The translations under genes and the position numbers were made by a program. Under the pieces are notes generated by a model. The model ran no database searches and was not told the origin of the DNA. It saw nothing but the letters and a program-made list of their open reading frames with translations. 64,000 bases of DNA from Kocuria salsicia (GTDB lineage Bacteria > Actinomycetota > Actinomycetes > Actinomycetales > Micrococcaceae): NCBI RefSeq assembly GCF_007681555.1, contig NZ_VELE01000001.1, forward strand, positions 124,001 to 188,000. Direction: 5' to 3'. Below, in pieces: positions 1-64,000 of this stretch. Position 1 is the first letter of the stretch; the number at the start of each line of letters is the position of its first letter.

Positions 1-28
1 GGACGGGGCCGGCGGGGAGGGAACGTGC

Positions 29-1750
29 TCAGGGCTGGGCGGGCAGCACGTACCGTCCGGTCCTGTCCGTGGCCAGGGCGAGGGAGGAGATGTGCTGGAC
101 CTCGCCGTCGGGCCCCGGCTCGTTGGAGCGCAGCATGTCCGGGCGCTCGAAGTCCAGGCCGGTGACGTGGCACGTGAGCAGTTCGTCGGAGGGGTTGCCG
201 TCCGCGTCCGTGTAGGGCAGCTCGATCCCGTCGTCCGTGCGGCGCAGGTAGTAGCGCCCGCGGGTGGCGATCGCCGTCAGCGGAGTGGCCACGAGCGCGA
301 TCAGCACCGCGAAGATCGGGGAGAACGGGGCGATCCCGGGTCCGAAGGCCCCGAAGAACATGGCGATCGAGATCCCGGCGGACAGGCCCAGGGAGACCAG
401 GCCCACGGGGTTCCAGTTGTGCAGCATGCCCCGGCGGAACTCGGGGACCTTGGGCGAGAGGCCCAGCACGTGCTTGTTGACCACGATGTCCGTGGCCACC
501 GTGACGATCCACGCGATGGCGCAGTTCGCGTAGAAGCTGAGCACCGTGTTGAGGAAGTCGAACATGTTCAGCTCCATCAGCGTCAGCGCAATCGCCAGGT
601 TCACGCCCACGAACACCAGGCGCCCGGGGTAGGTGCGGGTCACGCGGGTGAACGAGTTGGTCCACGCCAGGGACCCGGAGTAGGCGTTGGTCACGTTGAT
701 CTTGATCTGGGAGATCACCACGAGCACCACCGCCAGCACCATGGCCAGCCACCCCGGCATCATGTGCTGGTAGACGCCCAGGAACTGGTGCACGGGCTCG
801 TTGGCCGTGGCCGACGCCGCGGGGTCCAGGCGCGCGATCAGGTACACCGTGATGAACAGCCCGGTGATCTGCTTGGCGGCCCCGAAGACCACCCACCCCG
901 GCCCGGCCAGGATCACGGCACGCCACCACGCCACGCGGTTCTCCTCCGTCTTGGGCGGCATGAAGCGCAGGTAGTCGATCTGCTCCGCGATCTGCGCGAT
1001 CAGCGACAGGCACACGCCGGCGGCGAGCATCACGGCGGCGAAGCTGGGGCCCTGCCCGCTCTCACCGCGGTAGTCCAGGAACTCCCCCACCGAGGAGGGG
1101 TCCGAGACCACCAGGTAGCCCACAGGGATCACCATCAGCACGAGCCACAGCGGGGTGGTCCACACCTGCACCCGGGCCAGGGACTTCATTCCGTAGATCA
1201 CCAGCGGGATCACGATGATCGTGGCGATCGCGTAGCCCACGGGTTTGGGGATCCCCAGGCCCAGTTCGAGCCCCTGCGCCATGATCGAGCCCTCGAGCGC
1301 GAAGAGGATGAACGTGAACGTGGCGAAGATGACGTTGGTGATGATCGAGCCGTAGTACCCGAAACCGGAGCCGCGGGTGATCAGGTCCAGGTCCAGGTTG
1401 TAGCGGGCCGCGTAGTACGCCAGCGGCAGCCCCGTCACGAAGATGATCACGGCGGCCAGGAGGATCCCCAGCAGGGCGTTCGTGGTGCCGTGGGCCATGC
1501 CGATGTTCGCGCCGATCGAGAAGTCGGCGAGGTAGGCGATGCCGCCCAGCGCGCTCGTGGCCACGACACCCGGTCCCCACTGCCGGTAGGAGCGCGGGGC
1601 GAAGCGCAGGGTGTAGTCCTCCAGGCTCTCCTTCGCGGCCGAGCGGGCTCCGCCCTCTGCAGTGCCGGCCGTTGCAGCCCCGGCACCCGGACTGGTGCCG
1701 GGTGGTTCCGAGGGGGAGAGTTCACTGCGGGATTTCACGTCCAGGGACAT
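29..1750 (-). CDS. NCS1-family nucleobase:cation symporter
   Basis: Predicted inner-membrane symporter of the nucleobase:cation symporter-1 family (purines, cytosine, allantoin or hydantoin type), 573 aa. A hydrophilic Ala/Ser/Gly-rich N-terminus of about 45 residues precedes the family-like segment YRQWGPGVVATSALGGIAY and about twelve hydrophobic segments; a polar C-terminal tail of about 75 residues follows. The ATG at 1750 was chosen because GAAAGGA lies about 8 nt upstream; the reading frame stays open further upstream, but that sequence is Arg-rich and not protein-like. Three direct repeats lie 120-170 bp upstream. The substrate cannot be read from sequence. No neighbouring purine or pyrimidine enzyme helps. 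Confidence 0.85.
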   Translation of the reverse strand: MSLDVKSRSELSPSEPPGTSPGAGAATAGTAEGGARSAAKESLEDYTLRFAPRSYRQWGPGVVATSALGGIAYLADFSIGANIGMAHGTTNALLGILLAAVIIFVTGLPLAYYAARYNLDLDLITRGSGFGYYGSIITNVIFATFTFILFALEGSIMAQGLELGLGIPKPVGYAIATIIVIPLVIYGMKSLARVQVWTTPLWLVLMVIPVGYLVVSDPSSVGEFLDYRGESGQGPSFAAVMLAAGVCLSLIAQIAEQIDYLRFMPPKTEENRVAWWRAVILAGPGWVVFGAAKQITGLFITVYLIARLDPAASATANEPVHQFLGVYQHMMPGWLAMVLAVVLVVISQIKINVTNAYSGSLAWTNSFTRVTRTYPGRLVFVGVNLAIALTLMELNMFDFLNTVLSFYANCAIAWIVTVATDIVVNKHVLGLSPKVPEFRRGMLHNWNPVGLVSLGLSAGISIAMFFGAFGPGIAPFSPIFAVLIALVATPLTAIATRGRYYLRRTDDGIELPYTDADGNPSDELLTCHVTGLDFERPDMLRSNEPGPDGEVQHISSLALATDRTGRYVLPAQP

Positions 1751-2051
1751 GCCGCCGTCCTTTCGTCGCTCACGGGAGCTGACCCCGGAGCGGGATCCCC
1801 ACCGGGCGGGGCACGCCCGGGGACCCGCGGTGTCCGCGGATGCCTCGATCCTGACGCGGTCGTGTTTCCGGCGTGTTGACGGCCTGAGTGCAGCGTGTGA
1901 CGCCCAGGGCCTGCGTGTAACGATCTGTCGACAGCGCCCCGCCCGGCGGGCGGTGTCCCGGCCCGAGGGGCGCGTCGCGGCCGCCGGGCACGACGGCGCG
2001 GGGCGGCGACGTCGCGAACGGCCAGTGCGGCGACGTCGTAGCGAGCGGCGC
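1751..2051. other. Intergenic region between NCS1 transporter and efeB
   Basis: About 300 bp with no convincing gene on either strand. It is the upstream region of the transporter (minus strand) and the downstream region of efeB. It holds a triple GCGTGT-type direct repeat (1871-1922), a 10-bp palindrome CTGTCGACAG (1925-1934), and two copies of GCGGCGACGTCG (2003-2014 and 2027-2038). No clear rho-independent terminator for efeB was found. Confidence 0.5.
1871..1922. repeat. Three direct repeats of GCGTGT(N)ACG upstream of the transporter
   Basis: Copies are GCGTGTTGACG (1871-1881), GCGTGTGACG (1893-1902) and GCGTGTAACG (1913-1922). The starts are 22 and 20 bp apart, close to two helical turns, so the copies would face one side of the DNA. 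A related TCGTGTTT lies at 1860-1867. The position upstream of the minus-strand transporter gene suggests a regulator-binding array. The regulator is unknown. Confidence 0.45.
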
Positions 2052-3356
2052 TCAGGCCTCGAAGAGCGGGCGCCCGAGGTAGTCCGCCGCGTCCTGCGAC
2101 ACCCCCGGGGGCACGGCGAAGAGCCCGGAGCCGGTGTGGCGCAGGTACTCGCTGAGCGCGTCCTGGCGGGCGAGCTTCTTCTGGATGGGCACGAAACCGG
2201 TGGCGGGGTCCTTGACCATGGCGATGAAGAACAGCCCGACGTCCATGTTGCCCACGGTGTCCGTGCCGTCCGCGTAGTTGTAGCCGCGGCGCAGCATCTG
2301 CACACCGTCGTTGGTGTCCGGGTGGGCCAGGCGCACGTGGGAGTCCTCGGGCACGATCGGCTGGTTGCCGGAGCCCATCATCCCCAGGTCCACGGGCGTG
2401 AACTCCTCGCCGCCGGACAGCGGTGCCCCGCTGCCCTTGGTGCGCCCGATGATCTTCTCCTGGCCGGTGAGCGACTCCCGGTCCCACGTCTCCAGGATCA
2501 TCCGGATCCGCCGGGCTACCAGGTAGGTGCCGCCGCGCAGCCAGGAGTCGTCGGTGACCCACACGTGGTCCTGGATCGCGGAGGCGTCCTCGGCCTTGAG
2601 GTTGGCGGTTCCGTCCTTGAAGCCGAAGAGGTTCCGGGGCGTGGCCTGCTCGGTGGAGGTCGATGAGGTGCGGCCGAAGCCCAGCTGCATCCAGCGGGTG
2701 GAGACCACTCCGAAGCCCATGCGGATCAGGTTGTGCACGGCGTGGACGGCCACCTGCGGGTCATCGGCGCACGCCTGGATGCACAGGTCTCCGCCGGTGC
2801 GCGCGTCTTCGAGCTTGTCCCCCGGGAAGTGGGGCAGCTCGACCAGCCCCTCCGGAAGCCTGGACTTAAGACCGAACCGGTCCCTGCCCGAGGAGTCCTG
2901 GAACAGGGAGCGGCCGAATCCCACCGTGACCGTGAGGTGGGCGGCCGAGAGGTCGTGGGCCTCCCCCGTGTCCTGGGGCGGGGCGTACTCGGAGCCGCCG
3001 TCGAAGCCCGTCTCGGTGACGTCCAGGCCCTGGGTGATCCGCCGGCACGCCGCCGTCCAGTCCTTGAGCAGCCCGATCAGCTCGTCACGGTCCTTGGTGA
3101 GCACGTTCAGGGACGCGAAGCACAGCCGGTCCTGCGCGGGCGTGACGATCCCGGCCTGGTGCTCGCCGTGGAAGTCCACGACGTCGTCCGGGGCGCGGTC
3201 CCCGAGCGTGTCCTGCAGTGCGGCAACCGCGGGAGGCCCCGCCACACCCAGCCCCGCGCCCACGGCGAGCGCCCCGGCGCCCGTGCCGAGCAGGGCGCGC
3301 CGGGAGAACCCGCGGCGGGTAGTGGTCGGGTGCTCGTCCCGTGGTGCCTCGTTCAT
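2052..3356 (-). CDS. efeB: EfeB, Tat-exported Dyp-type heme peroxidase of iron uptake
   Basis: Dye-decolourising (Dyp) peroxidase of the EfeUOB iron-uptake system, 434 aa. A twin-arginine signal is visible at residues 14-20 (RRGFSRR) followed by a hydrophobic Ala/Gly stretch, so it should be exported folded with heme. The Dyp signature GFKDG is at residues 245-249, with the catalytic Asp248, and SHVRLAHP is near residue 345. The ATG start is 5 bp after the efeO stop, and its GGAG sits over the efeO stop region. It is the last gene of efeU-efeO-efeB. EfeB is thought to oxidise ferrous iron or act on heme at the cell surface. Confidence 0.93.
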   Translation of the reverse strand: MNEAPRDEHPTTTRRGFSRRALLGTGAGALAVGAGLGVAGPPAVAALQDTLGDRAPDDVVDFHGEHQAGIVTPAQDRLCFASLNVLTKDRDELIGLLKDWTAACRRITQGLDVTETGFDGGSEYAPPQDTGEAHDLSAAHLTVTVGFGRSLFQDSSGRDRFGLKSRLPEGLVELPHFPGDKLEDARTGGDLCIQACADDPQVAVHAVHNLIRMGFGVVSTRWMQLGFGRTSSTSTEQATPRNLFGFKDGTANLKAEDASAIQDHVWVTDDSWLRGGTYLVARRIRMILETWDRESLTGQEKIIGRTKGSGAPLSGGEEFTPVDLGMMGSGNQPIVPEDSHVRLAHPDTNDGVQMLRRGYNYADGTDTVGNMDVGLFFIAMVKDPATGFVPIQKKLARQDALSEYLRHTGSGLFAVPPGVSQDAADYLGRPLFEA

Positions 3357-3361
3357 ACTGG

Positions 3362-4528
3362 TTACTCCACGACCTTGTCGGTCACGGTGGACAGGGGTTC
3401 GGACAGGGCGTTGACGGCGTCGGAGAGCTTCTTGACGTCGTCCTTGCTCAGCTTGTCGTAGGTCACGAAGCCGTCGCCCTCCTTGTACTGGTCGAGCAGC
3501 TTCTGGAGGTCCTTGAACCGGGTCTTCAGGGTGGAGTCCAGCTCCGTGTCCCGCTTCTTGAGCAGCGGGGAGAGGTCCTCGTACGCGATCCGGGCACCGT
3601 CCACGTTGGCCTGGAAGTCCCACAGGTCCGTGTGGGACCAGGTCTCCTCCTCGCCAGTGACCTTGCCGGTGGCGACCTCGTCGAGCAGCTCCTTGGCACC
3701 GTTGGAGAGCTGGTCCGCGGTGAAGGTCATGTCGCGGGTGCGGTCGTGGAGGGTCTGGGTGTCCGTGACGAGCTGGTCGGCCAGGGCGTCGCGATCCTTC
3801 TGTGCGAGAGCCGTGTACCCGGTGGCCGGCGGCCACAGGTCCTTCTCGATGCGGTGCCAGCCCGTCCACTTCTGGCCGTCCTCGAGGTCCGCCTCGCGAA
3901 GGTCCAGCTTGGGGTCCAGGTCACCGAAGGACTCGGCGACCGGTTCGATGCGCTCCCAGTGCATGCGCACGGGGGCGTAGAGCTCGCGGGCCTTGTCGTC
4001 GTCGCCGTTCTTGTAGGCCTGCGCGAACTCCTTGGTGCCTGAGAGCAGCTGCTCGGCCTGGTCCTTGACGTAGGACGCGTACTGGCTGGTGGCCTGGTCC
4101 TTGAGCTGGCTGTCCTGGGCATCCGCCTGGTCCCCGGCCTCACCCTTGGTCACAGTGAAGTCCCCGCGGATGCCGTCACCGACCATCCCGGGCTTGCAGG
4201 CCGTGAAGTACTTGCCCTCCGGTGCGGAGACGGTGAGGGTGCGGTTCAGGCCGGGGGCGATGTTCTCCACCTCGCCCACGATCCGCAGCCCGTCCTCCCC
4301 CAGCAGGTAGAACTCTGTGACCTTCGAGCCGTCGTTCTTGACGTCGAAGCGCAGGGTTCCCGACGACGCCTCGGTGGCCGAGACCTCGCACTTGTCGTCG
4401 GTGCTCGTCACGGAAATCGTGCCGTCGTCCTTGGCGCCGGACTGGTCGTTGGGCTGGCACGCGGAGAGGGCGAAGAGCAGCCCGGTGGCGGTCACCAGGG
4501 CGGAAAGGGTCATAGCGGTGCGGGGCAT
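3362..4528 (-). CDS. efeO: EfeO, iron-binding lipoprotein (cupredoxin plus peptidase M75 domain)
   Basis: Periplasmic-side iron-binding partner of EfeU, 388 aa. A lipoprotein signal ends in LSAC with lipid-modified Cys24. A cupredoxin-like domain covers about residues 35-125, including Cys47 and Cys111. The imelysin/M75 domain covers about 145-385 and shows the family motif around HWERIEP (residues 190-196) and GWHRIEKDLWP. The ATG at 4528 has GAGGA about 7 nt upstream. It is the middle gene of the operon, 89 bp after efeU. Having both cupredoxin and M75 domains matches the long form of EfeO. Confidence 0.93.
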   Translation of the reverse strand: MPRTAMTLSALVTATGLLFALSACQPNDQSGAKDDGTISVTSTDDKCEVSATEASSGTLRFDVKNDGSKVTEFYLLGEDGLRIVGEVENIAPGLNRTLTVSAPEGKYFTACKPGMVGDGIRGDFTVTKGEAGDQADAQDSQLKDQATSQYASYVKDQAEQLLSGTKEFAQAYKNGDDDKARELYAPVRMHWERIEPVAESFGDLDPKLDLREADLEDGQKWTGWHRIEKDLWPPATGYTALAQKDRDALADQLVTDTQTLHDRTRDMTFTADQLSNGAKELLDEVATGKVTGEEETWSHTDLWDFQANVDGARIAYEDLSPLLKKRDTELDSTLKTRFKDLQKLLDQYKEGDGFVTYDKLSKDDVKKLSDAVNALSEPLSTVTDKVVE

Positions 4529-4617
4529 GGCGGTCCTCGGTCTCGGCCGTCGACGGCAGTGGGATGGGTCTGTGAGTTCTCGCTGCGGGGGCGTGTGGCC
4601 GCGGGCGGGACTGTGGT

Positions 4618-5499
4618 TCAAGCAGTGGCCGCGGCTGCGTCGGACGCGGGGTGCGACGTCGTGCTCACTGCGGCGGTGGGCCGGGCTCGTCCGGAGCGGG
4701 ATCGGCGGATGAACAGCGGCATGACGATCAGCACGTAGAGCCACCACGCCGCGAACTCGAGCCACGTGGTGGCCGGGGAGAAGTTGAAGACGCCCTTCAG
4801 CAGCACGCCGTACCAGCTCGTGGGAGGAATCGTGGCGGAGAGGTCGAAGGCCAGGGCGCTGAGCCCTGGCAGGATCCCGGCCTCCTGCAGGTCGTGGAAG
4901 CCGTAGGCGAGCACCCCGGCGGCCACGATCACGAGGAACCCGCCGGTCCAGCGGAAGAAGGTGGACAGGTTCAGCCGCAGCAGTCCGCGGGTGATGGCCC
5001 ACGCGATGAGCACGGCCACGAGGATGCCGAGCACCGCCGCAAGCGCGGGGGCGAGCATCCCTCCGCTGCTCCCGGTGGCGCGGGTGGCGGCCCACAGGAA
5101 CAGCGCGGTCTCGAGTCCTTCGCGGCCCACGGTCAGCGCGCCCAGCACCACGATGCCCACGGTGGAACCCTGCACGGCCAGAGAGGCGCGGGACTCGAGC
5201 TCTTTCTTGAGCCCGCGGGAAGCGGAGGCCATCCAGAAGATCATCCACGTGACGAAGCCCACTGCGATGATGGACAGTGATCCGCCGATGGCCTCCTGGG
5301 CCTCGAAGGTCAGGGTGGAGGGACCGAACGTGAGCAGCGCGCCGAACCCCAGGGCCACGAGGATCGCCGCAACGACCCCCGTCCACAGGGGCTTCAGCGC
5401 CGAATGCTGCCCCACCCGCTTGAGGTATCCCATGAGGATCGCGACGATCAGCGCCGCCTCGAGACCCTCACGCAGGCCGATCAGAAAAGTTTGGAACAT
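4618..5499 (-). CDS. efeU: EfeU, FTR1-family iron permease
   Basis: Iron permease of the FTR1/EfeU family, 293 aa, in the cytoplasmic membrane. Two REGLE motifs, the iron-ligand signature of the family, are visible: REGLEA near residue 9 in the first helix and REGLET in the fourth helix. About seven hydrophobic helices are followed by a polar Ser/Arg/Ala-rich tail. The ATG at 5499 was preferred over an upstream in-frame start because the protein then begins at MFQTFLIGLREGLEA, the usual family start. An iron box lies 23 bp upstream, so the whole efeUOB operon is probably repressed by a DtxR/IdeR-type regulator when iron is plentiful. Confidence 0.94.
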   Translation of the reverse strand: MFQTFLIGLREGLEAALIVAILMGYLKRVGQHSALKPLWTGVVAAILVALGFGALLTFGPSTLTFEAQEAIGGSLSIIAVGFVTWMIFWMASASRGLKKELESRASLAVQGSTVGIVVLGALTVGREGLETALFLWAATRATGSSGGMLAPALAAVLGILVAVLIAWAITRGLLRLNLSTFFRWTGGFLVIVAAGVLAYGFHDLQEAGILPGLSALAFDLSATIPPTSWYGVLLKGVFNFSPATTWLEFAAWWLYVLIVMPLFIRRSRSGRARPTAAVSTTSHPASDAAAATA

Positions 5500-5521
5500 G
5501 TCCCCGTCTTCCGCCCATGAG

Positions 5522-5539
5522 GTTAGGCACACCTAAGAA
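5522..5539 (-). promoter_or_regulatory. DtxR/IdeR-type iron box upstream of efeU
   Basis: The sequence GTTAGGCACACCTAAGAA contains the inverted repeat TTAGG-N5-CCTAA (5523-5536 core), matching the DtxR/IdeR operator TTAGGTTAGCCTAACCTAA. It lies just upstream of the efeU start. A -10-like TATTCT (reading minus) lies immediately beside it, so repressor binding would block transcription. It resembles the second iron box at 48219-48237. Confidence 0.8.
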
Positions 5540-5604
5540 TATGATCTCAAAGTACCACGAGAACGCCGCGGTTCTGGGGCCTTCGGGGTTTGTGCGGGGA
5601 CGTG

Positions 5605-6114
5605 TCAGCCGTGTCGCAACGGGGCGGCCACCGGGGCCACAACGGCACCGGTGAGCCGAGTCAGGTCCTGTGGTGCGAGCCCCACGTCCAGACCCCGGCG
5701 ACCGCCCGAGACGTAGACCCGTTCCAGCTTCCCGGCACTCTCGTCCACCACCGTGGGCAGCCTGGTGCGCTGGCCCAGCGGGCTCACCCCGCCGAGCACG
5801 TACCCGGTCAGGCGATGCACGTCCGCCGGCTGCGCGAGCTTTGCCTTCTTGGCACCCAGTGCGGCGGCCGCGGCCTTCAGGTCCGCGCGCATCTCCACCG
5901 GCACCACGCACACCCCGAAGCCCTCGTGGTCGAGCTCCACTACGAGGGTCTTGAACACGCTGCGGGCCTCCACCCCCAGCTCCTGGGCTGCCTCCAACCC
6001 GTAGGACTCCGCGCGCGGGTCGTGCTCGTAGGCCCGCTCCTCGAACTCCACCCCCGCCGCTGTGAGCTGCAGGGTGGCCGGGGTGGCCGACACGCCGTGC
6101 TTCTTCTTCGCCAT
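5605..6114 (-). CDS. ybaK: YbaK/EbsC-family Cys-tRNA(Pro) deacylase
   Basis: A 169-aa protein of the YbaK/ProX editing family, which hydrolyses Cys-tRNA(Pro) formed by prolyl-tRNA synthetase error. Family segments are seen: FKTLVVELDHEG in the N-terminal half, and GYVLGGVSPLGQRTRLPTVVDE with the glycine-rich GGxSPxG loop. The length matches the family (about 155-170 aa). The ATG has AGGAG 6 nt upstream. It stands alone; upstream is a long non-coding gap. Confidence 0.9.
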   Translation of the reverse strand: MAKKKHGVSATPATLQLTAAGVEFEERAYEHDPRAESYGLEAAQELGVEARSVFKTLVVELDHEGFGVCVVPVEMRADLKAAAAALGAKKAKLAQPADVHRLTGYVLGGVSPLGQRTRLPTVVDESAGKLERVYVSGGRRGLDVGLAPQDLTRLTGAVVAPVAAPLRHG

Positions 6115-6458
6115 CTCGCTCTCCTCTCACACTCCACCCGGGCGGTGTCCAGCCCGCTCTGGGGCGGTACCCGGTGTGCTTGGGTACTGTGGTGACCAGC
6201 CCGCGCGGCGAGAGCTCCTCCAGCGGACCTCCCCGAGACCTGCGGGGTCACGGTCAACGAGCCTACGACCCTCCCGCCGCACGGACGAGTGCTCCCCCGG
6301 CACCGCCCCCGTCACCTCCCCGTTCTGCGCGCACCGTACGCCCCACAGCAGGCCCGCGACGATCCCCCGATCACCGCGCACCGCAGCCCCGGGCCCTTGC
6401 CGCACGCGGCGGCTGGCTGCGCGGGGGCGCCCCACCAGGACCCAGGAGGTTCGGGACG
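6115..6458. other. Non-coding gap before the thioesterase gene
   Basis: About 344 bp between the divergent ybaK and thioesterase genes. The frame of the thioesterase stays open through it, but the translation is Pro/Arg-rich and not family-like. It should hold the promoters of both genes; I could not assign -35/-10 boxes with confidence. Confidence 0.4.
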
Positions 6459-7244
6459 TTGGCCACCACACACGCCCCCGGCACCACCCCGCTGCCCGAG
6501 CCGCACCCGGCGGCCCTCGAGCGCTTCCCCGCGGCCGGCGCCGCTCCCCGGCGCCGGCTGCTCGTCTTCCCCCACGCCGGCGGCGGCGGGCTCAGCGGCA
6601 GAGCACTGCTACACCCCGGCACGGAGGTGGTCGTCCACCGCCGCCCCGGCCGCGAGTCCCGCATGGGCGACCCCACCCCCGTGAGCGTGCGCGGCGCCAT
6701 CGACGAGGCACTCGCCGCCCTGCTTCCCGTGCTTGACGCCGACGGCGTTCCCACCGCGGTCCTCGGCCACTCCTTCGGCGCGCTGCCCGCCGTGGAGTTC
6801 GCCGCCGCCCTGGACAGGCTGCGCCCGGGGCGCCTCGAGCGCGTGGTGCTCTCGGCCAAAGCCACCCCGCCAGCTCCGGACCCGCAGCTCGCGGCGATCC
6901 TGGAGGACGACGGCGCGCTGGCCGCCTGGCTGCTCGCCCTCGGCGGCACCCCCGAGGAGCTGCTCACCGATCCCGGGCTGCGCGAGATGGTCCTCGCCCC
7001 GCTGCGAGCGGACCTGCGCGCCTCCCTGTCCTACGACGGACAGCCCCCGCACCTGGCGACTCCCCTGCTGCTCGTGCACGCCCGCGAGGACGGCGGCGCC
7101 ACCGCCGAGGCCATGGCTGGGTGGGCCCGCTGCACGGGTGGAGCCGTGCGCACCCTGGAGGTCCCCGGTGGCCACCACGGCCTGTATGCGCACCCGGACC
7201 TGCTCCACGCCGCCCTGGACGAGTCCGCGGACGGCGCCCTGTGA
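6459..7244 (+). CDS. Type II thioesterase (alpha/beta hydrolase, GrsT-like)
   Basis: A 261-aa alpha/beta hydrolase of the external (type II) thioesterase family that usually clears mis-loaded carrier proteins of peptide or polyketide synthetases. The oxyanion region FPHAGGGGLS is near residue 37. The nucleophile motif is GHSFGA with Ser105, with a downstream acidic segment (HAREDG) and catalytic His in GGHHGLY. The start is TTG at 6459: a perfect AGGAGG lies 9 nt upstream (6444-6449), giving a normal family length. An upstream GTG at 6174 would add 95 unlikely residues. The stop overlaps the next start by 4 bases, so it is coupled to the phosphopantetheinyl transferase. The likely client is the synthetase at 9488-13690. 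Confidence 0.82.
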   Translation: MATTHAPGTTPLPEPHPAALERFPAAGAAPRRRLLVFPHAGGGGLSGRALLHPGTEVVVHRRPGRESRMGDPTPVSVRGAIDEALAALLPVLDADGVPTAVLGHSFGALPAVEFAAALDRLRPGRLERVVLSAKATPPAPDPQLAAILEDDGALAAWLLALGGTPEELLTDPGLREMVLAPLRADLRASLSYDGQPPHLATPLLLVHAREDGGATAEAMAGWARCTGGAVRTLEVPGGHHGLYAHPDLLHAALDESADGAL

Positions 7245-8023
7245 GCGCCCGGACCGTCACCGTGGCCCAGCCCGTCTGGGCGCAGCTGCGCCGCCGAGTG
7301 CCCGGAGCCCCTGCAGACCTGACCCTGCACGTGCTGCCGCTGTCCGAGGTCGCGGCCTGGGTCGAGTCCGCAACGGGCTGTCTCTCCCCGGAGGAGCTCG
7401 CCCGCGCCCGCGGGATCCAGGAGACCTCCGCAAGGGAGCTGTTCGTGGTCTCCCGCGTGGCCCTGCGCCACGTGCTCGGCCACCGCTTGGGCTGCGCCCC
7501 CGGGGACGCCCCCGTGACGCACGACCCGCGCACCGGCGCTCCCCGCGAGGTGCACGGCCGCGCGAGTGCCGTGGCCGGGCGGGGCGGTGACGCGGGCCCC
7601 GAACTCGGCTGGTCCCCCGCCCTCGGAGCTCTGCGCCCCGTCCACTTCTCGGTCTCCCGCACGGCGGGTCTCGTGGCGGTGGTCACCGCGCTGCGCGAGG
7701 TGGGCGTCGACGTCGAGAGGCTGCAGAGCGAGGTGGAGGCGGACGTGCTCCTGGATATCCTGCACCCCGCAGACCGCGCCCGGCTCGCGGGACTGCGCGG
7801 GCGGCGTCGTCGTGTGGCGGTGACCCGCGCATGGGTGCGCGTGGAGGCGCTCGTGAAGGGTTGGCAGACCGGCCTGGCACGGGACCCGGCGAGCATCAAC
7901 GTGGGCACCCGCTCCCGCGCCACCTACGGCCCGGACTGGACCGTGGGCGACGTGCGCACCAGCACCCGGGAGAACGCCCGGCTGGCCGTGGCATGGCGAA
8001 CGGACCCCGCCCCGCAGGGCTGA
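7241..8023 (+). CDS. Sfp-type 4'-phosphopantetheinyl transferase
   Basis: A 260-aa transferase that would attach the phosphopantetheine arm of coenzyme A to a carrier-protein serine. Visible family motifs are HFSVSRTAG (about 135-143), GVDVER with the Mg-binding acidic pair (155-160), and RAWVRVEALVKG, the W-x3-EA-x2-K-like motif with Val in place of the usual Lys before EA. GTG at 7241 overlaps the thioesterase stop (GTGA). The gene ends 37 bp before the end of the convergent acyltransferase-like gene. Genomic position suggests it activates the thiolation domain of the nearby Pls-like synthetase. Confidence 0.85.
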   Translation: MSARTVTVAQPVWAQLRRRVPGAPADLTLHVLPLSEVAAWVESATGCLSPEELARARGIQETSARELFVVSRVALRHVLGHRLGCAPGDAPVTHDPRTGAPREVHGRASAVAGRGGDAGPELGWSPALGALRPVHFSVSRTAGLVAVVTALREVGVDVERLQSEVEADVLLDILHPADRARLAGLRGRRRRVAVTRAWVRVEALVKGWQTGLARDPASINVGTRSRATYGPDWTVGDVRTSTRENARLAVAWRTDPAPQG

Positions 8024-8060
8024 GGTCCGTTCCTCGGATGCGGTGCGCGCTACCGGGTGC

Positions 8061-9491
8061 TCACCGCGCGCGGGTCTCCGCACGACGTCGCGGCGGCGCC
8101 TTCTTGACCGGCACGACCGCGGCGGCCACGCCCTTCGACACCTTCGTGACCAGCCGCTCCAGCGGTCCGTTGCCCAGCGCCTTCTGCCAGGCCACCGCGA
8201 ACAGCGCCGCGACCGCGATCTGCACGAAGTACCAGAACCACGGCGTGCCGTCCGTCCACACGAAGGACAGGAACACCAGGTGGCTCACGTACAGGGTCAG
8301 CGTCATGGAGCCCATGGCGCCGAGCCAGGTCAACCACTTGCCGATCACGCGGCTGAGCAACAGGAAGATGCCCAGCGCGATCATGGCCATGCCCGCACTC
8401 TTGAACAGCGCGAACGGGGTGTTGGTGTGCGGCCCGGAGAGCAGCAGCCACAGGTTGGTGGTGTTCGGCATCTGGGGGTCCGGGCCGAAGGCCTGGATGG
8501 TCCACACGTCCTCCCACGTCATCCACGGGGTCGCCTGGAGCAGGGCGTCCTCAAGGTCGAAGCGCCACAGCATCAGCAGGGACACCCCCCAGCCGATGGC
8601 GGCCACCACGGCACCCACGATCACGAGCAGCACCTGCACCCGGTCACGGGACAGCGGCAGCCGGCCCAGGGCCATGCCCAGGCAGATGAACGTCATCCAC
8701 GGCAGCGCCGGGTAGGTGCCGGTGAGGAACAGCTCCGCGAGCACAGCTCCCGGATCCGTGAACAGCTCCGCGTAGCTCGGGTTGCCGTAGACGTGCGCGG
8801 GCAGCACGGACAGGGACCACTGCATCACGAACGGCATGACCACCGCGAAGAACACCGAGGAGGCAAGCAGCCACCGAACGGTCATCAGCGTGAACGGGAT
8901 GGCCACCAGGAACATCAGACCGTAGTAGATCAGGATGTTGTACACCGGCAGGTCCAGCAGGTTTATGGTCATGCCGATGAGGAACAGCACGATCGCGCGG
9001 ACGAGGATCGACACGCGCGCCCGGTGGCCCTCCCTGCCCTTACGGGGGTGGCGTCCGCCGGTCATGAACGCGAGGCTCACTCCGGCCAGGGTGGCGAACA
9101 GTGCGGCGGAGTGGCCGGCGAACAGGCTCCACTGCAGGGTGGGCTCCTCGTCCACGCCGTGGGTCGCGGGCAGCACGTGGACCGCGATCATGCCGATCAG
9201 GGCGAAGCCACGGGCCACGTCCACGCCCATGATGCGGCGCTTGGTGCGCCGCCCGTCCGCACTGGTCTCGTTGCGCGTGACCGCCCCGTGACGGGGCGCG
9301 GAGGTGGAGCGCGGCGGGGCGGTGACCACCGGGGTGGCATGGGTCCACAGTCCACTCTCGGCGGCCGTGCGGCCCTCGTCCCCGCGGTCCCCCAACCACA
9401 CCTCACGCGGTGGGCGGCGCCCCGGCTGCGGGCGCTGCCCGAGCGGGAGGTCGCCTTCCACGACGTCGTCATTCACACTCTGCTGGGTCAT
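8061..9491 (-). CDS. Polytopic acyltransferase-like membrane protein (DUF1624/DUF418-like)
   Basis: A 476-aa membrane protein. After about 85 polar residues comes RIMGVDVARGFALIGMIAVH, the hallmark N-terminal helix of the heparan-alpha-glucosaminide N-acetyltransferase/DUF418 family, followed by about ten further hydrophobic helices and a basic tail (PPRRRAETRAR). The family transfers acyl groups across membranes or has unknown roles. The ATG overlaps the stop of the upstream synthetase gene (ATGA), so it is co-translated with it. It may acylate, export or protect against the synthetase product; that is inference from coupling only. Confidence 0.75.
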   Translation of the reverse strand: MTQQSVNDDVVEGDLPLGQRPQPGRRPPREVWLGDRGDEGRTAAESGLWTHATPVVTAPPRSTSAPRHGAVTRNETSADGRRTKRRIMGVDVARGFALIGMIAVHVLPATHGVDEEPTLQWSLFAGHSAALFATLAGVSLAFMTGGRHPRKGREGHRARVSILVRAIVLFLIGMTINLLDLPVYNILIYYGLMFLVAIPFTLMTVRWLLASSVFFAVVMPFVMQWSLSVLPAHVYGNPSYAELFTDPGAVLAELFLTGTYPALPWMTFICLGMALGRLPLSRDRVQVLLVIVGAVVAAIGWGVSLLMLWRFDLEDALLQATPWMTWEDVWTIQAFGPDPQMPNTTNLWLLLSGPHTNTPFALFKSAGMAMIALGIFLLLSRVIGKWLTWLGAMGSMTLTLYVSHLVFLSFVWTDGTPWFWYFVQIAVAALFAVAWQKALGNGPLERLVTKVSKGVAAAVVPVKKAPPRRRAETRAR

Positions 9492-12400
9492 TCGGTGGCT
9501 CCCTTGTGCTGGGCGGCTGACTCCCCGAGGGGGATGGTGGCCGTGTGGGCCGAGGGCACCGCGGTGGACCCTGCGGTACGGGGCGACGACGCCGTGGCGG
9601 GCATGCTGCTCGTTGTCGCACCGGGCTCCGTGGCACCGTGCGTGGTGGCACCGGAGCCCGGGGTGGCCGACGCCGCTGTGGCCGACGTGCCGGTGCCGGC
9701 GGCACCGGCGGTGGGCAGTGCCGGGGTGGGCACCACCATGGCGCTAACCACCTGGTCACCGGCCTCGAGGTGGCGGATGGGGTTGCCGCCCCAGTTGCCG
9801 TCCGAGGGCACGGTCTCCTGGCGCATCACCAGTGAGCCCGGTGCCACGGTGGTGCGCTCCTCGATCGTGGCGCCCGGCAGCACGAAGCTGTTGGGCCCCA
9901 GGGTGGAGCCGCGGCGCATGGTCACCGGCTCCATCCGCATGATGCGGTCGTGGAACAGGTGGGTCTGCAGCACGGTGCCGCGGTTCACGGACACGTTGTC
10001 CTCCAGGTGCACGAGGTCGAACTCGGGCAGCCACCAGGTCTCGCACCACACGCTGCGCCCGATCTTCGAGCCCATCAGGCGCGCCCACACGTTGAACATG
10101 GGCGAGCCCACGCTCAGCCGGATCATGGAGGGCACGGCCAGGGACTCCGCGAAGATGTCCGTGAGCTCGTTGCGCCACACGAAGGAGCTGAACAGGGGGC
10201 GCTCCGAGGCCCGGAAGCGGCCCATCAGGGCCCACTTGACCAGCACAGGCACCAGGCACGCCACGGTGCTCGCCACGGTCAGCACCACGCCGGACCACGC
10301 AAACGCAGCCACGACGCCGCTGGCGCCCATGCCGTGGGACATGTAGATCACGGTGAGCACGTACACGATGATCAGGTCCAGCCAGGCCGAGACCATGGCG
10401 GGCAGGAAGCGGAAGATCTCCACGAACGCGCGGGCCGCCTTCAGACGGCGCTGCGGCTGGAACGTGGACTCCGAGTCCGCCTCGGTTTTCGCCCGGGCAA
10501 TCGGCTCCGCGGTGCGACCCAGCCAGGAGGACCCGGCGGGGGCATGGTACGGCGCGGAGCTGAGCACGGCCACCAGCGCGTCCGCAGGGAGGTCCCGGTC
10601 CGGTCCCACGATGCCAGAGTTGCCCACGAAGGTGCGCTCACCAATCACCGAGGTGCCCACGTGCAGCCAGCCGAAGCCAGCGCGGTGCGAGGTCACCAGG
10701 GCGTGGTCCGCGAGGAATGAGCCGTCCTTGAGCGTGGTCAGGTGCGGAATGGTCTCCGCGGTGGAGATCTCCACGTTGCGCCCCACCTTGGCACCGAGCA
10801 GGCGCATGAACCACGGGGTGATGCACGAGGCGTAGATCGGGTAGGTGGAGATCAGGGTGCGCTGCATGAGCGTCTCGGTGAGCCACATGGCCCACCCCAC
10901 CTTGCTGTCCTGCGGGAAGTAGCCCGGGACGATGGTCCCGGCCAGCAGGCGCACGACCGCCACGACGAGCAGCAGCCACACCACGGCGGTGACGACCGTG
11001 AACACCGGGACCCACACGGCCACGATGGGGAACACGATCTCGTACTCCTGGATGTGGATGACCTGGGTGAGCACGATCAGCGCCCCGGGGATCAGCGCGA
11101 GCAGCGGCAGCACGCCCACGAGGACCGCGCCGAGGCTGTACATGAGGTAGGACAGTCCCTTGCCCCACGTCTTCAGCCCACCCGTGGACTCCGGGGAGCC
11201 TTCAGGCCAGGTCAGCCCGGCGGTGCCGAGGTAGCGCAGCGGGGAGCCGCCCCACAGCTCCCCGTCCGGGATGCTGTGGGTGACGTGCGAGCCGGGCAGC
11301 ACCTCGGCGCCGTCGCCCACGCGGGTTCCGGGGTCCAGCAGGGTGCGGGTGCCCACACGGGCGTCGTTGCCGACCTCGATGGCCCCCACGTGGAAGACGT
11401 CCCCGTCCAGCCAGTAGCCGGAGAGGTCGGACTCGAACTCCACCGTGGAGTTCTCGCCCACGCTCACCAGCCCGGTGACGGGAGGAGTGTTGTACAGGTG
11501 GGCGCCCTTGCCGATTCGGTTGCCGAACAGCCGGTGCAGACCGCGCGCCATGGGCGTGCCGGTGAGAACGTCGTACTTGTTGTAGACCACCAGGCGCTCG
11601 GCGGCCCACACGCGCACGTGGTTCCAGCTGCCGCGCGGGTAGTGCCCGGGCTTGAGTCCGGCGGTGAGCAGGCGCACCGTGGCCGCGCCGATGAGCACGC
11701 GCCCCGGTAGGGAGAACATCACGAGCCACCCGATGATCAGCGGCCACAGGGGCGGCTTGGGCACCCAGCCGGCGTCCGCGACCACGGCGAGGATCCAGAC
11801 CACGATGACTGAGCCGACCACGTAGCGGAAGCCATTGAGCACGTTGAGCAGCAGCAGGAACGCGCCCTGCAGCCATCCTGCGGAGGCGGGGATGGGCTCG
11901 GGGTCCCGCTTGTGGTCGTGGGACTCCCCCAGCGTGGCCAGGTAGCCGGCCATGGACTCGAGCGTGGGGTGCGAGTAGATCTTGGCGATCTCGGTGTCCG
12001 GGTGGGTCTTGCGCAGGGCGGAGACCAGGCGGGCGAGTGCCACCGAGCTGCCGCCCATGGCGAAGAAGTCGCTGTCCGCGGTGAAGGGCAGCGGGCCGAG
12101 CTGGTCTGCCCACAGTTCCGCGAGCCACGCGAGATCGCCCTGCAGCGGCGCGGAGCCGTCCTCGTTGGAGGCGGGCAGCGGCCAGGGCAGGGCCTTGCGG
12201 TCCACTTTGCCGGAGGTCTTCATGGGCAGCTCGTCCATGAGGCACAGGGCCGGGACCATCTGGCCCGGCAGCCGCTCCACGAGCCAGCGCCGCGCCTCGG
12301 AGAGGTTCACGGAACCCTCGAACTCGGGGACGAGGTAGCCGGCGATGACGCTTCCGCCACCCGGGGTGGAGTGCACAGCGCACGCGCCGAGCTTCACGCC

Positions 12401-13690
12401 GGGGACCTGGGTCATCTGGGTGTCGATCTCCCCGAGCTCGATGCGCCGCCCGGAGACCTTGACCTGGTCGTCCGCGCGCCCGGCGAAGACGATGCCCTCC
12501 TGATCGGCGCGCACCACGTCCCCGGAACGGTAGGCGCGATCCCAGCCGAGTGACTCGAGCGGTGCGTACTTCTCGGCGTCCTTCTCCGGGTCCAGGTAGC
12601 GGCCCAGGCCCACGCCGCCGATGATTAGCTCGCCGGTCTCGCCCCAGGCCACGGGCTCGCCCTCGGCGTCGACGACGGCGAGCTCCCACCCGGGCACGGC
12701 CAAGCCGATGCGGATGGGCGCTTCACCGGTGAGCAGGGCACCCGTGGCGATGACGGTGGCCTCGGTGGGTCCGTACGTGTTCCAGACCTCACGTCCGGGG
12801 CGCACGAGGTGCTTGGTCAGTTCCAGGGGGCACGCCTCCCCGCCGAAGATCAGCAGGCGCACCCGGTCCAGCGCCTCGCTGGGCCACAGGGACGCGAGCG
12901 TGGGCACCGTCGAGACGGCAGTGATCTGCTTGTCCACGATCCACTGGCCGAGGTCCGGGCCGGAGCGCACGATCTTGCGGGGCGCGGGCACCAGGGTGGC
13001 GCCGTGACGCCACGCGAGCCACATCTCCTCGCACGAGGCGTCGAAGGCCACGGAGAGCCCGGCCATCACGCGGTCACCGGGGCTCAGCGGGCGGCGCTGC
13101 AGGTACATCTGGGACTCCGCGTCCACGAGGGCGGCCGCGGAGCGGTGGCTGATGGCCACACCCTTGGGCTTGCCGGTGGAGCCGGAGGTGAAGATGATCC
13201 AGGCGTCGTCGCGGGTGCGCGGGGTCTCCGTCTGCTCGCCCGGGGTGACCGCGGGGTTGCGGGTCAGCTCGAGGCCCTGGCCGAAGACGGCGGCGACGCC
13301 GGCCTCCTCCCACACCGTGTTGGCGCGCTCGTCCGGGTCGTCCCAGTCCACGGGCACGTAGGCCGCGCCGGCGAAGAGGGTCGCGAGGATGGCCACGTAG
13401 AGGTCCACCCCGCCGGACGGGACGCGCACGCCCACGCGGTCTCCGCGGCCGACGCCGAGATCCCACAGCCGCTGCACGTGGGTCTCGATACGGTCCTCGA
13501 GCTCGCCATAGGGCACGCTCTCGTTCTCGTCCTCGAGCGCGATCGCGTCCGGGTACTGCTCCACGGTGTCCAGGACGATGTCCACCAGGGTGCGCGGTTC
13601 CGGTGGCTGCTCCACCGGGTACACGGCCCGGTCCGGGCCGATGCCCGCACCTGCGGCGTGTGCCCCGCTTGTTGATTCTTGGCTGTCCAC
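9488..13690 (-). CDS. Pls/PosA-type nonribosomal peptide synthetase (epsilon-poly-lysine synthetase-like)
   Basis: A 1400-aa membrane-bound single-module synthetase. The adenylation domain spans about 35-500, with A3 FTSGSTGKPKG (167-177), A5 NTYGPTE (304-310) and A10 SGKVDR with Lys495. The thiolation domain follows at about 515-590, with FFAMGGSS and Ser549. Then come three repeating units, each a hydrophobic helix bundle (near 625-690, 880-950, 1165-1230) followed by a left-handed beta-helix-like segment with hexapeptide-type Gly/Val spacing. An Ala/Thr/Ser-rich tail ends it. There is no condensation or thioesterase domain of ordinary type. This is the architecture of epsilon-poly-L-lysine synthetase and relatives. 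GTG at 13690 follows a GGGGGAG about 10 nt away. Confidence 0.88.
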   Translation of the reverse strand: MDSQESTSGAHAAGAGIGPDRAVYPVEQPPEPRTLVDIVLDTVEQYPDAIALEDENESVPYGELEDRIETHVQRLWDLGVGRGDRVGVRVPSGGVDLYVAILATLFAGAAYVPVDWDDPDERANTVWEEAGVAAVFGQGLELTRNPAVTPGEQTETPRTRDDAWIIFTSGSTGKPKGVAISHRSAAALVDAESQMYLQRRPLSPGDRVMAGLSVAFDASCEEMWLAWRHGATLVPAPRKIVRSGPDLGQWIVDKQITAVSTVPTLASLWPSEALDRVRLLIFGGEACPLELTKHLVRPGREVWNTYGPTEATVIATGALLTGEAPIRIGLAVPGWELAVVDAEGEPVAWGETGELIIGGVGLGRYLDPEKDAEKYAPLESLGWDRAYRSGDVVRADQEGIVFAGRADDQVKVSGRRIELGEIDTQMTQVPGVKLGACAVHSTPGGGSVIAGYLVPEFEGSVNLSEARRWLVERLPGQMVPALCLMDELPMKTSGKVDRKALPWPLPASNEDGSAPLQGDLAWLAELWADQLGPLPFTADSDFFAMGGSSVALARLVSALRKTHPDTEIAKIYSHPTLESMAGYLATLGESHDHKRDPEPIPASAGWLQGAFLLLLNVLNGFRYVVGSVIVVWILAVVADAGWVPKPPLWPLIIGWLVMFSLPGRVLIGAATVRLLTAGLKPGHYPRGSWNHVRVWAAERLVVYNKYDVLTGTPMARGLHRLFGNRIGKGAHLYNTPPVTGLVSVGENSTVEFESDLSGYWLDGDVFHVGAIEVGNDARVGTRTLLDPGTRVGDGAEVLPGSHVTHSIPDGELWGGSPLRYLGTAGLTWPEGSPESTGGLKTWGKGLSYLMYSLGAVLVGVLPLLALIPGALIVLTQVIHIQEYEIVFPIVAVWVPVFTVVTAVVWLLLVVAVVRLLAGTIVPGYFPQDSKVGWAMWLTETLMQRTLISTYPIYASCITPWFMRLLGAKVGRNVEISTAETIPHLTTLKDGSFLADHALVTSHRAGFGWLHVGTSVIGERTFVGNSGIVGPDRDLPADALVAVLSSAPYHAPAGSSWLGRTAEPIARAKTEADSESTFQPQRRLKAARAFVEIFRFLPAMVSAWLDLIIVYVLTVIYMSHGMGASGVVAAFAWSGVVLTVASTVACLVPVLVKWALMGRFRASERPLFSSFVWRNELTDIFAESLAVPSMIRLSVGSPMFNVWARLMGSKIGRSVWCETWWLPEFDLVHLEDNVSVNRGTVLQTHLFHDRIMRMEPVTMRRGSTLGPNSFVLPGATIEERTTVAPGSLVMRQETVPSDGNWGGNPIRHLEAGDQVVSAMVVPTPALPTAGAAGTGTSATAASATPGSGATTHGATEPGATTSSMPATASSPRTAGSTAVPSAHTATIPLGESAAQHKGATE

Positions 13691-14059
13691 TGCGTGTACT
13701 CTCCCCCTCGCTAAGGACCGATGGCGCAGGAGGAGACACACGCGTTTCTCCGAACGAGACACATGTGTGTTGTGGATGCTTCTTTGACGTCCCCCAGGTC
13801 CCCCGACCTCGACGACAGCGCGGCATCCTTGAACGCGCCGCGGTTTCCAGCGTTGAAAAATCCCCCTGCTGGCCCAGATGGTGGTTCAAGAATACGGTAT
13901 GTGCCCTGGCCGGGGCAATACTCAGGAGATTCGGGGCATTGTGTCAGAAAACACGCTGGATGTCTTCTCCGTCTGTGGTGTGTGACACCCATGTCGTGCC
14001 GTGCGCTCCGCTGGGTCTCCCGTCGAGCACCCAGCAGGGGTCCCGGCGGCCGCGCGGGC
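13691..14059. promoter_or_regulatory. Leader and promoter region of the Pls-like synthetase
   Basis: About 370 bp without a gene. It holds a direct repeat GAGACACA(C/T)G(C/T)G (13733-13744 and 13756-13767) and a perfect palindrome ACACATGTGT (13759-13768). A possible minus-strand promoter reads TTGCCC (13918-13913), an 18-bp spacer and TATTCT (13894-13889). The base composition is visibly less GC-rich here than in the genes. The promoter call is weak. Confidence 0.35.
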
Positions 14060-15013
14060 TCAGCCGGTCGGCGAGGCAGCCGGGTCCTCGGCCGAGAGCA
14101 GCTCGTCCAGGATCGCGGCGTCGGGCATGTCGAAGTGATTGTGCCCGGCGAGCAGCTCCAGCCGGGTCTGCTGGAATCCGCGATTCTCGTAGAAGCGCTG
14201 ACCCCGGGTGGCGGCCTCCACGGCGTCGAAGTCCGAATTGGGGTCCGTGCCGTCGTCGTCCGCGCCGGTGAACCACCACATCTTCAGGTCCTTCTTCTGC
14301 TGCTCGTCCGCCGAGCTCATCAGCGATCCGGGGGACCCGCCACCGCCGACCATTGCCGCACCGCCGGTCACGAGATCCCGGGCGCCGCTGAGCACCCCGT
14401 AGCTGAGCATCTCGGCGCCACCGGAGTAGCCGAGCCAGCTCACGCGGTCCTTCTGCACGGGCAGGTCCGTGAGCAGCCGCTGGGTGACCAGGGCCCGCAG
14501 CCACCGCAGATTGGGGCGCAGGTCCCGCCACCACGTGCAGTCGCCGGTGCAGTCGGGTGTCAGGGGGACCACCAACAGTGCGTTGTGGGACGCCGCCACC
14601 GCGGCCAGGCACGTGGTGCGTCCACCGGGCTCGGTGAACTCCGCGCCCCCGTCCCCGTGCAGGTCCACCACCAGGCCCACGGGGCGGCTCGTGTCCACCC
14701 CGCCGTCCACCACGTGGTACCTGCTCGTGGTGCCGTTGGAGGTGAAGGACTGCTGCAGCGCACCCAGCGCACCGGCCTGCGTCTGGTCCTCGTCCGTCTG
14801 CTGGGTGGGCAGGGTCACGGTGTGGGGATGGGCCCGGGAGTCGTCGTCGGAGAGACCGTAGCGGGTGCAGTCGGTGGTGGGCGCTTGCGCAGAGGTGAAC
14901 GGGTCCACGGCGACGAGCACGGCGGCGGCGATCAGGACCAGCAGGAGAACCAGTACCGCAACGATCCGCCACCGGGCTCGCTTCGTGCCCGTCCTCGAAG
15001 GACCGGTGGGCAT
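14060..15013 (-). CDS. Membrane-anchored alpha/beta hydrolase (esterase/depolymerase-like)
   Basis: A 317-aa protein. One transmembrane helix (about residues 15-40) follows a basic N-terminus, so the enzyme domain should face outward. The hydrolase core shows VDLHGDGG (oxyanion region), a GYSGG nucleophile elbow, an Asp-rich turn (FTGADDDGTD) and GHNHFDMP holding the likely catalytic His. This pattern fits esterase or polyhydroxyalkanoate-depolymerase-like hydrolases. The ATG at 15013 was chosen to place the basic stretch directly before the helix; a GTG 27 bp upstream is an alternative. Ribosome binding is weak. It lies upstream of, and in the same direction as, the synthetase, but with a 369-bp gap. 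Confidence 0.68.
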   Translation of the reverse strand: MPTGPSRTGTKRARWRIVAVLVLLLVLIAAAVLVAVDPFTSAQAPTTDCTRYGLSDDDSRAHPHTVTLPTQQTDEDQTQAGALGALQQSFTSNGTTSRYHVVDGGVDTSRPVGLVVDLHGDGGAEFTEPGGRTTCLAAVAASHNALLVVPLTPDCTGDCTWWRDLRPNLRWLRALVTQRLLTDLPVQKDRVSWLGYSGGAEMLSYGVLSGARDLVTGGAAMVGGGGSPGSLMSSADEQQKKDLKMWWFTGADDDGTDPNSDFDAVEAATRGQRFYENRGFQQTRLELLAGHNHFDMPDAAILDELLSAEDPAASPTG

Positions 15014-15133
15014 GGCGAAGATCGTACCCCGCAGAGTCACAGCCCCGGCACAGCCGCGCACTCAACCCGGCACAGGGCCCGTTCCTAGCGTGGAGCACGT
15101 CAACCACCGATCGTCACGAACGGGAGCCCCGCC

Positions 15134-15688
15134 ATGAAGATCCTCCCCAAAACCGCCGTCTGGTCCGCGACCCTCGCGCTGTCCTCCAGCCTCCTGCTCA
15201 GCGGCTGCTCGGCACCGGCCAACGCCGCGTCCTCATCCACCGTGGCCACGGCGAGCACCAAGACCAGCGTGCCGAGCACGGACGCGACCACCGAGGACGC
15301 GACGGCAGACGGCTCCACCACCGCGAGCACGATCTCCGAGACGGCCGAGTCCGCGCAGGCGTTCCTGGCCACGTTCTCGGACGAGCAGAAGTGACAGGTG
15401 GTCCACGACCGCGACGACGAGGCGGAGACGACCTCCAGGTCCAACGTCCCGGTCTCGTTCGTGGACCGTGCGGGGCTGCACCTCACGGACCTCAGCGACG
15501 AGGGGTACCAGATCGAGGCATCCCTGGACGACACGTACGTCAACTGATCCGGTGCCACGGAGTACGACATGGCCCACGGTGACGGCATGTACTTCCCGAT
15601 CTCCGGCCCGAACCTCTACGTCGAGTTCCCGGACCAGGCCGGTTCCGCCGGCGCGGACAACGCCGCCGTTCCCCCGGGCCCTGCCGCG
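15134..15688 (+). pseudogene. Broken DUF3500-type lipoprotein gene
   Basis: A lipoprotein start (signal ending LLLSGCSAP, lipid Cys25) leads into AQAFLATFSDEQ, typical of the N-terminus of DUF3500 proteins. The frame is then cut by TGA at 15392-15394. The same frame continues with DRDDEAETTSRSNVP and FVDRAGLHLTDLSDEG, again family-like, meets a second TGA at 15545-15547, and resumes with YFPISGPNLYVEF, which resembles the C-terminal core of DUF3500. The joined pieces total about 180 residues against the family's usual 300 or more, so an internal deletion is also likely. Both stops lie in one frame, so this is nonsense decay rather than frameshift. Confidence 0.65.
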
Positions 15689-15801
15689 CCGCGCCCGCTT
15701 CGGCGGGCTGGTTACCACCCCGATTCCCCCACCCGGCGGTCGGCCCAGTCACTTCCTTTCAGGTCTCGGGTGAAACTCGAAACATCGCCCCGTGGCGATT
15801 T

Positions 15802-16857
15802 TCAGGTTTCGCTGGAGACTTGCAGTTTTTCGGCCCCGTCCCCCGGCCTCTGCGCCCCACGCAACGGGACCAGCCGGGGGACGGCCCACACCAGGGCCAC
15901 CATCACCGGCAGCTCCACGAGCGTCTGGGTGACCACCGCGAGGGGTGCGAGCCCCGAGCCGCCCGGCAGAGCCAGGGCGAGGGGAAGCACCACCAGCGAG
16001 TTGCGGGTCACCCCGGTGAAGAGCACCGCCCGGCGCTCGCGAGCCGGTCCCAGGGCGAGCCGCCCGACACCCCAGCCCACCGCCGTCATCACCAGTGCGA
16101 ACGCGGCGTAGAGGGGAACCAGCGGGGCGAGCTCCGACACCCTTGCACCCACGCCGGCAATCTGCGAGGCCACCACGGTGGCGAGCACAAGCACCATCAG
16201 CGGCACCATGGCCGCCGCCACGAAACCCTCCCACGCGCAGGGCAGGCGGGCGGGCGCCGTTGCCCGCCGCGCCGTCGTCCATTGTGCCGTCACCCACTGC
16301 GTCGCGGCCGCGAGCGCCAGCGGCACGAGGATCAAGGTGAGCAGCGCCCAGGCGAAGGTGCCCCAGTGCAGAGAGGCGGCGGCTTCGGGCCCGAGAAAGA
16401 GCCACAGGAGCAGAGGAAGCACGGGGATCTGGAGCAGCATGAGCACCGGTGCGGCGGCGAGCAGCTTCTCGGCCGCACCACCGGCGAGGCCCGTGAAGAC
16501 GATGACGTAGTCCACGCACGGCGCCAGCAGAACCAGCAAGGCCCCAGTGAGCAGCGGCCCCTCAATGCCGAACAGGTGCACCAGCCCCAGCACGACCACC
16601 GGCACCAGCACGAAGTCCAGGGCGAGCACGGTCCCCAGGAAACTCCAGTCACGCAGGGCCCGGCCCAGGTGGCGCAGCGGGATCCCGAGGAAGGTGGCGT
16701 ACAGCAGCAGGGCCAGGAGGGGCGTCACGGCGGGGTTGGCCAGGGAGCCCGAGCCCGGCACGAACCACCCGGCCGCCGCGCCCACCAGGATGGCGAGCAG
16801 GTAGAGGAGCACCTGGTGGCGCTGCAGCCAGTCGTTCACGCGGTGATCCGCCTCCAT
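15802..16857 (-). CDS. ACR3/SBF-type transporter (arsenite or organic anion efflux)
   Basis: A 351-aa membrane protein with about ten hydrophobic helices. Features such as the helix around PCVDYVIVFTGLAGG (about residues 110-125) and the second-half GVTRNSLVVLPLALAL match the bile acid:sodium symporter superfamily, in particular the arsenite-exporter-like branch (COG0798). No arsR, arsC or other arsenic gene is next to it, so the arsenite role is unproven. The ATG at 16857 lacks a strong Shine-Dalgarno. It converges on the broken DUF3500 gene. Confidence 0.72.
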   Translation of the reverse strand: MEADHRVNDWLQRHQVLLYLLAILVGAAAGWFVPGSGSLANPAVTPLLALLLYATFLGIPLRHLGRALRDWSFLGTVLALDFVLVPVVVLGLVHLFGIEGPLLTGALLVLLAPCVDYVIVFTGLAGGAAEKLLAAAPVLMLLQIPVLPLLLWLFLGPEAAASLHWGTFAWALLTLILVPLALAAATQWVTAQWTTARRATAPARLPCAWEGFVAAAMVPLMVLVLATVVASQIAGVGARVSELAPLVPLYAAFALVMTAVGWGVGRLALGPARERRAVLFTGVTRNSLVVLPLALALPGGSGLAPLAVVTQTLVELPVMVALVWAVPRLVPLRGAQRPGDGAEKLQVSSET

Positions 16858-16906
16858 CCGTCAGCACCCCGGGCCACAGGCGCTCTCCCGTCCCGCGGCG
16901 GCGTCG

Positions 16907-17473
16907 TCAACCCTGCGCGCCGTCCTTCTCTGACATGGCGGCGATCACCCGGTCCACAAGCGCCGCGATCTCGGCCGCCTGGGCGCCGACGGCGGCCTCC
17001 GCGTCGGTGAACGTGCCGTTCTCCCCGTAGTCGTCCCGCGACTGGAAGAGTTTCTCACCCTCGGGGTCCAGCTGCGGACCCACGAGGGAGAGCACCTGGG
17101 CGAACTGGTCATAGACCATGCCGCCACCGCGACCGCCGTAGCTGATGATAGCGCCGAGCCTGCCCTGCCACTCGTTGTAGAGCGCGTTGATCGCGGTCTT
17201 CGGGCCCGAGGGGTCGCCGTCGTTGTCCTGGGGCGTCACCACGACGTCGGCGTCCGCGCCGCTGACCGTGGCGGCCCAGTTGCGGGTGTGCTCACGGGCG
17301 TACTGCCCGGTGGCGGGGACCTGGGGCTCGTTGAGCGGTGGCAGGTTCAGCTCGCTCAGATCCACAACCTTCGTGTCCACGCCGCGCTCGCTCCTGATCC
17401 GGTCCACGACCCCAGCGATCTGGCCCCCCACCCGGACGGGCCGCGTGCTGCCGATGATGACGATCGCCTTCAT
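16907..17473 (-). CDS. NADPH-dependent FMN reductase-family flavoprotein
   Basis: A 188-aa flavodoxin-fold reductase. The N-terminal IIGSTRPVR is the FMN-phosphate loop of the NADPH-dependent FMN reductase family; TPQDNDGDPSGPKTAIN and SYGGRGGG are the other flavin-contact segments. Family members reduce flavins, quinones, azo dyes or chromate; the substrate is unknown. The ATG at 17473 has GGAG 8 nt upstream. The next gene downstream (15802-16857) starts 49 bp away on the same strand, so the two may be co-transcribed. Confidence 0.85.
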   Translation of the reverse strand: MKAIVIIGSTRPVRVGGQIAGVVDRIRSERGVDTKVVDLSELNLPPLNEPQVPATGQYAREHTRNWAATVSGADADVVVTPQDNDGDPSGPKTAINALYNEWQGRLGAIISYGGRGGGMVYDQFAQVLSLVGPQLDPEGEKLFQSRDDYGENGTFTDAEAAVGAQAAEIAALVDRVIAAMSEKDGAQG

Positions 17474-17864
17474 GGGAGGTGCTCCCCCGTTCCCGGGCGT
17501 CCGTTCCCTAAGAGAGGCGGTGTCCGGGTGGCCCTCGTACGCGCTCACGGGTATGGAGCTGGTGGACGCGCGGACGCTCGAAGGCGAGTGAGGAATGCAC
17601 GTTATTGCCCACGAGAGTGCCAGCCTCCTTGAGGCAGTCGACGAGTCCGCCACCGCCGACCTCAGGCAGAGCATGGGGCTGACGCTGACCTCCACCCTGG
17701 AGAGCTGCACGAACGGGGACAGCGCCGAGTGCCAGGGGCAGCGCCACCACCTGTGCCCCTGGTCCACGACAGCCGGGCGCGCGTCACCTCGACACCTGCG
17801 AGCCAGGGGCACCAGGGCACGCGAAAAACCCCTCACCGTCTCGGTGAGGGGTTTCCCTGTTTCG
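17474..17864. other. Non-coding stretch upstream of the FMN reductase
   Basis: About 390 bp. Short open frames exist on both strands, but none has a family-like protein or good start; one plus-strand frame (17595-17873) runs into the tRNA. The only clear element is the terminator at 17826-17854. Confidence 0.45.
17826..17854 (-). terminator. Rho-independent terminator after tRNA-Ala
   Basis: A 13-bp perfect stem, AAACCCCTCACCG (17826-17838) with CGGTGAGGGGTTT (17842-17854), and a 3-nt loop. Read on the minus strand it is followed by TTTTT, a standard terminator 11 bp after the tRNA. Confidence 0.85.
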
Positions 17865-17937
17865 TGGAGCTAAGGGGACTCGAACCCCTGACCCCCTGCA
17901 TGCCATGCAGGTGCGCTACCAGCTGCGCCATAGCCCC
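17865..17937 (-). tRNA. tRNA-Ala (GGC anticodon)
   Basis: Reading minus, the gene starts GGGGCTATGG and ends TTAGCTCCA. The anticodon stem-loop CCTGC-ATGGCAT-GCAGG shows anticodon GGC. The T-arm is GGGGTTCGAGTCCCC. It is 73 nt long without an encoded CCA. Confidence 0.95.
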
Positions 17938-18095
17938 GTGCGACTCGGAAAACTCTACCACGGCCTGCCCGTCCGCGTTCGCCCGGAAGAGTCTTCCGTG
18001 CACCCGCTGAGGGGCTTTGCGCTTCCAGTTCCCCGGAACAACTCGACCATCCTAAACAGTCAGGATGGACGGGCGCAAATTGTCGCGGTGGCCGC

Positions 18096-18500
18096 TCAGA
18101 CGGCCGGCGAGGCGGCGTCGGCGGGGGCCACGGGCGCTTCCGGCAGCTGCACGTCGATGGCTGGGGAGTCGCCCCAGAGCCGCTCCAGGGCGTAGAACGC
18201 GCGGTCCTCGTCGTGCAGCACGTGGATCACGGCGTCGCCGTAGTCGAGCAGCACCCAGCGGCCCTCGCCCTTGCCCTCGCGGCGCAGGGGGCGGCGGTCG
18301 AAGCGCTCAATCAATGTGTCCTCCACGGCGTCCACCACGGCGGCCACCTGGCGCTCGTTGGGCGCGGAGGCCACCAGAAAAGCCTCGGTGATGGCCAGGC
18401 TGTCGCTGACGTCGAACGCGATGACGTTCTCCGCCTTCTTCTGGTCCGCGGCCTGAGCGGCGGCGCGGACGAGGTCGATGGATTCGGTGGTTGCAGTCAC
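18096..18500 (-). CDS. rsfS: RsfS, ribosome silencing factor
   Basis: A 134-aa protein of the RsfS/YbeB/Iojap family, which binds ribosomal protein uL14 and blocks joining of the subunits. Family motifs are seen: VIAFDVSDSLAITEAFLVASAPNERQ with several segments, then EGKGEGRWVLLDYGDAVIHV near the C-terminus. GTG start at 18500. It lies downstream of nadD and the tail-anchored unknown, the usual nadD-rsfS arrangement, with a 34-bp gap. Confidence 0.94.
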   Translation of the reverse strand: MTATTESIDLVRAAAQAADQKKAENVIAFDVSDSLAITEAFLVASAPNERQVAAVVDAVEDTLIERFDRRPLRREGKGEGRWVLLDYGDAVIHVLHDEDRAFYALERLWGDSPAIDVQLPEAPVAPADAASPAV

Positions 18501-18534
18501 GGAGGCGTGCTGTCCTTTCGCAAGGGTGTGTGTC

Positions 18535-19401
18535 TTACAGGATGAACATGATCAGGACCACGGCCAGCGCCGCGACCACCAGGAGCAGCAGCACCAGCAG
18601 CCACCGCATCCAGCCGCCGCGGCTCCTGTAGGCGCCAGGCTCCAAAAGCTCGAGCCCTTCGGCGTCCACGGCGCGGACGGGCCGGCCGGGTGGGGCGTGG
18701 TGCGAGTCCTCGGTTGACGACGCCGCGGCGTCACCCCCCGCACGCTCCCCCGGCCCGGCTTCGGGGCCGGCGGCCGGTTCAGCCGCGGCCGGCGCAGCAG
18801 TCGCCTCGGCCGGCGCAATGTAGATCGGGATCTGAGTGGTGGCCGGGCCCGGCCCGTAGTCCACGGGACTCGCGGGCCACGACGTCGCCGTAGCATCGGG
18901 GGCCTGAGCTCTCGGATCATGGGTGCCCGGAGCCGGGATGCCGGCAGTGGTGGTCCGAGGAACCCCGGCGCGCGGCGTGGCCGTCCCGGGAACCATGACA
19001 CCGGCAGCCGCAGCCCCGGAAGCTTCCGGGGCGGCGGCGTCTCCGCTGCGCGCCAGCGCGCGCTGCGCATCGTGGCGGTCCCGTTCGTTCGCCGCTGCGG
19101 CCCGGACCGCGAGGTCCGCGAGCCGCTGCTGCTTGGCGAGCAGGGCGTCGTCGACCCCCGTGCCCTGGTTGGCGCGCTCCGCGTCCTGGATCTCCCGCGC
19201 GTGCTCGGCCATCTCGCGCTGCAGCCGCGCGAGCCGGCGCGGGCCAAGCGGCTTGACCGCTTTAGAGGACACGGGGGTGTCCAGCTCGATCATGGGGGCG
19301 GGCGGGGACAACCGCTCGTGCTCGCCGGTGGCGGGGTGCGTGGCCCAGGGGCAGTTCTGAGGGGTGCCAGGGGCGTCGTTCTTCTCGGAGGATGTGCTCA
19401 C
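18535..19401 (-). CDS. Unknown tail-anchored protein between nadD and rsfS
   Basis: A 288-aa protein that I do not recognise. It has a helical, charged segment (about 55-115, [19 protein letters not shown] and similar, coiled-coil-like), then a long Ala/Pro/Thr-rich low-complexity region, and a single very hydrophobic helix at the extreme C-terminus preceded by RGGWMRW. That layout predicts a cytoplasmic body anchored by its tail. The GTG start overlaps the nadD stop (GTGA) and has AGGAG 6 nt upstream, so it is translated with nadD. A link to NAD synthesis or ribosome silencing is only positional. Confidence 0.8.
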
Positions 19402-20174
19402 GCGGTGCTCCTGTGTGCCGAGTGGGGGGTCTCGGTGGACTCCGTGGGGGCGAAAGCCGGGGAGGATGCACACTCCCCGGCGGGGGGCTGCGCAGGCCCG
19501 GCGGAGGACGCGCCCGCGTCCAGACGCTCGGGGCCGCGGTAGAGCCCGTACTTGTTGATGTACTGCACCACGCCGTCCGGGACGAGGTACCACACGGGCT
19601 TGCCGACGGCCACGCGGGCCCGGCAGTCCGTGGAGGAGATGGCCATGGCGGGCACGTTGAGCAGGGACACGCTCTCCGAGCCCACGGGTGCGGAGAGCAC
19701 ATGGCCCGGGCGGGTGACGCCCACGAAACGCGCGAGACGCCACAGCTCCGCCGCGCCCTTCCAGGTGATGATTTCCGCCATCGCGTCCGCGCCGGTGATG
19801 AAGAACAGCTCCGCGTCAGGGCGCAGCCGGTGCAGGTCCCGCAGAGTGTCGACCGTGTAGGTGGGCCCATTGCGGTCGATGTCCACGCGGGACACCGTGA
19901 ACCGCGGGTTCGACGCTGTGGCCACCACCGTCATGAGGTAGCGGTGCTCGGCGTCGGAGACGTCCTGGCCGGCCTTCTGCCACGGCTCGCCCGTGGGCAC
20001 GAAGACCACCTCGTCGAGGTCGAAGACTGAGGCCACCTCGGACGCCGCCACCAGGTGACCGTGGTGGATCGGGTCGAAGGTGCCTCCCATCACGCCCAGC
20101 CGGAGCCTGCCGGGTGTGCGCGGGGGGATCTTCAGGTCGTCAGGGGACGTCGCCGAGGGGCTCGGAGCGTTCAC
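19398..20174 (-). CDS. nadD: NadD, nicotinate-nucleotide adenylyltransferase
   Basis: A 258-aa nucleotidyltransferase making deamido-NAD from nicotinate mononucleotide and ATP. The adenylyltransferase motif [12 protein letters not shown] starts near residue 30, and the ISST motif ([13 protein letters not shown]) is near residue 195. The C-terminal 40 residues are low complexity and extend beyond the usual 200-aa enzyme. Start GTG at 20174 gives a 25-residue leader before the core; a later start is possible. Confidence 0.94.
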
Positions 20175-20191
20175 GCGGGCCGATCGGTCGA

Positions 20192-20449
20192 TCAGTGGCG
20201 GACGGGTTCGCCGACGCCGGCCAGCATGGCACGCTCGTCCGCGGGAAGCTGGGACGGGTCCTCGTACTCCCCAATCTTCGGGGCGGTGCCGCGGGAGGAG
20301 AAGGACATGGCCGCGAGCAGCATGAGGAGGAAGAGCGCGAACGCGATGCCACCGAAGACCGGGGCCAGCTCGTGGAGGCTCTCGTTGACGGAGTGGCCCT
20401 CCTCGGCGGCGAGGACGGTGGCGGTGGACAACAGGTGCAGCGAGCTCAT
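20192..20449 (-). CDS. Small single-pass membrane protein
   Basis: An 85-aa protein. A single hydrophobic helix covers about residues 30-52 ([19 protein letters not shown]), followed by a short polar tail with [16 protein letters not shown]. The ATG at 20449 has AAGGGA 5 nt upstream; earlier in-frame starts would add Arg/His-rich sequence. It sits 17 bp before nadD and 79 bp after proA in the same direction. Function unknown. Confidence 0.75.
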
Positions 20450-20528
20450 GCGTTTCCCTTCTCGTGCCGGCGGGGCCGGTCTGCGGTGGTGACGGACCTC
20501 CCGGGGGACGTCCCCTCCATGGTACGTC

Positions 20529-21836
20529 TCAGGAGCGCACGTGGCCGTCACCCTGGACGACCCACTTGGTGGTGGTCAGCTCCTCCAGGCCCATGGGCCC
20601 CCGAGCGTGCATCTTCTGGGTGGAGATCCCGATCTCCGCCCCGAGCCCCAGCTGCCCACCGTCCGTGAAGCGGGTGGACGCGTTGACCAGCGCGGCCGCG
20701 GAGTCCACCTCGGCGGTGAAGCACTCGGCATTCGCGAGGTCGTTGGTCACGATGGCCTCGGTGTGACCCGTGGAGTAGCGCCGGATGTGCTCGAGCGCCT
20801 CCCCCAGCCCGTCCACGACCTTCACGGCCATGTCCATGTCCAGGTACTCCGTGGCCCAGTCCTCCTCGGTGGCCTTCAGGTGGTCTGAGCCTGGGGGGAG
20901 CAGGGCCGCAGCACGGTCGTCCACGTGCAGCGTGACCCCGGCCTTGTCGAGCGCGGCCAGCACCTCGCGGGAAGCCTCCGGAGCACCGCTGTGCAGCAGC
21001 AGCGTCTCGGCGGAGTTGCACGTGGAGGTGCGGTGGGTCTTGGAGTTCACCACCACCTTCACGGCCATCTCCGCGGGGGCGGACTCGTCCACGAACACGT
21101 GCACGTTGCCCTCGCCCGTCTCGATCACCGGCACGGTGGCGTTGGTGACCACGGACTGGATCAGGCCCCGACCACCACGCGGGATCAGCACGTCCACCTT
21201 GCCGCGCGCGCCCATCAGGGCGTTGGCGCCCTCGCGGCCGTAGTCGTCCACGGTCTGCACGCAGTCCGCGGGCAGCTTGGCGTCCGCCAGCGCGTCCCGC
21301 AGCACGCCCACGAGCGCCCGGTTGGAGTCGAAGGCCGCGGAGCCGCCACGCAGCAGCACGGCGTTGCCGGACTTCACGGCGATCCCGGCGATGTCCACGG
21401 TCACGTTGGGCCGCGCCTCGTAGATCACGCCGACGACGCCCATGGGCACCCGGATCTGCCGCATCCGCAGCCCGTTGGCCAGCGTCTGCCCTCGCACCAC
21501 CGATCCCACGGGATCCGGCAGTGCCGCGAGCTCGCGCAGGGCGTCCGCGAGCCCCGTGATCCGCTCGGGGTCCAGCTTCAGCCGGTCCAGCATCGCGGCG
21601 GATGTGCCGTCCTGGCGCCCGCGCTCCAGGTCGCGCGCGTTGGCCTCCAGAATGCTGTCCCGGCGGGACTCGATCCGGTCGGCCATCAGGTTAAGGGCGC
21701 GGTCCTTCCACGCGCGCGGGGCGCGGGCGAGGCTGCGGGCTGCAACGCGGGCGTCGTCGGCCATCAGGCCCACACCCTTCACGGGGTCGTCCCCGAAGGT
21801 CTCCTGCGCGGTCAGCACTGACATGTTCTCGGCCAC
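20529..21836 (-). CDS. proA: ProA, glutamate-5-semialdehyde dehydrogenase (gamma-glutamyl phosphate reductase)
   Basis: A 435-aa NADPH-dependent enzyme for the second step of proline synthesis. It shows the family segments [14 protein letters not shown] and [11 protein letters not shown], and the catalytic-Cys motif [13 protein letters not shown]. Length matches the family (about 415-430). The GTG at 21836 has AGGAGG 4 nt upstream; the ATG four codons later is an alternative. It follows proB with a 96-bp gap in the same direction. Confidence 0.95.
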
Positions 21837-21932
21837 TGTTCCTCCTGCTTGTCGAGGGCTTGCTGGGGAGCGGTACGACGTCGTGTCGCCAGCTCGTCGG
21901 GCGTGTCGAACGGGGGCGGTGGGCGCCGCGGC

Positions 21933-23207
21933 CTACTGCTTGAGCTTCGTGCGGGCGGAGCGGCGGCGCAGGTTCACGAGGTTGTCCACGTGGACGAGCT
22001 CGCGGGCGTAGTCCTCGCCGAACTCCTCCCCTAGCTCGTCGGTGCGCTTGCCGAGCATCCCGGGGATCTCGTCCGAACCATAGTTGACGAGCCCGTGGCC
22101 CACCTCGCTGCCCTCGGAGTCCACCATGGACACCGGGTCTCCCGCCGTGAACGTGCCGCTCACGGCCGTGACACCCGCCGCGAGCAGGGACCGGCGGCCG
22201 CGAATCGCGTCCACGGCGCCGTCGTCCAGGGTCAGGGTGCCCTTGATGTCCGCGAGGTGGGCAAGCCACAGCAACCGCACGTTGCGACGCCCGCCGGTCG
22301 TGGCGAACCACGTGCCCACGTCCTCCCCAGCGAGGGCGCGCTCGATGTTCGCCGCGGACGTCACGAGCGCCGGGATGCCCGACGCCGCCGCGATCCGCGC
22401 CGCCTCGACCTTGGTGACCATGCCGCCGGAGCCCACTCCGGCGCGGCCGATGGTCCCGATCTCCACGCCCTCGAGATCCGTGATCGGGTCCGTGACCGTT
22501 GCGATCCGCTCCCCACCGTCCTGCGGGGGCTTGGTGTAGAGCGCGTCCACGTCCGAGAGCAGCAGCAGGGCGTCCGCCTTGATCAGGTGCGCCACGAGCG
22601 CGGCGATCCTGTCGTTGTCGCCGAACTTGATCTCGTGGGTGGCCACGGCATCGTTCTCGTTGACGATCGGCAGGATCCCCAGGTCCAGCAGCCGCTCGAT
22701 CTGGCGGTGCGCGTTCTTGTACTGCGAGTGGCGCATCAGGTCCTCTGCCGTGAGCAGCACCTGCCCCACGGTCACGTGGTAGCGCGCGAAGTACTCGGTG
22801 TAGCGCGAGATCAGCAGCCCCTGGCCCACCGAAGCCGCGGCCTGCTTGGTGGAGAGGTCCTTGGGCCGCCGGGAGAGCCCCAGCGGTTGCAGCCCGGCCG
22901 TGATGGCACCAGAGGACACGAAGACGATCTCCACGCCCTGTGCCTTGACCCGCCCGAGGGCGTCCACGATGCCGCGCAGCGCGTTCTCGTCGATCGAGTT
23001 CTCGATGGACGTCAGGGAGGACGAGCCCACCTTCACGACGACGCGGCGGGCCTCGGGCAGCTGCTCCCGGCTCGTGATCGCGGAGCGGCGGTTCTTCCCG
23101 CGGCTCTCCGTGCTGAGCTGGATCGCGGACTTCGAGGCCTGCTGCTCCACGGCGGACACGTCAATCGTCTCTGCGGGGGTCTTCTCACGGTGCGGCTGCT
23201 CACTCAC
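21933..23207 (-). CDS. proB: ProB, glutamate 5-kinase with PUA domain
   Basis: A 424-aa kinase that phosphorylates glutamate in proline synthesis. The amino-acid kinase core begins at [13 protein letters not shown] (about residue 54), with [20 protein letters not shown] and [16 protein letters not shown]; a C-terminal PUA domain begins near residue 325. The GTG at 23207 overlaps the obgE stop by 8 bp and gives an unusual polar N-terminal extension of about 50 residues. No better start with a Shine-Dalgarno was found between the two points, but a shorter protein cannot be excluded. Confidence 0.93.
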
Positions 23208-24810
23208 TGTCGTCCGACTCCTTCGTCTCACCGGTGCCGCCCTCCCGGCGACGGGACCTCGCCTCGTCCACGGACTCGGTCCAGATCCCGGCCCGTCGCT
23301 CCTCCTCGAGCTCGGCGCGCGCCTCGGACTTGGCGTCCATGCGGTCGTAGAACTGCTCGCGCTTCTCGCGCCGGGTGGGCCGGGAGGTCTCCTCCATGCG
23401 CAGGTCCGAGCCGCGGGGCCCGCCCAGCAGCTCGGCGCCGCCCACCATGGTGGGCTCCCAGTCGAAGACCACGCCGTTCTCCTCGGGCCCGATCAGCACG
23501 GCGTTGCCCGGCTTGGCCCCGATCCGGAACAGCTCGTCCTCGATGCCGAGCTTGGCGAAGCGGTCCGCGAGGTAGCCCACGGCCTCGTCGTTGTTGAAGT
23601 CCGTCTGCAGCACCCACCGCTCGGGCTTCTCGCCCCGTACGTGGTACAGAGGCTCCTCCGCCCGGTCCTCGCGGGTGATCACGAACTCGCGGCGGTCCCG
23701 GCCACGACGACGCCGCGCGGGCTCCGGCTGCAGAACCGTCACCGTGCGCTGCTCCTCCGCTCGCCTCTCCTCCTGCTCCCGCGCCTCGGACACGAGCGCC
23801 GCCATGGCGAAGCCGAGCTCCCGCAGGCCCTCGTGGGAGGCGGTGGAGACCTCGAAGACGGGGTAGCCGCGCTGCTCGAGCTCCGGGCGGATGAAGTTGG
23901 CGAGCTCCCTGGCGTCCGGCACGTCCACCTTGTTCAAGACCACGAGCCGCGGGCGCTCGGTGAGCGGGACCGCGGTGGGGTCCTCGTCCCGCACGGCCTC
24001 CGCGTAGTGGGCGAGTTCCTCCTCCAGGGCATCCAGGTCCGTGAGGGGGTCGCGGCCGGGCTCCAGCGTGGCGCAGTCGATCACGTGCACGAGAGCGGCG
24101 CAGCGCTCCACGTGGCGCAGGAACTCCAGGCCCAGGCCCTTGCCCTCGGACGCGCCGGGGATTAGGCCGGGAACGTCAGCGACCGTGAAGCGGGTGTCCC
24201 CCGCCTGCACCACGCCCAGGTTGGGGACGAGCGTGGTGAAGGGGTAGTCCGCGATCTTGGGGCGGGCGGCGCTCATGGCCGCGATCAGGCTGGACTTGCC
24301 GGCGGAGGGGAAGCCCACGAGCGCGATGTCCGCGATGGACTTCAGTTCGAGCTCGACCTCCTGCTCCTCACCGGGGGTGCCGAGCAGTGCGAAGCCCGGT
24401 GCCTTGCGCTTGGGTGAGGCCAGCGCCGCGTTGCCCCGGCCGCCCATGCCGCCGGCGGCCAGCACGTACTCGCTGCCTTCTCCCAGCAGGTCCGCGAGCA
24501 CATTGCCCTCGCGGTCCTTGACAACGGTGCCGTCCGGGACGGAGAGCACCAGGTCCTGGCCCTTGAAGCCGTGGCGCATGTCTCCCTTGCCCGGCTCGCC
24601 GTTCGGGGCCTTCTGGTGCGGGGCGTGGTGGAAGCCCAGCAGCGTGGTGGACTGCCCGTCCACGCGCAGGATCACCGACCCGCCGTCGCCCCCGTTGCCG
24701 CCGTCCGGTCCGCCCAGGGGCTTGAACTTCTCGCGCTTGACGGACACGCAGCCGTGGCCCCCGTTGCCGCCGGTGGCGTGCACGACGACTCGATCAACAA
24801 AACTGGCCAC
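23200..24810 (-). CDS. obgE: ObgE/CgtA, ribosome-associated GTPase
   Basis: A 536-aa essential GTPase in 50S maturation and stress signalling. The glycine-rich Obg fold fills residues 1-160 ([23 protein letters not shown]). The G domain shows G1 [10 protein letters not shown]3 DVPGL and G4 NKVD, and the C-terminal OCT domain follows a basic linker ([11 protein letters not shown]). A charged tail of about 70 residues follows. The GTG at 24810 has GAGGAG 4-5 nt upstream. A terminator separates it from rpmA, so it probably has its own promoter and heads an obgE-proB-proA unit. Confidence 0.96.
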
Positions 24811-24873
24811 GTGGCTCCTCGGGATCTGGGTGGCCCGCCGTGCGCGGGACCCGTTGGTCTCTGGTGAAAAGAA

Positions 24874-24906
24874 TAGAGGGTGAGCGCGTAGAGCGCCCAC
24901 CCTCTA
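24874..24906 (-). terminator. Terminator of the rplU-rpmA operon
   Basis: Inverted repeat TAGAGGGTG-a-GCGC ... GCGC-c-CACCCTCTA (24874-24906). Reading minus it is followed by TTCTTTTC, a fair U-rich run. It lies 57 bp after rpmA. Confidence 0.75.
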
Positions 24907-24962
24907 GTGGTCGTCACCGCACGAGTCGGCGACGGGTGGACCCTGGGGTCCGGAAGAACTGA

Positions 24963-25217
24963 CTACTCGGCGGTCTGGATGTTGACCACGCGGCGGCCAC
25001 GGCGGGTGCCGAACTCGACGACACCGGCGGCCAGGGCGAACAGTGTGTCGTCCTTGCCGCGACCCATGTTCAGGCCGGGGTGGAAGTGCGTTCCGCGCTG
25101 ACGGACGATGATCTCGCCGGCGTTGACGGACTGGCCGCCGAAGCGCTTCACGCCCAGGTACTGGGCGTTGGAGTCACGGCCGTTGCGAGTGGAGCTCGCA
25201 CCCTTCTTGTGTGCCAT
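24963..25217 (-). CDS. rpmA: Ribosomal protein bL27
   Basis: An 84-aa 50S subunit protein reaching toward the peptidyl-transferase centre. It starts [19 protein letters not shown] and has the family core [18 protein letters not shown]. The N-terminus is the mature type, with no processing leader. It lies 45 bp after rplU, the standard order. Confidence 0.98.
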
Positions 25218-25262
25218 GGTGTGTGCCTACCTTCGTTGAAAATGTATCGGGGACCGGGAGGA

Positions 25263-25574
25263 TCAGGCGTTGATGCCGGTGATCTTGACGGTGGTCAGCT
25301 CGGCGCGGAAGCCCTGACGCTTCTTGTAACCGGTCTTGTTCTTGTACTTCATGATCGAGATCTTGGGACCGCGCAGGTCCTCGATGATCTCGGCCGTGAC
25401 CTTGACGTCGGCCAGGGTCTTGGAGTCGGAGGTGACCTTGTCCCCATCGACCAGCAGCAGCGCAGGAAGCTCTACGGTGCTGCCTGCCTCGCCGGCGACG
25501 CGGTCAAGGGTCACGAGGTCTCCTACGGAAACCTTCTCCTGGCGGCCGCCTGCGCGGACAATCGCGTACACCAC
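25263..25574 (-). CDS. rplU: Ribosomal protein bL21
   Basis: A 103-aa 50S protein. Family sequence [17 protein letters not shown] opens it and [14 protein letters not shown] lies near the end. I chose GTG at 25574, which gives the usual MVYAIV-type start; GTG 12 bp and ATG 24 bp upstream are in frame and would add 4-8 residues. The leader upstream (25575-25817) is about 240 bp. Confidence 0.95.
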
Positions 25575-25817
25575 TTGGGAACTCACTTCTCTCGACATCT
25601 ATGGACTGCGTGTGTGGGTCGGGCGGACTCCTGGATGCTGCGAATGTCGAGTCAGCCCGCTGCGGTGGTCGAGGACCGACCGCGTACCACGTGGCTGTCG
25701 CATCAGAACAGGGTGTTCGCCCGAGTGTGCCGCTCCCGCGTGCGGATCATGGATATGACGCACAGCGATGCCCGGCACCGACAGCCCAGACTACCCGATG
25801 CGGGGAAGTCACGCCAA

Positions 25818-27458
25818 TCACCCCTCCTTGCTGCTCCCCCGCGCGGTCTGGGCGAAGAATGCCAGTTCGAGTCGGCACGCCCGCAGGAACACGCGCCGCA
25901 TCTCGGAGCGGCTCGCCGGGTTGGCGACGGCAGCCGCGCGGTCCACGGCGCGGCGCACCGTATCGGTGGCCGCCTGGAACCCCGGATCGCTGTAGGTGGC
26001 CAGCCAGTCCGCGTACGGATGCTCTTCCCACCCCACCGCGCGGGCACGCTCCATGAGCTCGGTCCCCACATGGGCGTAGAGCCAGTAGCAGGGCAGGATG
26101 GCCGCCGCTCCCACGGCGAAGCCGTCCTGCCCGGTGCGGGCCAGCAGGAAATCCGCGTAGGCGCTCGTTGTCTCGGACGGCTCGTGGGGTGCCCGCCCGG
26201 CCAGGCGGGCGCGGTGCAGGGCGGTCTCCGCGGTGACCACCGATGCCGAGGCAGACGCGAAGTGCTCCCGGGTGTCCTCGTCCGGGGCGGCCGCGGCGAG
26301 CAGGGCCAGCGCGCGGGAGTAGTACTCGAGGTACTGCATGTCCTGGTCCAGGTACCACTCGAACGCCTCGGGTCCCAGGGTGCCGTTCCCCAGGCCCCGG
26401 ATGAAGTCCAGCTGCGCGATCTGCTCCCGGATCTCGGCGCTGTCCGCCCACAGCTCGTCGGTGAACCGATCGCCCGGGACCAGGTCGCCGGCGGATGGCT
26501 CCCTTGGCGAGACGTCCGAGGCCGCCGGGGCTCCCTGCGTGGCTGCGCCCGCGGGGGCGGCGCCGTCCGGGTCCGCTGCCTCGGTGGCGTCGGCGGCGCA
26601 GGCCTCGGCCAGGAACTGCGGGTCCGTGACCAGGGCCTGTACGTGGTGCATGTGGTGCACCGGGCCGTTGCCGTGGCCCACGTGCAGGGTGTCCGCGGTG
26701 CGCAGTGCGGCCCGCAGCCACTCGCGGGCCGTACCGATGCCCCCGGCCCAGTCCCCCGTGCGAGCCACCACGGTGGCCACGGCGGAGGACAGTGAGCAGC
26801 CCGTGCCGTGGGTGTTGCGTGTGACCACGCGCGGTCCGGTGAACTCGGCCACCGGCTCGTGGACGCCCGGGACCACGAGGGCGTCCGGCGTGAGCTCGCC
26901 GCCCAGGTGCCCGCCCTTGACGAGCACGCGCGTGCCGAAGGCGTCGGAGACGGCGCGGCCCTGCGCGAGCGCCTCGTCCCACGTGGTGGCCACGGGGCGC
27001 TCCGCGAGCACCGCCAACTCGGGAAGGTTCGGGGTGATGAGGTCCGCCGCGGGCAGCAGTCCGCGCAGAGCCTCCTCCGCCTCGCGCTCCAGCAGCCGCC
27101 CGCCGGCGGTGGCGACCATCACGGGGTCGACAACGACCACGGGCGCGCGACCGGCCGCGAGCCACTGCCGGACCGTCTCGATGACGTCCACGGAACCGAG
27201 CATCCCCACCTTCACGGCGTCGAGCTCGACATCGTCCGAGACCGCGTCCAGCTGCGCGCGCAGAATGTCGACGGGAGGGGTGTGCACGCTGCGCACGCCC
27301 TGCGTGTTCTGGGCGACCACCGCGGTGACAACGCTGAGGCCGTAGCCGCCCATCGCGGCGATCGACTTCAGGTCCGCGGCGTGGCCAGCGCCGCCGGTGG
27401 GGTCCGTCCCGGCGATCGACAGGACGCGGGGCACGGTGAGGACGGGTGCGGTGTTCAC
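25818..27458 (-). CDS. thiD/tenA: ThiD-TenA fusion: HMP-P kinase and thiaminase II
   Basis: A 546-aa two-domain protein for thiamine synthesis and salvage. Residues 1-270 are ThiD, which phosphorylates hydroxymethylpyrimidine (AGTDPTGGAGHAADLKS, VVVDPVM, NTHGTGCSLSSA). A linker rich in Ala/Pro (about 285-325) leads to TenA, which frees the pyrimidine from thiamine breakdown products (YLDQDMQYLEYYSRALALL, PCYWLYAHVG). The start is GTG at 27458 with AAGGGA 4 nt upstream. That Shine-Dalgarno is the 3' end of a TPP riboswitch, so translation should fall when thiamine pyrophosphate is plentiful. Confidence 0.95.
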   Translation of the reverse strand: MNTAPVLTVPRVLSIAGTDPTGGAGHAADLKSIAAMGGYGLSVVTAVVAQNTQGVRSVHTPPVDILRAQLDAVSDDVELDAVKVGMLGSVDVIETVRQWLAAGRAPVVVVDPVMVATAGGRLLEREAEEALRGLLPAADLITPNLPELAVLAERPVATTWDEALAQGRAVSDAFGTRVLVKGGHLGGELTPDALVVPGVHEPVAEFTGPRVVTRNTHGTGCSLSSAVATVVARTGDWAGGIGTAREWLRAALRTADTLHVGHGNGPVHHMHHVQALVTDPQFLAEACAADATEAADPDGAAPAGAATQGAPAASDVSPREPSAGDLVPGDRFTDELWADSAEIREQIAQLDFIRGLGNGTLGPEAFEWYLDQDMQYLEYYSRALALLAAAAPDEDTREHFASASASVVTAETALHRARLAGRAPHEPSETTSAYADFLLARTGQDGFAVGAAAILPCYWLYAHVGTELMERARAVGWEEHPYADWLATYSDPGFQAATDTVRRAVDRAAAVANPASRSEMRRVFLRACRLELAFFAQTARGSSKEG

Positions 27459-27462
27459 GACA

Positions 27463-27535
27463 TCCCTTCGCTAGTGCGAGCTAGATCAGGTTCGACGGGT
27501 GTGTTCTCAGCCGCGTGGCGCGGCACCCCGTGTGT
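27463..27535 (-). promoter_or_regulatory. TPP riboswitch (THI element)
   Basis: Reading minus, the leader shows the conserved blocks ACGGGGTGCC, GGCTGAGA, ACCCGTCGAACCTGATCTAG and GCGAAGGGA in order and at normal spacing. The last block also serves as the Shine-Dalgarno of the thiD-tenA gene, so ligand binding would hide the ribosome site. This indicates control of translation. Confidence 0.93.
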
Positions 27536-27553
27536 GCTCCACCGATCATGCCA

Positions 27554-27585
27554 CAGGGGCGCCCGGATCCCTCCGGACGCCCCTG
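27554..27585 (-). terminator. Hairpin after rne
   Basis: An 8-bp stem, CAGGGGCG (27554-27561) with CGCCCCTG (27578-27585), extended by CCGGA/TCCGG inside and by outer pairs (CCGAT/ATCGG). No U-run follows. It lies between rne and the thiD leader and could end rne transcription. Confidence 0.5.
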
Positions 27586-27627
27586 CGGCATCGGTTCACC
27601 TCTCGCACCAGTGGGGTGCGGCGGCGT

Positions 27628-30600
27628 TCACTCTCCCTTGCGGGTCATCGTGATGTCCTGGGCCTTCACACCCACGCCCACCACGGTGGGCTGCCCGTCC
27701 ATGGTCGCGGCCTTCTTCGGGCCGGTGGCCGCCGCGGTGAAGCGGCTGACGGTGGACTTCTGCGCCTCGTACTCCTGGGTGGTCACGCTCGCTGTGCCGG
27801 GGGCGGCAGCCGGCGCCACCGCACGGCGCGAGCCACGACGACGCCGCGCCGGTGCCGGCGTCTCGGCCGCTGGCTGGGCAGTGGTGGCGGGAACGCCGGA
27901 ACGGCTGCCCGCGCCCCCGTTCTGCGCGGGCGCTGCGGTCTTTCCGGTGGATGTCGGGGCGTTCGACTCCGCGTCCTGACGGCCGCCCTGCTCGGCACCA
28001 CCGTCGCGTCCTGCGCGGCGGCTGCCCTGGCGGGACCCGCCACGGCCGTTGGACGAACGGTTGCGGGAGCTGCCCCCGCGCGAGCCGGAATCAGCGGTCT
28101 CGGGGCCCTTGCCCTCGGAGCCGTCGAAGCTCTCGGACTCCGGCGCACCGGATCCGCCACGGTTCTTCCCCGACTGCGCGGAGTCACCGGAGGTCTCCTC
28201 TGTGAACGCCGCCGTCAGCGAGTCCAGCGAGAGCGACTCCCCGGGCCCTGCGACGTCACGCGCGCCGGAGCGGTCCTGGCCGGACTGTCCCTGCGGGAGT
28301 TCGATGACCTCGCCGTGGATCGTGACGCTGGAGGAGCTGTCCGCACCCTCGGAGGAGTCTCCCGCGTCCGCCGAGCCCTCCTGCTGGGTGCCATTCTCCT
28401 CGCCCTGCGGCCCACGGCCCCGGCTGCGCTTGCCGCGGCGCTTCTTGCGGCGGCGGCCGCCGTCGGACTCGCCGTCCGAGGTGCTGCGGTTGTCCAAGTC
28501 CCCGTGGGTGCCCGCGGAGCCGTGAGTCTCGGGAGTACCGTCCGTGTCCGAGCCCTGCCGGTTCTGGCCGCCACCCTGCGGGGTGGCCTCGGCACCGGAA
28601 CCGTGCTGCGCGGCGTCGTCGTCCTCGTGCGTGGAGGCTGAGGCGATGTTCGCGAGCGCAGCGCGGGTGGCCTCGGCGCGGGCCTGGTTCTCCTGCTCCT
28701 CCGAGCCCGCGCCCCGGTTCTGGGACTTGGAGTGCCCCTGCTGCTGGTTGCTTTGGGGCTTGCCGGAGCGAGAGCGCTTGCGCTCGTTGCGGTTGCCACG
28801 GTGGTCCGTGGGCGCGGCGCTGGAGCGGCCCTGGAGCGGGTGGTCGTGGACGACGACGCCGCGTCCCGCGCACTCCTCGCAGGGCTCCGAGAAGACTTCG
28901 AGCAGTCCGGTGCCCATGCGCTTGCGCGTCATCTGCACGAGACCCAGCGAGGTCACCTCGGCCACCTGGTGCTTGGTGCGGTCCCGGCCCAGGCACTCCA
29001 CGAGCCGGCGCAGCACGAGGTCGCGGTTGGACTCGAGCACCATGTCGATGAAGTCGACCACAATGATCCCGCCGATGTCCCGCAGCCGCAGCTGGCGCAC
29101 GATCTCCTCGGCAGCCTCCAGGTTGTTCTTGGTGACGGTCTCCTCGAGGTTGCCGCCGGAGCCCGTGAACTTGCCCGTGTTGACGTCCACCACGGTCATG
29201 GCCTCGGTGCGGTCGATCACCAGGGAGCCACCGGAGGGCAGGAACACCTTGCGCTCCAGCGCCTTGTGGATCTGCTCCTCCACGCGCATGTGCTCGAAGA
29301 GGTCCTCGTCCTCGGTCCAGCGGTGCAGCCGGTCCAGCAGGTCCGGGGCCACGTAGGTCACGTAGGCCTCGATGTTGTCCCACGCCTGCTCGCCCTGGAC
29401 CACCATGGCGGTGAAGTCCTCGTTGAAGACGTCGCGGACGGTCTTGATGGTCAGGTCCGGCTCCGCGTAGAGCATCTCCGGGGCGAGCGTCTTGGTGGAC
29501 GCGGCCTTCTCCTGGATCTGCTCCCACTGGGACCGCAGCCGGTTGATGTCGTTGGTCAGCTCCGTCTCGGAGGCACCCTCCGCCGCGGTGCGCACGATCA
29601 CGCCCGCGCCCTCGGGCAGGCGGTCCTTGAGGATCTTCTTCAGCCGCTGCCGCTCGACGTCCGGCAACTTGCGGGAGATCCCCGTCATAGAGCCTCCTGG
29701 CACGTACACGAGGTAGCGGCCGGGCAGCGAGACCTGGCTCGTCAGGCGTGCACCCTTGTGGCCCACCGGATCCTTGGTGACCTGCACGAGGACGGCGTCC
29801 CCTGACTTCAGGGCGTTCTCGATCTTGCGGGGCTTCTTGCCGAGCTCGGCGGCGTCCCAGTCCACCTCACCGGCGTAGAGCACGGCGTTGCGGCCGCGCC
29901 CGATGTCCACGAACGCCGCCTCCATGGACGGCAGCACGTTCTGTACCTTGCCCACGTACACGTTGCCGATCAGGGAGTCCTGCTGCGTGTGGGAGACGAA
30001 GTGCTCCGCGAGGATTCCGTCCTCCAGCACGCCGATCTGGATCCGGTTCTCCTTCTGGCGCACGAGCATCGTGCGCTCCACGGACTCGCGGCGCGCGAGG
30101 AACTCGGCCTCGGTGATCACGTGGCGCTTGCGGCCGAACTGGCGGGACTCACGGCGCCGCTGTCGCTTCGCCTCCAGGCGCGTGGAGCCCTTGACGCCCA
30201 CCACCTCGTCCGGGCCGGTGCCCTCGGAGCCGCCGCGGGGGGCGCGCACGCGGGTCACGGAGCCGTCGGAATCGTCCACGAGCTCCATGTCCTCCTCGCC
30301 ACGGCGCCGACGACGACGCCGCTTGCTGGAGGCGGTGCCCAACTCGTCCTCGTCCTCGTGGTCACCGCGGGCGCCACGCTCGGCCTCCCGCTGCGCCTCG
30401 CGCTCCTGGGCGGCCTCGCGGAGGCGAGCGGCCTGCGCCTCGGCGGCCTTGCGGATCTCGTCCGGGTCCGGCGCGTGGAACATCAGGGACGCGCCGGGGC
30501 CGAAGGCGCCGAAGTTCTCCTGCGTGGGGGGCTCGGTCTCCTCCTCGGTGACCTCCACGGTCACGTTCTCGACGGCCTCGGCCGTCTCGGCCGCCCCGCT

Positions 30601-30894
30601 CTGCTGCAGCCCGGACTCCGACGGCGTGACCTCGCCCTGACCCGCACCGGCGTCGGTGGGCTCCGCCGCGGACGGCTGCGCTGAGGCACCGAGTGCGGCG
30701 GCGGCCTTGGTGTCCCCCGCGGGGATCTCGCCGACCGTGGCCGAGGTGGTGCCCTCCTCGGCCGCGGCAACCGCAGCGGCGTCGTTCGCCACGGAGGCGG
30801 TGGCCGGCTCGGTACTAGCGGCGGCGTCCTGCTCGACTGGGGTGGAGGCCGCGGCCTCCAGGGGGGACTGGGAGTTTTCCTGCTCAGGTTCCAT
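27628..30894 (-). CDS. rne: Ribonuclease E/G family endoribonuclease
   Basis: A 1088-aa RNase E-type enzyme for mRNA decay and rRNA maturation. The N-terminal 290 residues are acidic and Ala/Glu-rich with a basic run (KRRRRRRRG). The catalytic core (about 300-700) has an S1 domain (GNVYVGKVQNVLPSMEAAFVD), the first catalytic Asp in VVDVNTG, the second in VVDFIDM, and a Zn-link-like CEEC. The C-terminal 380 residues are disordered, rich in Ser/Gly/Gln/Arg. The order with tails on both sides is typical of actinobacteria. The ATG at 30894 has AGGAG 11 nt upstream. The leader is long and contains a hairpin (31124-31143). Confidence 0.95.
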   Translation of the reverse strand: MEPEQENSQSPLEAAASTPVEQDAAASTEPATASVANDAAAVAAAEEGTTSATVGEIPAGDTKAAAALGASAQPSAAEPTDAGAGQGEVTPSESGLQQSGAAETAEAVENVTVEVTEEETEPPTQENFGAFGPGASLMFHAPDPDEIRKAAEAQAARLREAAQEREAQREAERGARGDHEDEDELGTASSKRRRRRRRGEEDMELVDDSDGSVTRVRAPRGGSEGTGPDEVVGVKGSTRLEAKRQRRRESRQFGRKRHVITEAEFLARRESVERTMLVRQKENRIQIGVLEDGILAEHFVSHTQQDSLIGNVYVGKVQNVLPSMEAAFVDIGRGRNAVLYAGEVDWDAAELGKKPRKIENALKSGDAVLVQVTKDPVGHKGARLTSQVSLPGRYLVYVPGGSMTGISRKLPDVERQRLKKILKDRLPEGAGVIVRTAAEGASETELTNDINRLRSQWEQIQEKAASTKTLAPEMLYAEPDLTIKTVRDVFNEDFTAMVVQGEQAWDNIEAYVTYVAPDLLDRLHRWTEDEDLFEHMRVEEQIHKALERKVFLPSGGSLVIDRTEAMTVVDVNTGKFTGSGGNLEETVTKNNLEAAEEIVRQLRLRDIGGIIVVDFIDMVLESNRDLVLRRLVECLGRDRTKHQVAEVTSLGLVQMTRKRMGTGLLEVFSEPCEECAGRGVVVHDHPLQGRSSAAPTDHRGNRNERKRSRSGKPQSNQQQGHSKSQNRGAGSEEQENQARAEATRAALANIASASTHEDDDAAQHGSGAEATPQGGGQNRQGSDTDGTPETHGSAGTHGDLDNRSTSDGESDGGRRRKKRRGKRSRGRGPQGEENGTQQEGSADAGDSSEGADSSSSVTIHGEVIELPQGQSGQDRSGARDVAGPGESLSLDSLTAAFTEETSGDSAQSGKNRGGSGAPESESFDGSEGKGPETADSGSRGGSSRNRSSNGRGGSRQGSRRAGRDGGAEQGGRQDAESNAPTSTGKTAAPAQNGGAGSRSGVPATTAQPAAETPAPARRRRGSRRAVAPAAAPGTASVTTQEYEAQKSTVSRFTAAATGPKKAATMDGQPTVVGVGVKAQDITMTRKGE

Positions 30895-31341
30895 GTGTGG
30901 TTGTGCTCCTGCTCGGGGCACCGCCCGCACCCGGGCCCGAGGTGTGCTCGGTCGGTCGAGCCGGTGTTCTCCACGCGGCCGCCGGAAGTCGATTTCGTAC
31001 CCGCGGGCGTGGCGTGTGTCACGCGCGCCGTCCACGGGCCGACGGATGCCCGAGCCGCTGGGTCCTGGGGACCGCGGACTTGACCGGTGCGGACGCGCTC
31101 GATCCTCTGAGAGCCGCGGGTCCGCACCGATGCCGATCGGTGCTCCTGCCGGGTCGGGTCCTCATGTGCGGCTGAGGGCCGACCACCTGCAGTATCTCAC
31201 AGTCGTCCCCCTGTCACCGCGCATTCCGCGTGGTGCAGCGCACACGGTCCTCCTGGAGGTGATCCCGGCGGCGGGCACTCCCCACCCGGGCCCGGCGGTG
31301 CACCGAGTGGACGCCCACACAGGTGGTCTACCATCGGGCGC
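30895..31341. promoter_or_regulatory. Divergent leader region between rne and the VKOR gene
   Basis: About 450 bp without a gene. It must hold the rne promoter and a long rne leader (minus) as well as the promoter of the VKOR gene (plus). A perfect hairpin GCACCGAT-GCCG-ATCGGTGC is at 31124-31143. TACCAT at 31329-31334 is a -10-like box 7 bp before the VKOR start codon. Confidence 0.45.
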
Positions 31342-31989
31342 GTGAGCTCAACATCCCCCGCACCAGCCGCACACCCCTACGATCCGGTCCGGGACCACTC
31401 TCCCGTTCCCGTTCCCCGGGCGGACCGCTCCTGGGCCTGGCTCGCCGTCGTGTGCTCCGTGGTGGGCTTTGCCGCCTCCGCCGTGCTCGTGGCCGAACGG
31501 CTCGCGATCTTCCAGGACGCGGGCCACCGCTCGAGCTGCGACTTCAACTCGTGGCTCTCCTGCGGCACCGTGATGCGCACCCCCCAGGCGGAGCTCTTCG
31601 GCTTCCCCAACCCGTTCATCGGCATCGTGGCCTACGCCGTGGTGCTCGCGGTGGCCGTGGGTGTGCTCGCCGGCGCCCGGTACGCGCGCTGGTACTGGGT
31701 GCTGCTGTGGCTGGGCACCGCGGCGGGTTCCGTGTTCACCCTGTGGCTGTGGTGGCAGACCACCTTCCACATCAACGCCCTGTGCCTCTACTGCATGATC
31801 GTGTGGTGCGCCCAGACCCTGCTGCTCGCGCACACCACCGCCCGGATGCGCCAGGCCGGGATCCTCAGCTCCTCCCCGCGCGGGATGGACTCCGGGCTCT
31901 CCGCGTGGGCGTGGTTCAGCGGCATCGCCGCCCTGGTGGTGGTCTTCGGCGTGATCGCCGTGCGCTTCGCCACGGTCATCTTCGGCTGA
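31342..31989 (+). CDS. Vitamin K epoxide reductase-like (VKOR) membrane oxidoreductase
   Basis: A 215-aa membrane protein that should pass electrons from exported thiol oxidases to menaquinone. The loop cysteines Cys66 and Cys74 (SSCDFNSWLSCGTVM) and the active-site CLYC (Cys148-Cys151) in the fourth helix are all present. Five hydrophobic helices are visible. GTG start at 31342, with TACCAT 7 bp upstream and no Shine-Dalgarno, suggests a leaderless mRNA. No partner DsbA lies next to it. Confidence 0.92.
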   Translation: MSSTSPAPAAHPYDPVRDHSPVPVPRADRSWAWLAVVCSVVGFAASAVLVAERLAIFQDAGHRSSCDFNSWLSCGTVMRTPQAELFGFPNPFIGIVAYAVVLAVAVGVLAGARYARWYWVLLWLGTAAGSVFTLWLWWQTTFHINALCLYCMIVWCAQTLLLAHTTARMRQAGILSSSPRGMDSGLSAWAWFSGIAALVVVFGVIAVRFATVIFG

Positions 31990-32173
31990 GTGCCCTCGTC
32001 ACCTGAGCGCCCTCTCCACCCGGGCACCCTGACCACCTGAGCTCCCCCGCCGGACGCCCGGCACCGTGCGACGCCGGCGCGCCGCGAGCTCCCGGACCAT
32101 GTCCAGGGGCCGCGACGCGCCGTCGTCGTCTCTGCGGATCGAGGTCCGCGTCCTGCCGGCGGGCGAGAGCCGG

Positions 32174-32587
32174 TCAGCCGAACCAGATGCCGATCTCGCG
32201 CTCGGCGGACTCGGGCGAGTCGGAGCCGTGCACGAGGTTCTTCTGGACCTTCTCGCCCCAGTCGCGCCCGAGATCGCCGCGGATGGTGCCCGGGGCGGCC
32301 GTGGTGGGCTCGGTGGCGCCTGCGAGGCTGCGGAAGCCCTCGATCACGCGGTCGCCCTCGACGACCGCGGCCACCACGGGCCCGGACATCATGAACTCCA
32401 CGAGCGGTTCGAAGAATGGCTTGCCCTGGTGCTCGGCGTAGTGCTGCTCCAGGACCTCGCGGGTGGCCGTCACGTGCTTGAGCTCGGCCAGGGAATAGCC
32501 CTTGGCCTCGATGCGGGCCAGGATCTGGCCGGTGAGTCCGCGCTGGACACCGTCCGGCTTCACGAGGACGAGGGTGCGCTGCGTCAT
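32174..32587 (-). CDS. ndk: Nucleoside diphosphate kinase
   Basis: A 137-aa enzyme that balances nucleoside triphosphates. It shows [14 protein letters not shown] at the start, the GTIRGD segment, and the active His120 in [16 protein letters not shown]. The ATG at 32587 has AAGGAG 6 nt upstream, fixing the start over an in-frame ATG 21 bp earlier. It ends the ileS-folC-DUF4233-ndk run. Confidence 0.97.
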
Positions 32588-32761
32588 GAGGATCTCCTTG
32601 CTGGTCACGGACTCACGGGGAGTCCACTGCGGTGCACCGCGCTCTGTGCCTCTCAGCTGCAGGGCGCTGCCGTTGCCGGGTTGTCGGGTGCTGTGGCGAG
32701 CCTATCCGCCCGGGCCGGGGGTCCGGGAACGCGGCCCGGGGCAGGGCCCGCCCCGGGCGGT

Positions 32762-33205
32762 TCAGGTCTGAGGGTGGGCTTCCTCCCAGCGGCGCTGCTC
32801 CTCCGCGCGCTGGGCGTTCTCCCGGTCCATGCTTCCGCCCTTGACCACGGCGTACCACCAGGCCAGGGCGCACATGGCACCGATCACGAACATGGCCGGG
32901 ACCACGAACCCCGTGGCGATCAGCACGAGCTGCAGCACCCACCCCGCGGCGTAGCCCCACGGCCTGCGCAGCACGGCGCACACCATGACGAACACCGCCG
33001 CGAGCACCACGGCCCCGACCATCAGCCAGACCTTTGCGGGAGTGCTCCAGTCCCGTGCCACCAGTCCGAACGCGGCCAGCGCGGCGAAGAAGACGATGAA
33101 GGCCTCGATGCTCAGCACGCTGGACGCGAACATCGTCTTGACCGAACCCTTCTTCTTGGGCTGTCCGGGGCGCCACTCGCGCTGCGCCTTGCTCATGCGG
33201 GCCAT
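32762..33205 (-). CDS. DUF4233 membrane protein
   Basis: A 147-aa protein with four hydrophobic helices between a basic N-terminus (SKAQREWRPGQPKKK) and a charged C-terminal tail (DRENAQRAEEQRRWEE). It lies directly after folC, the usual place for DUF4233 proteins in actinobacteria. Function unknown. The ATG at 33205 has GAAGGA 5 nt upstream; a second ATG four codons on is possible. Confidence 0.85.
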   Translation of the reverse strand: MARMSKAQREWRPGQPKKKGSVKTMFASSVLSIEAFIVFFAALAAFGLVARDWSTPAKVWLMVGAVVLAAVFVMVCAVLRRPWGYAAGWVLQLVLIATGFVVPAMFVIGAMCALAWWYAVVKGGSMDRENAQRAEEQRRWEEAHPQT

Positions 33206-33250
33206 GCGGTTCCTTCCGAGGATCGGGGGTGGCGGGTTCGGGCGCGGGGG

Positions 33251-34621
33251 TCACAGCTCGAGCAGCGCACGCGCCTCACCCACCACGGTGATCGACCCGG
33301 TGATCAGCACGGCCCCGTCCGAGGCGTGCCGGTCCACGGCGTCCTGGACGGCGGCCGAGCACGCGTCCTCCAGTCGCGGTGCCACACGCACGGCGTCCTC
33401 GTCGAAGCCCATGTCCACGGCGATCTCCGCCAGCTCCTGCGGGTCCATGGCCCGCGGGGACTGCGAGCGCGTGCACCACAGGGTCACGTCGAACTCGCGG
33501 TACTCGTCCGCGAGCACACGGAACATGGCCTCGGAGTCCTTGTCCTGGAGCACGCCCACCACGAGGTTCAGGGTGGTGAACGTGAACGCCTCGCGCAGGG
33601 CGGCCGCGGAGGCGAGCAGCCCGTGCGGGTTGTGGGCGGCGTCGAGCAGCACGGGCGGGGCGGTGCGCACGAGCTCGAGCCGGCCCGGCGAGGACGCGGC
33701 GCCGAGCCCAGCGGCCACGAGCTCCTGGTTCAGCGGCTTCTCGCCGCCCCCGAGCAGGGCCTCGACGGCGGCCACGGCCACCGCGGCGTTCTGCGCCTGG
33801 TGGGCGCCGAACAGCGGCAGCATGAGGTCCTCGTAGCGCGCGGCGAGGCCCTGCAGGGTGATCACCTGTCCGCCCACGGCGGTGGTGCGCTGCTCGACCC
33901 CGAACTCCACTGCCTCGAAGCGGAACGGGACGGAGAGCTCCGTGGCGCGTTCGAGCAGCACCTGGGCGGCGCCGGGCTGCTGCGCGGCGCTCACGAGGAA
34001 CCCGCCGGGCTTCACGATCCCGGACTTCTCCCCGGCGATCTCCTCCACAGTTTCACCGAGCATCCCGGTGTGGTCGAGGTCGATGGGCGTCACCACGGAC
34101 ACCGCGGCGTCCGCCACGTTGGTGGCGTCCCACGAGCCGCCGATGCCCACCTCCAGGACCATCACGTCCACGGGCTCGTCCGCGAAGACCGCGAACGCGA
34201 GCACCGTGAGGGTCTCGAAGTAGGTCAGCCGGGGGGCGCCGTCCGCCTCCAGGTGGCGGTCCACGAGGTCCAGGTACGGGGCGATCTCGCCGTAGATCCG
34301 CACGAAGGTCTCGTCGGAGACGGGTTCGCCGTCGATGCTGATCCGCTCGGTCACGCGCTCCAGGTGCGGGCTCGTGTAGCGGCCCACGCGCAGGTCGTGG
34401 GCCAGCAGCAGGGACTCGACCAGCCGTGCGGTGGAGGTCTTGCCGTTGGTGCCGGTCACGTGCACCACGGGGGCGCTGCGGTGCGGGTCCCCGAGGGCCT
34501 CCACGGCCAGCTGCACCGCGTCCAGGCGCGGCGCCATGCGGTCCTCCGGCGCGCGGGAGAGCAGGTGCTGGTAGATGTCCTCCACGGACGCGAAGTTCTC
34601 GTGCTCGCTCGCCGCGCTCAT
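33251..34621 (-). CDS. folC: FolC, folylpolyglutamate/dihydrofolate synthase
   Basis: A 456-aa Mur-ligase-type enzyme that adds glutamate to folates. It has the ATP loop [13 protein letters not shown] (near residue 55), [12 protein letters not shown], and [11 protein letters not shown] in the C-terminal domain. Its ATG overlaps the ileS stop (ATGA), so it is translated with ileS. Confidence 0.95.
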
Positions 34622-37600
34622 GCGGACACCACCTCCACGCTCACGCTCAGGTCCGTTGCGGGGACCAGCTCCAGCTCCTCGGACAGGGTCTCCCCCGCCA
34701 CGAGATCGCGGTTGGCCTCCACGGCCGCCACGGTGGTGGCGTCCGCGGCCACGCGGGTGCGGATACGGTCGGAGACGTTCAGCGCGGCGTCCTTGCGGGC
34801 CTGCTGGATGGCACGCACGACGTCGCGCGCGACGCCCTCCGCGCGCAGCTCGTCCGTGAGCCCTGTGTCCAGCACCAGGAAACCGCCGCCCGGCAGCACG
34901 GTGACGGCGCGCGCGGAGCTCGCCGCAGCGTCGTCGACCACGGTGACGAGCTCGTACTCGCCCTCCTGGAGCTCGACCCCGCCGGCGACGACGCCGCCCT
35001 CCTCGCTCACGGACCAGTCACCCGTCTTCGTGGCCCTGATAACCTGCTGCACCTGCTTGCCCAGGCGTGGGCCCGCCGCGCGGGCGTTGACCTTCAGCTC
35101 CTGGGAGATGCCGTAATCGGCCGCAGAGACCTCATCCGCGTCCTCGAGGGTCACGGAGCGCAGGTTGAGCTCGTCCGCGACGATCTCCTGGAACGTGCCT
35201 TCCAGGGCATGGGCACCGGGAACCGCGACCGTCATGCCTGCGAGCGGCTGGCGCACGCGCAGGCTGTTGGCCTTGCGCAACCCGGAGCCCGCCGAGCTGA
35301 TGGCGCGCGTGCGGTCCATGACCGTGACCAGGTCCTCGTCCCGCGGGAACAGGGACGCGTCCGGCCAGTCGGTCAGGTGCACGGAGCGCCCGCCCGTGAG
35401 ACCGCGCCAGATCTCCTCGCTGATCAGCGGCAGCAGGGGCGCGCTCACGCGGCAGACCGTCTCCAGGCACGTGTACAGCACGTCGAACGCCTCCGTGTCC
35501 TCCTCGAAGAACCGCTCACGGGAACGGCGCACGTACCAGTTGGTGAGGGTGTCCATGTAGCTGCGCAGCCGCTCGGCGGCCGCCCAGATGTCGTACTCGT
35601 CGAACAGCCGCTTGGTGTCGGTGACCAGCGCACCGGTCTCGGCCAGGATGTAGCGGTCCATCACGTGCTCGGCGTCGTAACGCAGCTGGGCGTCGTAGCC
35701 CGCTCCCCCGTGCGCGGCGTTCGTGTAGAGACCGAAGAAGTGGTAGACGTTCCACAGGGGCAGCAGCATCTGTCGCACGCCGTCGCGGATGCCCTGCTCG
35801 GTCACCACCAGGTTGCCACCGCGCAGGATGGGCGAGGACATCAGGAACCAGCGCATGGCGTCCGAGCCGTCCCGGTCCAGGACCTCGTTGACGTCCGGGT
35901 AGTTGCGCAGGGACTTGGACATCTTCTGCCCGTCCGAGCCCAGCACGATGCCGTGGGAGATCACGTTGCGGAACGCCGGGCGGTCGAACAGCGCCGTGGC
36001 CAGGATGTGCAGCGTGTAGAACCAGCCGCGGGTCTGGCCGATGTACTCCACGATGAAGTCACCGGGGTTGTGCGTCTCGAACCACTCGCGGTTCTCCATG
36101 GGGTAGTGCACCTGGGCGTAGGGCATGGACCCGGAGTCGAACCACACGTCCAGCACCTCGGGCACCCGGCGCATCACGGACTGCCCCGTGGGGTCGTCCG
36201 GGTTGGGGCGCGTGAGGTCGTCGATCCACGGCCGGTGCAGGTCCACCTCGCCGGAGGCGTTGCGCGGCAGTCGGCCGAAGTCCCGCTCGATCTCCGCGAG
36301 CGAGCCGTAGACGTCCCGGCGCGGGTGGTTGGGGTCGCTGGACTCCCACACGGGGATGGGCGAGCCCCAGTAGCGGTTGCGCGAGATCGACCAGTCGCGG
36401 GCGTTCTCGAGCCACTTGCCGAACTGGCCGTCCTTGACGTTGCCCGGGATCCAGTTGATCTCCTGGTTCAGCTCGACCATGCGGTCCTTGAACGCGGTGA
36501 CGCTCACGAACCACGAGGACACCGCCCGGTAGATCAACGGGTTCCGGCAGCGCCAGCAGTGCGGGTAGGAGTGCTCGTAGGAGGCCTCACGCACCAGCAC
36601 GCCGCGCTCACGCAGGTCGCGCACCACGGTGCGGGTTACCTCCTTGTCGAACACGTTCAGCCCCGCGAGCGCGGCCAGCGGAGCGCCCTCGGCCAGCGAG
36701 TCGTCCGCGAAGAACGGGTAGAACCGGCCGCTCTCGTCCACGGTGAGCACCACCGGGATGTCGTGCTCGGCGCACGTCCACTGGTCGTCCTCGCCGTAGG
36801 CCGGGGCCTGGTGCACGATGCCCGTGCCGTCCGTCGTCGTCACGTAGTCCGCCACGAGGATCTGCCACGCATGCTCGGTGCCGAAGCGCTCAGCGTCGGT
36901 GAAGTAGTCCCACAGCGGGGCGTAGCGGATGCCCGCGAGCTGCTCACCCGTGTAGTGCGCCGTGACCGCGTCCCGCACGGCGGCGGCCGGGTCCTCGGCG
37001 TCGCCGTAGCCCAGGTCCTTCGCGTAGCCGGGTGCCAGCTCCGCGGCCACGAGGAAGCGGCGGCCCGCCAGCTCCCCCGCACCGGGCACCAGTGCGTAGT
37101 CGACTGCGGGCCCGACGGCGAGCGCCTCGTTGGTGGGCAGGGTCCAGGGGGTGGTGGTCCAGGCGATGGCCTCGGCGCCGGCGAGCTCCGCGGCCACGGC
37201 GGGCTCCGCGGCCCAGGAGGTGTCGGCCGAGAGCCGGAACGCCACGGTCAGGGAGGTGTCCTGGCGCATCTTGTAGACGTCGTCGTCCATGCGCAGCTCG
37301 TGGTTGGACAGCGGCGTCTCGTCCTTCCAGCAGTACGGCAGCACGCGGTAGCCGGAGTAGACGAGGCCCTTGTCGTCGAGGGCCTTGAACGCGCTGATCA
37401 CGGACTCCATGTAGTCCGGGTTCAGCGTCTTGTAGTCGTTCTCGAAGTCCACCCAGCGGGCCTGGCGGGTCACGTAGTCCTGCCACTCGGTGGCGTAGGT
37501 GAGCACGGAGGAGCGGCAGGCGTCGTTGAACTTGTCGATGCCCATCGACTCGATCTCCTGCTTGTCGGTCATCCCCAGCTGCTTCATGGCCTCCAGCTCG

Positions 37601-37929
37601 GCGGGCAGACCGTGGGTGTCCCAGCCGAAGCGGCGCTCCACGCGGCGGCCCTGCTGGGTCTGGTAGCGGGCCACGAGGTCCTTGACGTAGCCGGTGAGCA
37701 GGTGGCCGTAGTGGGGCAGGCCGTTGGCGAAGGGAGGGCCGTCGTAGAAGACGAACTCGTTGGAGCCGTCCTCGCCGCGCTCACGCTGGTCGATGCTGGC
37801 CTGGAAGGTGTGATCCAGCTTCCAGTACTCGAGCACCCGCTCCTCGATGAGCGGAAGCCGCGGTGCGGGCGGCACACCCTGAGCGGCGGGGTCGGTGCTC
37901 GCCTTGGGATACACGAAAGAGTCGGACAC
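34618..37929 (-). CDS. ileS: Isoleucyl-tRNA synthetase, IleS2 type
   Basis: A 1103-aa class I synthetase. The HIGH motif appears as LPHYGHLL in [12 protein letters not shown] and the KMSKS motif is intact ([12 protein letters not shown]). The HYGH form, length and C-terminal domain belong to the IleS2 (eukaryote-like) group, which is intrinsically less sensitive to mupirocin. GTG at 37929 with GGAG 4 nt upstream. A T-box leader precedes it, so translation should rise when tRNA-Ile is uncharged. Confidence 0.96.
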
Positions 37930-37936
37930 GGTGCTC

Positions 37937-38180
37937 CATCCTGAGATGACAACGGTTTCAGGATGCGAGGACGCCCGGGCGCACGGGGCGCCGGTGGCGC
38001 GGTACCACCTCGCTTGTCCGCCGCCTCGCCGGCTGCTGCCGACGACGCCGCGGGCCGCTCGTTGAGGGCTGTCACGTGCCCGGGACGTCCGGTTCTACTG
38101 GGGCCGCTGGCGGCCGGTTCTTCCGGAGGGGCTCCCCGGTGATGGCCGGATCAGCGCCCGCGCGCACGAGGCGCGCCCGT
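37937..38180 (-). promoter_or_regulatory. T-box leader of ileS
   Basis: Reading minus, the leader shows the actinobacterial ileS T-box parts: a Stem I region with specifier ATC (Ile) in GGCCATCACCGG (38141-38143 is the codon), AGTAGAACCGGACG (38099-38086), and the tRNA-end-binding T-box GAGGTGGTACCGCG (38010-37997). After it, CATCCTGA ... TCAGGATG (37965-37937) forms a hairpin touching the Shine-Dalgarno. With no U-run terminator, this looks like translational control. Confidence 0.9.
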
Positions 38181-38326
38181 CCATGATAGCGCGCCGGACG
38201 GCGTCGTCCTCCCCCGGCATCCGTGACGTACGGCGCTCGGGCGTGACCGGCGCCAGGGGCGCTGTCCCGGCTCGTGATGGCCCCGGGGCTCCCTGCGCCG
38301 TCGGCGTGGTCGACGCGCCCGGGATC

Positions 38327-38740
38327 TCACCCCGCGGGCTGGAACTGCACGCGGCCCTCCTGCACCCGCACGGGATACACGGGCAGCGTCCAGTCCCCGC
38401 CGGCCACGCACTGCCCGGTGGCGAGGTCGTAGGTCTCCTTGTAGAGCGGTGAGGCCACCGTGTGCTGCTCGCCGTGGCGGCCCACGATGCCGCGGGCGAT
38501 CACGAGCGCACCGGAGCGCGGGTCCCGGTGGTCGGTGACGAACACGCGGTCGTCGTTGGTGCGGAACACCGCGTACTCGTGCCCGGCCACGATCGCGGCC
38601 TCGCCCCAGTTGACCTCCAGGTCCTCGAACGCGCACACGTCCACCCAGCCTTCCGCGTCCGGGGCGGACGGCCGCCGCGCCCCCTCGCCGTGGGCGGCCG
38701 GAGACCCCTGCGTGGTGCCCTGCGACGTCGTGCTGTCCAT
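38327..38740 (-). CDS. nirD: NirD, nitrite reductase small subunit
   Basis: A 137-aa Rieske-like-fold protein, the small subunit of NADH-dependent assimilatory nitrite reductase. Core segments are WVDVCAFEDLEVNWGEAAIV and VIARGIVGRHGEQHTVASPLYKETYDLATGQC, as in NirD. The Cys-His ligands of true Rieske proteins are absent, as expected for NirD. The N-terminal 30 residues are polar and variable. The ATG at 38740 has GGGAGG 6 nt upstream. It is divergent from nirB rather than downstream of it. Confidence 0.9.
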   Translation of the reverse strand: MDSTTSQGTTQGSPAAHGEGARRPSAPDAEGWVDVCAFEDLEVNWGEAAIVAGHEYAVFRTNDDRVFVTDHRDPRSGALVIARGIVGRHGEQHTVASPLYKETYDLATGQCVAGGDWTLPVYPVRVQEGRVQFQPAG

Positions 38741-38808
38741 GGAAAACCTCCCACCGCGCCGCGCGGGCGCCCAGATAATTCGCATTCTCGGCGCTAATCT
38801 AGCAGTGT

Positions 38809-38827
38809 CGCGTCCGTCACGGACGCG
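38809..38827. promoter_or_regulatory. Perfect 19-bp dyad upstream of nirB
   Basis: CGCGTCCGT-C-ACGGACGCG, a perfect 9-bp inverted repeat around one base, 32 bp before the nirB start and 69 bp before nirD on the other strand. It lies just after a -10-like TAATCT (38795-38800). It could be an operator controlling one or both genes. A GCTA-ATC-TAGC half-palindrome overlaps the -10-like box. Confidence 0.5.
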
Positions 38828-38858
38828 GGACGCCAGCCGGACCCCGGAAGGACACCCC

Positions 38859-41510
38859 ATGACAACGCTCTCCGATCGACCCGCGGCCGAGAGGCCCCGG
38901 TCCGTCCTCGTCCTCGGTGGAGGCCCCGCCGCGTTCCGCCTGGTCCGCGCACTCACGGAACGGGCGGAGGAGCCGCTGAGCATCACCGTGCTCGCGGAGG
39001 AGCCCTACACGCCCTACGACCGCGTGGCGCTGGAGCAGCTCTTCGACGACCCGGAGCGGGACCTCACCCTGGGCGATGGCTCCCTGTGGTCCCGGCCGGA
39101 GGTTCACCTGCTCACGGAGACCCGCGCCGTGGCCCTGGACCGCGAGCGCCGGGTGGTCACCGACCAGCGGGGCGAGGAGCACCCCTACGACGACGTCGTG
39201 CTCGCCACCGGCTCGCGCGCGGCCGTGATCCCCATTCCCGGCTCGGACCACACCCACGTGTTCCGCGGGGTGGACGACGTCCGCGGCATGGTCGACGAGG
39301 TCGCGGAGCTCACCGCGCGGCTGGGGCGCAGGCCCCGGGCCGTCGTGGTGGGCGGCGGACTGCTCGGGCTGGAGGCCGCCCAGGGGCTGCAGCACGTGGG
39401 CGCGGACCCCACCATCCTGGATGTGGCCTCGTGGCTGCTGTCCATCGAACTGGACCAGGCCGGCGGGCACATGGTCAACGACCTCATCCGGGCCACGGGG
39501 ATCGGCGTGCAGTGCGGCGCGTTCATCTCCTCCGTGAACCTGGACGCCTCCGGCTCCGTGGTCTCGGTGTCCCTGGCCGAGTCCCTCGGGGACGAGTCCC
39601 AGGTGCACACGATCGACGCGGACCTCGTGGTGATGGCCGCGGGCATCCGCCCCAACGACGACCTCGCGAAGAACGCGAACCTGCCAGTGGGCCCGCGCGG
39701 CGGCGTCGTGGTGGACGAGGGCTGCCGCACCGCGGACCCGCACGTGTGGTCCATCGGGGAGGTCGCCCACATCCTCGGGCGCACGTGGGGACTCGTGGCG
39801 CCGGCGAACGCCATGGCCGAGGCCACGGCCGTGAACCTGCTCGGCGGGGACAGCGCCGTCGCGGACTTCGACGTGGCCACCAAGCTGAAGTTCTCCGGCG
39901 TGGACGTCGCCGGCTTCGGCGACCGGCTGGGCAAGACCCCGGACTGCCTCGAGGTCGTCTACGCGGACCCGGCGCGCGGGATCTACCAGAAGATCGTGGT
40001 TGCCCAGGACGCCCGCACCCTGCTGGGCGGGGTGTTCGTGGGCGACACCGCACCCTTCGACTCGCTGCGCCCCCTGCTGGGCCGCGAGCTGCCCGCCGAA
40101 CCGGGCGTGTACCTCTCCGCCGCCGGCGGGGACGGGCCCGGGGACATCGACCTGCCCGACGACGCCGTGCTGTGCTCGTGCAACAACGTGGACTTCGGCA
40201 CGGTGCGCTCCGCGATCGACGCCGGCAACCGGGACGTCGCCTCGCTGAAGGCCTGCACGAGCGCCGGAACCCAGTGCGGCTCGTGCGTGCCCATGCTGGA
40301 GAAGACCCTCAAGCAGCGCATGAAGGCCCTCGGGCTCTCGGTCTCCAAGGCCCTGTGCGAGCACTTCGAGCTCTCCCGGCCCGAGCTCTACGAGGCCGTG
40401 CGCAGCACCGGACTGGAGGACTTCGAGTCCGTGCTCGCCCGCTTCGGCACCGGCGAGGACGGCTGCGCGGTGTGCAAGCCCACCGTGGCCTCCATCCTCC
40501 ACTCCCAGGTCCACGCGTACTCGCTGGACGGCGGGCGCGGCACCCTGCAGGACACCAACGACCGCAACATGGCCAACATGCAGAAGGACGGCACCTACTC
40601 GGTCATCCCCCGCATCCCCGGCGGGGAGATCACCCCGCGCAAGCTCGCCGTGCTCGCCGCCGTGGGCGAGAAGTACGGGCTCTACACCAAGATCACCGGA
40701 GCGCAGCGGATCGGACTCTACGGCGCCCGCCTGGAGCAGCTGCCCCGGATCTGGCAGGAGCTCGTGGACGCCGGCTTCGAGTCCGGCTCCGCCTACGGCA
40801 AGGCCCTGCGCAACGTGAAGTCCTGCATCGGCAACTCGTGGTGCCGCTTCGGCGTGCAGGACTCCGTGGCGCTCGCCGTGGACATGGAGAACCGCTACCG
40901 CGGGCTGCGCTCGCCCCACAAGTTCAAGTTCGGCGTGTCCGGGTGCAGCCGCGAGTGCGCGGAGGCCCAGGGCAAGGACGTGGGCGTGATCGCCACGACC
41001 CACGGCTGGAACCTGTTCCTGGGCGGCAACGGCGGCTCCAACCCCGCGCACGGGCGGCTGCTCGCCAAGGACCTCACGCGCGAGGAGGTCTTCCGCTACG
41101 TGGACCGCTACCTCATGTACTACATCCGCACCGCGGACCGGCTGCAGCGCACCGCCCGCTGGTTCGAGGAGCTGGACGAGACCTACGGGGACGGCACCCA
41201 GCACGTGCGCAGCGTGATCGTGGACGACTCGCTCGGCATCTGCGCGGACCTCGAGGCCGAGGTGGAGCGGCACCTGGAGGCGTACGAGGACGAGTGGGCC
41301 GCCACCCTCGCGGACCCGCAGCGCATGCGCCGCTTCCGGGCCTTCATCAACGAGCCCGAGGGCGATCCCGCGGACCTGGACGCGCGCATGTACGTGCTCG
41401 AACGCGACCAGATCCGCCCCGCCACCCCGCAGGAGGTGGACGAGTCCGAGGCCGGGAACGGGCACCGCGTGCTCGTCTCCGGGGCGAAGATCCCCGTGGG
41501 CCAGCCGTGA
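38859..41510 (+). CDS. nirB: NirB, nitrite reductase large subunit
   Basis: An 883-aa assimilatory NAD(P)H nitrite reductase. FAD/NAD domains fill the N-terminal half (LVLGGGPAAFRLV, VVGGGLLGLEAAQGL). A BFD-type [2Fe-2S] site has Cys439, Cys441, Cys473 and Cys476. The siroheme/4Fe-4S site uses Cys656, Cys662 (CIGNSWC), Cys696 and Cys700 (GCSREC). All ligands are present, so the enzyme should work. The ATG at 38859 has GGAAGGA upstream. It converges on the siroheme synthase gene; a strong hairpin lies between. Confidence 0.96.
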   Translation: MTTLSDRPAAERPRSVLVLGGGPAAFRLVRALTERAEEPLSITVLAEEPYTPYDRVALEQLFDDPERDLTLGDGSLWSRPEVHLLTETRAVALDRERRVVTDQRGEEHPYDDVVLATGSRAAVIPIPGSDHTHVFRGVDDVRGMVDEVAELTARLGRRPRAVVVGGGLLGLEAAQGLQHVGADPTILDVASWLLSIELDQAGGHMVNDLIRATGIGVQCGAFISSVNLDASGSVVSVSLAESLGDESQVHTIDADLVVMAAGIRPNDDLAKNANLPVGPRGGVVVDEGCRTADPHVWSIGEVAHILGRTWGLVAPANAMAEATAVNLLGGDSAVADFDVATKLKFSGVDVAGFGDRLGKTPDCLEVVYADPARGIYQKIVVAQDARTLLGGVFVGDTAPFDSLRPLLGRELPAEPGVYLSAAGGDGPGDIDLPDDAVLCSCNNVDFGTVRSAIDAGNRDVASLKACTSAGTQCGSCVPMLEKTLKQRMKALGLSVSKALCEHFELSRPELYEAVRSTGLEDFESVLARFGTGEDGCAVCKPTVASILHSQVHAYSLDGGRGTLQDTNDRNMANMQKDGTYSVIPRIPGGEITPRKLAVLAAVGEKYGLYTKITGAQRIGLYGARLEQLPRIWQELVDAGFESGSAYGKALRNVKSCIGNSWCRFGVQDSVALAVDMENRYRGLRSPHKFKFGVSGCSRECAEAQGKDVGVIATTHGWNLFLGGNGGSNPAHGRLLAKDLTREEVFRYVDRYLMYYIRTADRLQRTARWFEELDETYGDGTQHVRSVIVDDSLGICADLEAEVERHLEAYEDEWAATLADPQRMRRFRAFINEPEGDPADLDARMYVLERDQIRPATPQEVDESEAGNGHRVLVSGAKIPVGQP

Positions 41511-41627
41511 GCGGGCGTTCTCCGAGCAACTGCGCCTGAGGCTGCCCCTGACCCGCGGTCCTCTGAGCAGTCTCTCCTGAGCGGAAGGGCCCGGGGCCAG
41601 TTCGCTGGGAACATTACCTGGGGACGG

Positions 41628-41657
41628 CAGCCGGGAGCCCTCACGGGCTCCCGGCTG
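41628..41657. terminator. Two-way terminator hairpin between nirB and cobA/cysG
   Basis: A 13-bp perfect stem CAGCCGGGAGCCC (41628-41640) and GGGCTCCCGGCTG (41645-41657) with loop TCAC. No U-run follows on either strand. It sits between two convergent genes, as expected for a shared terminator. Confidence 0.7.
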
Positions 41658-41663
41658 GGGTCC

Positions 41664-42893
41664 TCAGCGTTCCCCGACGGCGTCGTCCTCCCCCAGCGCG
41701 GCCACCCGGCCGACCAGGATGACGGCGGGCGCCCGCACCCCCCGCTGCTCCGCGGTGGCGGCAATGCTCGCCAGGTCCCCCACGGTGCACCGCTGCTCGG
41801 GGGTCCACCCCCGCTCGACCACCGCCACGGGGGTCTCCGGCGGGTAGCCTGCGGCCACGAGTGTCTCGCAGTGCCGGGCCAGGCCGCGCACGCCCATCAT
41901 GAGGATGAGGGTGTGGCCGTCCCGGTAGGGCACGTGGTGCAGCTCCTCGTGCGCGGTGATGACCGTGAATCCGTGGGCCAGGTCCCGGTGCGTCACGGGG
42001 ATCCCGGCCGCCGCGGGCACGGAGATGGCCGAGGTCACCCCGGGTACCACCTCGGTCCGGATGCTGTGGGCGTGGCAGTACTCGACCTCTTCGCCCCCGC
42101 GGCCGAACACAAACGGGTCCCCGCCCTTCAGCCGCACGACACGGTGCCCGAGCCGCGCCTCCGCAACGAGGGTCTCGTTGATCCGGTCCTGGGTGACCTT
42201 GTGGTACCCGGCGCGCTTGCCCACGTCCACGATCCGCGCGTGGTCGGAGAGCTCCGGAAGCAGAGACGTGGGCCCCAGCCGGTCTGCGACCACGACGTCC
42301 GCGCCGGCCAGCAGCCGACGGCCGCGCAGCGTGAGCAGGCCGGGGTCGCCGGGCCCGCCACCCACCAGGGCCACGGTGCCCGGGGCCTGCGCGCCCGGTT
42401 CGCGCTCCACGCCGTCCTCGGACGCGCGGTGCGCGCCCACGGGGATCTCACCGCTCTCCAGGCGCGCGGCCATCCACGCCGCGACCCGCTTGGCGCGCAC
42501 CGGGTCGCCCGTGGCATTGACGGCCACCGTCACACCGTGGGCGCGCGCGGTGGCCGGAACCCAGGCAGCGGAGTGCGCGGCGTCGCCGCCCTTGACGCAG
42601 AAGACACGACGCCGCTCTGCCTCCCGCGCCACGAGGTCCTGGATGTCCGGGGAGTCCGTGTGGGCGAGCACGAGCCACGCGCCGTCGAGGTCCTCCGGGG
42701 CGAAACCGCGCTCGTGCCAGGTCAGCTCCCCCGCGGTGGCCAGCTCACGCAGGTCACCCGTCACGCGCGGAGCCACGAGGTCGACGACGGCGCCCTCGGC
42801 CAGCAGGCCCGGCACCCGCCGCGCCGCGACGGGACCGCCGCCGACCACCAGGACACGGCGTCCGGACAGGTTCAGGCCCAGGGGGTAGGTCAT
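41664..42893 (-). CDS. cysG: Siroheme synthase-like: precorrin-2 dehydrogenase and uroporphyrinogen-III C-methyltransferase
   Basis: A 409-aa fused enzyme that makes precorrin-2 from uroporphyrinogen III and oxidises it toward siroheme. The N-terminal NAD domain begins LNLSGRRVLVVGGGPVAARRV. The methyltransferase (about 165-400) has VGGGPGDPGLLTLRG, VVRLKGGDPFVFGRGGEE and PGVTSAISVPAAAGIPVTHR. The chelatase function is not evident. The ATG at 42893 is preceded by GGAG. Siroheme is the NirB cofactor, so the neighbour relation is functional. Confidence 0.93.
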   Translation of the reverse strand: MTYPLGLNLSGRRVLVVGGGPVAARRVPGLLAEGAVVDLVAPRVTGDLRELATAGELTWHERGFAPEDLDGAWLVLAHTDSPDIQDLVAREAERRRVFCVKGGDAAHSAAWVPATARAHGVTVAVNATGDPVRAKRVAAWMAARLESGEIPVGAHRASEDGVEREPGAQAPGTVALVGGGPGDPGLLTLRGRRLLAGADVVVADRLGPTSLLPELSDHARIVDVGKRAGYHKVTQDRINETLVAEARLGHRVVRLKGGDPFVFGRGGEEVEYCHAHSIRTEVVPGVTSAISVPAAAGIPVTHRDLAHGFTVITAHEELHHVPYRDGHTLILMMGVRGLARHCETLVAAGYPPETPVAVVERGWTPEQRCTVGDLASIAATAEQRGVRAPAVILVGRVAALGEDDAVGER

Positions 42894-43093
42894 GGCCGGC
42901 GGAGCTCCTCGGGCGGGCGGCCCGGGTGAGAGGCCGTCCTCGTGCGGTGGTCCGGGCCCGGGGGCGCGGCGATTGCAGCGAGTGGTCGCCACGGCGGAGC
43001 CGACACACCGGGGCACGGTGGGATCTCCGCCATGCTACGCACAGCACCGTCCGCGCCCGCCCGACCCGTCACATACGCGTCACGCGTGTCCCG

Positions 43094-44140
43094 TCACTCT
43101 GTGGCGGCGCCGAGGCGCCAGTACCCCATGAACGAGACGTCGCTGCGGGACACCCCCGCGCTCACGCACATCCGGCGCAGCGACTTCACGCCCGAGGATT
43201 CCGCAGCGAGGAACCAGTACGTGCCCCGGCCCTGCGTGCTCGCCGTGTTCCACACGAACTCCGGTTCCTCGGTCGTGGTCCCGGGTGCGCTCGCGGTCCC
43301 GGGCTCCGCGCGCCTCCAGCCCCGCCTCGAGCGTTCGCAGAGCCGGGCCCACAGCCACAGCTCCAGTGCCAGGTTGCGTGCCCGGTGCTCCCGGGGCAGC
43401 CACGTCCAGGACAGCTCGGTGCCGCCCGCGAGCCGCACACGCAGCGCACGGTCCCCCGGGGACGACTCCGCCCGCTCCAGTGCGCGCGGTCCGGCAGCCC
43501 GCGCGGCGTCACCACCCGTGGGAACTTCCACGGCCACCTCCAGCCGTCGAGGCGGCGCGCAGCTCGTGCCGTCCGCCTGCACCCGCACCCCCCGGTCGAG
43601 GCCGTCCACGATCGCCGCCACGGCCGGCAGCGCCGTCTCGTCTCCGGCGAGCACGACGTCCTGCCCGGCGGCCCGGTGCTCGTCCCACGCGGCCCACCAG
43701 GCGGCGTCGCCCGCGGGAACCAGCAGCTGGACGTCCTCGCCCTCCCGCGCGGACTCGCCCCACGCGGCCCCGGGGCCCATGCCGTGCTCGGGGTCCCCGT
43801 GGAGCACCACGTCGATCGCGAGCTCGGGGACCTCCCGCCCGGCGATGTCCACGGTGGTGGCGTCTCGCACCGTGTAGGTGCGGATCCAGCCGCTCTGCTC
43901 GGGCGGCGCGGCCATGAACTCACGGCGCCAACGGGCCATGTCCGAGACGTCCACGTCCAGAAGCTGCCCGCGCCGCGGCGGGACCAGCACCTTGAGGTAG
44001 GCGTCGGCGCGTGGACCTGGGCCCTGCTCACCCCACGGCATCGTCCACAGCTGCTCACCCGCCACGCGCACCCGCACAAGGTGCTCGCTCAACCGCTCGG
44101 TACCCGTGACCCGTGCGTTCACGCATGTCAGCTGCGTCAC
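43094..44140 (-). CDS. Siderophore-interacting protein (FAD ferric-siderophore reductase)
   Basis: A 348-aa flavoprotein of the SIP family that reduces imported ferric siderophores in the cytoplasm. The FAD motif IRTYTVRD is near residue 86, and the AAGDETALPAVAAI-like segment VLAGDETALPAVAAI begins near residue 166, as in SIP proteins. A family-like GYWRLG closes the protein. GTG at 44140 overlaps the ATPase gene stop (GTGA). It is the last gene of the siderophore operon. Confidence 0.92.
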   Translation of the reverse strand: MTQLTCVNARVTGTERLSEHLVRVRVAGEQLWTMPWGEQGPGPRADAYLKVLVPPRRGQLLDVDVSDMARWRREFMAAPPEQSGWIRTYTVRDATTVDIAGREVPELAIDVVLHGDPEHGMGPGAAWGESAREGEDVQLLVPAGDAAWWAAWDEHRAAGQDVVLAGDETALPAVAAIVDGLDRGVRVQADGTSCAPPRRLEVAVEVPTGGDAARAAGPRALERAESSPGDRALRVRLAGGTELSWTWLPREHRARNLALELWLWARLCERSRRGWRRAEPGTASAPGTTTEEPEFVWNTASTQGRGTYWFLAAESSGVKSLRRMCVSAGVSRSDVSFMGYWRLGAATE

Positions 44141-45003
44141 GACCGCGCGCCTTCCGCTGGGGCGTCCGCGCGCCCGGTGGACAGCGGGATCACCACACGG
44201 GCCCCGGTGACCTCGTCGTGCAGCACGCGCGCCCGCATGTCGAACACGGAGCTCACGGTCTCGTCCGTCATGACCTCGTGGGCGGGTCCGCGGGCGGCCA
44301 CGCCGCCGTCCTTCACGGCCACGAGGACGTCCGCGTACCGGGCGGCCAGCGAGAGCTCGTGCAGCACCATGACCAGTGTGATGCCGCGGGTCCGCTGCAG
44401 CTGGCCCAGAATGTCCAGAATCTCCACCTGGCGGGCGATGTCCAGGTAGGTGGTGGGCTCGTCGAGCAGCAGCACGTCCGTCTGCTGCGCGAGGGCCAGC
44501 GCGATCCACACGCGCTGGCGCTGCCCGCCGGACAGTGCGGTGACCTGCCGGTCCACCAGCCCGGCCAGCCCGGTGAGGTCGATGGCCTCGGCCACCGCGG
44601 CGTCGTCCTCGGCGCGCCAGCGCCCGAAGGCTCCGCGGTGGGGGTGGCGTCCGCGGGAGACCAGCTCCTGGACGGTCACGCCCTCGGGCGCCAGCGGGTC
44701 CTGCGGCAGGAACCCCACGGTGCGCGCGAAACGTCGGCGGTGCCACGCGCTCACGTCCTCCCCGCCCACGAGCACCTGTCCGGAGTCCGCGGTGAGCTGC
44801 CGGGCGCACGTGCGCAGCAGCGTGGACTTGCCGCAGCCGTTGGCGCCGACCAGCGCGCTCACGCGCCCCGCGGGGAACGAGACGCTCACGTCCCGCAGGA
44901 TCGGCGCGCCGCCGTAGCCGACGCTCAGCCCACGCACCTCGAGCGACGACGCCACGCGCTGCCGGTCCCCGGTCGCGTCCACCTGTTCCTGGAGAGCACT
45001 CAT
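44137..45003 (-). CDS. Iron-siderophore ABC transporter ATPase
   Basis: A 288-aa FecE/FepC-type ATPase. It has Walker A GANGCGKST, signature LSGGQRQR, Walker B VLLLDEPT and the His switch in LHELSLAARY. The N-terminal 20 residues are polar. The ATG at 45003 overlaps the preceding permease stop (ATGA). It powers the two permeases encoded upstream. Confidence 0.96.
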   Translation of the reverse strand: MSALQEQVDATGDRQRVASSLEVRGLSVGYGGAPILRDVSVSFPAGRVSALVGANGCGKSTLLRTCARQLTADSGQVLVGGEDVSAWHRRRFARTVGFLPQDPLAPEGVTVQELVSRGRHPHRGAFGRWRAEDDAAVAEAIDLTGLAGLVDRQVTALSGGQRQRVWIALALAQQTDVLLLDEPTTYLDIARQVEILDILGQLQRTRGITLVMVLHELSLAARYADVLVAVKDGGVAARGPAHEVMTDETVSSVFDMRARVLHDEVTGARVVIPLSTGRADAPAEGARS

Positions 45004-46055
45004 GCCTCCCCCTTTCCTCGACCGATCAGCAGCCACAGCAGCACGGGCGCGCCCGCGGCGGCCGTGACGACACCCACGGGCAGTGCCAGGGTGGGGATGG
45101 CCTCGGCCGCCACGTAGTCCGAGACCACCATGAGCAGTGCACCCACCAGTGCGGCGTGGTGGGCCCTGCCCTCACCACCGCCGAGCCCGCGCGCGACGGG
45201 CGCGGCCATGAAGGACACGAACGCCACCGGGCCGACCGTGGCTGCGGCAACGGCCACCAGGGCCACGGCCAGGCCCAGCGCGGCGAGACGCACCCGCGGC
45301 ACCCGAACGCCCAGCCCGGCCGCGAGCGCGTCGCCCGTTCCGAGGGCGTCCACGGCGGGGACCAGCAGTGCGCACAGGGGCAGCAGCACGAGCAGGGTGA
45401 GCACCATCCGGGCGATGTCCTGCCATGATGCGGCGGCAAGCGAGCCGGTGAGCCACTGCATGGCGTCCTGCGCTGCGTAGATGTCCGCGCGGGTGAGCAC
45501 GGCGTTGATCGCCGCACTCGTGAGCGCGCCCCCCGTCACGCCCGTGAGCACGAGCCTGCCGATGTTCGCGCGCGTCCCCCCGGCGGCCAGGACGACGGCG
45601 GCCATGAGGCCGAAACCGCCGGCGAGCGCGCTGAGCGTGACCGCGGCGCCGGAGAGCCCGCCCACGGTGATGGCGAGGACGGCGCCGAGGCCGGCTCCGG
45701 AGGAGACGCCCATGATGTCCGGGGAGGCCAGGGGGTTGCGCAGCACCCGCTGGAAGAGGTGGCCCGCGAGGCCGAAGGCGATTCCCGTGAGGATGCCCAG
45801 CGCGGTGCGGGGAAGGGTGATCTGCCAGACGATGTAGTCCGCGGGCCCGGTGTAGTCGTGGGCCAGCACGGCGAGCAGGTCCGGCACCGCCACCACGTAT
45901 TTGCCCAGGGCGATCCGCGCAAAGCTGGCGACCAGGAGGGCGGCGAGCAGTCCGGTGGTCACCCGGCGGGTGCGGCGTCGGGTGCGGGAACGGGAGGCGC
46001 GCACGGCGGTGACGGTCTCGGAGCGCTGCGGTGGGTGTGCGGTCAGGGTGCTCAC
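45000..46055 (-). CDS. Iron-siderophore ABC permease, second subunit (FecCD family)
   Basis: A 351-aa permease with about ten hydrophobic helices. Family marks include LPRTALGILTGIAFGLAGHLFQRVLRNPLASPDIMGVSSGA. It starts at GTG 46055, which overlaps the first permease stop by 4 bases (GTGA). A basic N-terminus of about 30 residues precedes the first helix. Confidence 0.95.
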   Translation of the reverse strand: MSTLTAHPPQRSETVTAVRASRSRTRRRTRRVTTGLLAALLVASFARIALGKYVVAVPDLLAVLAHDYTGPADYIVWQITLPRTALGILTGIAFGLAGHLFQRVLRNPLASPDIMGVSSGAGLGAVLAITVGGLSGAAVTLSALAGGFGLMAAVVLAAGGTRANIGRLVLTGVTGGALTSAAINAVLTRADIYAAQDAMQWLTGSLAAASWQDIARMVLTLLVLLPLCALLVPAVDALGTGDALAAGLGVRVPRVRLAALGLAVALVAVAAATVGPVAFVSFMAAPVARGLGGGEGRAHHAALVGALLMVVSDYVAAEAIPTLALPVGVVTAAAGAPVLLWLLIGRGKGEA

Positions 46056-47128
46056 CAGGTCACCGCCTTCCCGCGCAGCACGGCCACGAGGGCCGGGGCG
46101 CCGAGCACGACGAGGGCGATGCCCACCTGGATCTCGCGGTCCGGGACGAGCACGCGCGCCACGACGTCGGCGAGCAGCACGATGCTGGGCCCGGCGAGCA
46201 GGCACGCCGGAACCACGCGGCGGTAGGACACCCCGGTGAGGACGCGCACCGCGTGGGGCACCAGCAGCCCGCAGAACACGAGCGGTCCCACCAGTGCGGT
46301 GGACGTGCCGGCCAGCAGCACCACGGCCAGTCCGGCCAGCGTACGGGTGAGAGCCGGGTGCGTGCCCAGGCCGCGCCCGAGGGCGTCGCCCAGGGTCAGG
46401 GTGTCCAGCGAGCGCGCGACGGCCCACCCCAGCAGCAGGCCCACCAGGACCACCGGGGTGGCGAGCAGCAGGAACGAGCCGTCCGGGCGGGTGAGCTCCC
46501 CCACCTGCCAGCGGCGGAACGTGTCGAAGGTGGCCTGGTGGCTCAGCAGCACGGAGCTGGTGAGCGCGGTCAGTCCGGCGGAGACGGCGGCGCCCGTGAG
46601 TGCCAGGGTCACGGGGCGGGCCCCGCCCCGTGCGGCGGAGGACAGGGCGTAGACGGCGGCCATCGCGACCGCGGATCCGAGGGCCGCGAGCCAGAGCTGG
46701 TCCACCGTGGCGGTGAGTCCCAGGAAGGCACCGCCCGTGACCACAGCGAACGCCGCGCCTGCGGTGAGGCCCAGGATTCCCGGGTCGCCCAGGGGGTTGC
46801 GTGTGGCGCCCTGCAGCAGCGCGCCGGCCACGGACAGCGCGGCGCCCGTGAGCACACCGGCCGCCGTGCGCCACACGCGGGTCTGGACCACGGCGCCGTC
46901 GATGGCCGTGACTCCGGGAACGTTCTCCGGGTCCCCGAAGAGCACCTGCGGCACGGTGCGCCACGTGGCGTCCAGGGAGATGGGACGCGCGCCGCACGAG
47001 ACGGAGAGCACCACCGCCGCGGCCAGCACGGCGAGCAGGACCAGCCACAGGACCGGCCCGCGCGCCGTCCTGCGTGCGCGGGTGGAGCCCCGGGCCTCGG
47101 GGCGGACGGCGGTGGCGCTCACGCTCAC
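46052..47128 (-). CDS. Iron-siderophore ABC permease, first subunit (FecCD family)
   Basis: A 358-aa permease. It shows RVWRTAAGVLTGAALSVAGALLQGATRNPLGDPGILG, the FecCD motif. Start GTG at 47128 lies 5 bp after the binding-protein stop; a second in-frame GTG two codons later is possible. It pairs with the following permease as a heterodimer. Confidence 0.95.
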   Translation of the reverse strand: MSVSATAVRPEARGSTRARRTARGPVLWLVLLAVLAAAVVLSVSCGARPISLDATWRTVPQVLFGDPENVPGVTAIDGAVVQTRVWRTAAGVLTGAALSVAGALLQGATRNPLGDPGILGLTAGAAFAVVTGGAFLGLTATVDQLWLAALGSAVAMAAVYALSSAARGGARPVTLALTGAAVSAGLTALTSSVLLSHQATFDTFRRWQVGELTRPDGSFLLLATPVVLVGLLLGWAVARSLDTLTLGDALGRGLGTHPALTRTLAGLAVVLLAGTSTALVGPLVFCGLLVPHAVRVLTGVSYRRVVPACLLAGPSIVLLADVVARVLVPDREIQVGIALVVLGAPALVAVLRGKAVTW

Positions 47129-47133
47129 GGAGG

Positions 47134-48192
47134 TCAGGCCCCCAGGGCGTTCTTGATCGCCGGGACGTGTGCGTCCAGCGCGTGCGGCATGGACAGCGGC
47201 GAGGACGAGTAGCCCGAGAGCACATCCGGCTTGGAGGTCAGGAACAGCCCGTGGCCGTCCTTGATCGCCGGGATCGTCTTGAGCACGGAGTCGGTGCGGA
47301 ACTTCTCCGCCTGGGCGTCATCCTCTGCGGCCGCCACGAAGAGGTCGCTCTGCAGCTCGTCCGCCCGCTCCTTGGGCCACTCGCGCCAGAACTCGTCACC
47401 GTCGATGTTCTCGGTGACCACCGGGGCCAGGCTCAGGCCCAGCGAGGTGAGGAAGCGGGGCCGCCCGTCCGTGGGGCCGTAGAAGCCCAGGCTCTGGGTG
47501 ACGTCCCCGTAGATGAAGGTCTTGCCCTTGGCGTCCCCGAGGTCCTCCGAGCGCTTGCTGACGAGCTCCTCGGTCTGCGAGACGAGGTCGTCACCGGCCT
47601 GGGAGCGGCCCAGGGCCTTGGCGGTGAGCTTCTGCATGTCCTGCCACGAGTTCACCCACGGGCCCGTGGGGTAGGCCACCACGGGGGCGATCTCGGTGAG
47701 GCGCGTGTACTCGTCCTGGGTCACCCCGGAGTTCACGGCGATGATCAGGTCCGGGCTCAGCTGCGCGATCTCGGTGAAGTTCACGCCGTCCGACTCGTCG
47801 ATGGTCGTGGGGCTCTGCCCGCCCAGCTCGGTCACCTTGGCGTCGAACCAGTCCGTGGAGCCCTTGTCGTTGCCGCCCCACGAGACCTTGGTCATCCCCA
47901 CGGGGACCACGCCGAGGGCCGCCACGAAGTCCTGGGTGTTGCTCGCGCCCACGCACACGACGCGCTCGGGGGCCTTCTCCACGGTGGTGCTGCCGAGCTT
48001 GTGCTCGACCGTCACGGGGAACGCGTCGGTGGGCGTGGACGAGGCGGTCGCCCCCGGGGTCGCGGCGCCATCGCCTCCGCGGGATCCGGTGGAGCACGCG
48101 GCGAGGCCCACGATGGAGGCCAGGGCCAGGCCGGAGCCGAGGACGGCGCGGCGGCTGAGCTGGTGACGGGGCTGGGGCAGGTCGCGGGGCAT
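47134..48192 (-). CDS. Iron-siderophore substrate-binding lipoprotein
   Basis: A 352-aa FepB/FhuD-type binding protein. The lipoprotein signal ends LAAC with lipid Cys33, and RR at 14-15 before the hydrophobic stretch is Tat-like. The body has RVVCVGASNTQDFVAALGVVPVG and DLIIAVNSGV, typical of class III binding proteins. The ATG has AGGAG 5 nt upstream. It heads a five-gene operon behind an iron box. The siderophore is unknown; no siderophore synthesis genes are seen in the window. Confidence 0.95.
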   Translation of the reverse strand: MPRDLPQPRHQLSRRAVLGSGLALASIVGLAACSTGSRGGDGAATPGATASSTPTDAFPVTVEHKLGSTTVEKAPERVVCVGASNTQDFVAALGVVPVGMTKVSWGGNDKGSTDWFDAKVTELGGQSPTTIDESDGVNFTEIAQLSPDLIIAVNSGVTQDEYTRLTEIAPVVAYPTGPWVNSWQDMQKLTAKALGRSQAGDDLVSQTEELVSKRSEDLGDAKGKTFIYGDVTQSLGFYGPTDGRPRFLTSLGLSLAPVVTENIDGDEFWREWPKERADELQSDLFVAAAEDDAQAEKFRTDSVLKTIPAIKDGHGLFLTSKPDVLSGYSSSPLSMPHALDAHVPAIKNALGA

Positions 48193-48218
48193 GGGCTCTC
48201 CTGGAGCAAAGAATTTGA

Positions 48219-48259
48219 TAAGGCTCGCCTAACCTAATTCCTCGTCCCGGCGCTGGCAA
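48219..48259 (-). promoter_or_regulatory. Iron box and promoter of the siderophore operon
   Basis: Reading minus, TTAGGTTAGGCGAGCCTTA (48237-48219) matches the 19-bp DtxR/IdeR operator in most positions. A promoter can be placed with -35 TTGCCA (48259-48254), a 17-bp spacer and -10 TAGGTT (48236-48231); the -10 lies inside the operator, so a bound repressor would block RNA polymerase. Confidence 0.82.
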
Positions 48260-48311
48260 GCGGAGACCGCCCCGTGCTCCAGAGGTTCCCCGCCGCCACG
48301 CGGGGCCACGC

Positions 48312-49112
48312 TCAACTGGTGGTGCGGATCACCTTGTGCGGTGCCGCCTGGGCCACGGGCTTGAGGGTGAGGGTGTCGATGTCCACGTGGTGCGGCAGCT
48401 CCACCGCGAACGCGCAGACCTCAGCCACGTCCCGGCCCGTGAGCGGCTTCTCGACACCCTCGTAGACCTTGTCCGCACCCTCGGCGTCCCCGTCCAGGCG
48501 GCGCAGCGAGAACTCCGGGGTGTGCACCATCCCGGGCGCGATCTCGACCACGCGCACGTTGTGCTCCGCCTCCTCCAGCCGCAGCGCCTCGGTCATGGCG
48601 CGCTCCGCGTACTTCGCGGCGTTGTACCCGGAGCCGCCCTCGTAGGCGCGCATGGCGGCGAGCGAGGTCAGGTTCAGCACCGTGCCCTCCCCGTTGGCCC
48701 GCAGCGCGGGCAGGAACGCGCGGGTCACCCGCAGCGTGCCGAGCACGTTGACCTCGTACATCCACTGCCAGCGGTCCACGTCCGCGTCCGCCACGGAGTC
48801 CGTGCCGCGCGCCCCGCCCGAGATGTTGAGCAGGGCGTCCACCGTGCCGGCCTCGCCCAGCACACGGTCCCGCAGCGCGTCCACCTGCGCCTGGTCGGTG
48901 ATGTCCGTGGGCACCGGTACCGCGCCGGTGCGCTCGGCCAGCTCCGCGAGCCGGTCCTCGCGGCGGGCCACGGCGTAGACGGTCCACCCGCTCGCGCGCA
49001 GCCGTTCCACGGTGGCCTCTCCGATTCCCGTGGAGGCCCCGGAGACCACGGCCACCTTGCCGTCGCCGAGCCGGGCGGGGGCGGGATACGTCGATTCCGT
49101 GCTGTTCGTCAT
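48312..49112 (-). CDS. Short-chain dehydrogenase/reductase
   Basis: A 266-aa classical SDR. It has the cofactor motif SGASTGIGEATVERL, the NISGG segment, the catalytic Ser in LTSLAAM, and Tyr-Lys in GYNAAKYAERA (Y-x3-K). ARREDR after the second strand suggests NADP preference. The oxidised substrate is unknown. The ATG at 49112 has only a weak ribosome site. It is divergent from valS. Confidence 0.9.
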   Translation of the reverse strand: MTNSTESTYPAPARLGDGKVAVVSGASTGIGEATVERLRASGWTVYAVARREDRLAELAERTGAVPVPTDITDQAQVDALRDRVLGEAGTVDALLNISGGARGTDSVADADVDRWQWMYEVNVLGTLRVTRAFLPALRANGEGTVLNLTSLAAMRAYEGGSGYNAAKYAERAMTEALRLEEAEHNVRVVEIAPGMVHTPEFSLRRLDGDAEGADKVYEGVEKPLTGRDVAEVCAFAVELPHHVDIDTLTLKPVAQAAPHKVIRTTS

Positions 49113-49126
49113 GCCCCCGATTCTAC

Positions 49127-49199
49127 CGACGACGCCGCCCGCACCCGGCCCCGTAGGACCGCAACCGTGCGCCGCGCACCGGCGCGGGCGGCGTCGTCG
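49127..49199. repeat. 16-bp perfect inverted repeat between the SDR gene and valS
   Basis: The arm CGACGACGCCGCCCGC (49127-49142) is exactly complementary to GCGGGCGGCGTCGTCG (49184-49199), with 41 bp between. It fills much of the divergent intergenic region and contains two copies of the word GACGACGCCG discussed under findings. Role unknown. Confidence 0.6.
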
Positions 49200-49249
49200 C
49201 CCCCTCTGGACGGGCCCGGGCCCCGGGCTCCCGTGAGAGACTGGGAGGC

Positions 49250-51898
49250 ATGGCACAAGAGACGACGGGTACAGACACGCCCACGCACACCGAGAGCACA
49301 ACCCCCGCCGCAGTGGCGGTCCCGGAGAAGCCAGCCCTGGAGGGCCTGGAGGACAAGTACGCCACGCAGTGGCGCGAGAACGGGACGTACGCGTTCCGCG
49401 AGCACACCGACCGTGCGTCCGTGTACTCGATCGACACCCCCCCGCCCACGGCCTCGGGCTCCCTGCACGTGGGGCACATGTTCTCCTACACGCAGACGGA
49501 CGTCATTGCCCGCTACCAGCGCATGAGCGGCAAGAACGTGTTCTACCCCCTGGGCTGGGACGACAACGGCCTGCCCACCGAGCGCCGCGTGCAGAACTAC
49601 TACGGGGTGCGCTGCGAGCCCGGCCGACCCTACGTCGAGGGCTACCGGCCCCCGGAGAAGCCCGCCAAGAACCAGCGCGACTGGGACGTCGTGTCCCGGC
49701 AGAACTTCATCGAGCTGTGCGAAGAGCTCGCCGTTGAGGACGAGAAGGTCTTCGAGCACCTCTTCTCCACCCTCGGGCTGTCCGTGGACTGGAACCGCAC
49801 CTACCGCACGATCGACGCCCACTCCCGCAGGGTCTCCCAGCTCGCGTTCCTCAAGGATCTCGAGGCCGGCAACGCCTACATGGCCGAGGCCCCCACCATG
49901 TGGGACGTCACCTTCCGCACCGCGGTGGCCCAGGCCGAGCTCGAGGACCGCGAGCGCGAGGGCGCCTACCACCGGATCTCGTTCCACCAGCACGACGGCG
50001 GGAAGGTCTTCATCGAGACCACGCGCCCCGAGCTGCTGCCCGCGTGCGTGGCCCTGGTGGCCCACCCGGACGACGAACGCTACCAGCACCTCTTCGGCAC
50101 CACGGTGCGCTCGCCGCTGTTCGACGTGGAGGTCGAGGTCCGAGCCCACCCGCTCGCGAAGCCGGACAAGGGCTCGGGCATCGCCATGATCTGCACCTTC
50201 GGCGACCTCACGGACGTCACCTGGTGGCGTGAGCTGAACCTGCCCACGCGCGCCCTGATCGGCCGTGACGGCCGCTTCACCGCCGAGCAGCCCGAGTGGA
50301 TCGCGGACGGCGCCCCGGCCGAGCACTACGCGGAGGTGGCCGGCAAGACCGTGTTCTCCGCGCAGAAGGCCGTGGTGGAGATGCTCACCGCCTCCGGCGA
50401 CCTCGAGGGCGAGCCGAAGAAGATCATGCACCCGGTGAACTTCTACGAGAAGGGCGACAAGCCCCTCGAGGTGGTCACCTCCCGCCAGTGGTACATCCGC
50501 AACGGCGGGCGGGACCCCGAGCGGCGCGAGGACCTGATCCAGCGCGGCCGCGAGATGGCCTGGCACCCCTCGTTCATGCGCTCCCGCTATGAGAACTGGA
50601 TCGAGGGTCTGAACGGGGACTGGCTGATCTCCCGCCAGCGCTTCTTCGGCGTGCCCTTCCCCGTCTGGTACCCGCTGGACGCCTCCGGTGAGCCGGACTA
50701 CGAGCACCCCGTGCTGCCGTCCCACGAGCAGCTGCCGGTGGATCCCGCGACGGACACCGCTCCCGGCTACACCGAGGAGCAGCGCGACCAGCCGGGCGGG
50801 TTCATGGCGGACCCTGACGTGCTGGACACCTGGGCCACCTCCTCCCTGACCCCGCAGATCGCCACAGGATGGGGCGTGGACGAGGAGCTGCACGCCAAGA
50901 CGTTCCCCATGGACCTGCGCCCCCAGGGCCACGACATCATCCGCACCTGGCTGTTCTCCACCGTGGTGCGCGCGGAGACGCTGGCCGGGACCGTGCCGTG
51001 GACCAACACGGCGCTGTCCGGGTGGATCCTGGACCCGGACCGCAAGAAGATGTCCAAGTCCAAGGGCAACGTGGTGGTCCCCAACGACGTCCTCGAGAAG
51101 TACGGAGCGGACGCCGTTCGCTACTGGGCCGCCTCGGCCCGCCTGGGCGCGGACACCGCGTACGACGAGGGGCAGATGAAGATTGGGCGCCGCCTGGCCA
51201 TCAAGCTGCTCAACGCCTCCAAGTTCGTGCTCGCGCAGGGTGTCACCGAGGCCTCCGTGCTGGGCTCGGGGACGGACGCCTCGGTGGTCGGCAACGACCT
51301 GGACCGTGCCCTGCTCGCGCAGCTGGCCGACGTCGTGGAGCGTTCGACCACCGCGTTCCGCGAGTACGAGTACGCCCGCGCGCTGCAGCTGATTGAGTCC
51401 TTCTTCTGGACGTTCACGGACGACTACGTGGAGCTCGTGAAGGACCGGGCGTACGGCTCCCGCGGTGCCGAGGCCCAGGCCTCGGTGCACGCCGCGCTGG
51501 CCACCACCCTGGACACGCTGCTGCGGCTGTTCGCACCGTTCATCCCGTTCGCCACCGAAGAGGTCTGGTCCTGGTGGCGCGCGGGCTCCGTGCACCGCGC
51601 CTCGTGGCCCGTCACGGACGGCTACGCGGGGCTCGCGCGCGACGGCGATCCCGAGGTCCTCACGGTGGTGGGCGAGGCCCTGTCCGGGCTGCGCAAGTCC
51701 AAGTCCGAGGCCAAGGTCAAGCAGCGCACCGCCGTGGAGTCAGCCACCATCTCCGCCCCGGCGGACGTCCTGGCCCGCCTGCGCGGCGGCCTGGACGACC
51801 TCGAGGCGGCCGGCAACGCCGCGGACGTCACCCTCACGGAGGCGGACGGCGAGCTGGCCGTGAGCGACGTCGTGCTGGAGCAGACCGAGCAGGCCTGA
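49250..51898 (+). CDS. valS: Valyl-tRNA synthetase, archaeal-like type
   Basis: An 882-aa class I synthetase. The HIGH motif is SLHVGHMF in PPPTASGSLHVGHMF, followed by YTQTDVIARYQRM and GWDDNGLPTERRV; KMSKS is intact (DRKKMSKSKGN). These segments and the lack of the usual bacterial C-terminal coiled-coil arm match the archaeal/rickettsial ValRS group rather than the common bacterial enzyme (which has NVTGSLHMGH). ATG at 49250; the upstream ribosome site is GAGAGACTGGGAGG-like. A strong hairpin follows. Confidence 0.95.
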   Translation: MAQETTGTDTPTHTESTTPAAVAVPEKPALEGLEDKYATQWRENGTYAFREHTDRASVYSIDTPPPTASGSLHVGHMFSYTQTDVIARYQRMSGKNVFYPLGWDDNGLPTERRVQNYYGVRCEPGRPYVEGYRPPEKPAKNQRDWDVVSRQNFIELCEELAVEDEKVFEHLFSTLGLSVDWNRTYRTIDAHSRRVSQLAFLKDLEAGNAYMAEAPTMWDVTFRTAVAQAELEDREREGAYHRISFHQHDGGKVFIETTRPELLPACVALVAHPDDERYQHLFGTTVRSPLFDVEVEVRAHPLAKPDKGSGIAMICTFGDLTDVTWWRELNLPTRALIGRDGRFTAEQPEWIADGAPAEHYAEVAGKTVFSAQKAVVEMLTASGDLEGEPKKIMHPVNFYEKGDKPLEVVTSRQWYIRNGGRDPERREDLIQRGREMAWHPSFMRSRYENWIEGLNGDWLISRQRFFGVPFPVWYPLDASGEPDYEHPVLPSHEQLPVDPATDTAPGYTEEQRDQPGGFMADPDVLDTWATSSLTPQIATGWGVDEELHAKTFPMDLRPQGHDIIRTWLFSTVVRAETLAGTVPWTNTALSGWILDPDRKKMSKSKGNVVVPNDVLEKYGADAVRYWAASARLGADTAYDEGQMKIGRRLAIKLLNASKFVLAQGVTEASVLGSGTDASVVGNDLDRALLAQLADVVERSTTAFREYEYARALQLIESFFWTFTDDYVELVKDRAYGSRGAEAQASVHAALATTLDTLLRLFAPFIPFATEEVWSWWRAGSVHRASWPVTDGYAGLARDGDPEVLTVVGEALSGLRKSKSEAKVKQRTAVESATISAPADVLARLRGGLDDLEAAGNAADVTLTEADGELAVSDVVLEQTEQA

Positions 51899-51939
51899 TC
51901 CGCCGACGAGCGGAGTCCGTCTCGACGGACGACGCGTCG

Positions 51940-51981
51940 GAGAGCGCCCCGGTGACCTCGACAGGTCACCGGGGCGCTCTC
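51940..51981 (+). terminator. Terminator hairpin after valS
   Basis: A 19-bp perfect stem: GAGAGCGCCCCGGTGACCT (51940-51958) and its complement (51963-51981), loop CGAC. No U-run follows, but the stem is very strong. Confidence 0.75.
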
Positions 51982-52047
51982 AGCATGAACCACCGGCTCG
52001 TCCCCGCGCGGAGCGGGCCACCCTCCCACACCAGAAAGCTCGATCCC

Positions 52048-53085
52048 ATGAAGAAGTCCCTCTCCCTCGCCGCCCTGGCCCTCCTCGCGCTCACCGGTTG
52101 CTCTGCCGGTCAGAACGGGACCGGCTCCTCGCAGGAGGCCTCCGACCACGGCACGTTCGAGGGCGTGACGAACTGGGAGGGCTCCGGAGACGACGGCGTG
52201 GCGTTTAGGGCCACAGCAGACGTGGCAGCCCCGGCCGGGGTCGAGGAAGCACGCACGCTCATGAAGAAGTCGGAGACGCCCCTGCACTTCCTCGCCGTGA
52301 CAGTGGACAACATCCACGGCACACAACCGGTCAGTGCCAGCAGCGCCTCCTTCACCACTCCCGAGGGCGAGCTCGTCGAATACACGATGGTCGGCGACTA
52401 CCTCAACGACTACGAGGCCGCCGAGAGCGAGAGCGGTGACGCCGAGAACCGGGTCATCGACGTGCACAACGCGTTCTCCAGCGACGAGTACGAGGTGGTC
52501 GCGGGACAGAAGAAGACGGTGGTGCTCGCCTCGGAGAACGACTACCCGCACGACGTCACGCACGCCACCGTCAACGGAACGACGTCGCTCGCGCCGTCCG
52601 AGACCTCTGCCGAGACCGACAAGGCCACGGGAGCCCCCGAGCCCAGCGAGGCCGTGGGCAGCAACGACAAACTGGCCGACCTCAACGGGACCACGTTGAA
52701 GGGCAATGACATCAACTTCCGGATCTTCAGCCCCAACGCGCAGAAGGACCTCAACGCCGCAATGCCTACGCAGCTGAAGGGTGCCTGGGGCGCGCTGTGC
52801 TCCGACGCCGCCACCGAGGAGCAGCTGAAGGAGACGGGAGCCACCGCGAACGGGCACCACTGGCGACCGTTCCAGTACGCGGTGTCGGAGAGTGGCGTGG
52901 GAGCCCTCAGCGGCAACGCCGACTACAAGGAGTACGAAGCCGCCTCTCTGGCAGGGATGTCCCACGGCGGGGTCTGCGCCGTGATCCAGTCACCCGACGA
53001 GTCCGCCGCCACGGAAACCCACTTGGCGACCGTCGGCCACTACCTGGGCAACTCGACGCTGGAGAGCACTGTCGAGGTGAAGTGA
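52048..53085 (+). CDS. Unknown lipoprotein
   Basis: A 345-aa secreted lipoprotein. The signal MKKSLSLAALALLALTGC ends with lipid Cys18. The mature part is polar and Ser/Thr/Glu-rich; about residues 75-170 read like a beta-rich domain, with a low-complexity linker near 175-205 and a second part with GAWGALCSDAAT and GGVCAVIQS, whose two Cys may pair. I do not recognise the family. The ATG at 52048 was chosen for the signal peptide. It lies after a terminator, so it has its own promoter. Confidence 0.85.
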   Translation: MKKSLSLAALALLALTGCSAGQNGTGSSQEASDHGTFEGVTNWEGSGDDGVAFRATADVAAPAGVEEARTLMKKSETPLHFLAVTVDNIHGTQPVSASSASFTTPEGELVEYTMVGDYLNDYEAAESESGDAENRVIDVHNAFSSDEYEVVAGQKKTVVLASENDYPHDVTHATVNGTTSLAPSETSAETDKATGAPEPSEAVGSNDKLADLNGTTLKGNDINFRIFSPNAQKDLNAAMPTQLKGAWGALCSDAATEEQLKETGATANGHHWRPFQYAVSESGVGALSGNADYKEYEAASLAGMSHGGVCAVIQSPDESAATETHLATVGHYLGNSTLESTVEVK

Positions 53086-53166
53086 TTCCCGCACCACGGG
53101 ACGTGGAAGAACTGCCGGTGCTCAGCAGGGCCAAGCAGCGCCGCCGCAGTACGTGTTCCAGCCCCC

Positions 53167-54216
53167 GTGGGTGATGATGAACGGGTGACTCTGCCCTCAG
53201 CGCCTCCCCCGTCCGGCGACTGCCGGATCCTGCGACGGACCGGCCGCATCCTGCGCCGCGCGGTGCTGGCCGGCGTCGTCGGTCTCGTGCTGCTCACGGT
53301 TGCCAGCGTGGTGGGCAACGCCGTAACCACCCCGCCCGACACCCTCGAACCCGAGGCGGGCGCGTACGCGGACGTAAGCGGCGTGGCCGTCCACTACGAG
53401 CACTGGGCCGCGACCGGGAAGCACACCTCCGCCGACCCCGCGCCCGTGGTCCTGCTCCCCGGCTTCGCGGAGTCCACGGTCGCCTTCCGTGCCACCGCAC
53501 CCCTGATCGCCGCGCAGGGCCGGGACGTCTACGCGTTCGACCTCCCCGGATTCGGCTACACCCGCGGCGCGGACACCGAGGACGTGCGGTTGCAGGCGGA
53601 CCTCGTCGCGGGCTCGATCCGGGCGCTGGGAATTCCCCGGCCCGTCGTCGTTGGCCACTCCCTCGGCGCGGCCGTGGCCGGGGGAACCGCGCTGTGGCAT
53701 CCGGAGGACGTGGGCGGTGTGATCTTCGCGGACGGCGACGCCCAGGACCTGAACTTCGGTGACGGCACCTGGCGGGCCCGCATCGCCCGCCTGCCGTACA
53801 CCACGAGCGCGTACCGAATCTTTACCCGCTTCACGTGGCTCAACCGCGCGGCCTTGGCCGGCTCGTGCGGCTCCGCGTGCACGGCGTTCCACGGTGACGA
53901 CGGCGCCCGCCTCGCCCAGCAGTGGATGCGCCCGCTCATGCAGGGGGACGTGGAGCACTCCCTGCTGGGCAGCGCCGGGCGCAGCGGCATCCTGCACCTG
54001 CAGGAGGACCAGACGCGCGCGGTCACCGTTCCCCGCGCCATCATCTGGGGTGCGGAGGACACCCGATCCGGGGGCTCGCTCCAGGACACCCGGGACCGGC
54101 TCGGACACCCGGAGGAGCGGATTGTCGACGGTGCCGCGCACGACGTCATGAACGCCCAGCCCCGGGCCTTTGCCGACGCCGTCGGGGCCCTCGCGGGCGG
54201 CATGGACCGGCACTGA
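53167..54216 (+). CDS. Membrane-anchored alpha/beta hydrolase
   Basis: A 349-aa hydrolase with one N-terminal helix (about 30-52) and an outward-facing enzyme domain. It has VVLLPGFAEST (oxyanion), FDLPGFGYTRG, nucleophile elbow GHSLGA, acid in WGAEDTRSGG and His in GAAHDVMN. Specificity unknown. Start is uncertain: GTG 53167 and GTG 53185 are both in frame and neither has a strong Shine-Dalgarno. Confidence 0.82.
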   Translation: MGDDERVTLPSAPPPSGDCRILRRTGRILRRAVLAGVVGLVLLTVASVVGNAVTTPPDTLEPEAGAYADVSGVAVHYEHWAATGKHTSADPAPVVLLPGFAESTVAFRATAPLIAAQGRDVYAFDLPGFGYTRGADTEDVRLQADLVAGSIRALGIPRPVVVGHSLGAAVAGGTALWHPEDVGGVIFADGDAQDLNFGDGTWRARIARLPYTTSAYRIFTRFTWLNRAALAGSCGSACTAFHGDDGARLAQQWMRPLMQGDVEHSLLGSAGRSGILHLQEDQTRAVTVPRAIIWGAEDTRSGGSLQDTRDRLGHPEERIVDGAAHDVMNAQPRAFADAVGALAGGMDRH

Positions 54217-54329
54217 TCCCGCCTGGTTTCGACCGGAGGCGGTAACGGCACGCGTCTCCCCCCGGGCGCCCGAACGGCGGGACGGGTTCACCTGGAGCGG
54301 CTCGCGGGGCCGACCCGAGGACGACGCAC

Positions 54330-54367
54330 CCCCGCCCCGGTGACCTTCTCAGGCCACCGGGGCGGGG
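54330..54367. terminator. Two-way hairpin between hydrolase and DsbA-like gene
   Basis: CCCCGCCCCGGTG (54330-54342) pairs with CACCGGGGCGGGG (54355-54367), with further inner pairing. It lies between convergent genes. Confidence 0.65.
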
Positions 54368-54394
54368 TCTGCCACTCGCTGTGCGGGAGCGGAC

Positions 54395-54997
54395 TCAGCT
54401 GAAGTCCGGGCCCTTCTCGCGCCCGCGCTTGAGCTCGTAGAAGCCGGGGTAGGACGCCAGCGCCAGGGCGCCGTCCCAGACCTTGCCGGCCTCCTCGCCC
54501 TTGGGCGCCGGGGTGAACACGGGACCGAAGAAGCCCACGCCGTTCACGGCGATGCACGGGGTGCCGATGTCCTGACCCGCCACGGCACGGGCCTCGTCCG
54601 TGGACGCCCGGATGGCGTCGTCGTACTCGGTGGAGTTCTTGGCCGCGGCGAGGTCTGCCGGCAGACCGACCTCTGCGAGGGACTCGGTGATGATCGCCTC
54701 GAGGTCCTGCATGCCACCGGGGTGACGACGGGAGCCCATGGCGTCGTAGAGCTTCTTGTAGTACTCGCCGCCGTGCTGCTCGGCCGCGGCCTGGATCACG
54801 CGCACGAGCCACATGGACTCGTCGTGGCCGTGGTGGTGGTTCTCGGGGTTGTCCTCGTTGAGGATGCCCAGGGAGATGATCTTCCAGTCCACGTCCACGT
54901 CCCGGATGCGCACGACCTCCTCCATCCAGCGGGAGGTCATCCACGCCCACGGGCACAGGGGGTCGAACCAGAAATCGACGTGCTGCTTCTCAGACAT
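54395..54997 (-). CDS. DsbA-family, mycothiol-dependent nitroreductase-like protein (Rv2466c type)
   Basis: A 200-aa thioredoxin-fold protein. It opens VDFWFDPLCPWAWMTSRW with Cys15 and has FFGPVF and FASYP-like ALASYPGFYELKR near the end, close to the Mycobacterium tuberculosis Rv2466c family. The active motif is CPWA rather than CPWC, so the second cysteine is missing and a monothiol mechanism is likely. The ATG has AAGGA 6 nt upstream. It starts 30 bp after clpX and is probably in the clp operon. Confidence 0.88.
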   Translation of the reverse strand: MSEKQHVDFWFDPLCPWAWMTSRWMEEVVRIRDVDVDWKIISLGILNEDNPENHHHGHDESMWLVRVIQAAAEQHGGEYYKKLYDAMGSRRHPGGMQDLEAIITESLAEVGLPADLAAAKNSTEYDDAIRASTDEARAVAGQDIGTPCIAVNGVGFFGPVFTPAPKGEEAGKVWDGALALASYPGFYELKRGREKGPDFS

Positions 54998-55027
54998 ACT
55001 GAATCCTTTCGTGCGTTCTGCGCGGTC

Positions 55028-56323
55028 TCACGCGGACTTGTGACGTCGCCGCTCGGCCTCGATCATCTCGTGCGTGAAGATCTCGGGGTCCGCGATCTTC
55101 GCCACGGCGTCTTCGGTCACGAGCACAGCGGCGATGTCGTCGCGGCCCGGGAGGTCGAACATGACGGGCATGAGGATGTCCTCGAGGATCGCGCGCAGGC
55201 CGCGCGCTCCCGTGCCGCGCTCGATCGCCAACTCTGCAATGGCCTCCAGCGCCTGGGGGTCGAAGGTGAGCTCCACCCCGTCGAGCTGGAAGAGCTTGCG
55301 GTACTGCTTGACCAGGGCGTTGCGCGGCTCCGTGAGGATCCGCACCATGTCCGGCACCGAGAGCTTGGAGAGGGTGGTCACCACGGGCAGCCGCCCGATG
55401 AACTCCGGGATCAGTCCGAACTTCAGCAGGTCCTCCGGCTGCACCTGGCCCGTGAGGTCCACCTCGGAGGTGTCCTTGATGGGCGCCCCGAAGCCGATGC
55501 CCTTCTTTCCCGTGCGCTGCTGGACGATCTCCTCCAGCCCCGCGAACGCCCCGGCGACGATGAAGAGCACGTTGGTGGTGTCCAGGTGCAGGAACTCCTG
55601 CTGCGGGTGCTTGCGCCCACCCTGCGGAGGAACCGAGGCGACGGTGCCCTCGAGGATCTTCAGGAGCGCCTGCTGGACCCCTTCGCCCGATACGTCGCGC
55701 GTGATCGAGGGGTTCTCCGATTTACGCGAAATCTTGTCGATCTCGTCAATGTAAATAATCCCCTGCTCCGCCTTCTTGATATCGAAATCAGCGGCCTGGA
55801 TGAGTTTGAGAAGAATGTTCTCAACGTCTTCACCGACGTAACCTGCTTCCGTGAGGCTCGTGGCGTCCGCCACGGCGAACGGCACGTCCAGCTTCTTGGC
55901 GAGCGACTGCGCTAGGTATGTCTTGCCGGAGCCCGTGGGGCCCACCAGGAGGATGTTGGACTTGGCGACCTCGATGGCCTCCTCGTCCCCCTCGGAACCG
56001 GCGATCGACAGCGTGTGCCCGGAGACACCGGCCCGGATGCGCTTGTAGTGGTTGTAGACGGCCACTGCCAGGGCGCGCTTGGCGGGCTCCTGCCCGATCA
56101 CGTACTCCTGCAGGTGGTCGTAGATCTGCTGCGGGCGGGGAAGCTCCGCCTGGTCCGTCTCCGTGACCTCGGTGAGTTCTTCCTCGATGATCTCGTTGCA
56201 CAGCTCGATGCACTCGTCACAGATGTACACGCGCGGGCCGGCGATGAGTTTGCGCACCTGCTTCTGGCTCTTGCCGCAGAAGGAGCACTTGAGCAGGTCG
56301 ACGCTCTCTCCGATGCGCGCCAT
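55028..56323 (-). CDS. clpX: ClpX, ATP-dependent unfoldase
   Basis: A 431-aa AAA+ unfoldase feeding ClpP. The N-terminal zinc-binding domain has CSFC and CDEC (Cys14, 17, 36, 39). Walker A is GPTGSGKT, Walker B IIYIDEID, sensor region and the ClpP-contact IGF-like loop KGIGFGAP are visible. The ATG has GAGG 7 nt upstream. It follows clpP2 with a 150-bp gap. Confidence 0.97.
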
Positions 56324-56473
56324 GTATCAGCCTCACACTTCGTCTCGACGGATGCTGGAACCACTCTAGGCGAGCCGTTCCGACCGCGCCCAATCCCCCA
56401 CGGACGCATGACGGTCACGACGCCCCGTGACGGGTGCGCCTTGACCGTGCGGTGCGTCCTGGCCCTGGGCCTC

Positions 56474-57136
56474 TCAGGCCTGGGTGACCGTGGAGGGCTT
56501 GTTGATCTTGCGGGAGTCGAGCACCTGGTCGATGATCCCGTACTCCTGGGCCTCCCTGGCCGTGAGGATCTTGTCGCGCTCGATGTCGCGGTTGATCTCC
56601 TGCACGTCCTTGTTCGTGTGCAGCGCCATGGTCTCCTCGAGCCACGTGCGCATGCGCATGATCTCGTTGGCCTGGATCTCGATGTCCGAGGCCTGGCCGC
56701 CGCCCTGGCCCTCCATGGCAGGCTGGTGGATCAGCACGCGGGCGTTGGGCAGCGCGAGGCGCTTGCCCGGGGTGCCGCCGGCAAGCAGCACGGAGGCCGC
56801 GGACGCCGCCTGGCCCAGGCACACGGTCTGGATCTCCGGGCGGATGTACTGCATGGTGTCGTAGATGGCCGTCATGGCCGTGAACGAGCCGCCCGGAGAG
56901 TTGATGTACATGGTGATGTCCCGGTCCGGGTCCTGGGACTCGAGCACGAGCAGCTGCGCCATGATGTCGTCCGCGGAGGTGTCGTCCACCTGAACGCCCA
57001 GGAAGATGATGCGGTCTTCGAACAGCTTGGTGTACGGGTTCTGACGGCGGTAGCCGTACGGGGTGCGTTCCTCGAAGTCGGGGATCACGTAGCGGCTGCT
57101 GGGCAGCTGCGGTGCGGTGGCGTGTGGCAGGTTCAT
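56474..57136 (-). CDS. clpP2: ClpP2, peptidase subunit
   Basis: A 220-aa serine peptidase subunit. The catalytic triad is Ser112 (GQAASAAS), His137 (LIHQPA) and Asp188 (IERDK). Actinobacteria use two ClpP types in one complex, and this one pairs with the gene upstream. ATG at 57136 with AGGAC upstream. The 50-bp gap after clpP1 supports co-transcription. Confidence 0.95.
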   Translation of the reverse strand: MNLPHATAPQLPSSRYVIPDFEERTPYGYRRQNPYTKLFEDRIIFLGVQVDDTSADDIMAQLLVLESQDPDRDITMYINSPGGSFTAMTAIYDTMQYIRPEIQTVCLGQAASAASVLLAGGTPGKRLALPNARVLIHQPAMEGQGGGQASDIEIQANEIMRMRTWLEETMALHTNKDVQEINRDIERDKILTAREAQEYGIIDQVLDSRKINKPSTVTQA

Positions 57137-57186
57137 TGGTCCGTCCTGAAAAGTCTGTGGATGGTTCGTGGCAGCGCGGGAGCAGG

Positions 57187-57840
<654 letters not shown>

Positions 57841-57999
57841 GAATGCCCTCTTTCTTCTGGACGGGTCCGAGCTGCCCGAACGGCACGCCCGGACCCACGA
57901 TCACTTGCTGTCTCAGAAGCGTAGTAGCCGCCCCGCGGCCTGTGGCCCGGTGGTCCGGGCTGTTCGCTGGTGGCGCATGGTGGCACGCGGACAGCGAAA

Positions 58000-58038
58000 C
58001 GCCACGGCCACCCCGCGTGCGTGCGGGGTGCCGTGGCG
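58000..58038 (-). terminator. Terminator hairpin after trigger factor
   Basis: CGCCACGG-cc-ACCCCGC pairs with GCGGGGT-g-CCGTGGCG (58000-58038). Reading minus it is followed by TTTCGC. It separates tig from the clp operon. Confidence 0.65.
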
Positions 58039-58086
58039 TCTCGTGGGCCGCCGCACCAGGTCTCCCTGGCACCACGGCGGGTGGGA

Positions 58087-59421
58087 TCACTCGGCCTCGG
58101 TGGCCTCGGTGTTCTCAGCGTCGTCGGCGGTGCCCACGAAGGAGGACAGGTCCACGGTCTCGCCGTTGGAGTCCTTCACAGTGGCGGTCTCCAGAACCTT
58201 TCCCAGGGCCTTGCGGCGGCGAACCTCGCCCACCATCATCCCGGCCTGGCCGGAACCGTCGAGCATCTGCGCGAACTGGTTCGGGTCCATGCCGTACTGC
58301 TGGGACATGTTGATGATGTAGTCGATCAGCTCGGACTGCTCCACGCCGACCTCTTCGGCCTCGGCCACGGCGTCCAGGATGATCTCGTTGCGGAACGCGG
58401 TCTCGGCGTTCTTGCGGACCTCCGCGCGGTGCTCCTCGGTGTCGTGACCGGGCTCCGCGGAGGCCTGGGCCTGCTCGGAGTCGAAGTGCTGGGCGACCTG
58501 GTCCTCGACGACCTTCTCGGGCACGGGGACCTCGATGAGCTCCACGAGCTTGTCGAGGACCTTGTCGCGGGCCTCGATGCCCTGCTCGACCACGGCGGAC
58601 TCGGCGGCCTGCTTCTTCAGGTCCTCCTTGAGCTCCTCGATGGTGTCGAACTCGGAGGCCAGCTGGGCGAACTCGTCGTCGGCCTCGGGCAACTCGCGCT
58701 CCTTGACGGCGGTGACCTTGACCTTCACGGTCGCCTGCTCGCCGGAGTGCTCGCCACCGGCCAGGGTGGTCTCGAAGGTGGCGTCCTCGCCGGCCGAGAG
58801 ACCCGTGACGGCCTCGTCCATGCCCTCGAGCATGGTGCCGGAGCCCACCTCGTAGGAGAGGTCGTTCGCGGCGTCGACCTCGTCGCCATCCACGAGCGCC
58901 TGCAGGTCGAGGGTCACGTGGTCACCCTCGGCGGCGGGGCGGTCCACGGACTTCAGGGTGCCGAAACGGGCACGCAGCTCGTCGAGAGCCTTCTGCTCGT
59001 CCTCGGCGGTGGCCTCACGCGCCTCGACCTCGATCTCGAGGCCCTTGTAGTCGGGCAGCTCGATGTCGGGGCGGATGGCCACGGAGATCTCGACCTTGGT
59101 GTCGGCCTCGCGATCGTCCTGCTCCGGCTTGGAGAGGACCTCGACCTGCGGCTGCGACAGCGGGGTGAGCTCGTTCTCGGCCAGCGCCTGCTGGTAGAAG
59201 GAGTTGAGGCCCTCGTTCAGGGCGTTCTCCACGACGAAGTCGAAGCCCACGCGCTGGTCGATGAGCTTGGAGGGCACCTTGCCCTTGCGGAAACCGGGGA
59301 TCTGGATCTGGTTGCCCAGCTCCTTGTAGGTCTCCTGGAGGAAAGGCTTCAGATCCTCGTAGGCGATCTCCATGGTGATCTTCGCCTCGGTGGGATTGAG
59401 TTTTTCGACGGCGCTCTTCAC
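58087..59421 (-). CDS. tig: Trigger factor chaperone
   Basis: A 444-aa ribosome-associated chaperone and prolyl isomerase. The ribosome-binding loop is seen in [15 protein letters not shown] (near 42). The FKBP-like domain lies at about 160-245 ([29 protein letters not shown]). The C-terminal helical arms follow and end in an acidic tail. GTG at 59421 with AGGAG 10 nt upstream gives the standard start ([18 protein letters not shown]). Confidence 0.96.
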
Positions 59422-59522
59422 TTCCGCTGTACTCCTGGGGTCGTAGGGTGACTGCCTGCAACGGACCGGGGTCGGTCCGGTGGGTCCACGGGCTGCACGG
59501 CACGGGCCGTTGCGCCCAGACG

Positions 59523-59595
59523 TCGGGGTGACAGGACTCGAACCTGCGATCTCCTGCTCCCAAAGCAGGCGCGCTAGCCACTGCGCTACACCCCG
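59523..59595 (-). tRNA. tRNA-Pro (TGG anticodon)
   Basis: Reading minus it starts CGGGGTGTAGCGCAG. The anticodon arm is CCTGC-TTTGGGA-GCAGG with anticodon TGG, the T-arm GCAGGTTCGAGTCCTGT, and the end CACCCCG plus A as discriminator. 73 nt, no encoded CCA. Confidence 0.95.
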
Positions 59596-59752
59596 TGGCC
59601 GCGTGCGGGGCACGCGAATTCCTCCCGCGCGCACCACTGCTGGAGGCGCGCGGACCGGGCGTCGGCGCGCCCGTGGGCGGCCGACAACACGACAGTCTAT
59701 CGTGCCGAACGCCCGAGCCCGTAAATCCGGCCCCCGGACCGGGCGCCGCGGG

Positions 59753-59781
59753 TGGCACGGCCCACGGTGCTCGTGTACTGT
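59753..59781 (+). promoter_or_regulatory. Promoter of tRNA-Gly
   Basis: TGGCAC (59753-59758), a 17-bp spacer, then TACTGT (59776-59781), 13 bp before the tRNA start. Spacing is ideal and the -10 fits TANNNT. The -35 is two bases off the consensus TTGACA. Confidence 0.55.
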
Positions 59782-59794
59782 CTTCAACGTTCCC

Positions 59795-59865
59795 GGGGGC
59801 GTAGCTCAATGGTAGAGCCCCAGTCTTCCAAACTGGCTACGCGGGTTCGATTCCCGTCGCCCCCT
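59795..59865 (+). tRNA. tRNA-Gly (TCC anticodon)
   Basis: Starts GGGGGCGTAGCTCAATGG and ends GTCGCCCCC plus T. The anticodon arm is CCAGT-CTTCCAA-ACTGG with anticodon TCC; T-arm GCGGGTTCGATTCCCGT. 71 nt, no encoded CCA. Confidence 0.95.
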
Positions 59866-59879
59866 CGTCATTGCGAATG

Positions 59880-59911
59880 AAACCCCCGCAGCCACCGGTT
59901 GCGGGGTTTTT
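59880..59911 (+). terminator. Terminator after tRNA-Gly
   Basis: AAACCCC(C)GCA pairs with TGCGGGGTTT followed by TT (59880-59911), a classic U-tailed terminator 14 bp after the tRNA. Confidence 0.85.
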
Positions 59912-59987
59912 CGCGTGTCGGCCAAGAACGCGTCACCACCGGGACGAGAGCACGCCGACGACGCCGCCCTGCTGGCTTCTGCCGACC

Positions 59988-60911
59988 TCAGGCCTGGCAC
60001 ACGGGGCACCAGTACAGGCCCCGGCCGTTGAGGTCCCGCTTGAGCACGGTCGCCCCGCAGTGCAGGCAGTCCTGGCCGTGGCGGTGGTAGACGTAGTTTG
60101 CGTGCTCGGGCCACGCCTCGGACTCGGGCACACCCGGGCGGTCCGCGAGGTCCGTGGTGATGATCCGCCCCACCCGCGCGCCCACGGCCATGAGCGCCAC
60201 GTTCTCCTCCCACAGCCCCAGCAGCTCATCGCGCGTCAGGGAGCTGCCGGGTCGCAGGGGATCCACCCCGCGGCGGAAGAGAGACTCGGCGCGGAAGATG
60301 TTGCCGATCCCGGAGACCACGTTCTGCTCCATGAGCAGCACGCCAACTGCCCGCCTGCTGCGACCGGCAGCCGCGAGGAACGGCTCGGGGTCCGCCTGAG
60401 GATCCAGCGGATCGGGTCCGAGCTTCGCCTCGGCGGCCCGGGCCTCCTCCGGCGTCTCCACTGTGCACAGCGCGGGACCGCGCAGGTCCGCCCAGCCGTG
60501 CTCTCCCACGAGCCGGGCCCGCACGGCACCCACCGGGGCCTCGGGAACGACCCGTCCGGCGTCGTCGTAGGTCACGGCGTCCGCCTCCGCGCTGCCGGTC
60601 TCCCGCTCCCCCACGCGGCGCGGCGCGCCGATCGACGACGCCGCCGCGAACGTCTCGTCCCCCGCGAAGCTCCACGCCCCGTAGATCCCGAGGTGCGAGC
60701 GCAGCACGAGCACGTCCGACGGCTCCTCCGGCGCGGTGAAGTCCAGGTACAAGTGCTTGCCGTGGGCGCGGGCGCTCGTGAGCACGCGGCCGTCGACCAG
60801 CGCGGCACCGGCGGCGAAACGCCCCTGCGGGCTGCTCACGCCCAGCTGCTGGCCTTCGAAGAGGTCCCCGAGCTGGCGGGCGAGCCGGTGGATCGAGTGT
60901 CCCTCGGGCAC
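59988..60911 (-). CDS. Fpg/Nei-family DNA glycosylase/AP lyase
   Basis: A 307-aa base-excision repair enzyme. It starts MPEGHSIHRLAR with catalytic Pro2 and Glu3, has LMEQNVVSGIGNIFRAESLF (helix-two-turn-helix), and ends in a zinc finger CLHC ... CPVC. MPEGH rather than MPELPEV places it in the Nei (endonuclease VIII) branch of the family. The GTG at 60911 follows rpiB by 10 bp with GAGGG upstream, so the two are co-transcribed. Confidence 0.92.
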   Translation of the reverse strand: MPEGHSIHRLARQLGDLFEGQQLGVSSPQGRFAAGAALVDGRVLTSARAHGKHLYLDFTAPEEPSDVLVLRSHLGIYGAWSFAGDETFAAASSIGAPRRVGERETGSAEADAVTYDDAGRVVPEAPVGAVRARLVGEHGWADLRGPALCTVETPEEARAAEAKLGPDPLDPQADPEPFLAAAGRSRRAVGVLLMEQNVVSGIGNIFRAESLFRRGVDPLRPGSSLTRDELLGLWEENVALMAVGARVGRIITTDLADRPGVPESEAWPEHANYVYHRHGQDCLHCGATVLKRDLNGRGLYWCPVCQA

Positions 60912-60921
60912 GCGGGAGCCC

Positions 60922-61434
60922 TCAGCCGCGGGTGAACGGGCGGGGCGTGATCGCGGACAGCCTGCCTGCGATGTCCCCGGTGCGCTCGTACTCGGCGAGC
61001 TGCTCGATCCTGCGCACGTGGCGCTCTTCGTCCGAGAACGGCTCCTCCAAAAACGCGACGACGAGCTGCAGCGCCTCCTCCTTCTCATGCTGGCGACCGC
61101 CCAGGGAGACCACCTGCGCGTTGTTGTGCTCCCGGGCCAGACGTGCGGTGTCCAGGTTCCAGGCCAGGGCGGCGCGGATCCCGGCCACCTTGTTGGCGGC
61201 CATCTGCTCGCCGTTGCCGGAGCCGCCGAGCACGATGCCCAGGGAGTCGAGACCGTTCTCGCGGTCCTCGCGCACACCGAGTGCCGCGCTGATGCAGAAC
61301 GCCGGGTAGTCGTCTGCGGCGTCGTACTCCTCGGGGCCGTGGTCGATCAGCTCGTAGCCCCGCTCCGTGAGCTGCTCCATGAGGTAGTGGGACAGCTCGA
61401 GGCCGGCGTGGTCGGTGGCGATGTGCACGCGCAT
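60922..61434 (-). CDS. rpiB: Ribose-5-phosphate isomerase B
   Basis: A 170-aa isomerase of ribose 5-phosphate and ribulose 5-phosphate. It begins MRVHIATDHAGLELSHYL and has VLGGSGNGEQMAANKVAGIRAA. The GSGNGEQ segment carries Glu in place of the catalytic Cys of E. coli RpiB, as in the mycobacterial form. The ATG at 61434 has AGAAG upstream. It heads the rpiB-nei pair. Confidence 0.94.
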   Translation of the reverse strand: MRVHIATDHAGLELSHYLMEQLTERGYELIDHGPEEYDAADDYPAFCISAALGVREDRENGLDSLGIVLGGSGNGEQMAANKVAGIRAALAWNLDTARLAREHNNAQVVSLGGRQHEKEEALQLVVAFLEEPFSDEERHVRRIEQLAEYERTGDIAGRLSAITPRPFTRG

Positions 61435-61683
61435 GGGTCTTCTGCAACTCCTAGGTGGTTTCCCGCAGACGTCCCCCGCCGCGCCGGACGGGACGCGGAC
61501 CGGGAAACAGGACGTGCCCAGCCTATCGCCGCGGCCGGACCCTGCGCCGTCGCCCCTCGGCCGCGGCGCCACCGGGCCACCGGGCTGCACGACCGCCGTG
61601 GGCCTCGGGTCTTGCGACGACTGTCATAATGGCCCAATGCCCCGCGTGGGCATGGAAGTGTCGTCGAGGAGAGGAACGCCGTC

Positions 61684-64000
61684 GTGCCCGGAACCAATCT
61701 GACCCGAGCGGAGGCCGCCCAACGCGCGCGGACCATCTCGGTGGAGTCCTACCGCGTGGCCCTGGACCTCACCCGGGGGGCGGAGACCTTCCCGGCGCGC
61801 ACCACCGTGGTGTTCACGGCCGAGCCCGGGTCCGAGACGTTCATCGACGCGGTCACGGCCTCCGTGGAGTCGGTGACCCTCAACGGCGAGTCCCTGGGCC
61901 CCGCGGAGGTCAGCGACGGCGAGCGCATCCAGCTCCCCGGCCTCGCGGAGCACAACGAACTGGTGGTCGAGTCCACCATGTTCTACATGAACACCGGCGA
62001 GGGCCTGCACCGCTTCGTGGACCCCGCGGACGGCGAGGTCTACCTCTACTCGCAGTTCGAGGTCGCGGACACGCGGCGCATGTTCCCCGTGTTCGAGCAG
62101 CCGGACCTCAAGGCCGCGTTCGAGTTCTCCGTGACCGCACCGGAGACCTGGCAGGTGGTCTCCAACCAGCCCACCCCCGAGCCCGTGGCCGTCTCCGGCG
62201 GGGTGGCCCGCTGGGACTTCTCCCCCACGCCGGTGATGTCCTGCTACGTGACCGCGCTGATCGCCGGACCGTACCTGAAGACCACCGACAGCCTGGTCTC
62301 TGCGGACGGCCGCACCGTGGACCTCGGCCTGTTCGCCCGCCGCTCCCTGTTCGAGCACATGGACGCGGACGAGATGTTCGAGATCACCAAGCAGGGCTTC
62401 GAGTTCTACGAGTCGCAGTTCGGCGTGCCCTACCCGTTCGAGAAGTACGACCAGCTCTTCGTGCCCCAGTTCAACGCCGGCGCCATGGAGAACGCGGGCG
62501 CCGTGACCTTTGTGGAGTCCTACATCTTCCGCTCCAAGCCGGCCCAGGCCCTCGTGGAGCGCCGCGCGATCACCGTTCTGCACGAGCTGGCCCACATGTG
62601 GTTCGGGGACCTCGTGACGATGCGCTGGTGGAACGACCTGTGGCTCAACGAGTCCTTCGCGGAGTACATGTCCACCCTCGCGTGCGCGCAGAACACCAGG
62701 TACACGAACGCGTGGACCACGTTCGCCGCCGGTGAGAAGTCCTGGGGCTATGCGCAGGACCAGCTGCCCACCACGCACCCCATCAAGGCAGAGATCCCGG
62801 ACCTCGAGGCCGTCCTGGTGAACTTCGACGGGATCACCTACGCCAAGGGCGCGTCCGTGCTCAAGCAGCTCGTCGCGTGGGTGGGCCAGAAGGAGTTCAT
62901 GGCGGGGCTCAACCGCTACTTCGGCAAGCACGCGTGGTCCAACACCGAGCTCTCCGACCTCATGGTGGAGCTGGAGGCGGCGAGCGGTCGCGACCTCAAG
63001 CGGTGGTCCGAGCGCTGGCTCGAGACCGCCGGGGTGAACACCCTGATCCCCCGAATGACCGCGGACGCGGACGGGGTCATCACGTCCTTCGCGATCGAGC
63101 AGATCGGCCAGGAGGGCCACCCCACGCTGCGCCCGCACCGCGTGGCTGTGGGCTTCTACGACCACCGCGAGGACACCGGCCGGCTGAGCCGCACACTGCG
63201 CGTGGAACTGGACGTGGACGGCGAGCTCACGCAGGTCCCCGACCTCGTGGGCCGAGAGCGCCCGGACCTCGTGCTTCTCAACGACGACGATCTCGCCTAC
63301 GCCAAGATCCGCCTGGACGAGTGCTCCCTGGCCACCGCGATGAACCACCTGGGCGACTTCGACGAGTCCCTGCCGCGCTCCCTCGTGTGGGCCGCGGCCT
63401 GGGACTCCGTGCACGACGGCGTGAGCCCCGCGAGCGACTACGTGCGCCTGGTGCTCGCCAACGTGGGCCACGAGACGGACTCCACGACCGTGCAGGTGCA
63501 GCTGCGCCAGCTGGACACCGCCCTGGACCACTACCTCGCCCCCGAGCACGCGCAGCAGGTCCGGGAGGACGCCGCGGAGAGCCTGTGGCGCCTGGTCGAG
63601 GAGTCCGAGGCGGGTTCCGACCACCAGTGGCAGTTCTTCCGCGCGTTCCTGCGCCGGGCGTGCACGGACGCCCAGATCGAGCGTGTGGCGGGCTTCTCCC
63701 GCGGCGAGGGCGTCCCCGAGGGCCTGGAGCTGGACACCGACACCCGCTGGGCCGTGCTGATCGCCCTCGTGGCGGCCGGCCGCAAGGGCGCCGACGACAT
63801 TGCGGCGGCCCTGCGCGAGGACAACACCGAGACGGGTGCCATCGCGGCTGCGACCGCGTCCGCAGCGATCCCCACGCCGGAGGCCAAGGCGAACACCTGG
63901 CGCCTCGTGGTGGAGCAGGGCGCCCTGCCCAACTCCCAGCAGCAGGCGGCGATCGCGGGCTTCTTCCGCGGGCACGACGACGCCCTGGTGGCCCCCTACG
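61684..64000 (+). CDS. pepN: PepN, M1-family aminopeptidase N (partial, 3' end beyond window)
   Basis: The first 772 codons of a zinc aminopeptidase; no stop is reached. GAMEN (residues 266-270) binds the substrate N-terminus and HELAH (300-304) with the downstream Glu in NESFAEY holds zinc. These are all intact. The family is about 850 aa, so roughly 80 residues lie outside. The start is GTG at 61684 with GAGGAA about 8 nt upstream. A -10-like CATAAT lies at 61625-61630. Confidence 0.95.
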   Translation, partial: MPGTNLTRAEAAQRARTISVESYRVALDLTRGAETFPARTTVVFTAEPGSETFIDAVTASVESVTLNGESLGPAEVSDGERIQLPGLAEHNELVVESTMFYMNTGEGLHRFVDPADGEVYLYSQFEVADTRRMFPVFEQPDLKAAFEFSVTAPETWQVVSNQPTPEPVAVSGGVARWDFSPTPVMSCYVTALIAGPYLKTTDSLVSADGRTVDLGLFARRSLFEHMDADEMFEITKQGFEFYESQFGVPYPFEKYDQLFVPQFNAGAMENAGAVTFVESYIFRSKPAQALVERRAITVLHELAHMWFGDLVTMRWWNDLWLNESFAEYMSTLACAQNTRYTNAWTTFAAGEKSWGYAQDQLPTTHPIKAEIPDLEAVLVNFDGITYAKGASVLKQLVAWVGQKEFMAGLNRYFGKHAWSNTELSDLMVELEAASGRDLKRWSERWLETAGVNTLIPRMTADADGVITSFAIEQIGQEGHPTLRPHRVAVGFYDHREDTGRLSRTLRVELDVDGELTQVPDLVGRERPDLVLLNDDDLAYAKIRLDECSLATAMNHLGDFDESLPRSLVWAAAWDSVHDGVSPASDYVRLVLANVGHETDSTTVQVQLRQLDTALDHYLAPEHAQQVREDAAESLWRLVEESEAGSDHQWQFFRAFLRRACTDAQIERVAGFSRGEGVPEGLELDTDTRWAVLIALVAAGRKGADDIAAALREDNTETGAIAAATASAAIPTPEAKANTWRLVVEQGALPNSQQQAAIAGFFRGHDDALVAPY

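Follow-up and report, generated by a model that had tools for sequence, protein, structure and literature searches.

Pls synthetases yield products that are in use as food preservatives and antimicrobials; the means by which a producing cell withstands its own polycation are understood only in part. Pls genes are described across the actinobacteria, and in C. variabile a peptidase is placed in the pls operon (PMC8117764). The corresponding protein of S. albulus, PldII, is described as translationally coupled to pls, extracellular, and pivotal for self-protection (PMC9223678). PosA, which activates L-ornithine, is given as 36% identical to Pls in the adenylation core (PMC10522769), and polylysine-type (NAPAA) clusters have been reported in Kocuria (PMC12149201). 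While Pls genes in actinobacteria and such Kocuria clusters are thus already published, neither an exchange of the coupled partner nor the pairing of a synthetase with a TmAT acyltransferase was found described in the literature searched, which covered few subscription papers. Here, a pls-type locus of Kocuria salsicia is compared with these systems; the window denotes the whole 64,000-nucleotide stretch of DNA that was analysed.

Synthetase

The synthetase and its membrane partner are both encoded on the minus strand (Table 1), which an earlier note on this DNA had not given. The synthetase reading frame is open over 9488..13762, the 1400 amino acids being counted from the GTG at 13690, a few bases 5′ of which lies GAGGGGGAG. 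A Pfam search returned an AMP-binding (205 bits) and a PP-binding domain (43 bits), and neither a Condensation nor a Thioesterase domain in the synthetase, in agreement with the 1400-aa adenylation-thiolation protein of the earlier note. S549 is the residue that we take to be the attachment serine of the carrier from the position of the motif. The membership in the Pls/PosA family proposed there is borne out by the TIGR02353 profile of the C-terminal region, which scores 580 bits on residues 613-1305 against a cut-off of 423. The predicted helix-bundle and left-handed beta-helix units would rest on this model together with a hexapeptide-repeat match (PF00132, 38 bits; cut-off 27) to which no one stretch contributes a passing score by itself; a hydropathy scan gives six transmembrane stretches in three pairs (624-642/651-669, 856-874/899-917, and 1099-1117/1133-1151). 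A seventh hydrophobic stretch, 94-112, lies inside the adenylation domain and was taken as false.

Table 1: Features of the locus (window coordinates).
Feature	Position	Strand	Remarks
Type II thioesterase-like alpha/beta-hydrolase	6174..7244	plus	actual start probably internal to this frame; may act for a different NRPS
4′-Phosphopantetheinyl transferase	7121..8023	plus	convergent with partner; may arm carrier domain; exact start uncertain
Candidate transmembrane acyltransferase (partner), 476 aa, TmAT superfamily	8061..9491	minus	HGSNAT_cat 51 bits, Acyl_transf_3 42 bits
ATGA stop/start overlap, synthetase/partner	9488..9491	minus	suggests translational coupling
Pls-type synthetase, 1400 aa	9488..13690	minus	GTG start, TGA stop at 9488; TIGR02353
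Adenylation domain, residues 1-507	12170..13690	minus	pocket code DAESIGTVIK; first code residue D217 at 13042
Thiolation (carrier) domain, residues 522-584	11939..12127	minus	presumed attachment Ser S549 at 12046
TIGR02353 polymerisation region, residues 613-1305	9776..11854	minus	three transmembrane pairs; family profile and hydropathy
Ala/Thr/Ser-rich C-terminal tail, residues 1306-1400	9491..9775	minus	outside family model; sequence, TIGR02353 limits
Membrane-anchored alpha/beta-hydrolase "lip"	14060..15013	minus	Ser197 in GYSGG, D253/D254, H293 conserved; linked to window-type synthetase

K. marina, K. rhizophila, and K. tytonis stand nearest among the named relatives in the best 80 of 592 loci, their synthetases being 86-89% identical to that of the window. 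Against two Kocuria relatives, the synthetase has a dN/dS of about 0.14. The clade to which it belongs (termed window-type; see below) matches the consensus at 127 of the 131 columns that are invariant in the family, so that the enzyme looks functional; a loss of the polymerising function was rejected, since only 4 of the 131 columns have changed.

Membrane Partner

The start of the partner gene overlaps the synthetase stop by ATGA, as had been noted earlier, and the same overlap is found in four further loci (L034, L035, L037, and L173). The encoded protein adopts the 10-helix acyltransferase fold of the TmAT superfamily, so the earlier description of a coupled, acyltransferase-like membrane protein is supported by fold, motif, and the HGSNAT_cat and Acyl_transf_3 matches. 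Its motifs are D91xxR94x10H105 (H105 at 9179), F132xxxxG137, R165, and Y401; in 21 partner copies, D91, R94, F132, G137, R165, G272, G276, and Y401 are invariant. The TmAT features DxxR, FxxxxG, the arginine of TMH3, the glycine of TMH6, and the tyrosine of TMH9 are present, the published positions having been matched by eye. The conserved histidine is the AT3-type one, located where HGSNAT has an asparagine; at the place of the HGSNAT catalytic-loop His269, as judged by eye and not by residue-level alignment, the partner has no conserved histidine. Foldseek alone, run with the partner against HGSNAT, yielded an E of 2.6e-4 with a TM-score of 0.45 and an rmsd of 7.9 Å, and a sequence search of solved structures with the partner gave no match. 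The dN/dS of the partner is 0.21-0.23 against two Kocuria relatives. The partner is a candidate TmAT acyltransferase, for which acyl transfer is predicted from fold and motif. AT3 enzymes mostly O-acylate sugars.

Phylogeny

The sample comprised the best 80 of 592 loci plus stretches from further genomes and is no census. Very divergent copies (L142, L117), short or split frames (L036, L133), ORFs below 1150 aa, and copies identical in sequence were left out of the counts. In a tree of 124 sequences from this sample, including the best 80 of 592 loci, the window protein falls into a 23-member clade (support 0.991), the sister of which consists of 89 canonical tips, that is, 88 loci and the solved epsilon-poly-L-lysine synthetase 7wew of S. 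albulus. The canonical clade includes L105, which is 92% identical to the S. albulus adenylation domain. IQ-TREE on 63 of the 124 sequences gave the window-type clade a UFBoot value of 100 and the canonical group one of 99. A search of 201 genomes from the L039 genus did not find the Pls of C. variabile, and the tree does not contain it. Phylogeny against Pls/PosA, which the earlier note had named beforehand as the refuting test, places the window synthetase outside the clade of characterised Pls, as its sister, and leaves the family assignment standing. Of the Pls-type system proposed there, family and layout hold; an ordinary Pls locus it is not, given the sister clade and a peptidase partner that was not found.

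Both synthetase types are present in six genomes, once within a single locus (L046) and otherwise as L039 and L137, L041 and L145, L042 and L140, L043 and L138, and L044 and L148. The single locus, from Paeniglutamicibacter (L144:6104-15459), carries the two types about 1.3 kb apart and in divergent orientation. The split or short synthetase frames of L036 and L133 come from Kocuria drafts and may be natural nulls or assembly errors. L117 (G003, 2029-10916) encodes a very divergent synthetase of about 25% identity with an unreadable pocket code, which has thioesterase-like and phosphopantetheinyl-transferase-like genes before it and a further open frame resembling the synthetase after it.

Exchange of the Coupled Partner

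Adjacency was defined as a distance within 2.5 kb, full flanks of this length on both sides being available in 19 of 23 window-type and 84 of 88 canonical loci. In the sample including the best 80 of 592 loci, the membrane partner is near the synthetase in 23/23 window-type, 1/88 canonical, and 3/12 outgroup loci, while an M1 peptidase is within 2.5 kb in 78/88 canonical loci, always on the same strand, and in 0/23 of the window type. At L036, an M1 peptidase match disappeared under stricter settings. The sole canonical locus with a partner match is L156 (32% identity, 2.2 kb off). The ten canonical copies without a nearby M1 peptidase are L048, L054, L060, L079, L080, L089, L097, L137, L145, and L153; L137 and L145 are from genomes that also carry the window type. 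That PldII belongs to the M1 family is inferred from L105 being among the 78. Within the sample, the peptidase slot of the canonical loci is taken by the candidate acyltransferase in the window-type clade.

Adjacency counts from related sequences represent few independent events, and Fisher tests, which ignore kinship, overstate the exchange because relatives are not independent; it may reflect few events that have been kept since. An ordinary Pls gene whose neighbour is unrelated and has persisted by chance among close relatives would fit a survey in which homologues down to 40% identity are all counted as Pls in coryneforms, including Arthrobacter and Micrococcus (PMC8117764). The linkage, however, extends over seven genera (Kocuria, Corynebacterium, Arthrobacter, Zafaria, Citricoccus, Nesterenkonia, and Paeniglutamicibacter) and persists despite an inserted dapA and, at L047, an inverted extra copy, and we regard a chance neighbour as very unlikely. 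Conservation of the pair in relatives, together with the dN/dS values given above, argues that it is more than accidental.

Substrate

The adenylation domain of the window is 59% identical to that of 7wew. Its ten pocket residues, placed by alignment to the GrsA positions, match the lysine code DAESIGTVVK at nine of ten positions, valine being replaced by isoleucine at the ninth. DAESIGTVVK is found in all 89 canonical tips, 7wew included; within the window-type clade, L045 has the same code, and L039 and L040 have DAESIGTIIK. This near-identity supports the basic amino acid put forward in the earlier note. A poly-ornithine or poly-diaminobutyrate product was rejected, as codes beginning DFE belong to the distant outgroup.

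A dapA scoring over the TIGR00674 cut-off is located between synthetase and partner in five loci (L042, L044, L045, L046, and L047) from Arthrobacter, Citricoccus, Nesterenkonia, and Paeniglutamicibacter. Each of these five genomes has two dapA genes above the cut-off; a single one is present in the window's own genome and in that of Zafaria, where none is linked to the synthetase. An extra copy of this committed lysine-pathway enzyme would be independent support for lysine outside the window's own sub-clade, where no linked dapA was found within 2.5 kb. The canonical dapA counted at L078 in the linkage tests matches only weakly, at about 26% identity. Taken together, pocket code and the dapA linked in relatives suggest that the substrate is probably L-lysine.

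Further Linked Genes and Partner Paralogues

Upstream of the synthetase, the hydrolase lip is within 2.5 kb in 11/23 window-type and 0/88 canonical loci of the sample including the best 80 of 592. The residues of its triad are strictly or almost strictly conserved in 11 copies; fold matches are to many esterases and some S9 peptidases, and the 11 aligned hydrolases gave no match above cut-off in Pfam. Among 27 Kocuria genomes (the window's own and 26 others), a synthetase with 64% or more identity to that of the window is present in 16, and in G002 there are untyped fragments. These 17 genomes and G020 (76% complete) have the hydrolase at E <1e-39, the other nine giving no match whatever. In G012, it is elsewhere on the contig, away from the synthetase. 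At L114:3870-6382 (G003), hydrolase and partner lie side by side without a synthetase, and similar pairs occur in G009, G014, and G017, roughly 11-18 kb separating the pairs from the synthetase operon.

Within 2.5 kb, the phosphopantetheinyl transferase accompanies 6/23 and the thioesterase 5/23 of the window-type clade, all of them in Kocuria. About 15 kb past the right end of the window (G000:C11:203019-214478), an NRPS frame of 4874 aa with five condensation domains is found, which both genes of the window may serve. Given this NRPS on the same contig and the linkage of 5-6/23, a sure dedication of the two genes to the synthetase was rejected.

Partner-family matches number 21 in G003, 20 in G017, 11 each in G009 and G014, and 10 in G019, and in some Kocuria most copies do not adjoin a synthetase. 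In a partner tree (n=53), 24 Kocuria paralogues form a clade of their own (support 0.966), one of which, L038_20946, lies some 7 kb away from a synthetase. The tree does not unite the two pls-linked groups, the node that joins one of them with unlinked paralogues having a support of 0.485, and L114 and L129, which are not linked to a window-type synthetase, fall among the pls-linked groups. In G003, the copies at L175, L176, and L179 lie in convergent orientation to genes for a sensor kinase and a response regulator of the OmpR type, assigned by Pfam or clustering, in what looks like a sense-and-respond arrangement; at L187 (G017), only the regulator-family gene was called beside the partner-family copy. 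The copies at L175 and L182 adjoin resolvases.

Proposed Mechanism and Alternatives

From the computed family, pocket code, clade, gene coupling, partner fold and motif, and the exchange within the sample, the following pathway can be drawn, in which lysine as substrate, the polymer, the acyl group, its acceptor, and the protective role would be as we infer them. The adenylation domain would activate L-lysine and load it onto Ser549 of the carrier, which would have been armed by a phosphopantetheinyl transferase. By analogy with characterised Pls, the membrane-embedded C-terminal region would link the lysines via their side-chain amines and extrude the chain. The partner, filling the slot held by the M1 peptidase in canonical loci, would move an acyl group from cytosolic acyl-CoA across the membrane to an amine or hydroxyl outside. 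The most likely acceptors would be the free alpha-amines of the emerging polymer, the charge of which would be lowered and the producer protected. Acylation of the polymer is suggested by the fold and motif of the partner, by its coupling, and by the peptidase slot left vacant. We give an even chance to the reading of the locus as an epsilon-poly-L-lysine-type system from a distinct clade, with a coupled membrane acyltransferase in place of the coupled degrading enzyme. Weighing against this reading are the many partner-family copies away from synthetases, the separate pls-linked groups of the partner tree, the Foldseek values for HGSNAT, the AT3-type histidine in a superfamily branch that mostly O-acylates sugars, the partner-like genes near 3/12 outgroup synthetases, the ten canonical copies that lack a nearby M1 peptidase, and the absence of a linked dapA from the window's own sub-clade.

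Plain epsilon-poly-L-lysine might instead be made, with the partner acylating cell wall or surface polymers, thereby lowering the binding of the polymer to its producer; the target would be changed and not the product. AT3/TmAT enzymes of known function are described as mostly acylating surface carbohydrates (PMC9558356), and Kocuria paralogues are found apart from synthetases, in several cases converging on an OmpR-type pair, as stress-response genes might. Because of these many copies, and of family members at 43-45% identity in G008 and G022, which have a canonical synthetase and no window type, the acceptor could be the cell envelope. The pls-linked copies, however, are grouped apart from the 24-member paralogue clade and track the synthetase tree, and in the canonical-only Kocuria genomes G001, G007, and G018, the partner has weak matches or none, although those in G008 and G022 are better. 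Envelope acylation appears somewhat unlikely to us on balance.

A dedicated finishing or release step leading to some other final product, such as an N-acyl or lipo-oligolysine, is another function that the partner could have instead of protection, with the alpha/beta-hydrolase as acyl relay; in OafB, the SGNH domain acts as such a relay. The six genomes with both synthetase types make different products plausible, and the restriction of the nearby hydrolase to the window type as well as the synthetase-free hydrolase-partner pairs would agree with such a step. The hydrolase is, however, beyond 2.5 kb in 12/23 loci and thus not obligate beside the synthetase, and the acyl donor is a presumed one; a finishing step is considered improbable.

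Returning to acylation of the polymer as the preferred reading, some producers would, as the locus suggests, tame their own polymer by chemical capping. As a tentative extension, which we would rather doubt than endorse, there might be a natural class of N-acylated epsilon-poly-lysines, whose alpha-amines are capped during exit and whose toxicity is controlled by acylation and not by proteolysis; genomes with two synthetases would then make two polymers.

Comparison with Known Systems

A clade with an acyltransferase for a degrading enzyme offers a direct contrast on producer self-protection. If the proposal is true, the TmAT superfamily would extend beyond its mostly sugar acceptors to a peptide-like amine, and a genetic route to modified polylysines would be given. 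Two types of locus may be lumped together in genome surveys that count all matches above 40% identity as Pls.

Summarizing, the window shares with Pls and PldII of S. albulus and C. variabile the adenylation-thiolation layout, six transmembrane segments, the TIGR02353 C-terminal region, the lysine code bar one position, and a coupled gene adjoining the synthetase. It differs in forming a sister clade, with 59% adenylation-domain identity to S. albulus and 45% C-region identity to the S. albulus-like L105, in that no M1 peptidase was found nearby, and in the coupled TmAT acyltransferase and, in some genera, a dedicated dapA. With PosA, the delta-poly-L-ornithine synthetase of Acinetobacter baumannii, domain layout and family are shared, while the pocket code of the window is of the lysine type. 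The partner, in turn, resembles HGSNAT and AT3 enzymes such as OafB in the 10-helix fold, DxxR, FxxxxG, the TMH3 arginine, and the TMH9 tyrosine. It is devoid of a fused luminal HGSNAT domain or SGNH domain, and it is set apart from HGSNAT by its AT3-type histidine and by the coupling of its gene to that of a poly-amino-acid synthetase.
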